Shown here piece after piece: positions 1 to 32,495 of a stretch of DNA of 32,495 bases. Source of the stretch: Planctomycetaceae bacterium (GTDB lineage: Bacteria; Planctomycetota; Phycisphaerae; Phycisphaerales; SM1A02). Numbering within the stretch: position 1 is the stretch's first letter; each line of letters starts with the position of its first letter. Under the pieces are notes generated by a model, which had not been told where the DNA came from, did no database searches, and was given only the letters and a program-made list of their open reading frames with translations. The position numbers and the translations under genes are program-made. Location: the NCBI GenBank assembly GCA_027483065.1, contig JAIXVI010000206.1:1-32495 (forward strand), written 5' to 3'.

Positions 1-1348
<1,348 letters not shown>

Positions 1349-1686
1349 GCGTCTACCGAGTGCCGTGACTATCAAAGACAGCCCGCCCCAGTCTGGATCA
1401 CAACCTCACTGCATTGATGAGGTTAACGCTCGACCCACAATTGGAATCGAACGCAGTCGCCTAGCGCTCATATCTCGGTGCGATTACTCGCTGCACGTAC
1501 AGTCAACCGAGCCCTGTTTCCAGCACTCAACTTGCCTGCCGCACAGCATCGCGACAATTTGCACTTTCATAACTTGTCAAAGAATCAACGAAGCGGGGTC
1601 TCCAGCTTCGCGCACAAACTTAAGCCTGGATGAACCAAACTCTTGTTTGTATTCCGTTTCGCGTCCCTTGCGGGCCGTTCTGCGGA
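1349..1686 (-). other. 5' leader of the 23S rRNA precursor
   Basis: About 340 nt separate the predicted transcription start from the mature 23S end. The stretch contains no 16S or tRNA gene. It holds a boxA-like element and a 7-bp hairpin (1402-1408 with 1418-1424). The processing stem that should join the leader to the 3' flank cannot be checked because the 3' side is outside the window. Confidence 0.6.
1573..1586 (-). promoter_or_regulatory. boxA-like antitermination element in the 23S leader
   Basis: The minus-strand sequence GATTCTTTGACAAG resembles the TGYTCTTTGAaaA boxA found in rRNA leaders and 16S-23S spacers of many bacteria, where NusB/NusE bind the RNA to load the antitermination complex. 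It lies about 100 nt downstream of the predicted start site, as expected for a leader element. The assignment rests on similarity only. Confidence 0.5.
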
Positions 1687-1692
1687 GGGGCA

Positions 1693-1720
1693 ATGATAGC
1701 GAAATCCAAACTGCTGTCAA
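1693..1720 (-). promoter_or_regulatory. sigma70-type promoter of the 23S rRNA
   Basis: On the minus strand TTGACA (1715-1720) is followed after 16 bp by TATCAT (1693-1698). The -35 is a perfect consensus and the -10 is one base off, by far the best promoter in the region. The predicted start is near 1686, giving a leader of about 340 nt to the mature 23S end. Confidence 0.75.
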
Positions 1721-1948
1721 TGCCTTTAAGTGACGGGATGAGATTTTTTTCGGGGTCGGCATATTGGACGCTTATTCAGGTCTCAATATTCGATTCGCGC
1801 CCCAGATCAGGGTGCTGATCGATACCAATGAGGCGCGCGCGGGGACGAAACCGTCCTACGGACACCCATTTCGAGTGTTCTCAGCCCTCTTTAACTGTTT
1901 CTGGTGCACTTTGACCTGAGTTTTCCACAGGGTGTCCTCCAAAACGAG
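1721..1948. other. Intergenic stretch with no recognised gene
   Basis: Between the pilus operon terminator and the 23S promoter I find no coding region or tRNA. A second, poorer promoter-like pair exists on the minus strand (TTGAGA 1781-1786, TATGCC 1758-1763, 17-bp spacer) and could be an upstream P1 promoter for the rRNA, but its -10 is weak. Confidence 0.4.
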
Positions 1949-1972
1949 CGCGGGCCGCAATTGCGGCCCGCG
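1949..1972 (-). terminator. Hairpin terminator of the pilus operon
   Basis: A perfect 24-bp palindrome (arms CGCGGGCCGCAA and TTGCGGCCCGCG) starts 46 nt after the stop codon of the last pilus gene. On the minus strand it is followed by GCTCGTTTTGG, so the U-tract is short. Its placement between the operon end and the 23S promoter supports a terminator role. Confidence 0.65.
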
Positions 1973-2018
1973 TCTCACTGTCTTGATTTCTAGTAACTAC
2001 GGCATCTTCGCGACGCGC

Positions 2019-3968
2019 TTAGGTTCCTGATGGCCCGCGCGGAGGAGGCGATTGAGTCCCTTCTCCCGCTTTGCTGCCGCCATCACCACCGCCGGACTTT
2101 TGCTCTGCCTCGGCTTTCGCAAGCTCGACCTCATCCTGCAAGTTGAGTCGACGATCGCTTCGAACTTCAGCGCTCGGAATTTTGATCTCGTAACGCTTGC
2201 CGCTCTCCGCCTGAATGATCGCAATGGCCGACGCACGGCGATCAGATCCGCCGCGATCAGTTGTGGGATCAGCAACCACATCGACAAGGAAGTAGCCAGT
2301 GCCAGTTGTGCTGTCCTTGCCCGAAATGGCATCGCCCGGCTGAATCGTTACTCGTTCAACTCGACGCTCGCCATCCTTATATGTGTACACCTCGACGCTC
2401 GCTTGGCCGACTCCAAGTCTGCCTTCGCCGGGCACTGCATCTGTTACGAAGAACGCGATGCGCGGAGCGACTGTCACTGGCGCACTCCACTCTGCGATCG
2501 GAGTGTCGATCGTGAACGGGGTCGCGAGCGGCTTCTGCTCCTTGTCGAGCAATCCGGCGTAGGTGAAGAATGGGTTGTAGGCGCGAAGAGCGGCGCGATA
2601 TCGGTAGGTCCGACCTGGCACAACGCCGAGGTCGTGAGCCCAAACAACCAAGCGCTCTTGAGACTTCGGATCGAACGGACCAGTTGCCTTCGAAGATTCG
2701 ACAGATGCTCCGAGTTTTTCGAGTTCCTTCTGCAACGAATCGAGCCGGGCTTTCTTCTCCTTCAGCGCCTTCGTCATCTTGATGCGCTTTTCCTTCGTTG
2801 CCTCATCGCGCGGATCAGCTCCAGATCCGTTGTTCTTTCCTCCGCCCATACCACCACTGAGGCCGCCGCCGCCGAGACCTCCGCCTGGACGATTCTGACC
2901 GCTATTTCCACTTCCGCCGCGATTGCCCCCAGCAGAACCTTCTTGATCGTCGTCTTTCTTCTTGTCGTCCTTGGGAGTGTCCTCCAACGGACCGCCGAGC
3001 TCCTTCAAGTCTTGCTCAAGGCGCGCGACTTCCAATGATTGCTTCGCGACGTTTTTGCGGAGACTGCGAAGCTTGGGATCCTCGCCTTCTTCAACTTCAT
3101 CCGGGTCACTCAACAGCGTTGCAGCACTGAAGTTGCCGCGCTTCGTTGGAATGAACTCCGGCTGCAAAATCGATCGCTGCGTTGACGCGTTTGACAATGC
3201 ATCCCAGACGCCATCGCGGAGCGCCGCATTCTGGTCTCGAAGAATCTCCTGCCGCAGCGTAAACGCGCCAGGGAGAATCTCAACTTGACCTGTCACTCCA
3301 GCGGTGCCATCTGCGAGCACTTCCTGACGCTCAAACACCACATCGACGAGGAAGAGATTGCTGCGATACCACGGAGTTGGGATGGCCTTTGGTTCTTCCT
3401 TTGCGAGTTCGGCGAACATGGCCTTCGCGTCAATCGTGGCGTTTGGAACCAACCACGAAACATCCTCCGAAGCACCAACAAGCGCTAGGAGTTCCTTGGC
3501 CTTGGGGTTTTGCTGAAGGAAACTCTCCTCGACAGTGTCATCGACTTGAATCGTGGCACCCATCTTCGCTGCCGCAAACACCGGAACGTGGAAAATCGCC
3601 GTGTCCGCACCGCCGACCGGCTCAATCTTGCCCTTCGCAAGCCGCGGTTCAATTTGGGGCAGTGCATCGCTTCCGAGTTTGCGGCTTGCAGCCAAAGCCT
3701 CGAATGCTGAATCGTTTAGGCTTTGCGGCAACTTCCCTTTGAGTTGCTCTGCGAGCGGCGTGTTCTCGGTGTCGAGTTTTCGCTTCAGCATCTCCGTCTT
3801 CGTCGCGATTTCGCGATCGAGGTCCCCGAGCGCAACGTTCTTTCCGTCGACTTTGACAGTCGTCGGGAAAAGTTGCCAAACAAGCACGCTGACGAAAACA
3901 ACGCCAGACACGCCGAGAACGATCTTCTCAACATGCTGTTCGAAGAACGAGATGCCTTTGGTCTTCAT
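2019..3968 (-). CDS. Bitopic inner-membrane protein, third gene of the pilus operon
   Basis: This 649-residue protein has a short cytoplasmic N-terminus, one membrane helix at about residues 15-35 and a large periplasmic part. That part includes two charged, probably coiled-coil stretches (about 300-325 and 395-425) separated by a glycine/asparagine-rich, Lys/Asp-rich linker, then a globular C-terminal region and a disordered Gly/Pro tail. The ATG at 3968 is preferred over a GTG nine codons upstream because AGGAAG sits 5-6 nt before it. It follows the PilO-like gene after 181 nt that contain an imperfect GC-rich hairpin, so it may be cotranscribed or have its own promoter. Position and topology suggest a PilO/PilP-type alignment-subcomplex component, but I recognise no domain. 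It is the last gene before the terminator. Confidence 0.8.
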   Translation of the reverse strand: MKTKGISFFEQHVEKIVLGVSGVVFVSVLVWQLFPTTVKVDGKNVALGDLDREIATKTEMLKRKLDTENTPLAEQLKGKLPQSLNDSAFEALAASRKLGSDALPQIEPRLAKGKIEPVGGADTAIFHVPVFAAAKMGATIQVDDTVEESFLQQNPKAKELLALVGASEDVSWLVPNATIDAKAMFAELAKEEPKAIPTPWYRSNLFLVDVVFERQEVLADGTAGVTGQVEILPGAFTLRQEILRDQNAALRDGVWDALSNASTQRSILQPEFIPTKRGNFSAATLLSDPDEVEEGEDPKLRSLRKNVAKQSLEVARLEQDLKELGGPLEDTPKDDKKKDDDQEGSAGGNRGGSGNSGQNRPGGGLGGGGLSGGMGGGKNNGSGADPRDEATKEKRIKMTKALKEKKARLDSLQKELEKLGASVESSKATGPFDPKSQERLVVWAHDLGVVPGRTYRYRAALRAYNPFFTYAGLLDKEQKPLATPFTIDTPIAEWSAPVTVAPRIAFFVTDAVPGEGRLGVGQASVEVYTYKDGERRVERVTIQPGDAISGKDSTTGTGYFLVDVVADPTTDRGGSDRRASAIAIIQAESGKRYEIKIPSAEVRSDRRLNLQDEVELAKAEAEQKSGGGDGGSKAGEGTQSPPPRGPSGT

Positions 3969-4149
3969 AGGTTCTTCCTGCACTTCTGCACCCACATGTT
4001 GTGAGTGACAGGCAATTTCGTTTCAGTTTCTGAACCGCGCCCCTCATCGGGAGCGCCCTACACACAGAACTCGCGAGGCCCGCCGCTTGTTGCGCGAACT
4101 TCTCGTGTCGCCTCGTTTCGCCTCATTGGCGGACGCGCCTACGGACCGC

Positions 4150-5619
4150 TCAGCCACCCTGTGGCGCGGCTGCTCCATCTGCAGACATCGCCCCTTCGGG
4201 TGTCTTGGTTTGGATTCCAAGTGCGGTTCGAAGAACAGCGGGCATGTGCTTCGCCGTCCACTCCCGGAACCAAACAGTCTCAATCGTGGCCGTGACTTCA
4301 CTGACCGGCTCGATGCCGTAGATGTATCCGAGGCGAGCCGCTGCAAAAGCGTCTGCTGGGGCAAGCCGAACGTTGGTGACGGTCATCAAATTCTCGTCTG
4401 CGAGCTTCGCAAAAACGAGTGGCAGTTTCGAAGTCTCCGCGACGAAAGTGACTTCTGCGAGACGGACGTCGTAAATGCCATTCGAGGCGCGACCTGTGAA
4501 GCGCTTCGTGTAGTCTCGCGCAGCCTCGACAGTCGCGTCGATCGCAGGCTCACCAAGGGTTGAAGTTGTCGCAGCAGGTGTTGCTTCGGCAGGAGGCACG
4601 CTTCCGTCTTCGGCGGGGGCTGCTCCATCAGCAGGAACCTCTCCGCCTCCCATCGTCGATGCCTCGCCTGAGGCTGGAGCCGCAGAAGCGACCTCCATCG
4701 GCAGAACGCGCAGCGAAACCAAGCGCTTCACAGGATTGCGAAGCACTGAGTTTTCTGTTCCGCCGTTCGCCGCCTTAAACGCCTCGAGGACATCCGCTGC
4801 GATCCAATACTGCCACTGAAGGTCAAAGAGCAGGCGATCCTGCGCGTCGGCATCCTTCATGTCTTTGAAGAGGCCGGTGATCGCGGGATCGTCTTCGCCC
4901 GGAACAATGAACGCTGCGAGCGAACCGTACATGGAGATGTTGAGCGCGACCTCGTTGCAGATTCCCAAACGAGTGTTGAGAAGCTCCTTCGAAAGGATGT
5001 CCTTCTGCTTCTGCCGCTCTGCTTCATCCTTGATCTTGTCGAGCGAATCGACGCCCGCGCTCGCGATAAAGCTCTTCTCGACGGCAGACACGCGTTCGGC
5101 GATAAAACTGCCGGCTGGAGGCGCTCCCGCGTTGACCTCTTTCAGGAGCTCTTCGTATCGCTTGTTCAGAGCACGGACGAATGTGGTTCGCACACGATCC
5201 GCGTCACCGAAGTTGCGCGGATAGTTGGGAAAAACCGCGCTTGCGACCAACGGCTGGTGCTCAGGCGTGCCCATGTTGCGCACCTTTGCCGCGCCGTAAA
5301 CCCCGATCGAGTCCGACTTCACACCTTCGAGGAGCTTTGTCAACTCTGCGACAGTTTGCTCGTTGGGCAGGCCTTCGAGGCGGACCGACTCTCCGCCAGG
5401 GATTGGAACATCCACAGTGGCGTTGAGCGCCGAAGAAACAGACGAGTACGCCTGAGCCTTGCCGTCGGCCTCGGTCCGCACATTTGCGCCAAACCAATCG
5501 GCCGCGAAGTAGCAGCCAACAGGAACGACGACCACCATCGCTCCAAACACAGCGATCAGCGAATTTGCTTTCGCCCAATCAACCGCGACTTGAACTTGCT
5601 TCGGAAGTTGCTTCGCCAT
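4150..5619 (-). CDS. PilO-like bitopic membrane protein of the type IV pilus operon
   Basis: The 489-residue product has a basic N-terminus, one membrane helix at about 21-42 and a periplasmic remainder with helical, charged stretches (about 160-215) and an Ala/Pro/Glu-rich linker near 320-355. A C-terminal alpha/beta region follows and ends in a low-complexity tail. This topology resembles PilO, which pairs with PilN between the inner-membrane platform and the secretin. Its ATG overlaps the stop of the PilM-PilN gene by one base (TAATG), so the two are translationally coupled and probably partners. It is more than twice the usual PilO length. Sequence similarity to PilO is not obvious by eye, so the name rests on context and topology. 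Confidence 0.85.
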   Translation of the reverse strand: MAKQLPKQVQVAVDWAKANSLIAVFGAMVVVVPVGCYFAADWFGANVRTEADGKAQAYSSVSSALNATVDVPIPGGESVRLEGLPNEQTVAELTKLLEGVKSDSIGVYGAAKVRNMGTPEHQPLVASAVFPNYPRNFGDADRVRTTFVRALNKRYEELLKEVNAGAPPAGSFIAERVSAVEKSFIASAGVDSLDKIKDEAERQKQKDILSKELLNTRLGICNEVALNISMYGSLAAFIVPGEDDPAITGLFKDMKDADAQDRLLFDLQWQYWIAADVLEAFKAANGGTENSVLRNPVKRLVSLRVLPMEVASAAPASGEASTMGGGEVPADGAAPAEDGSVPPAEATPAATTSTLGEPAIDATVEAARDYTKRFTGRASNGIYDVRLAEVTFVAETSKLPLVFAKLADENLMTVTNVRLAPADAFAAARLGYIYGIEPVSEVTATIETVWFREWTAKHMPAVLRTALGIQTKTPEGAMSADGAAAPQGG

Positions 5620-7844
5620 TACTGACCCTCCACCGGCGTCTCTGCCGGAGCCGCTGCGGCGACTTCACCCGCGAGCTTCACTTCAAACGTGATCTTGCCA
5701 ACGTAAATCGTGCTGTCCTTGACAAACACACCTGGGCGCCCCGGTATCGGCGCGAGCTTGTCGAGATCAGCGGGAGCAGCATCCTGCCCCTGCCCTTCTC
5801 CGCGCTTGAACTTGGGATCGCCGCCTCCGACTGCCGCGGCATCATCATTCCCGCCTGGAGCGTTGAATCCGCCTCCTGCACCCGTACCGCCGAGTCGTCC
5901 ACCGGGGCGATTCAACGTGCCGCCTTGGCCCGCTGTACGCTTTCCGGAGAGACCACCGAAGTTGTTACCTCCGTCGGTTCCGCCAGCAGTGAAGGAACCA
6001 CCGGGAGCTGCGAAATTGCCGCCTTCGATCCCCGTGGGCGCTTCGGGCGCGCCGCCCGCGGCTGCTGAGGCGGATTCTTCCGCCGCGAGCGAGCCGTCAG
6101 CACTCACCTTCATCTTGGAGTAGGTCCACTTGACGTTGTCGATGGTGTATGGAACTCCATCGCGCTTCGCGTTCTCCTGCAACCACTTGCCAACGGTTCC
6201 GGCGAAGTGTTCGGCGGGAGAATCACCAGCGTTTGCCTCAACGTTGAGCGTCACCTCGATGACACGCTTGCCGCCGCTGAACTTGTAATTCCCCGAAAGA
6301 TCGCGGAGCAACGTCTGACGGCGCTTGTCGTCGGACATCGAGAGGTCGACGCCATCCGCCACCGCGGAAGAATCATTGCCAGCGGCAACCGCACGGACGG
6401 CGTCATTCACGATGAACGGCCAAACTTCGCGATCCTCAAGCAGCGCGAGCATGTTCTTCGAGCGCGCACCGACGTCGCTCGAAACACTGGCGATGTCGCT
6501 CTTGTACTTATTCGCGCGCTCGACTTGCGACTGTGCAGCGGCCTTTGCAGAAACATCGCCGAGTGCCGCGTTGTCGAGGATCCCTCGCACGAACATCAGG
6601 CCGCCAGCAGCAACGGCAACGGCAGCAGCGGCAGCGAACCAACGCTGCTTCTTCTGCCAAATCTGATTGCGCATGCGATTCAGGGGAAGCAGGTTGACGT
6701 CGATCGCCGCCATGCCGAGGCCCTGGAGCGCAAGGCCGTAGGCCACGGCGAAATTCAGCGTGTACTCGGCAAAGTCCGCAGCTGCAAGGCTTGGCGTCGC
6801 AGGTTCGGACGACTCCGCGCCCTTCTTCGCTTTTGGAGTCGACGGCGTCATGCCATCGATGGTGAGTTTGCGGAATCCGTCAAGGCGTTCGACTTCAAGA
6901 TTCAACTGAATGCCAAGGAACTTGCGGAGTCCTGGGATCTTGAGAGTCGAGCCGAGCCCAAGCACATTCTTGAGCCGAGCTTCCTTGTTTTGCTGACCAT
7001 AGAAACCCAGCGACTTTTGGACGTCACCGACGAGATCGATGAGCACCGGGCGCATGAGACTCATGATGGTCTTCGCGTGCTCACTCGTTGCGCTCTTCTG
7101 CTTGAGATCGTCCGCTTGCTTGTAGCTGAACTTCTGCTCGTTGGTGATGGCCTCGGTGAAGTCATGTCCACCGAGCGGGAACGTACGCATCCAGCAACGC
7201 TTTCCATCGGCGACGATGAGGTCCGTTGCCGAGGTACCGATGTCGACGAGAACGAGAGATTCATTGCGCTCAACGAGATCACGATCAAACGCCATCGCGT
7301 TGTAGAGCGCAACAGGCGAGAGCGTCACAGCGACGGGCGAAATGCCGAGTTTGTCGCTGACAAGCGCGAGGAAATCCTCGAGCGGCTCGCGCTGGATTGC
7401 AAAGATGCCAACATCGACATCAGGCGAATCTTCGCTTGTGAATGCATGGAAATCCCATTCAACCTCGTCGAGAGGGAACGGAATCTGTTGCTCTGCCTCA
7501 TAGCGGACAAGGCTCTCGACCTGCTTTTGGCTCTCAACCGGTGGAAGCTTCGAGAAGCGCGCAAATCCGCGATTCTGCATCCAGCTGAAACTCAAAACGA
7601 CTGGCGAACCTTCGAGTTTCTTTTGCGTCGCGAGTTGCGAGAGCGTCATCTCAAGGACAACGCGCGCCTTGCTAATCGCACCTTCAGCGCCATCGGCACG
7701 CAACTCGGGATTCGTCAAAACGATGTCGTGCTTCTGAACCCAGAAGTCGCGAACGCGAACGCCATCTCCAGCCACCTCGAGCTGAATGGCCTTGACTTCG
7801 TACTGGCCGATCTCAATGCCCCAAGCGGTCTTCGCACTTGCCAT
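5619..7844 (-). CDS. pilM: Type IV pilus assembly PilM-PilN fusion protein
   Basis: Residues 1 to about 370 form an actin-like PilM ATPase: it opens with WGIEIGQYEVKAIQL (phosphate-1 region), has LVLVDIGTSATDLIV at about 197-211 (phosphate-2) and NVLGLGST at about 293-300 (adenosine region). A second module begins at DVNLLP (382-387), the signature with which PilN proteins start and which PilM normally binds. A membrane helix follows at about 403-420, then a periplasmic coiled region and a long Gly/Ala/Pro-rich segment (about 590-690) before a short conserved C-terminus. PilM and PilN are usually separate genes, so here the cytoplasmic ATPase is tethered to its membrane partner. The start has GGAGAG 7 nt upstream. 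It is the first gene of the operon. The PilM call is firm and the PilN part is well supported. Confidence 0.92.
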   Translation of the reverse strand: MASAKTAWGIEIGQYEVKAIQLEVAGDGVRVRDFWVQKHDIVLTNPELRADGAEGAISKARVVLEMTLSQLATQKKLEGSPVVLSFSWMQNRGFARFSKLPPVESQKQVESLVRYEAEQQIPFPLDEVEWDFHAFTSEDSPDVDVGIFAIQREPLEDFLALVSDKLGISPVAVTLSPVALYNAMAFDRDLVERNESLVLVDIGTSATDLIVADGKRCWMRTFPLGGHDFTEAITNEQKFSYKQADDLKQKSATSEHAKTIMSLMRPVLIDLVGDVQKSLGFYGQQNKEARLKNVLGLGSTLKIPGLRKFLGIQLNLEVERLDGFRKLTIDGMTPSTPKAKKGAESSEPATPSLAAADFAEYTLNFAVAYGLALQGLGMAAIDVNLLPLNRMRNQIWQKKQRWFAAAAAVAVAAGGLMFVRGILDNAALGDVSAKAAAQSQVERANKYKSDIASVSSDVGARSKNMLALLEDREVWPFIVNDAVRAVAAGNDSSAVADGVDLSMSDDKRRQTLLRDLSGNYKFSGGKRVIEVTLNVEANAGDSPAEHFAGTVGKWLQENAKRDGVPYTIDNVKWTYSKMKVSADGSLAAEESASAAAGGAPEAPTGIEGGNFAAPGGSFTAGGTDGGNNFGGLSGKRTAGQGGTLNRPGGRLGGTGAGGGFNAPGGNDDAAAVGGGDPKFKRGEGQGQDAAPADLDKLAPIPGRPGVFVKDSTIYVGKITFEVKLAGEVAAAAPAETPVEGQ

Positions 7845-7885
7845 GTCGGTCTCTCCAGTTCTGTCCCCGGTGACGGGGAGGGCGG

Positions 7886-7891
7886 ATGATA
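7886..7891 (-). promoter_or_regulatory. Candidate -10 element of the pilus operon
   Basis: TATCAT on the minus strand is identical to the -10 of the 23S promoter and lies 41 nt before the pilM start codon. No good -35 lies 16-18 bp upstream of it, so this is tentative. Confidence 0.3.
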
Positions 7892-8195
7892 ACGACCCCT
7901 GCTCTGACGGGTCGAGACGAATTTGACTGTTCTCGGACGCTGCACGACTTCGCAGTCATGGAGCGGTTCTCGGACTGCATCACACATGCGGTTTCACAGT
8001 CCTGCGGTTCACCTCCGTTGGTGAGGGCAAGACGAGCGAGGATCACCGGACGGCATGTCCGAATCGCCCCACGCTGACCTTTGATGATGGGTCGAACCTT
8101 GCAATCCGAAGACTGCGCGGCGCGACGTCGACGGGATCATGTGTGACCTGTCTCGCCTGTCTCGCAATCTCGCACAACTTCTTGCGAATCAACGA

Positions 8196-8225
8196 TTGGT
8201 CATGGCACGTAGGAGAAGGTACGCT
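8196..8225 (+). promoter_or_regulatory. Candidate promoter of the S1-domain gene
   Basis: TTGGTC (8196-8201), 18 bp, then TACGCT (8220-8225). It would give a short leader of about 17 nt without a Shine-Dalgarno sequence before the ATG at 8249. Confidence 0.35.
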
Positions 8226-8248
8226 GCGCGGCTCGAGTCGATTCACCA

Positions 8249-9601
8249 ATGTCTAGCGATCCAACCAATACGAATTCGTCCCGTCCCGCCCCGCGTTCCT
8301 CTGGCTTCGATGCCGAACTCGAACGAGAAATCGAGGCCGCGCTTGGCGGCATGTCGATCGAGGAACTTGAAAGCCAAAGCGCCGCACCACGCGGCTCGCA
8401 GCGCGGACGTCAAGTTCGCCAAGGCACGATCATTCGTGTGCACTCGGGTGACGTGTTTGTCGAGTTCGGGCCGCGATCGCAAGGCGTTTGCCCGCTCGCG
8501 CAGTTCCTCGCTGCTGGCGACCAACAACCACCGGTGGTTGGCAGCGAGCGCGGCTTCATTGTCGAGCGCTTCGATCCATTTGAGGGCTTGTCGATCCTCA
8601 GCCTCGAAGGCGCGGTTCAGAAGGCCGATTGGGGAACCCTCGAAATCGGTCAAATCGTCGAAGCCCGCTGCACTGGCATGAACAAGGGCGGCTTGGAAAT
8701 GGAGATCGCGCACCACAAGGGCTTCATGCCCGCAGGTCAGGTCGACGTTCGCCATGTCGCGGACATCTCGGTGTTCATCGGCGAGAAGTTCCCCGTGCAG
8801 ATCGTGGAACTCAACAAGGACAAGAATCGCCTCGTTGTGAGCCGCAAGGCAGTCATCGCGTCGGAGCGTGCAGAACAGCGTGAAAAGCTGCTCGCCGTGC
8901 TTGAAATCGGCCAGACGCGCCAAGCCACGATCACAAGTGTCCAGGCCTACGGCGCGTTTGCGGACATCGGCGGCGTCGATGGCCTCATCCACGTCTCGGA
9001 TCTCTCGCATGAACGCGTGAAGAGCCCGGCTGACGTCGTGAAGGTTGGCGACGTGGTGACCGTGAAGGTCATCAAGTTGGACCTCACGGCAACGCCGCCG
9101 AAGATTGGTCTCGGCCTCAAGCAACTCGTGGCAGACCCAGGCGTCACCGCGATGCAGACGCTTGAAGCAGGTGGCACTGTCACCGGCCGCGTCACGAAGC
9201 TCATGCCGTTCGGTGCGTTCATCGAAATCGCTCCTGGCATCGAAGGCCTCGTGCACATTTCGGAGATCAGCCACGAGCGCATCCCGAGCGTTGATAAGGC
9301 GCTGCGCGCGAATGAAATCGTGACCTGCAAAGTCCTCTCGATCGATGTCGGTAAGAAGCGCATCAGCCTCTCGATCAAGGCCCTCGTTGAGCCACCAGAA
9401 CGTCCTGAGCCCGCGCAAAAAGTCGCCGGCACTGGCGGCGAGCGTCAGGGAACGAAGGCAGACGCCGGCTTCGGCGCGGTCTTCGGTCGCAAGCGTGGCC
9501 GTGATGACTCTCCGGTTGTCGCGCGCGAAGAAGACAACGCGCTCAAGCGCCTCCGCGCCGCATGGGGAAGCGGCAAGGAACTGAAGGGTGGCCTGAGCTG
9601 A
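8249..9601 (+). CDS. Ribosomal protein S1-like RNA-binding protein with four S1 domains
   Basis: The 450-residue protein contains four consecutive S1 (OB-fold) domains at about 54-120, 133-201, 219-292 and 306-378. The last two are the most canonical (AYGAFADIGGVDGLIHVSDL and PFGAFIEIAPGIEGLVHISE). The N-terminal 50 residues are polar. The tail is basic and ends in ALKRLRAAWGSGKELKGG. E. coli S1 has six domains, so this is a shorter S1-type protein and could act as the ribosomal mRNA-binding protein or as an accessory RNA chaperone. The start at 8249 has no Shine-Dalgarno sequence. A 6-bp inverted repeat surrounds the stop codon and a strong hairpin follows 50 nt downstream. Confidence 0.93.
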   Translation: MSSDPTNTNSSRPAPRSSGFDAELEREIEAALGGMSIEELESQSAAPRGSQRGRQVRQGTIIRVHSGDVFVEFGPRSQGVCPLAQFLAAGDQQPPVVGSERGFIVERFDPFEGLSILSLEGAVQKADWGTLEIGQIVEARCTGMNKGGLEMEIAHHKGFMPAGQVDVRHVADISVFIGEKFPVQIVELNKDKNRLVVSRKAVIASERAEQREKLLAVLEIGQTRQATITSVQAYGAFADIGGVDGLIHVSDLSHERVKSPADVVKVGDVVTVKVIKLDLTATPPKIGLGLKQLVADPGVTAMQTLEAGGTVTGRVTKLMPFGAFIEIAPGIEGLVHISEISHERIPSVDKALRANEIVTCKVLSIDVGKKRISLSIKALVEPPERPEPAQKVAGTGGERQGTKADAGFGAVFGRKRGRDDSPVVAREEDNALKRLRAAWGSGKELKGGLS

Positions 9602-9651
9602 CGCTCAGCGCAACTTCAGAGACTTCCCCCTCGTTCCATCCAATGAAAATC

Positions 9652-9681
9652 GACAGGCGCCACACGAATGTGGCGCCTGTC
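9652..9681. terminator. Bidirectional terminator between convergent genes
   Basis: A perfect 13-bp stem (GACAGGCGCCACA with TGTGGCGCCTGTC) closes on a CGAA tetraloop. It is flanked by AATGAAAAT on one side and TCATTT on the other, so weak U-tracts exist in both directions. It lies between the convergent S1-domain and chemoreceptor genes. Confidence 0.85.
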
Positions 9682-9710
9682 TCATTTGGAGCGAAAGCAC
9701 TGACTGCGTT

Positions 9711-9746
9711 GGCTTACGTGCCGACCTCTCCTTACGTGCCCACCTT
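9711..9746. repeat. 18-bp tandem duplication spanning the chemoreceptor stop codon
   Basis: Two 18-bp units (9711-9728 and 9729-9746) agree at 14 positions, with the shared core CTTACGTGCC. Read on the minus strand, the true stop TAA at 9734-9732 is followed 18 nt later by another in-frame TAA at 9716-9714, each preceded by GGCACG. Confidence 0.8.
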
Positions 9747-11426
9747 AAACTGACCAACGACTTGCTTGAGGCTCGCGACCTGCGCTGCCGTTTGCTCGCT
9801 GGCCGCAGCCAATTCCTCGGAGTTTCCAGCGTTCTGCTGCGTGACCTTGTCGAGTTCGGCGACACCAGTATTGATTTGTCCGATGCCCTGCGCTTGCTCG
9901 CGGCTGGCATTCGCGATTTGCGCGAGGAGCTCGTTCACTTCACGCGTGCCATCGACGATGGTTCGGAGTGACGTGTCGACCTCGCCGCAAATCGAAACTG
10001 CACGCTCGGCTCGATTCGTCGATTCCTCGATCATCGCGGCGGTTTCACGCGCGGCCTGCGCCGAGCGACCCGCAAGATTTCGTACTTCTTCGGCGACGAC
10101 CGCAAAGCCCTTTCCTGCCTCGCCTGCGCGGGCGGCTTCAACCGCAGCGTTGAGTGCAAGAAGGTTGGTCTGGAATGCGATCTCATCGATGACCTTGAGC
10201 ACCTTCGCGATCGAGTCGCTCGATTGCTTGATTGCGCCCATCGCTTCGCTCATGCGGACCATTTGCTCTTTGCATTGATCGGCACGGACGCGTGCGTCGT
10301 CGGAGCGATTCACCGCGGCATTGGCGTTCTGCGCGTTGCGCTCCGTCATGGCGTTCATCTCCTCAAGGCTCGCGCTGATTTCCTCGAGACTTGCGGCTTG
10401 CTGGCTCGCGCCGCTTGCAACCGACTGGCTCGTCGATGAAACCTGCGAACTGCCAGCATCGATCTCCGACGCGCCCTTGCGGATGTCACCAAGGATTCCC
10501 TCGAGCTTGCCGACGAATTTGTTGAACCAACCCGCCATCGTCCCGAGTTCATCGTGCGAGGAATCGTCGAGACGTTTGGTCAAGTCGCCCTCGCCTTCCG
10601 CGATGTCACGAACACGGTCGATCATCGCTTGCATCGGACGACCAAACGTGAGCTTCAAGAGGAATGCGAAGCCGAACGCGCCGACCACGAGCATCGGGCC
10701 CGTCCAAACGAGTCCGCTCGAGACAAAACCAGCGACCTGCTCGTCCACGGTTGTGAGCGGAATGGCCACTTCATAGGCTCCGTGCGATCCGCCGACCTTC
10801 CAACCTTCCATCGGAAATCCCAGTGGATCCTTGCCGTCTTTGTCTGCGTCGAATTCACCGCGCGGGTCGCCGTGGCACACCATACAGCTCGCATCGAGTG
10901 CGATGGCGCGCATGTAATGCAGCGTGTTCGTGCTCTCGTTGATCGCGAAAGCAGCGCCTTCGCCGCCAGAATCGAGTTGCTTTTCCAGTCGCGCGAGAAG
11001 TTCCGCGCGGAATGATCCACTCTCAGGCTCGTTCTTCTTGTTTCGCGCTTCGAATGCTGCGATTTTGAAGTCGATCCCCTCTTTCTTCGCCGCCTTTTCT
11101 GCGGTTTGCCAACCAACGACCACCGGAATCGTTTGGAAGAAACGACTCTCGGTGTAGTCGCCACCCTTCGCAACGCTCTCCTGCAATTCCGCCATGAGCG
11201 TTTCGGTCGCGATCGATTTCGCAAGGAAGAGCTCGCTTGCATGGTTCTTCGCTTCGTCCGCGACAGCCGTGAACGCGGCGGCTTTTTCGACCATCGCATG
11301 CTCAGCGCTCTCGCGGAATCGTGTGACAAACACGACGTAGTTGACCGCGACCGCGGCGATCACGAGGAAGATCGTGAGCGCGATGATCCGCGTTGAGAGG
11401 GAGCGATTCTTGATCCAAGCGAACAT
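9732..11426 (-). CDS. Methyl-accepting chemotaxis protein with periplasmic heme c sensor
   Basis: The 564-residue protein has membrane helices at about 12-34 and 239-260 enclosing a roughly 200-residue periplasmic sensor. A HAMP domain (about 262-314) and a full cytoplasmic signalling domain follow, whose hairpin tip includes [20 protein letters not shown] near 410-430. The sensor resembles the Tll0287/DUF3365 type and contains CMVCH at 181-185 (10872-10886), a CxxCH site for covalent heme c. The expected role is sensing redox state, oxygen or a heme ligand and relaying it to CheA/CheW. No C-terminal CheR-binding pentapeptide is present and no other chemotaxis gene is in the window. CGGAGG 5 nt before the ATG fixes the start. 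The gene ends in a duplicated stop. Confidence 0.95.
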
Positions 11427-11630
11427 GTAAACCTCCGGAGCGTGGAACTCTCAACTTCTCGACGGACACTGCTTGAGAGATCTCGTCGAACACGTTGTCG
11501 AACACGATGTGCAGCCTCGGCGCACCGATACTGAGGCTCGCGACGCGGGCCCGCAGCGACATCGGTGCTAGATTCACTCAACTTCACAACACGGCCGGGA
11601 ACGGGGCAACGACCTACCCCGAATCACGGA

Positions 11631-12281
11631 TCAAAGTGTCTCGAATCGCGCAATTCGTCGGGAAAGTTCCTCAAAACCAGCGTGAGGCACTCGCGTTCCG
11701 CGGACGAGATCGTTGTCAGGATCGATCGAAATACTGGGCGGAATGCGCAAAACGCGGTACTCCGCCAGCGCGCTCGACGTGTCGATCCGGTCGAGCCGTC
11801 CAACGCGAGATTCGATGGTGGTGAATGCGGGCTCTTCGAGTCCGATTTCGACCAAGGTTCGGGCGATCGAGGTGGAGGTGAGGCAGGTCGTCAGGCGAAT
11901 GTGGACGACGGGATCGAGATCGAACTCACCGAGCGCAGCGCGGCCGTAGACCTCGGGGCCGGGTCGTTCGATTCCATCTCGATCCTCTCGGAGCACAAGT
12001 GCCTCGAGCGCTGCGAGCACGTCAAGGACCTCGCCCAATGTTGCACGCAAGCGCTGGGGACGCACATCGACACCGAGCGACTCTTCGTATGCCTGTGCGT
12101 GAGCTCGGAGTTCAGAACGGGTCGGCCTGCGCGATGTATCGGAGGCCCGTAGTTCGCGACGCGCATCATCGACCGCGCCCTCGATACTGAGGTCCCGACC
12201 TTCCGCCAATCGCTCGACGGCTCGGCGCGCGACATCGGAGCGCGCTTCATCACTCCGATGGTCAGGACGCTTCGAACTCAT
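11631..12281 (-). CDS. Hypothetical protein divergent from YceH
   Basis: The 216-residue product is soluble, rich in Arg/Glu/Asp and has no signal peptide, membrane helix or domain I recognise. The frame extends further upstream, but the ATG at 12281 is chosen because TACACT ends 6 nt before it, the same start arrangement as other genes here, and because upstream codons would run into yceH. Regular amino-acid composition and a conserved-looking C-terminus (ending SRRIARFETL) favour this frame over an opposite-strand frame of similar length. The gene is divergent from yceH with only 22 bp between start codons, which suggests shared control. The function is unknown. Confidence 0.7.
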   Translation of the reverse strand: MSSKRPDHRSDEARSDVARRAVERLAEGRDLSIEGAVDDARRELRASDTSRRPTRSELRAHAQAYEESLGVDVRPQRLRATLGEVLDVLAALEALVLREDRDGIERPGPEVYGRAALGEFDLDPVVHIRLTTCLTSTSIARTLVEIGLEEPAFTTIESRVGRLDRIDTSSALAEYRVLRIPPSISIDPDNDLVRGTRVPHAGFEELSRRIARFETL

Positions 12282-12287
12282 GCACCG

Positions 12288-12293
12288 AGTGTA
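12288..12293 (-). promoter_or_regulatory. -10 element of the minus-strand hypothetical gene
   Basis: TACACT on the minus strand, 6 nt before the ATG at 12281. It implies a transcript starting at or next to the start codon. It shares two bases with the oppositely oriented yceH -10. Confidence 0.5.
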
Positions 12294-12297
12294 CGCT
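12292..12297 (+). promoter_or_regulatory. -10 element of yceH
   Basis: TACGCT, 6 nt before the ATG at 12304, with no Shine-Dalgarno in between. It overlaps the divergent -10 at 12288-12293 by the dinucleotide TA. Confidence 0.5.
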
Positions 12298-12303
12298 GTC
12301 GCC

Positions 12304-12969
12304 ATGGACCATCTTCGACCGGATGAATGCCGCGCTCTCGGAACGCTCATCGAAAAAGCGATGACAGTTCCAGGGCAGTATCCCCTCTCGCTGAACTCGC
12401 TCGTCACGGGCATCAATCAGAAGTCGAACCGAGAACCGGTCGTCGAGATCGATGAAGATCGGACATTGCGCGCAGTCGATGGCTTGCGCGGAAAGGGCTT
12501 CGCACGCGATGTGAATTTCACTGGCTCGCGCGTCGAGAAGTACCGGCACACGGCTGGTGAAAAACTCGACGTGCGCGCGCCTGAGTTGGCCATTTTGTCG
12601 GAGTTGCTTCTCCGCGGGCCACAAACCGTGGGCGAGTTGCGAGGGCGTGCAAGCCGCATGCACCCGTTTGACTCGCTCGAAGCGGTCGAGTCAGTGCTTT
12701 CTGGATTGGCAAATCGCGAAGAGCCGCTCGTCAAGGAGTTTTCCCCGCTTCCGGGCAGCCGCGCTCCGCGCTGGGCTCAGTTGCTTTGTCCCGATCTCCA
12801 CCCCATCACAGCAGGCACGTGGCCTTCCGCTGAAGCAAGTGCGCCCGTGAGTTCTTCACGTGAAGCGCAGCCCGACCAGCGAGATGAGCGCCTTGCAGTG
12901 TTGGAATCCCGCGTCGCGGAACTTGAACGCGCGATCGGCGAGCTTCGAACATCGCTTGGTGTTTCGTAA
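12304..12969 (+). CDS. yceH: YceH family protein (DUF480)
   Basis: The 221-residue protein matches the YceH family along its whole length. An N-terminal tandem winged-helix region carries LGTLIEKAMTVPGQYPLSLN and SNREPVVE, then GSRVEKYRH near 80, LLLRGPQTVGELRGRASRM near 125 and NREEPLVKE. A C-terminal coiled coil (about 190-217) follows. The fold implies nucleic acid or protein binding, but the molecular role in bacteria is not established. The ATG at 12304 is preferred over one at 12280 because the family begins at this point and a -10-like hexamer sits 6 nt before it. It faces the gene at 13027 convergently. Confidence 0.93.
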   Translation: MDHLRPDECRALGTLIEKAMTVPGQYPLSLNSLVTGINQKSNREPVVEIDEDRTLRAVDGLRGKGFARDVNFTGSRVEKYRHTAGEKLDVRAPELAILSELLLRGPQTVGELRGRASRMHPFDSLEAVESVLSGLANREEPLVKEFSPLPGSRAPRWAQLLCPDLHPITAGTWPSAEASAPVSSSREAQPDQRDERLAVLESRVAELERAIGELRTSLGVS

Positions 12970-13026
12970 CCACGCACGAGAGGTCGGTGCGAGTACCGAG
13001 CCCGCGCACGAGCGCGTCTCAACGCT

Positions 13027-14451
13027 TCATCGGATGCCAAACCCCGAAATCGTCGAGGGATGTTCGCCATCGATGCGAGCGCGCATCAAGAGGTAGCCGC
13101 GCGCGGCGAGGTCGCAGGCGAGCGAGAAAAGGTAGGCGCCCGCGAGATACGCGAAGAGTCGAAGCCACAAGCCCGCGGCGCCCGCGACGAGGCGATCTGC
13201 GCCGAAGAGCGCTGCGACCTGACTCTCTTCGCCTGAAGCGAGCGCGCGGCCGGTTGCACCTCCGAGCGTGTCGAGCAGTGCGGCGACCCCACTGCTTGCG
13301 ATGCCGAGTGTGCCATTCACAACGAGGGCGCCGACGATCAAGACGCTGACCGAAACAGCGAGGACAAGAAGCCACACGAGCGGGCGCGCAATGACGAGAG
13401 CGACCGCGCGTGTGATCGCATCGCCAGAGTCGCAATCTTCGACCGCAACGGCCGCAGGCATCAACGGGAAACTCACAATCGAGAGGAGCGCAAGCAGTGC
13501 CGCAAGCAGCGAAACCGCGAGTGGAATGATGAACAAGATTGCAGAGAGCAAGTTGAGGACTGGCACTCGAAGGAGAAGCGCGAAGACGAGTACGACCAGC
13601 GCGAGGCCGACGAGTACAAGCGTCGGCAACAAGGGAAGCGCGAGAAGATTGAGCGCGCGATCGCGGGCGAACCACGCGGCCTCGCGTGCGCTGACTCGGC
13701 CTCCACGTCCGGCATGCACGGCGGACATACGACAGAGCGCACCCGCGATGAACGACAAGCCCGCGAGGAGTACAAAGAGCGCGAGCGGGAAAATCAACGG
13801 GCTCGCTCGAATCGCGGCAGCAGGCACCGTGAAAATCGCCCCGAGAATTCCCGCGAGGAACATCTCTGGGTCGATGCGCACAAGCCCATTCAACACTTGC
13901 TTCGCCGCATTGCGTTCGCCCTGAAGAAACACGCTCGCAACTCCACGAGGTTCCGCCGCGTCGATGACCTCCATGGCCGCTGCAGCGCGACGACGAAGAT
14001 CGCGCTCCTCAGCCTCCGAGATGCCCTCGTTGCTTGCAGCGCGCTCCTCGATGCGGATACGCGTCGCGTCACGCACTGCGCCTCGCAATTCAGCGAGCGA
14101 GAGTCGCGGCGTGAGACCTGAAGTTTCCTCTGACTCGACGCGCGCTTCGCTGCGCTCGCGTTCGAGTTGCGAAATCTCGAGTGTTGCGATGCGCGCTGCT
14201 TCGTTGCGCGCGCGTTGGTAGAGCAATTCCTCTTGGCTCGGTGACACCGGACTTCCAGCAAATCCGCGCTCACCAAACGACACGCCGCCCGCGAGATCAA
14301 CGATCGGAGTCAACGCCGCGATGAAGAGCGCCGCGAGAAGGGCGAGCGGCATGCGTGCTGGTTGCATCGCACTCGTCACCGCGCCAAAGAGCGATGAGAT
14401 ACGTGCGAGCCCAGTCACCGGACGGCCGTCGGAAGACGTGATCGGATCCAT
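13027..14451 (-). CDS. Polytopic membrane protein of unknown function
   Basis: The 474-residue product has about six to eight membrane helices. One is near the N-terminus (about 31-55), and the remainder cluster in the C-terminal two thirds as long Leu/Ala/Val runs. Between them is a charged, helical soluble stretch (about 70-165) rich in Glu and Arg. I recognise no transporter or enzyme motif. A TTG start 15 codons upstream is possible, but the ATG at 14451 has TAGTAT 8 nt before it, matching the start arrangement of neighbouring genes. It is convergent with yceH, 57 bp away. Confidence 0.8.
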   Translation of the reverse strand: MDPITSSDGRPVTGLARISSLFGAVTSAMQPARMPLALLAALFIAALTPIVDLAGGVSFGERGFAGSPVSPSQEELLYQRARNEAARIATLEISQLERERSEARVESEETSGLTPRLSLAELRGAVRDATRIRIEERAASNEGISEAEERDLRRRAAAAMEVIDAAEPRGVASVFLQGERNAAKQVLNGLVRIDPEMFLAGILGAIFTVPAAAIRASPLIFPLALFVLLAGLSFIAGALCRMSAVHAGRGGRVSAREAAWFARDRALNLLALPLLPTLVLVGLALVVLVFALLLRVPVLNLLSAILFIIPLAVSLLAALLALLSIVSFPLMPAAVAVEDCDSGDAITRAVALVIARPLVWLLVLAVSVSVLIVGALVVNGTLGIASSGVAALLDTLGGATGRALASGEESQVAALFGADRLVAGAAGLWLRLFAYLAGAYLFSLACDLAARGYLLMRARIDGEHPSTISGFGIR

Positions 14452-14459
14452 GGGCGCGG

Positions 14460-14465
14460 ATACTA
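14460..14465 (-). promoter_or_regulatory. -10-like hexamer before the membrane protein start
   Basis: TAGTAT on the minus strand, then CCGCGCCC (8 nt), then the ATG at 14451. No Shine-Dalgarno is present. A leaderless or near-leaderless transcript is inferred. Confidence 0.45.
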
Positions 14466-14590
14466 CGGAATTACCGCCACGCGGGAACGGCGGCAAGACA
14501 CATTGCTGACAGACGCGCTTGCCATACGAATTCGACGCACTTCATACGTCTCGTCCGTCACACTCCATCGCGGCATGAAGCCTCTTCCGA

Positions 14591-15184
14591 TCAGCGTGAG
14601 GAATCGCTGAACTCGAGCATGCGCAGTTCCCTCGCGGCATCGCCAAGAATCCAACGCGAGAGTGGCTCATGACGCGCGTGGGTCGCGAGGACGTTGTGAA
14701 GGAGGGTTTCTGCGTAGAGCGCCGCCTCGCCGGAACCGTCATCGGCGAGGAGGAAGACGTGAAGCGCCCACGGTCGATTGGTGGAATTGTCGGGTTGCGT
14801 GTGCTCGAGATGCCATCGCACAGCGTCGGTGAGTCGCCGAGCGAGCGGCTCGGTCTCCATGCCCTGCGTGGACCGCTCCCGCACAAGTCTGTGCAGCGCG
14901 TGCACGGCGGAAAGTTCGCATTCGGCCCAAACTTCGATCGCGAGGAACTCGTCCGGTGCGAGGAGGGATCCCGCCTCCGATCGAATCGCCCTCCACGGGT
15001 CGAGCACCTCCCCTGCACACGCGCGCCAAAGTTGCTGCTCGCTGCGATTCCCAGAAAGCAACGTCGGGTCGGGCGGCAACGGTGCGAGTGCGCTTACGCG
15101 TTGCGCCGCTGCGCCGGGCAGCGCGTGCGCGGAGGGTTCGCCCGCGTGGTGTTCGAGCAGTTGGATCCATTGATCTCGGCGCAT
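14591..15184 (-). CDS. Hypothetical protein
   Basis: The 197-residue soluble protein is rich in Leu, Ala, Arg and His, with Trp residues at regular places (WIQLL, LWRAC, VWAEC, RWHLE, RWILG). It has no signal peptide or membrane helix and no family I recognise. It opens with MRRDQWIQLLEHHAGEP. Purine-rich GAGAGAAAG lies about 12 nt before the ATG and is a poor ribosome-binding site. The protein-like composition makes this frame more credible than the overlapping opposite-strand frames. It is divergent from the zinc-ribbon gene at 15421, with 236 bp between. Confidence 0.7.
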   Translation of the reverse strand: MRRDQWIQLLEHHAGEPSAHALPGAAAQRVSALAPLPPDPTLLSGNRSEQQLWRACAGEVLDPWRAIRSEAGSLLAPDEFLAIEVWAECELSAVHALHRLVRERSTQGMETEPLARRLTDAVRWHLEHTQPDNSTNRPWALHVFLLADDGSGEAALYAETLLHNVLATHARHEPLSRWILGDAARELRMLEFSDSSR

Positions 15185-15386
15185 GGGGTCGGGTTTCTTT
15201 CTCTCGTGTCGCTGTCACAGCGGAGGAATCGGCGGGAATCGGCGGGCGGGATGCGCGCTGCACTCGTCGTGGAAGCGGCCATGATCGCAGTTTCGCCATT
15301 GCACGAGTGCCTGGATTCGCTGAAGTACCGCGCGAGACGCCGGTCCTCGGACATCGAGGAAGCACCCACGAAATCTGACTTCCCGT

Positions 15387-15414
15387 TTGGAGAGCGAGGG
15401 TCCGGTGCTATTCT
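15387..15414 (+). promoter_or_regulatory. Promoter of the zinc-ribbon gene
   Basis: TTGGAG (15387-15392), 16 bp, TATTCT (15409-15414), then CGCCCC and the ATG at 15421. The -10 is 6 nt from the start codon, so the mRNA would be leaderless. Confidence 0.5.
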
Positions 15415-15420
15415 CGCCCC

Positions 15421-15750
15421 ATGCTGATCCGCAGCCGCGACCTCTCGAGGCTTCACCGGCGACAGTGCGTCGCCTGCGGCTATGCCGGACGATTTGTCGA
15501 TCGGCCCGGACAGTCGCACTGCCCGCGTTGCACGTGCGATTTCTCCGAGCGTCCTCCGAAGAGTTACGCCGAGATGGAGGGCCTTGAAGACGCCGATCTC
15601 GCGTCGAAGCGTCGCCAACGGTCGGCGTATCTCGAGCCGGAACAGCGCGACTGGCGGATGATTTCACGCTGGGCTGTCTTCTTCTGCGGCGTGGCCATCG
15701 TCGCTATCTCCGTCGTTGTCCTCGGCTTCGCAGCGTTTGTCGTGCGTTGA
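15421..15750 (+). CDS. Small zinc-ribbon membrane protein
   Basis: This 109-residue protein has an N-terminal zinc-ribbon-like knuckle pair (C16-x2-C19 and C34-x2-C37, with an extra Cys at 39), a charged middle part and one C-terminal membrane helix at about 84-107. The predicted form is a tail-anchored protein with a cytoplasmic metal-binding head. No family is recognised. It appears to be leaderless. Its last two codons and stop lie inside the first unit of a 15-bp tandem repeat that continues beyond the gene. Confidence 0.8.
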   Translation: MLIRSRDLSRLHRRQCVACGYAGRFVDRPGQSHCPRCTCDFSERPPKSYAEMEGLEDADLASKRRQRSAYLEPEQRDWRMISRWAVFFCGVAIVAISVVVLGFAAFVVR

Positions 15751-15786
15751 CGAGGAGTGCGTTGACGAGGAGTGCGTTGACGAGGA
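15742..15786 (+). repeat. Three 15-bp repeats covering the stop codon
   Basis: Three perfect copies of GTGCGTTGACGAGGA (15742-15756, 15757-15771, 15772-15786) are followed by a decayed fourth (TCGCGTTGAAG). The first copy contains the last two codons and the TGA of the zinc-ribbon gene. Since 15 is a multiple of three, each later copy supplies another in-frame TGA. Confidence 0.95.
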
Positions 15787-15846
15787 TCGCGTTGAAGTGA
15801 TCTTCGCTGCCGCCTGAACTCGTCGGCAATGGCCGCGGGAGATTCG

Positions 15847-15852
15847 TACACT
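15847..15852 (+). promoter_or_regulatory. -10-like hexamer before the dipeptidase start
   Basis: TACACT, then CGCGCCC (7 nt), then the ATG at 15860. No Shine-Dalgarno and no clear -35 are seen. Confidence 0.45.
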
Positions 15853-15859
15853 CGCGCCC

Positions 15860-17308
15860 ATGGCCGCCACCTCCTCTTCCGCGACTTCGAACGCCGCCTC
15901 ATCCCTCCCGACCGCCGCGCAACTCATTGCTGAGGTTGATCGCGGCTTCGCGCAGTCGACGACGCGCCTTTCGGATTTCCTTCGAATTCCAAGCGTGAGC
16001 ACCGATCCTGCGTTCGATGGCGAAACGCGCCGATGCGCGGAGTGGCTGGTCGCAGAACTCCGAGGACTCGGTTTCACCGCGGAAGCCGCAAAAACCATCG
16101 GCCATCCGATGGTTGTCGCGCATCACCCGGGCGTCGGCCCGGACGCAGCAGCGCGGCCGCGCATTCTGTACTACGGGCACTACGACGTGCAGCCGGCAGA
16201 TCCACTCGAGCTTTGGACGAGCCCGCCGTTTGAGCCGGTGATCGTCGAGGGGCCGCGTGGCAAGCGCATCGTGGCGCGCGGCGCGGTGGACGATAAGGGT
16301 CAAGTCATGGGAATCGTGGAGGCGCTGCGCGCGTGGCACGCGCTCGCGGGCGGCCCGCCGTGCCCCGTCACACTGATGATTGAGGGTGAAGAAGAGTCGG
16401 GCAGCAAGAGCCTCGAGCCATTCATGCATGAGGCGAAGGCGCGACTTGCGGCAGATGTCTGCGTTGTCTCCGACACGGGCATGTGGGATATCACGACGCC
16501 CGCGATCACCACGCGTTTGCGCGGCCTCGTCTACATGGAAGTCACGATTCACGGCCCAACGCGTGATCTTCACAGCGGTATGTACGGCGGTGCGGTGCCG
16601 AACCCCGCGAACGTCCTCGCGCGAATTGTGTCCGAACTCCACGATGCCGATCGCCGCGTCACGATCCCCGGTTTCTACGACGGCGTGGGCGAGTTGCCTG
16701 CCGCGACGAAGGCGCAATGGGAGTCGCTTGGATTTAGCGACGACGAATTCCTCGGAGACATCGGCATGACGCAGGGTTTCGGCGAGAAAGGTCGCTCGAC
16801 GCTGGAGCGCACCTGGTCGCGCCCGACCTGTGATGTCAACGGGATTTTCGGCGGCTACACCGGCAAAGGCGCGAAGACCGTCATCGCGGCGCACGCGACC
16901 GCGAAGGTGAGTTTCCGCCTCGTTTCGAAGCAGGATCCCGAGAAGATCGCGAAAGCGTTTGAAGACTTCGTGCGCTCGCGGCTTCCCGCGGGTTGCCGCG
17001 CGGAGTTCGAGAGCCACGGCGCAAATCCGGCGATCGAAGTGAGCGAGAGTTCGCGCTACCTCGCAGCGGCGGAAGGCGGATTGCATGCCGTGTTCGGCAA
17101 GTCGCCGCTCCTCATCGGAACGGGTGGAAGCATTCCCGCGGTTGGAGCGATTCAGCGCATTCTCGGTATGGATTCACTGCTCGTTGGCTTCGGTCTGGAC
17201 GACGACTGCGTCCACTCGCCGAACGAGAAGTTCGAACTGACCTGCTACCAAAATGCGATTCGAAGTCACGCAGCGATGCTCGGTGAATTCGCGAAGCTCA
17301 AGCGTTGA
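15860..17308 (+). CDS. M20 family dipeptidase
   Basis: The 482-residue protein is a zinc-dependent M20 metallopeptidase of the dipeptidase/carnosinase type, expected to hydrolyse dipeptides in the cytoplasm. It shows LYYGHYDVQP (His107 metal ligand, Asp109 catalytic), RGAVDDKGQ (bridging Asp at 144-145), MIEGEEESGS (catalytic Glu near 177), VSDTGMW near 203-209 and DCVHSPNEKF with the C-terminal metal-ligand His452. The dimerisation domain sits between, with a typical LHSGMYGG motif. The length is usual for the family. An unconserved Ser/Ala-rich N-terminus of about 20 residues is probably disordered. The start is taken at 15860, where a -10-like element lies 7 nt upstream. Confidence 0.95.
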   Translation: MAATSSSATSNAASSLPTAAQLIAEVDRGFAQSTTRLSDFLRIPSVSTDPAFDGETRRCAEWLVAELRGLGFTAEAAKTIGHPMVVAHHPGVGPDAAARPRILYYGHYDVQPADPLELWTSPPFEPVIVEGPRGKRIVARGAVDDKGQVMGIVEALRAWHALAGGPPCPVTLMIEGEEESGSKSLEPFMHEAKARLAADVCVVSDTGMWDITTPAITTRLRGLVYMEVTIHGPTRDLHSGMYGGAVPNPANVLARIVSELHDADRRVTIPGFYDGVGELPAATKAQWESLGFSDDEFLGDIGMTQGFGEKGRSTLERTWSRPTCDVNGIFGGYTGKGAKTVIAAHATAKVSFRLVSKQDPEKIAKAFEDFVRSRLPAGCRAEFESHGANPAIEVSESSRYLAAAEGGLHAVFGKSPLLIGTGGSIPAVGAIQRILGMDSLLVGFGLDDDCVHSPNEKFELTCYQNAIRSHAAMLGEFAKLKR

Positions 17309-17414
17309 TCGCTTGTCGAACGTGGAGTGATCGAAGAAGCCGCGAGCGCGACGTGGGCGACGTGTCCTACATGGGCGCAGCCAGCCGCGCTTGCCCGGCG
17401 TTGATTGGTGTCAA

Positions 17415-17750
17415 TCAGTGTCGGCGGCGGGCTGGCGTGGTCGCGGCCTGTTCCGCGGCGCGATTCGATCGAAGGCGACGCGTCTCACGAACGAGGCGTG
17501 AGAGTCGCTCGGCATGGTCAATCCGCGAAGCCATCGCGTTGAGCATGAAGAGGCCCGCAAGTGCTGCGGCTCCGAGCGTGAGGACGATGGCGACTGCACC
17601 CATGTCGGGGGAATCGGCAAGATTCGCCGCCCGATTCAGCGTGGTCGCCTGCTTCAAGACGAATCCGACGAAACCGACGAGGCTCACGAGTCCGACGGAC
17701 CGGCCGAATCTGACGAATTGACCCGCTGTCTCGCTACACTCCGCCCCCAT
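17415..17750 (-). CDS. Small membrane protein, hypothetical
   Basis: The 111-residue frame has one clear membrane helix (about 50-70, GAVAIVLTLGAAALAGLFML), a weaker hydrophobic stretch before it (about 19-34) and a basic, helical C-terminus. If translation starts at 17750, its ATG overlaps the ATG of the divergent gene at 17749. An alternative ATG at 17603 would give a 62-residue single-helix protein. Neither start has a Shine-Dalgarno or a TAnnnT hexamer. The upstream segment (17660-17720) is made of degenerate CCGACGA repeats, which makes the longer start less certain. Codon choice looks genuine. Confidence 0.5.
   Translation of the reverse strand: MGAECSETAGQFVRFGRSVGLVSLVGFVGFVLKQATTLNRAANLADSPDMGAVAIVLTLGAAALAGLFMLNAMASRIDHAERLSRLVRETRRLRSNRAAEQAATTPARRRH
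17735..17740 (+). promoter_or_regulatory. -10-like hexamer before the 885-residue membrane protein
   Basis: TACACT, then CCGCCCCC (8 nt), then the ATG at 17749. The hexamer is the same as at 15847. No Shine-Dalgarno is present. Confidence 0.45.
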
Positions 17751-20406
17751 GCCGGAGCGGAGTCAACGCCATCGCATTGGATTCCTCATCAGACTGTGGC
17801 TCGCCACTGTTCTCGGAATCGCTCTCGGCGCGTCGAGCGCGGCGAACGCCGCCGACATCGATGTCAAAGTTCGCCATTTCGGCGCGGCGGATCTCCTGCG
17901 CGCAGGCGGACCCGTCGCAGTTCAACTCGAGTTGCGCAGCGCATTGACGGGGCCGGTCGAGGTCGAGATTGCGTGGGAACTCCCGAACGCCGACGGCGAT
18001 GTCGCCGAGCATGTGCGCCGCGTCGTGCTCAACCCTGGTCAGGCGACGCGACGATGGGTGTACGGCACGCTGCCACCGTTCGGCGAAGGCACGCTGCGCG
18101 ATGAGATCTACAGCCTGCGGCTCTTCGCGATCGAGGGCGGTGAGCGCGTCCGTGATCTCGGCACCGTCAAGATTGCTCCGCGCGCGCCGATCGCGGAAAC
18201 CGAACCGCAGTTTCTCGCGCCTGAAGTCGATGGAATCGCCGTCGTCGGCCCGCGCACGTACGGACTCGACATCTTCGCGCAGGCACGCGCGAACAATGTG
18301 ATTCCGTCGATGCACACGGTGACTTCGATTGGAAACATCCGCGAGGAGGATGGATTTCCCGATCGTTGGGAGGGCTACGCGACGCTCGATGCGCTCGTCT
18401 GGGGCGGCAACATCATTCCGCCGTCACGGCTTTCGGATGACAGCGCGCAGGCATTGCTTGAGTGGGTTGAGCGCGGCGGAAATCTCATCATCGCGCTTCC
18501 CGCGGCAGGCGATCCGTGGTCGATCGGAACGCCCGGACGCCATGCTTTCAGCGCGATTCTGCCAGCGACCGCCCCGACGCGCATCGATGACGTGCGCGTC
18601 TCGTCGCTTCTCCCGCTTCTCTCTGTGAGCGACACGCTGCGCGCGCCCGACGCACGAACCCGCCTCGCGATCTTCGACCCGAGCACATTGAAAGACGGTT
18701 GGCGGCCGTTCATCGCGATTCCCGCGCGGCGTGACGGCACCGGAAAGCCGGAGATTCCCGTGGTTTTTGCGGCCGATGCGATGGATGGCGCGCTCGTCGG
18801 CATTCGCAAGGAGTATGGCTTCGGCCACATCACGCTCCTCGGCATCGATGTGGAAGAACTCGCGGCGCGCGGGCTGCAAACCCCAGCGATTCCGCAGGGC
18901 GATGTCTTTTGGAATCGCATCCTCGGGCGACGCGCGGATACGCCGAGCGGCGCCGAGTACACCGCGCTTGATGACACGAAGCGACTTGCGGCGGGTGGCT
19001 ACAGCGAGCAACTCGGCGAAGGCAACAACATCGCGTCTGAGATTGGTCTTGCGGGTGAAGCGGCGGTTGGTGTACTTGCCGCGACCGCGGTCTTCACGCT
19101 CTATTGGCTCATCGCGGGACCGTTTGGGTTTGCGCTTCTCAAGATGTTCAAGCGCGAGAAGTGGGCGTGGGTCGCGTATGTCGGTGTCGCTGCGGCGTTC
19201 TCGCTCGGCATCTGGGTGATCGGCGGAACGCTCTCGGGTTCAGATGCGCGCATCAAGCATCTCACCGTACTCGACATGGTCGAACGCGCACCGGGCGAAG
19301 CGGATCCAAGTGCGCCGCAGTGGCGACGCGCGACGGGATGGTTCTCGCTGTACGCGCCGAGTTACGGCAGCACGCGGGTTGAACTCGATCCCTCGTCCGA
19401 CGGGCGCGCCGCGCGCCGCAACCTTTTGACGTCGTGGCGCTCGTTCGGCTCGACGGTCGAAGGGTTCCCAAGTCGCGAACGGTACGAGATTGAACTCGAT
19501 AGCCCTGGAGCGATCGACGCGCCTTCGCGCGCGACCTCGATCGATTTCCGCGCCGAATGGCTTGGAGCGCTTGAGGAAGGTTGGGGACGACTTCCTGCGA
19601 TTGCTGAACCGATCGCCGCGAACGTGAATCGCGCGAGCGGAACGCCGCAAATCGAACTCACCGGTTCGCTGCGCCATGAGTTGCCGGGGCCGCTTGAGGA
19701 TGTGATCGCGATTCACATTTGGCCTGCGCAGAATCCGTTGCAATCGCTGAAGCCTGTCGAAGTTGGCAAGGCTCCGGAGCGGCGATTCGTTGGACAACTG
19801 CCGAACCGTGGCACGATGGTTTCGATCCAACGCTGGAATCCAGGTGATCCGCTCGATCTCGCGAAGGTCTTCCCACCTGCCGCGATGACGGATCGCCTCG
19901 GTCTCGCGCGTGACCTCGACAATCGGTACTACGCGCCGATCTACAAGCGCGCGTCGCAATTCAATTTCAACATGATCGCGGGCGGCGATGAACTCGCGCT
20001 CAAACTCGATCTCGAGATGCTGTCGCTCTACGGGATGATGCAACCGCCGGCGTATCTCCAGAATCCGCCGAGCGACCCGAGCCTGCTGCGTCTCCCCCGC
20101 TTCAGCGAGCGTGGGCTTGATCTTTCGAACTACTTCACGCAGCCTTGCCTCATCGTGATGGGTTGGGTCGATGCGTCGCTGCCCTATCCGCTGCGTGTCG
20201 ATGGTGAAATAGTGCCGTCCGAGGGCCGCGTTTTTGTGCGTTGGGTCATGCCGCTTCCGGGCGAACTTGCGTCGGTGATTCCAGAGCGCGTACCGCGTTC
20301 GAACGCTCCGCTCGGCGGCGCACCATCACGCAACGACGAAAACGCGACGGAAGAAGACGGCACCACGACTGGCGAAGATTTCGGCGGTGAGGAAACGAAT
20401 GGATGA
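17749..20406 (+). CDS. Large exported membrane protein of unknown function
   Basis: The 885-residue protein has an N-terminal signal sequence (about 14-36, cleavage after ANA-A likely), a beta-rich extracytoplasmic segment, and a flavodoxin/glutamine-amidotransferase-like region around 150-365 (ALLEWVERGGNLIIALP, then GFGHITLLGIDVEEL). This resembles regions seen in BatA-type or gliding-transport accessory proteins. Two membrane helices follow at about 436-464 and 473-495, then a second large beta-rich domain. The C-terminus is acidic and disordered. No catalytic motif is visible. An ABC ATPase gene lies 173 bp downstream on the same strand, so a role as a membrane partner or accessory of an ABC system is possible but unproven. 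Confidence 0.85.
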   Translation: MPERSQRHRIGFLIRLWLATVLGIALGASSAANAADIDVKVRHFGAADLLRAGGPVAVQLELRSALTGPVEVEIAWELPNADGDVAEHVRRVVLNPGQATRRWVYGTLPPFGEGTLRDEIYSLRLFAIEGGERVRDLGTVKIAPRAPIAETEPQFLAPEVDGIAVVGPRTYGLDIFAQARANNVIPSMHTVTSIGNIREEDGFPDRWEGYATLDALVWGGNIIPPSRLSDDSAQALLEWVERGGNLIIALPAAGDPWSIGTPGRHAFSAILPATAPTRIDDVRVSSLLPLLSVSDTLRAPDARTRLAIFDPSTLKDGWRPFIAIPARRDGTGKPEIPVVFAADAMDGALVGIRKEYGFGHITLLGIDVEELAARGLQTPAIPQGDVFWNRILGRRADTPSGAEYTALDDTKRLAAGGYSEQLGEGNNIASEIGLAGEAAVGVLAATAVFTLYWLIAGPFGFALLKMFKREKWAWVAYVGVAAAFSLGIWVIGGTLSGSDARIKHLTVLDMVERAPGEADPSAPQWRRATGWFSLYAPSYGSTRVELDPSSDGRAARRNLLTSWRSFGSTVEGFPSRERYEIELDSPGAIDAPSRATSIDFRAEWLGALEEGWGRLPAIAEPIAANVNRASGTPQIELTGSLRHELPGPLEDVIAIHIWPAQNPLQSLKPVEVGKAPERRFVGQLPNRGTMVSIQRWNPGDPLDLAKVFPPAAMTDRLGLARDLDNRYYAPIYKRASQFNFNMIAGGDELALKLDLEMLSLYGMMQPPAYLQNPPSDPSLLRLPRFSERGLDLSNYFTQPCLIVMGWVDASLPYPLRVDGEIVPSEGRVFVRWVMPLPGELASVIPERVPRSNAPLGGAPSRNDENATEEDGTTTGEDFGGEETNG

Positions 20407-20454
20407 GTTGGCGCGCGTGCATGTCGAGGTGAGGCGTTCCCTGAGAGACTGGTA

Positions 20455-20545
20455 TTGAAGATTTGCGTTGAAGGCCTGCGTTGAAGACCTGCGTTGAAGA
20501 CCTGTGTTGAAGACCTGCGTTGAAGGCCTGTGTTGAAGACCTGTA
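20455..20545 (+). repeat. Seven 13-bp direct repeats upstream of the ABC ATPase gene
   Basis: Seven contiguous 13-bp units of consensus TTGAAGACCTGCG run from 20455 to 20545, and a partial eighth begins at 20546. Variation is confined to positions 7, 9 and the last two bases. The array lies in the 173-bp spacer and ends 34 bp before the ABC gene start. Because 13 is not a multiple of three, its TGA triplets fall in all three frames. Confidence 0.97.
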
Positions 20546-20579
20546 TTGAAGATCGAAACGTTCTGAGCGAGATCAAGTC

Positions 20580-21527
20580 ATGCCGATGATTGAAACGGTC
20601 AATCTCACGAAGAAGTACGGCGATTTCGTCGCGCTCGACAATCTCAACCTCACCATCGAGGAAGGGACTTGTTTCGGCTTCATTGGGCCAAACGGCGCGG
20701 GGAAGACGACGACGATCAAGATCCTCGCGACGCTGTTGAAGCCGACGTGGGGCGAGGCCCGCATCGATGGCAAGGTTGTTGGTTACCAAAATCACCTGAT
20801 TCGCCCGCTGATTGGGTACGTCCCCGACTTCATGGGCGCGTATCAAGACATGACGGTGACGGAGTACCTCGAGTTCTTCGCTGCGTGCTACGCCGTCCCT
20901 GCGTCGCGGCGCGAGAAGACGATTTCCGAAGTGCTCGCACTTACCGATCTCACGCATAAGACGGAGAGTGAAGTCAACGGACTTTCGCGTGGTATGCAGC
21001 AGCGTCTCGCAGTGGCGCGCGTCTTGATCCACGATCCGAAGGTTTTGCTGATGGACGAGCCGAGCTCTGGTCTCGATCCACGCGCGCGCATCGAAATGCG
21101 CGAACTCCTCAAGGAGCTTCGCCGGATCGGTAAGACCATTCTGATTTCGTCGCACATTCTCTACGAACTCGCTGACCTCTGTAATGCCGTCGGCGTGATC
21201 GAACAAGGCAAGTTGGTCTTCGCAGGCCCCGTTGCCGAATTGATGCAGCGCGCGAAGGTCGGAAAGGTCGTGCAGATTCAAGTCGAGGCGCGGCCCGAAG
21301 AGGCTGCGCAACTCTTGCGCGGCGTGCGCGGCGTAGCGCGCGTTGAAATCGCGTTGGAAGAAGGCGGCCAGCGGATTGATGTCATTCTCGAACCGAACGC
21401 GGAAATCGCTGCGAGCGAACTCGCCGCGCGACTGCTTGCACAAGGCTTCCGACTTGCACGTCTGCAGCCTGAACAAATCAGTCTTGAGACCGCATTCATG
21501 CGTCTGACCAAGGGACTTGTGAGTTGA
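20580..21527 (+). CDS. ABC transporter ATP-binding protein
   Basis: The 315-residue cytoplasmic ATPase has all the ABC motifs: Walker A GPNGAGKT (36-43), signature LSRGMQQ (135-141), Walker B LLMDEP with catalytic Glu (156-161), D-loop SGLD and switch His192. The Q-loop region reads IGYVPDFMGAYQDMTV, typical of the ABC-2 export subfamily. The C-terminal 100 residues resemble the regulatory extension of such ATPases. No permease gene lies next to it: upstream is the large exported membrane protein and downstream is nadK after 21 nt, which suggests cotranscription. ATGs at 20580 and 20586 are both possible starts. Confidence 0.95.
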   Translation: MPMIETVNLTKKYGDFVALDNLNLTIEEGTCFGFIGPNGAGKTTTIKILATLLKPTWGEARIDGKVVGYQNHLIRPLIGYVPDFMGAYQDMTVTEYLEFFAACYAVPASRREKTISEVLALTDLTHKTESEVNGLSRGMQQRLAVARVLIHDPKVLLMDEPSSGLDPRARIEMRELLKELRRIGKTILISSHILYELADLCNAVGVIEQGKLVFAGPVAELMQRAKVGKVVQIQVEARPEEAAQLLRGVRGVARVEIALEEGGQRIDVILEPNAEIAASELAARLLAQGFRLARLQPEQISLETAFMRLTKGLVS

Positions 21528-21548
21528 CAATCGCGCGAGGCTTTCAGC

Positions 21549-22391
21549 ATGCCAAACATTCTGCTCATCGCCCATCGCTCAAAGCCCGAAGCCGCGCGCA
21601 CCGCTGATGCGATCCGTCCGTTGCTCGCTCGCTACGGCGCTGTCGAGGAGATTCCGTCGGGCGACGAACCGCTTCCGAGCGCGCTTGCGTTTGATCTCGC
21701 AGTCGTTGTTGGTGGCGATGGAACGCTCATCGGCGAAACGCGCCGGCTTGTGGCGCGCGGCGCGCCGATCGTCGGTGTGAACGCTGGACGACTCGGGTTT
21801 CTCGCGGAGTTTGACGTCGCGGATCTTGAGAAGCACGCGCCGCTTGTCTTCGGCGCGACGCCGGCGCTGCGCGAGCGCATGCTGCTCTCGATTGAAGTTG
21901 CGCGCGTGAACGGCGAATGCGAAGTCGGTGTTGCAATCAACGATGCGGTCATCACTGCGGGTGCGCCGCATCGCATGATCGAACTCTCGATGTCGGTGGA
22001 TGACGATCACGAAGGCGTCGACATCACGGGCGATGGCGTGATCATCGCCACGCCGACGGGTTCGACTGCCTACAGCGCAAGCGCTGGCGGTCCGATCGTG
22101 CACCCCGATGTCGCGGGCATCACGATCACCCCGATTTGTGCGCAAAGCCTCGCGTTCCGACCAGTCGTCGTCGGTGCCCACGAAACGATTTCATTCGGAC
22201 TTCGTCGCGTGAACGAGGGAACCTGCGTCGTGCTCGACGGACAACGGTTCATTCCGGTCGGGCGCGGTGATCGCGTGATCGTGCGCCGCAACGCGCTCCA
22301 TGCAAAATTCGTGGCGAATCCATCGAATCGCTACTGGGATGCGTTGCGCTCGAAGATGCGTTGGGCGGCGCCGCCGTCGTATCGCGCGTGA
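21549..22391 (+). CDS. nadK: NAD kinase
   Basis: The 280-residue enzyme phosphorylates NAD+ to NADP+ in the cytoplasm. It has the GGDGTLI motif (55-61, catalytic Asp57), NAGRLGFLAEF (78-88) and the conserved TPTGSTAYSASAGGPIVHPD stretch in the C-terminal beta-rich domain. Its length is normal. GCGAGG 8 nt before the ATG may serve as a weak ribosome-binding site. It lies 21 nt after the ABC ATPase and probably forms an operon with it. Confidence 0.96.
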   Translation: MPNILLIAHRSKPEAARTADAIRPLLARYGAVEEIPSGDEPLPSALAFDLAVVVGGDGTLIGETRRLVARGAPIVGVNAGRLGFLAEFDVADLEKHAPLVFGATPALRERMLLSIEVARVNGECEVGVAINDAVITAGAPHRMIELSMSVDDDHEGVDITGDGVIIATPTGSTAYSASAGGPIVHPDVAGITITPICAQSLAFRPVVVGAHETISFGLRRVNEGTCVVLDGQRFIPVGRGDRVIVRRNALHAKFVANPSNRYWDALRSKMRWAAPPSYRA

Positions 22392-22473
22392 TGTGATTTG
22401 AGCGCTTCGAATCTGCCTCGCAACTTGCTCGCTTTGGCGCAATCGGCCTTCGTCGAACAACGGAAATCTGCGG

Positions 22474-22479
22474 TATCTT
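22474..22479 (+). promoter_or_regulatory. -10-like hexamer before serS
   Basis: TATCTT, then CCGCCCGCC (9 nt), then the ATG at 22489. No Shine-Dalgarno. This is the longest gap among the TAnnnT starts, so the start site could be 1-3 nt before the ATG. Confidence 0.4.
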
Positions 22480-22488
22480 CCGCCCGCC

Positions 22489-23886
22489 ATGATCGACCTG
22501 AAGGATCTCCGCGAAAACCCCGACAAGTACCGCAACGGCACCCGCGACAAGTGCATGGATGTCGATATCGATCGGCTTCTCGCGCTCGACGAAGGTCGTC
22601 GTGCGATCGTCACGCGACTTGAAACCACGCGCAGCGAGCAGAATCGGATTTCGAAAGAGATTGGCCCGAAGATCGGCCAACTGAAGGGGAAACTCAAGGC
22701 AGCTGCGGGCGATGAGAAGGATCGCCTTGAGATGGAGATTGCATCGCTCGAAGCGCGGCCATCCGAACTCAAGGCGCAGGTCACCGAAGAAGAGCGCCAT
22801 CTCGCGGCGATTGAGCCTGAGTTCAAGGCACTGTGGCTGCAGGTTCCTCAGCCGCCGGCATCTGATGTTCCAAAGGGCAAAGGCAGCGAAGACAACAAGG
22901 AAATCCGTCGTTGGGCTCCTGCTGGTTGGGACTTCACGAAGACCTTTGCGGAGAACCGCGGGTTCAAGCCGCGCACGCACCTCGAGCTCGTGAAGATGCA
23001 CGGCCTTGTCGACTTCGAACGCGGCGTGAAGATGTCGGGCACGCGCCACTACGTGCTCACGGGTCTTGGCATGCGCCTGCATCAGGCCGTGCTCCGTTAC
23101 GCCGTCGACTTCATGGCCGACAAGCGCGGATTTAGCCCGATGGGGATTCCCGTCATCGTGAAGGAAGAGTGCATGGTGGGCACGGGCTTCTTCCCCGCAG
23201 GTCGCGAGCAGGCCTACCACATCGAGGAATCGAAGCGCGGCTCGGGCCACGACCTCTTCCTCACAGGCACCGGCGAAGTCGGCCTGATGGGCCTTCATGC
23301 GGACGAGATTCTTTCGCACGAGCAATTGCCGCTGAAGTACTGCACGGTGTCGACCTGCTTCCGTCGCGAGGCAGGTGCTGCGGGCAAGGACACCGCCGGG
23401 CTTTACCGCATTCACCAGTTCGACAAGGTCGAGCAAGTTGTGGTGTGCAAGGCCGACGATGCCGAAAGCCGCACGTGGCACAAGCAGATGATCGAGTCGG
23501 TCGAGATGATCCTCCAGTCGCTTGGCCTCGCGTATCGCCTGCTGCAGTGCTGCTCGGGCGATCTCGGCGTCAAGAACGAGGACATGATCGATATCGAGAG
23601 TTGGATGCCAGGTCGCGGTGATGTTGGCAAGGACGGCGCGCCGACCGGTGAGTTCGGCGAGACGCACTCCGCGAGCCGCCTCAACGACTTCCAGTGCCGA
23701 CGCCTCAACCTCCGCTACAAGGACGCGGACGGAAAGACGCGCTTCGCTTACGCGCTCAACAACACGGTTGCTGCGAGCCCGCGTGTCCTGATTCCGCTGC
23801 TTGAAATGCATCAGCAGGCGGATGGCAGCGTTGTGATCCCCGAGGCACTTCGCGGATACATGGGCGGAATCGCGAAGATTGGCTGA
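22489..23886 (+). CDS. serS: Seryl-tRNA synthetase
   Basis: The 465-residue class II synthetase charges tRNA-Ser and tRNA-Sec with serine. It opens with MIDLKDLRENPDKYRNG, carries the long N-terminal coiled coil that grips the tRNA variable arm (about 28-110), and has motif 2 STCFRREAGAAGKDT (about 288-302) with IHQFDKVE. Motif 3 lies near 423-438 (ASPRVLIPLLEMHQ). The GTGEVGL segment corresponds to the serine/ATP pocket. It is slightly longer than E. coli SerS. The stop codon lies in the first of three 18-bp tandem repeats. Confidence 0.97.
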   Translation: MIDLKDLRENPDKYRNGTRDKCMDVDIDRLLALDEGRRAIVTRLETTRSEQNRISKEIGPKIGQLKGKLKAAAGDEKDRLEMEIASLEARPSELKAQVTEEERHLAAIEPEFKALWLQVPQPPASDVPKGKGSEDNKEIRRWAPAGWDFTKTFAENRGFKPRTHLELVKMHGLVDFERGVKMSGTRHYVLTGLGMRLHQAVLRYAVDFMADKRGFSPMGIPVIVKEECMVGTGFFPAGREQAYHIEESKRGSGHDLFLTGTGEVGLMGLHADEILSHEQLPLKYCTVSTCFRREAGAAGKDTAGLYRIHQFDKVEQVVVCKADDAESRTWHKQMIESVEMILQSLGLAYRLLQCCSGDLGVKNEDMIDIESWMPGRGDVGKDGAPTGEFGETHSASRLNDFQCRRLNLRYKDADGKTRFAYALNNTVAASPRVLIPLLEMHQQADGSVVIPEALRGYMGGIAKIG

Positions 23887-23922
23887 TTCTTAAGGATCGG
23901 CTGAATCGCAAGGATCGGCTGA
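23869..23922 (+). repeat. Three 18-bp degenerate repeats covering the serS stop codon
   Basis: Units at 23869-23886, 23887-23904 and 23905-23922 share the pattern AAG-GATCGGCTGA at their 3' ends. The first is the last five codons plus stop of serS. The second and third are noncoding copies that add two in-frame TGA codons. The outer units match closely, with the middle one diverged in its first five bases. Confidence 0.9.
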
Positions 23923-23976
23923 GTTCTGCGACATGCGTTGTCCCCGCGTGCGTTTGTGCACGCAACGAGCCGACCC

Positions 23977-26031
23977 ATGGGACACCGCATGCCAACTTCG
24001 CTCACGACCAACACGCTGACAGCGACTTTCTTGCCACGAGCACTTCGAGTACTTCGAGCACTTCGGTTGGCCTCACTTACGCTTGTGGTTGCGTCACAGG
24101 CGTTCGCACAGTTGCCGCCGCCCGAAGGTGAGTTTCCTGATGGTCTGCCGCCAAATGGACCGCCGGGGTTTGGCGGACCAGGCGGGCCGGGATTTGGAGG
24201 ACCGGGTGGTCCAGGTGGACCAAACGCCCCGACGCGTGAGATCCTGAAGGACTTCGACAAGGACGAGAACGGTCGACTCGAAGGAGCTGAACGCGACGCC
24301 GCGCGCGCCGAACTCAAGAAGACACCGCAAGGTGGGCGCGGCCGCGGTGGCATGCGCGGGCCAGGCGGGAATGCTGCGCCGAAAGTGCCGGGGCCGAAGG
24401 TCTCGCCGAAAGACGTTGCGAGTTACCCCGATGCGCCGCTCTTCGCGGTCGACGTCGTGCGCACGGTCTTCATTGATTTCGACGTATCGAATTGGGAAGA
24501 GGAACTCGAACTCTTCCACAACACCGACGCCGATGTGCCCGCGCGCATGACCGTTGATGGCAAAGTCATCGAAGGCGTTGGCGTCCATTTTCGCGGCGCG
24601 TCGAGCTACATGATGGTGCCGCGCGGTTCGAAGCGCTCGTTCAACATCGCGGTTGATCACACCGATCCAAAAGCGCGGCTGTACGGGCAGAACACGCTGA
24701 ATTTCCTCAATGCGAACGGCGACGCGTCGTTCATGTCGTCGGTGCTCTATGCGCATCTCGCAGCGCCGCACATTCCGGCACCAAAGGCGAACTTCGTTGA
24801 AGTCGTTGTGAACGGCGAGTCGTGGGGCGTCTTCGTCAACGTCGAGCAGTTCAACAAGGTCTTCCTGCGCGAGCATTGGCCGGAGTTCAAAGCGGACGGT
24901 GCGCGATGGAAGGTGCTCGGGTCGCCGCGCGCGACCGGCGGCCTCGACTATCGCGGTGAAGATCTTGAGGCGTATCGCGAGCGCTACGAGATCAAGACGA
25001 AGGATCGCGAGGAAGATTGGAAGGCGCTCGTCCTGCTCACGAAGACGTTGAGTGAGACGCCGATCGATCAACTGGAAGAAGCGCTGAAACCGATGCTCGA
25101 CATCGACGGCGCGCTGTGGTTCCTCGCGCTTGATATCGCGAGCGCGAACTCGGACGGCTACTGGACACGCGCGAGCGACTACTCGCTCTATCGCGATCCG
25201 AAGGGCGTCTTCCACATCGTTCCGCACGACATGAACGAGGCGTTCAAGGCCTCGCATGGCGGACCTGGTGGGCCGGGCGGGCCGGGCGGCGGTCGGCCTG
25301 GCGGCTTCGGACCTCCTGACGGCTTTGGTCCTCCGGGTGGTGAAGGCGCGCCGCGCGAGGGGCGACCTGGCCGAGGCATGCGTCCGCGGCCAGCAGATCC
25401 TGCGGAGGGTGCACCTCCCCCGCCAAACGCACCGATGGAACCCAACGCGCGCCTGGCGCTTGGTGCCGTGCGTGGCGCTGCGATGCAACAAGATGCACCG
25501 TCACCCCGGAACGAGCCACCGGCGGCGCCGCGAGGGCCACGTGTGGGGCAAAATGGTGGGCGTGGCGGCATGGGTGGAATGGGCGGTGGCGGCGGAGCGT
25601 TGACCGAACTCGACCCGCTCACTGGTATGTCCGACGCAACGAAACCTCTGCGCAGCCGCCTGCTGCAAGTCCCTGCACTGCGCGAGCGCTACCTCACGTA
25701 CGTGCGGACGCTCGCTCAAGAGATGGCATGGGAGAAGATGGGGCCGTTCGTCGCACGCTTACACGACACCATCGCAACGCGCGTTGCGAAGGACACGCGC
25801 AAGGCGTTCTCCACCGAAGCCTTTGAGCGCGATACATCCGTTGAGGCGAGCGGTAGCCTGCGACAGTTCTTCGAGAAGCGGTCGAAGTATCTTTCCGCGT
25901 ATCGAGCTTCAACTCCGAACACAAGCGTAGGCACGAGCGCAGGCACAAACGCTGGCACGAACGCTGGCACGCGTCCTGCCAACGATCAACCGAAACCTCC
26001 CTCGTCGGCACCTGCGGGCACCGCGAAGTAA
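23977..26031 (+). CDS. Secreted CotH-type kinase with EF-hand and Gly/Pro-rich segments
   Basis: Numbered from the ATG at 23977 (684 residues), the protein has a signal peptide (about 20-44, ending SQAFA-Q) and a Gly/Pro-rich stretch. An EF-hand loop follows at 94-105 (D-x-D-x-N-G-x-L-x3-E). A CotH domain occupies about 155-430: VHFRGASSY near 203, KRSFNIAVD, LNFLNANGD, then DIASANSDGY near 386 and PHDMNEAF at 416-423, which likely hold the catalytic and metal-binding Asp/Asn. CotH proteins are secreted protein kinases. A second Gly/Pro-rich linker (430-550) precedes a helical C-terminus and an Ala/Gly/Thr repeat tail. A DUF4956 gene follows after 21 nt. A TTG start 13 codons upstream is possible but unlikely. 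Confidence 0.9.
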   Translation: MGHRMPTSLTTNTLTATFLPRALRVLRALRLASLTLVVASQAFAQLPPPEGEFPDGLPPNGPPGFGGPGGPGFGGPGGPGGPNAPTREILKDFDKDENGRLEGAERDAARAELKKTPQGGRGRGGMRGPGGNAAPKVPGPKVSPKDVASYPDAPLFAVDVVRTVFIDFDVSNWEEELELFHNTDADVPARMTVDGKVIEGVGVHFRGASSYMMVPRGSKRSFNIAVDHTDPKARLYGQNTLNFLNANGDASFMSSVLYAHLAAPHIPAPKANFVEVVVNGESWGVFVNVEQFNKVFLREHWPEFKADGARWKVLGSPRATGGLDYRGEDLEAYRERYEIKTKDREEDWKALVLLTKTLSETPIDQLEEALKPMLDIDGALWFLALDIASANSDGYWTRASDYSLYRDPKGVFHIVPHDMNEAFKASHGGPGGPGGPGGGRPGGFGPPDGFGPPGGEGAPREGRPGRGMRPRPADPAEGAPPPPNAPMEPNARLALGAVRGAAMQQDAPSPRNEPPAAPRGPRVGQNGGRGGMGGMGGGGGALTELDPLTGMSDATKPLRSRLLQVPALRERYLTYVRTLAQEMAWEKMGPFVARLHDTIATRVAKDTRKAFSTEAFERDTSVEASGSLRQFFEKRSKYLSAYRASTPNTSVGTSAGTNAGTNAGTRPANDQPKPPSSAPAGTAK
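24037..24063 (+). repeat. Three 9-bp repeats inside the CotH signal peptide
   Basis: CGAGCACTT, CGAGTACTT and CGAGCACTT in tandem encode Arg-Ala-Leu, Arg-Val-Leu, Arg-Ala-Leu in the n-region of the signal peptide. Confidence 0.85.
25924..25971 (+). repeat. Four 12-bp repeats near the CotH C-terminus
   Basis: Four 12-bp units (last two identical: AACGCTGGCACG) encode a Ser/Asn-Val/Ala-Gly-Thr repeat ending about 60 bp before the stop codon. Confidence 0.85.
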
Positions 26032-26052
26032 TCGAACGACGAGCAAACTCTC

Positions 26053-26730
26053 ATGGGCGATTGGCTTTCTCAGCCTTCTGCAAGCGACCCGAGCATCACT
26101 GCCTCGGTCGCGCTGACACGGCTCTTCCTCGCGCTGATTTTCGGTTTCATCGTTTCGCTCGTGTACCGATGGACGCGCGGGCGCTCGGCAGACGCACGTT
26201 TCGTCTCGACGCTTGTCCTTCTCACGCTTCTTCTGAGCGTGACGACGATCGTGATCGGCGACAACATCGCGCGCGCGTTCAGCATCGTCGGCGCGCTGTC
26301 GATCGTGCGTTTCCGCACAGTGGTTGAGGACACGCGCGACACGGCGTTTGTGATCTGCGCCGTGGCGATCGGCCTCGCGGTCGGCGCTGGATACATCGCG
26401 CTTCCTGCGATGGCGCTGCCGTTCATCGCTGCCGCGGCGAAACTCTTCGGCTCGGGAACGCCCGCGTTCTACGCGCTCCAAGGCGGCGCGTTCCGATTGA
26501 AGATTCGCGTCGCGCACGACTTCGTAAACCGCGAGGCACTTCTCGCAGCACTCGATGCCGCGTGCCCCGAGAAGTCGCTGCTTGGCATCGAAAGCGTTCG
26601 CGCGGGCGCGGCGATCGAACGCAGTTACGAAGTCGAACTCGGCGGCGAAGCGGCCGCCGACCAACTCATCGCGCGCCTCTCGGCGATCGATGGCGTGCTG
26701 TCGGTGGAAGTTGTGCGCGCCGCGAAGTGA
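26053..26730 (+). CDS. DUF4956 membrane protein
   Basis: The 225-residue protein has about four membrane helices in its first 130 residues and a soluble alpha/beta C-terminal domain (about 145-225). The signature DNIARAFSIVGALSIVRFRTVVEDTRDTAF-like region, around residues 75-105, is typical of DUF4956. In many bacteria DUF4956 genes sit with CotH and with a VTC-domain polyphosphate polymerase. Here the CotH gene is immediately upstream (21 nt), but the next gene is on the other strand and is a phosphoesterase. No Shine-Dalgarno is seen, so translation may depend on coupling. The stop codon is duplicated 15 bp downstream. Confidence 0.9.
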   Translation: MGDWLSQPSASDPSITASVALTRLFLALIFGFIVSLVYRWTRGRSADARFVSTLVLLTLLLSVTTIVIGDNIARAFSIVGALSIVRFRTVVEDTRDTAFVICAVAIGLAVGAGYIALPAMALPFIAAAAKLFGSGTPAFYALQGGAFRLKIRVAHDFVNREALLAALDAACPEKSLLGIESVRAGAAIERSYEVELGGEAAADQLIARLSAIDGVLSVEVVRAAK

Positions 26731-26747
26731 TTCGCCGCGACGTGAGT
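26718..26747 (+). repeat. 15-bp tandem duplication spanning the DUF4956 stop codon
   Basis: CGCCGCGAAGTGATT (26718-26732) and CGCCGCGACGTGAGT (26733-26747) agree at 13 of 15 positions. Each contains TGA in the same frame: the true stop at 26728-26730 and a second at 26743-26745. Confidence 0.85.
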
Positions 26748-26770
26748 AGGTTCGTATGCGCGCGCCGCGA

Positions 26771-27775
26771 TTACGAATTCGTCCAACCGGTCGGCTTGAT
26801 CGAATAGTCGAACGAGCCATCCGTGTTGAGATCGATAAGCGCGTACGTCGGGTCGCAGTAGGTCTTCGTCGGCTTCCACCAACCGCCGGAGATAGCACCG
26901 CTGCAGCAGTAGGTGACGCCATCGGTCTCACAGCGATCGATGAGATGCGTGTGACCCGAGAGTACGAGCTTCACGTTGCCAGCCTTGCGGAAGACACCGT
27001 GCACGGTCGGCGCGTCGAGGTGAACGAGCCCGCCGGAAATCACGGTCTTGTCGTTCTTTCGCTCGGTTTCGCCGCCGCGCACCGCGGGCGTGACCGTCAC
27101 GATCGGGACGTGCGAAACGACGACGGTCGGCAGCTTCGTCGCCGCGAGGTCTGCCTCGAGCCACGCGCGCTGCTCGTCGTTGAGATACGCGAGATAGCCG
27201 CACTCGTCCTTCGGATCGCGCTCGACCGACGAGAGCACGATGAAGTGCCAGCCGTTGCGATCAAAGCTGCGCCAACGCTCTGCAAGTTTGAGTTCGGCGA
27301 GCGCGCGCGTGTAGCCGAAGTCAGGTTCATCGCCCTTGAGCCCCGCCTTCGAAAGGCAGAACCCGAAGATGTCGTGGTTGCCGAGGCAGTGTTCGACGGG
27401 AACCTTGCAGTGCTCCGCGAAGAGTTTGTGGAGGAGTGCCCACTCGCGATCGACTTGCTCGCGCTTCGTCGCGAACGAATCCATGATCAGATCGCCGCCG
27501 GTCAGGATCATCTCGATGCCGTCGGCCTGCGCGGTCTCAAACGCTTTCTTCATGCCAGGCTCGCTCGGGCGATCGGGCGTGATGTGGAGGTCGGTGAAGT
27601 GCGCGAAGCGGAGGGCGCGCTTCCCGGCAGTCGACGCAGTTTGTTGCGTTGCGATCGACGCCGTTGACACTGCCGTGTCAATTGCGGCGGCGTCCACGTC
27701 TCGACGACCGACGAGTGCGGTGAATCCTGCGAGTCCTGAAAGCGCCGCGAACGAGCGTCGAGTGAGATGAGGCAT
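26771..27775 (-). CDS. Tat-exported calcineurin-like metallophosphoesterase
   Basis: Numbered from the ATG at 27775 (334 residues), the protein starts with a twin-arginine signal (TRRSFAALSG, residues 5-14), so it is exported folded. The catalytic core shows the full dinuclear-metal set: FTDLH (Asp62, His64), GGD (Asp95), GNHD (Asn133, His134), SHVP and the C-terminal GHTH. The family cleaves phosphomonoesters or diesters and the substrate cannot be told from sequence. The upstream extension to 27928 is rejected because the Tat signal begins at 27775 and TACGTT lies 6 nt before that ATG. It is convergent with the DUF4956 gene, 40 bp away. Confidence 0.93.
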   Translation of the reverse strand: MPHLTRRSFAALSGLAGFTALVGRRDVDAAAIDTAVSTASIATQQTASTAGKRALRFAHFTDLHITPDRPSEPGMKKAFETAQADGIEMILTGGDLIMDSFATKREQVDREWALLHKLFAEHCKVPVEHCLGNHDIFGFCLSKAGLKGDEPDFGYTRALAELKLAERWRSFDRNGWHFIVLSSVERDPKDECGYLAYLNDEQRAWLEADLAATKLPTVVVSHVPIVTVTPAVRGGETERKNDKTVISGGLVHLDAPTVHGVFRKAGNVKLVLSGHTHLIDRCETDGVTYCCSGAISGGWWKPTKTYCDPTYALIDLNTDGSFDYSIKPTGWTNS

Positions 27776-27781
27776 CCGATC

Positions 27782-27787
27782 AACGTA
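27782..27787 (-). promoter_or_regulatory. -10-like hexamer before the phosphoesterase start
   Basis: TACGTT on the minus strand, then GATCGG (6 nt), then the ATG at 27775. No Shine-Dalgarno. Confidence 0.4.
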
Positions 27788-27922
27788 CAGGATCGCGCAT
27801 CGACACGCTACCGAAGTCCGCTGCCGGCGCGCAGGCAACGCCAAATTCAACACGATCTTCATCGTGCGATTGGGTTGCATGCTCGCAGGCCGCTTGTCCC
27901 GCGGCCCGATCTGAGACCCTCT

Positions 27923-29803
27923 ATGCACATTCCAACGCCGATCCGTTCACTCGCCCTTGTTGGCGCAGTCTCCGCTGTCCATTCTGTTGCGCACGCCGAG
28001 ATTGCCTTCACGAATTACGTCGATGCGAATACGTTCGCGTACGTCGTGCTCGACATGCCCGACGTCGACCAACAGCGCACCGATCTCCCGAACAATGGCG
28101 CGTGCTATTGCGGGCCATCAGCCAACTTTGACGTGCTCGGATACGTTTCAGCGCACGGCTTTCCGCATCTCGGGCCTGGCATCCCCGCAGGAAGCACGTG
28201 GGCCGATGCTTCGAATTACGCTTCGATTGGCGCGACGCTTTGCACCTACGGCAACGCCGTCTCATGCAGTAGCGGTTCCACTGCGACCGCCTCGTGCGGA
28301 GACTCTGGAAGCGCGTGCGGAAGCTCGTACGCCTCGCTCTACACGCACTTGACCGCGCAACTTGGTGATGAGTTTGTCGTACGTCAGTACTACCGCAGTT
28401 ACTCGCGCGGGTACTTCCCATCGACCTATGAGTTTGCCTGCGCCGGCGCGAACAACGACGCGATCGGACTCTTGTTGCTTGGGCGACATACTGGTTTGTG
28501 GAGCGGAACGACCTTCAACCAAACCGGACGAACAAGTGGCCACTTCCAAGTGATCACGACGGCCATCGCTGGTGGCGGTTTCAAGCGCTTGGGTGTGCGC
28601 GATCCTATTTCAGGGAGTTCCGATCCTCGAACATCGCAGTCCGCCGCCGCAACGTCGTGGTGGAACGTCACGTCGATCAACTTTGTGAGTTCTTCAGGTT
28701 CCGGTGCTGCGGAGCAACTCTCCGCACCTTCCGCGAGCGCTGCACTCACGCTCCTCGAAGGAATCATCGCGGTCTGGCCTGCGGCCTGTTACACGTGGGA
28801 TGCGGAATCATCGACCGCAGCGCGCATCACGCCGAGTGCAGCGACGTGGCGCCCGGGCCGCGAAGCGCTTACGAATGTGCCGCTTGAGACTGGGACACCA
28901 CTGCTCCGTGTCTTGCCCGACGACATTCGAATCGCGTCGCTCGCCAACGGCAGCGTTCGCTTGCGAAACCGATTCACTGGAGCGGGCGTGACGGCCTTCA
29001 CGCCGCCGGCGGGGAACACCGTGCGTGGATTCGACGTCGACCGACTTCGCTACTTGCATGTGGCGCTCGGTTCTGGCCACGCGGCGCGCGTCGACCTCGA
29101 TCAACTCGGCGCGCAAGCCGTCATCACACCACTTGCGAGTGTTCCGACTTCCGTGAGTGTCGCTGGCGATATCGCGCATTACCTCATGCCCGCGAACCGC
29201 ATGATTGCGGCGGTCAACTATGCGCCTCAAGGAAGTTCGGTCGTGCCTTTGCCGATTCCAGGTAACGCCACGATCAATTCGACGACGCGTCTGACCGTTG
29301 CACATGGATTCGCGTTCCTTCTCACCGCAGGAAACGTCAGCGCGTATCGCTTCACGCCGAAAGGCCTGATCGAGGCGGCGTTGAATTTCCCCGCGGGCAT
29401 TCTCGATATCGCCGACGGTGATCGCGGAACGATTTGCACGGTTGGTGCGGATCGCGTGACGACGGCGTGGAAGATCAGCCCGAAAGGTCTTGTGCTCAAC
29501 GCAGCCCACCCGATGCATGGCCTGCAAGTGAAGTCGCGCCTTCTCCTGAGTCGATCGTCGACGGGGCTTGCAGTCGGTGAGGACTTCTTGGTCGACGCCG
29601 ACCAGACGCTTGAGCCAGCGGACGTGCCAACGCCCGACTGCCGAACCGACCTCAACGTCGATGGCCGAACGGATGCCGCAGACCTCGCCATTGTGCTGAG
29701 TGAATGGGACCTCTCGCGGTCGATCGCGGACGTGGATCGTGACGGCACGGTCGGCGCGGCCGATCTGGCGGCGGTCCTGTCAGCGTTTGGCGCCTGCCCC
29801 TAA
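27923..29803 (+). CDS. Secreted protein with C39-like peptidase domain and C-terminal dockerin
   Basis: Numbered from the ATG at 27923 (626 residues), a signal peptide (1-26, ending SVAHA-E) leads into a papain-like domain. A Gln at 50-51 lies before CGPS (Cys63), then GHFQVITT with His207, and LGVRDP with Asp227. This is the Gln-Cys-His-Asp order of C39-like peptidases, so an exported cysteine peptidase is plausible. The domain also has extra cysteines (61, 107, 115, 125, 132) that may form disulfides. A beta-rich region of unknown type follows. The last 51 residues are two dockerin-type calcium loops (DLNVDGRTDAADL and DVDRDGTVGAADL) ending AFGACP, as in the dockerin family common in Planctomycetota. 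The upstream in-frame extension lacks a signal peptide and is excluded. Confidence 0.85.
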   Translation: MHIPTPIRSLALVGAVSAVHSVAHAEIAFTNYVDANTFAYVVLDMPDVDQQRTDLPNNGACYCGPSANFDVLGYVSAHGFPHLGPGIPAGSTWADASNYASIGATLCTYGNAVSCSSGSTATASCGDSGSACGSSYASLYTHLTAQLGDEFVVRQYYRSYSRGYFPSTYEFACAGANNDAIGLLLLGRHTGLWSGTTFNQTGRTSGHFQVITTAIAGGGFKRLGVRDPISGSSDPRTSQSAAATSWWNVTSINFVSSSGSGAAEQLSAPSASAALTLLEGIIAVWPAACYTWDAESSTAARITPSAATWRPGREALTNVPLETGTPLLRVLPDDIRIASLANGSVRLRNRFTGAGVTAFTPPAGNTVRGFDVDRLRYLHVALGSGHAARVDLDQLGAQAVITPLASVPTSVSVAGDIAHYLMPANRMIAAVNYAPQGSSVVPLPIPGNATINSTTRLTVAHGFAFLLTAGNVSAYRFTPKGLIEAALNFPAGILDIADGDRGTICTVGADRVTTAWKISPKGLVLNAAHPMHGLQVKSRLLLSRSSTGLAVGEDFLVDADQTLEPADVPTPDCRTDLNVDGRTDAADLAIVLSEWDLSRSIADVDRDGTVGAADLAAVLSAFGACP

Positions 29804-29864
29804 AACCGTCGAGACGGATTTCTCAGTGCGACTTTCGAGTCCAACTGAAGTTCCTCCCCCCACC

Positions 29865-29892
29865 TTGACGATCTTGCCGCGGACGGTATCCT
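29865..29892 (+). promoter_or_regulatory. Promoter of tRNA-Asn
   Basis: TTGACG (29865-29870), 16 bp, TATCCT (29887-29892). The predicted start is about 12 nt before the mature tRNA. A 6-bp inverted repeat (GGACGG 29881-29886, CCGTCC 29895-29900) flanks the -10. Confidence 0.7.
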
Positions 29893-29910
29893 TTCCGTCC
29901 CTCAAGCTAT

Positions 29911-29983
29911 TCCCCGATAGCTCAGTTGGTAGAGCGGCGAGCTGTTAACTCGCATGTCGCTGGTTCGAGTCCAGTTCTGGGAG
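29911..29983 (+). tRNA. trnN: tRNA-Asn (anticodon GTT)
   Basis: The 73-nt cloverleaf has anticodon GTT at 29944-29946, D-arm GCTC/GAGC, T-arm CTGG-TTCGAGT-CCAG and discriminator G at 29983, as in other bacterial tRNA-Asn. The acceptor stem has one mismatch, C5 (29915) against T68 (29978). CCA is not encoded. It is closely similar to E. coli tRNA-Asn in the anticodon and T arms. Confidence 0.95.
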
Positions 29984-29989
29984 TTACCG

Positions 29990-30021
29990 AAGCGGGTTGG
30001 CCGAGAACGGCCAACCCGCTT
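29990..30021 (+). terminator. Terminator of tRNA-Asn
   Basis: A perfect 13-bp stem (AAGCGGGTTGGCC and GGCCAACCCGCTT) closes on a 6-nt loop seven nt after the tRNA and is followed by GTTCATT, a weak U-tract. Confidence 0.85.
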
Positions 30022-30299
30022 GTTCATTGATGGGGGCTGCCGAAACATCGATCCTGATGCCCAAGGCTTCATCTTGGGGGCATCTTCGCGCTCCCTGGCG
30101 CTCTCTCGGGTTCTCGCATCAACCGCGTTCGGATCGCGCCCGAAGCGCCCCCAAGCCGCGTCCACGCGGGGTTGCTCTCGCGCGCTCTCTGCTCTCGGTT
30201 CACAGCGCCGGGCCGAATGTGGCGCCCTCGAGGCATTCTGGTTGACGGCGGTCTGGCTGCGGCAAATGAAATAGGTAGGGGACTTTCGGTCCCCACACC
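30022..30299. other. Spacer between tRNA-Asn and the DUF2924 gene
   Basis: No gene is seen. It contains an imperfect hairpin at 30056-30084 (GATGCCCAAG with CTTGGGGGCATC, two-base bulge) and, just before the DUF2924 start, GGGGAC-TTTCG-GTCCCC (30278-30294), which would fold the only purine-rich, ribosome-binding-like segment into a stem. Confidence 0.5.
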
Positions 30300-30902
30300 A
30301 TGCCCACCGCTCCTACGCCATCCATCATCGTCGACCCTGCCCTCGCCAACCGCATCGCCCGCGTCGAGCAGATGCGGCCGCGCGAGCTGCGCGAGGTCTA
30401 TCGCCACACCTTCGGCCGAGACACGACTTCGGGGAACCGAGCTTGGCTGGTTCGCGCGATCACGACCCGACTGCGAACGATCGACATGAGCCACCAACTG
30501 CCGGAGGCGCTGGCGGTCGCCCGAGATGTGGCGAAGGACTTCGGCTGCGAGGCGAGCTTCGCGAGCTACCTCGAGACCCTGCCGCCCTGCGTTCCGATCC
30601 CCCAACCAGCAGAGGATGCGTTCGAGCGACCGCTCGCCGCCGAGGTTCGGGATCCGCGCATACCGCCGCCTGGCACGGTGCTCGTGAGGCACTTCGGCGA
30701 TCGCGACTACCGCGTGACGGTGACGGAAGACGGGTTCATGCTCGGCAGGCACCGCTACCGCTCGCTGAGCGCGGTCGCGACGGCGATCACTGGGAAGCAC
30801 TGGAACGGGTACCTGTTCTTTGGACTCAGCGCGCGGCGACGAAGGACAGGTTCAGGCGAGGTCGATTCGCCCGTAGTACCGCCGCAACTCGACGAGCCAT
30901 AG
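30300..30902 (+). CDS. DUF2924 domain protein
   Basis: The 200-residue protein matches DUF2924. It has an N-terminal helical part (RPRELREVYRHTFGRD, WLVRAITTRLR) and the characteristic C-terminal block GDRDYRVTVTEDGFMLGRHR, then RSLSAVATAITGKHWNG and LFFGL. DUF2924 proteins are commonly encoded next to site-specific recombinases in prophage-like or integrated elements and have no established biochemical function. No recombinase is in the window. After FFGL the reading frame adds about 28 residues that overlap the 3' end of the minus-strand gene by 51 bp, so this tail may be recent. The position just beyond tRNA-Asn suits an island edge. Confidence 0.85.
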   Translation: MPTAPTPSIIVDPALANRIARVEQMRPRELREVYRHTFGRDTTSGNRAWLVRAITTRLRTIDMSHQLPEALAVARDVAKDFGCEASFASYLETLPPCVPIPQPAEDAFERPLAAEVRDPRIPPPGTVLVRHFGDRDYRVTVTEDGFMLGRHRYRSLSAVATAITGKHWNGYLFFGLSARRRRTGSGEVDSPVVPPQLDEP

Positions 30903-32495
30903 CCAGCGGACGAGGGCGATCGGGACGATGACAACGAGCGGGATCCAAGCCTCGAGCGCGGTCGGCAGCACGGCGCGCAGGTGCATGGACAACTCGGTCC
31001 ATCCCACCAGAAGGAGTTTGCCACCGCCGACGGTCGCGACGGTGGCGATCGCGTAGCCGAGCAGCGTCGAGGGGTCGGCCGAGTCCGTGCGGTCGTCGCG
31101 GGGCGAGGGACGCATGCCCGATCCCATGCCCAAGCCCATCGGAGATCCGACGCGTGCGTCGACCCACCAGAGCCGCATCCAGTAGATGAAGGGGAGCAGC
31201 ACAAACGCCGCGATCGTGAGCGAGACGAACTCCCGCAGGTTGGTCCACGGATCGTGCTCGGAGAGGCGCGAGAGGATGGCGCCCAGCGCGAGAAGCCCCA
31301 TGAGCATCCCGCTCACAAGCACGACATCCTCGATCTGGGTTCGCAGCCACCGCACCGTGGCGAGGCGTCGCCGCGAGATCGGAAGCCGTAGGGACGAACT
31401 CCTACCGACGAGGTTCCAGGCGAGCGCCGTGAAAACCGCCATGACGATCGCAGACGCGAGCGGCAGCACGGTCTGCCGCTCGAACGGCAGCGTGAGCCAG
31501 TCGCCGGAGAAGCCCGACAGGCCCTGATGCACAGTTGAAAAGCTGCTGGTCTCGCTCGTGGCAGGCTCGCCCGAAGTCGCGTCGATGACCCGCAGATTGC
31601 CGAGCGCGCGGGCGCCGATGAGGAACAGGCCCGTCACGATCACGGTGGCGATCGCAATGCGCACCGTGAAGGCGACGAGGCCACCACGGAGCATGCCGTA
31701 CGACTCGTGCAGCATCGCCCGCACCCAGTCGAGGTTCGTCTGGCGGAGGCCTTGGAAGCGGTCCGCACCGCCGCGGGGCGCACGGCGCAGGCGGACCTTG
31801 CCACCGCTGAAGTGAGAAAACTCGGAGACCTGACCTGTGTCGTCATCGGTGAGGGCCTCCCGGTGGGACTCGCCTCGTCGCTCGAGCGCGCAGATGCTGC
31901 GGTCGATCGAGACCAGCATCGCCACGCCGGCGGGGATGGTCCAAAGCAGGCCGCCGTGCGCGGTCAGTCGCGCGATCTCAGGCAGAAAGAAGAGTGTTCC
32001 GAACACGAGGAGCATCACGGGCACGCCGCCGAGCCACTCGTTCCAGCGGCGAGGGTCGAGGTTGCTCACGATGCCGACGGTGAAGCCGAGCAGCGCGGCC
32101 ACGCCGAGGAACGCGGTCTCCGGCGAGAGCGGTCCGTGCAACCCGCCGCCGATGCCGAAGGCGGCGCCGAACGCCACGCAGCCGAGCACCGACACTTCGC
32201 GTCGCGCGCGCCGGAAGAGCCCTGGGAGATTGCGCATGCAGGGCACACCCGCCAGTTCCCACACGGCATACGCGACGGCGGCGGCGAGGAATCCCGCGAC
32301 GAGGAACGCCAGCGCTCCCTGGAGGAACAGGTTCGCCGACTCGCCCGGGGGAATCGGAAGCACTGCCTGTCGCAACATGGAGGTGAGCAGGCCCAAGCCC
32401 CAAGTCACGCAGGCCATCCCGAAGAGCCTCAGGAGTGGCCATCCGCCCGCGTAGAGCCTCGGAAGGATCAGTCGCGAGGATGCGAGCGCCGTCAC
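30852..32495 (-). CDS. Polytopic membrane protein, 5' end outside the window
   Basis: At least 547 residues are visible, with about ten hydrophobic segments: a group in the first 180 residues, a pair around 185-205 after a soluble loop, then helices near 275-295, 345-365, 395-415, 430-450, 490-510 and 520-540. Soluble loops between are rich in Arg/Ser, and a Gly/Met-rich stretch occurs near 455-470. I recognise no transporter or enzyme motif. The frame is open to the window edge, so the true start may lie beyond 32495. It is convergent with, and overlaps by 51 bp, the DUF2924 gene. Base usage looks more strongly G+C-rich than the genes left of tRNA-Asn, by eye only. Confidence 0.75.
   Translation of the reverse strand: MTALASSRLILPRLYAGGWPLLRLFGMACVTWGLGLLTSMLRQAVLPIPPGESANLFLQGALAFLVAGFLAAAVAYAVWELAGVPCMRNLPGLFRRARREVSVLGCVAFGAAFGIGGGLHGPLSPETAFLGVAALLGFTVGIVSNLDPRRWNEWLGGVPVMLLVFGTLFFLPEIARLTAHGGLLWTIPAGVAMLVSIDRSICALERRGESHREALTDDDTGQVSEFSHFSGGKVRLRRAPRGGADRFQGLRQTNLDWVRAMLHESYGMLRGGLVAFTVRIAIATVIVTGLFLIGARALGNLRVIDATSGEPATSETSSFSTVHQGLSGFSGDWLTLPFERQTVLPLASAIVMAVFTALAWNLVGRSSSLRLPISRRRLATVRWLRTQIEDVVLVSGMLMGLLALGAILSRLSEHDPWTNLREFVSLTIAAFVLLPFIYWMRLWWVDARVGSPMGLGMGSGMRPSPRDDRTDSADPSTLLGYAIATVATVGGGKLLLVGWTELSMHLRAVLPTALEAWIPLVVIVPIALVRWLWLVELRRYYGRIDLA

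Follow-up and report, generated by a model that had tools for sequence, protein, structure and literature searches.

Short tandem arrays over the stop codons of a planctomycete genome: a probable by-product of a lineage-restricted repeat expansion

Short tandem arrays lie over the stop codons of this planctomycete genome far more often than chance predicts, and that position is genuine. In a 1.41-Mb sample of the genome, 35 of 753 stops were found within such an array, against 10 of 878 starts (Fisher p 1e-5). The gene-end arrays are probably a tolerated by-product of tandem duplication within a repeat expansion that is restricted to the lineage. A striking pattern is set apart here from a tempting function: on what we take to be the best reading, the copies of the stop are by-products. 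The analysis gives figures for the rewriting of gene ends in one planctomycete lineage, and it offers two anomalies for testing, the excess over the stop and the recurrence of arrays at orthologous gene ends.

The source genome (G000) is a 3.69-Mb draft in 318 contigs, and the window, by which we mean the whole 32,495-nucleotide stretch that was analysed, is its contig C207. The sample consisted of the window and 140 further contigs or contig starts of the same genome. Genes were called with a codon model, without annotation, and only those with a gene score of at least 30 were counted. Arrays were sought as ungapped tandem matches with a period of 5–60 and a score threshold of 12; a stop array was defined by a period no longer than 29 and a start lying 3 to 30 bases ahead of the base after the stop. 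The count of 35 arrays at 753 stops omits genes that overlap a neighbour, which are included in a listing of 36 rows, and two arrays between convergent genes were counted for both stops. The nearest named relatives are planctomycetes, several of them Phycisphaera or Phycisphaerales, and isolate names suggest ponds and lakes.

Table 1. Genes and repeats of the window discussed in the text
Feature	Position	Strand	Remarks
serS, seryl-tRNA synthetase, 465 aa	22489..23886	+	Pfam PF00587 and PF02403; 80 relative loci; stop TGA 23884-23886
18-bp tandem array, 2.6 copies	23877..23922	+	the final serS codons and the stop fall within the first copy
CxxC/CxxC protein, 109 aa, C-terminal hydrophobic segment (zinc-ribbon ORF)	15421..15750	+	from translation
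15-bp tandem array, 3.6 copies	15742..15795	+	begins over the stop of ORF 15421-15750
Methyl-accepting chemotaxis protein	9732..11426	-	PF00015, PF00672, PF11845
18-bp repeat, 1.8 copies, weak	9713..9745	-	spans the TAA of the chemoreceptor gene
DUF4956 protein gene	26053..26730	+	PF16316
Claimed 15-bp repeat at the DUF4956 stop	26718..26745	+	13 matched bases, score 10 (threshold 12)
13-bp tandem array, intergenic	20464..20552		TRF: 7.5 copies over 20455-20552

The features of the window are collected in Table 1. The copies of the serS array read gattggcTGAttcttaag, gatcggcTGAatcgcaag and gatcggcTGA, and they add two further TGA codons, both in frame, just as the earlier note had described. 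The same array, in a different copy number, is present at the serS end of the relative L022, and no array containing the stop was found at the serS end of the 15 relatives L023–L037. The three other genes at which the earlier note had claimed the same arrangement fared unequally. The array at the zinc-ribbon ORF is strong, and is the strongest among the four claimed sites. That ORF gave no hit in a Pfam search and has a low codon score; it is missing from the genome counts because genes under score 30 were uncounted, and its stop is probably real, since 13 of the 80 relative loci gave tblastn matches. The repeat of the chemoreceptor gene is weak, having 15 matched bases and a score of exactly the threshold, and the ortholog of the gene in the sister genome G005 has no array. 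At the DUF4956 gene the claimed repeat falls below the threshold. No stop-containing array was seen at the zinc-ribbon and DUF4956 ends among relatives L023–L037. Across L022–L037, 5 of 107 stops carry arrays, at different genes by species, one of them being the L022 serS array. The window also holds a 13-bp array of the same repeat class in the gap 20407-20579, remote from any stop and with a period that is not a multiple of three. Repeats of 9/27 bp (TRF) occur at 17658-17718, at the end of a small ORF (17305-17721, + strand) where the codon-model caller favours a gene on the opposite strand. A plasmid search with window positions 14600-15900 gave no match.

Joining real gene ends to random flanks yielded a mean of 0.2 arrays over 20 runs, as against 34 of 864 for the real sequences, and swapping flanks among genes without stop arrays yielded a mean of 1.2 and a maximum of 3 of 830. 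These counts, with the genome-wide comparison of stops and starts, bear out the earlier proposal that position over the stop, and not sequence, is what the arrays have in common, at a frequency far above chance. At least 7 bases of the gene end, the stop among them, are included in 24 of 34 stop arrays. By our own count, 30 of the 36 listed rows have their stop inside the first copy and 6 do not. Array starts numbered 22 in the 6.0 kb at positions -10 to -3 and 34 in the 23.0 kb at -2 to +30, that is 3.65 per kb over the stop vs 1.48 downstream, an approximately 2.5-fold difference (p = 0.0015). Comparing starts at -15 to +9 with those at +10 to +99 gave an approximately twofold difference, which persisted under stricter thresholds and for convergent as well as codirectional gene pairs. 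A flat density across the stop is expected of a plain neutral model, and the observed peak therefore counts against such a model. In identity and copy number, stop arrays (0.950 and 3.2 copies, n = 36) resemble intergenic ones (0.941 and 3.4 copies, n = 136). An anchored master copy, or polarity of the copies, was rejected as a version of events, since first and last copy pairs were alike, with 21 and 20 mismatches respectively in 19 arrays.

The periods of stop arrays do not follow the reading frame. The earlier note had proposed that array periods at stops are divisible by three; stop-containing arrays gave remainders 0, 1 and 2 in 11, 11 and 13 cases, with no enrichment, which is the outcome named beforehand as refuting the rule, and the rule was dropped. 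That the four claimed sites of the window show periods of 15 and 18 is a coincidence, and the frame rule vanishes genome-wide. Intergenic arrays are distributed in the same order of remainders as 50, 47 and 44, and arrays within coding sequence as 177, 6 and 7. Periods of 9–20 bp were found in 108 of the 141 intergenic arrays.

Arrays are spread through all kinds of intergenic space in this genome, and their units and periods vary. The intergenic density is 117 arrays per 161 kb, approximately 0.7 per kb, and is low in the relatives, at 0.10–0.32 per kb in four groups. In the most distant of these groups (62–70% SerS identity), 4 of 405 stops had arrays, compared with 35 of 753 here (p 0.0005). 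Array coverage is 5.5% in tandem, 5.0% in divergent and 6.8% in convergent gaps, and the proportion of genes bearing a stop array ranges from 0.8 to 8% depending on gap length. By eye, units are unrelated from site to site, the exceptions being a GAGCGCTC family and a 31-bp GGCACGTGCC family; in this genome the 31-bp repeats, with their GGCACGTGCC palindromes, occur as tandem pairs between genes at loci L110, L143, L163 and L185. Intergenic units have a GC content of approximately 58% and are enriched 1.4 times in TGA, which is too little alone for unit composition to be the cause of the stop excess. The MutS and SbcD families were examined as candidate causes of the expansion. Loss of MutS was rejected, mutS1 being matched in 21 of 21 genomes (16 above the cut-off). 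For SbcD, 3 of 21 genomes gave weak matches, all of them under the cut-off, and this family does not therefore track the genus.

The arrays at gene ends are probably a subset of these lineage-restricted, rapidly turning-over short tandem duplications. The duplications may arise through replication slippage or a similar process, and would persist where no protein is damaged. When the stop and the codons just before it fall within the first copy, the protein is left intact at any duplication length. Such a duplication is silent and would therefore survive, copying the stop as a by-product. We infer both the slippage origin and the neutrality of the arrays.

Copy numbers change between sister genomes. 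Orthologs were located in G011, G005 and G010 via anchors from the array genes, with additional ones in G005. In G011 the array was common to 8 of 12 orthologs, judged by eye, mostly with fewer copies; the G000 genes for this comparison had been picked for high scores, which favours sharing. The L121 array has four copies in G000, three in G011, two in G005 and none in G010. Comparison with G005 was possible for 28 of the 36 listed stops, and a stop-containing array with a score of at least 12 was present at 11 of these 28 (10 of 27 arrays). Such recurrence, at 10/27, exceeds the 3/40 found at other G005 stops (p = 0.004), these controls being a small group, unmatched in gap length, of 20 randomly drawn genes that lack arrays and have a 3′ gap of 30 bases or more (no arrays in G005) and 20 other stops of fetched loci (three arrays). 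Eight of the recurrent G005 arrays were, by eye, unlike those of G000 in unit and period (alone p = 0.02); periods in G005 and G000 were, for example, 12 and 15 bp at L161, 16 and 28 at L020, and 13 and 14 at L228. At L235 (17071-17790) and on G005 contig C50 (L310), arrays of unlike units begin at nearly equal offsets, 78 and 77, after a hairpin-like stretch and a T tract in the two species, the anchor having weaker matches at other places in G005 too.

A mutation-prone local site would produce both the peak over the stop and the recurrence at orthologous ends, and so would long-lived arrays with replaced units. The earlier suggestion of a slippage process particular to gene termini is supported in part, by the higher density of array starts at the stop and by the recurrence of arrays in G005; it holds as a local tendency and fails as one exclusive to stops, arrays being present in every intergenic context. 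Gene ends might even be preferred birthplaces of arrays, a process linked to termination of translation or transcription re-duplicating the stop region of the same genes in different species, with a new unit and period each time, which we think unlikely. We are more doubtful of site-specific birth, in which the duplications are made by a mechanism coupled to where translation or transcription stops, so that the same ends are hit repeatedly. Site-specific duplication, if it exists, would open a new route to variation at 3′ ends and C-termini in bacteria. The sharp climb of array starts over the stop and the unlike units at the same G005 gene ends speak for it, as do the slightly stronger codon scores of array genes (p = 0.036), the commoner use of TAA in them (11/36 vs 145/749, as raw counts) and the start of 2 of 66 downstream arrays within -3 to +15 of terminator-like T tracts, where 0.6 was expected. 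Recurrence is, however, also seen in downstream flanks. Among 18 genes with arrays further downstream, one had a stop-containing array in G005, and downstream arrays recurred in 6/18 vs 1/20 controls at score 12 and 4/18 vs 0/20 at score 14, but in 6/18 vs 5/20 at score 10. As downstream sites recur as well, the tendency seems to be regional and extends beyond stops. Divergent gaps are, moreover, about equally dense in arrays, and the serS, zinc-ribbon and DUF4956 ends of the window have a stop-containing counterpart among L022–L037 in L022 alone.

The earlier note had also raised a back-up stop system against readthrough. Under such a system, as weighed here, selection would keep the extra copies to catch readthrough or frame-slipped ribosomes. 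Several counts point that way. Of the 66 later copies, 63 retain a stop-type triplet, and the figure for third and subsequent copies is 35 of 37, compared with 82 of 138 for the stop-like triplets of intergenic arrays; later copies are, however, non-independent within an array and were counted only in the matched stretch. Changed stop triplets are mostly still stops, the stop type being lost in a copy of only 1 of 27 arrays, but where the gene's own copy exchanges one stop for another, the exchange can be passed on to other copies. At L174, L006 and L185, where G005 has TGA, the stop of the gene is now TAA and the last copy is still TGA, a pattern consistent with a tolerated change that began in the gene's own stop and was later passed on to other copies. 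Array genes have stops at approximately 6% of codons in each frame vs approximately 2% in other genes: over the first 33 bases past the stop, the frequency per codon was 0.0606 in every frame in 33 array genes, with no in-frame over out-of-frame excess, and 0.0187, 0.0216 and 0.0257 in frames 0, 1 and 2 of 502 other genes. Between copies, mismatches seemed rarer at the stop than at other positions (10/198 vs 70/731), but the difference was gone when neighbouring copies were compared (9/198 vs 46/731, p 0.40). When tested per array, the exact stop triplet had changed in 7 arrays vs 6.5 expected, as often as other triplets of the unit. Two of the L022 serS copies read CGA in place of the stop, the periods at stops are spread evenly over the three remainders, and Ho and Hurst report that they found no selection in favour of fail-safe stops among eubacteria (PMC6764699). 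The frame-equal stops, the triplet changes at the expected rate and the stop losses in L022 leave the back-up system unsupported, the tendency of later copies to stay stops of one type or another speaking the other way. As the main cause it was rejected, and we give it a slim chance.

A general origin of the stop arrays from dispersed elements inserted at stop codons is very improbable. The TGAGCGCTCGC family provides the case for them: it occurs 72 times in the sample, its TGA is a called gene stop in six of these, and 3 of the 36 listed stop arrays belong to it. Units in the remaining 33 rows were judged by eye to be unrelated, and no match to TTGAGCGCTCGC with at most one mismatch was found in the window; this explanation was rejected for all but a small minority. 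Examples of the TGAGCGCTCGC element were noted at L107, L125 and L153 of the sample, and in L023 near 5576. An artefact of assembly is hardly credible. The draft is in 318 contigs, and misassembly of tandem repeats is known (PMC9879509), but the same arrays appear with other copy numbers in other assemblies, namely G011, G005 and L022.

Mycobacterial MIRU loci are tandem minisatellites of variable copy number, with related, longer units at many loci. Stop arrays differ from such dispersed elements in that related sequence at many loci was not found, the units of 33 of 36 rows being unrelated by eye. Change in copy number at MIRU loci has been described (PMC3635867). In units, periods, density and copy-number change, the arrays fit a class of lineage-restricted repeats with unique units, and comparable repeats have been reported from archaeal Borg elements and from lake Planctomycetota. 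Borgs, which are giant extrachromosomal elements, have tandem repeat regions of perfect, A-rich units (PMC9879509), whereas the copies here are imperfect, the intergenic units have approximately 58% GC and the host is a planctomycete genome. Lake Planctomycetota, of the same phylum, were reported to be rich in structural variants, and deletions in their noncoding DNA were often linked to short intergenic tandem repeats, slippage being suggested; the section of that paper on repeats does not deal with position at stop codons, periods or comparison gene by gene (PMC9426551). The TAACTGA direct repeats of Beggiatoaceae are likewise intergenic and tandem, and 13 sets in one genome overlap the stop of the upstream gene, but they have a single fixed 7-bp unit and lie mostly ahead of start codons (PMC4679880). 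Additional in-frame stops past the main stop have been described in yeasts (PMC1088959) and eubacteria (PMC6764699); these are single codons under a test for selection, unlike the copied gene ends found here in any frame. Among the matches listed in a literature search of titles and abstract openings, mostly open-access, we recognised no report of an excess of arrays over bacterial stop codons.

Between serS and the CotH-kinase gene, at window positions 23940-23966, lies a GTCCC-n-GCGTT-n-GCAAC motif, which may serve the CotH gene as a leader or promoter. The strict pattern occurs at two places in the sample, this being one, and in 8 of the 80 relative loci, and similar strings are also found 3′ of serS in several relatives that have no array. 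Rfam matches mark a partial 23S rRNA gene at the contig edge (1-1348, - strand) and one tRNA gene (29911-29983, + strand).
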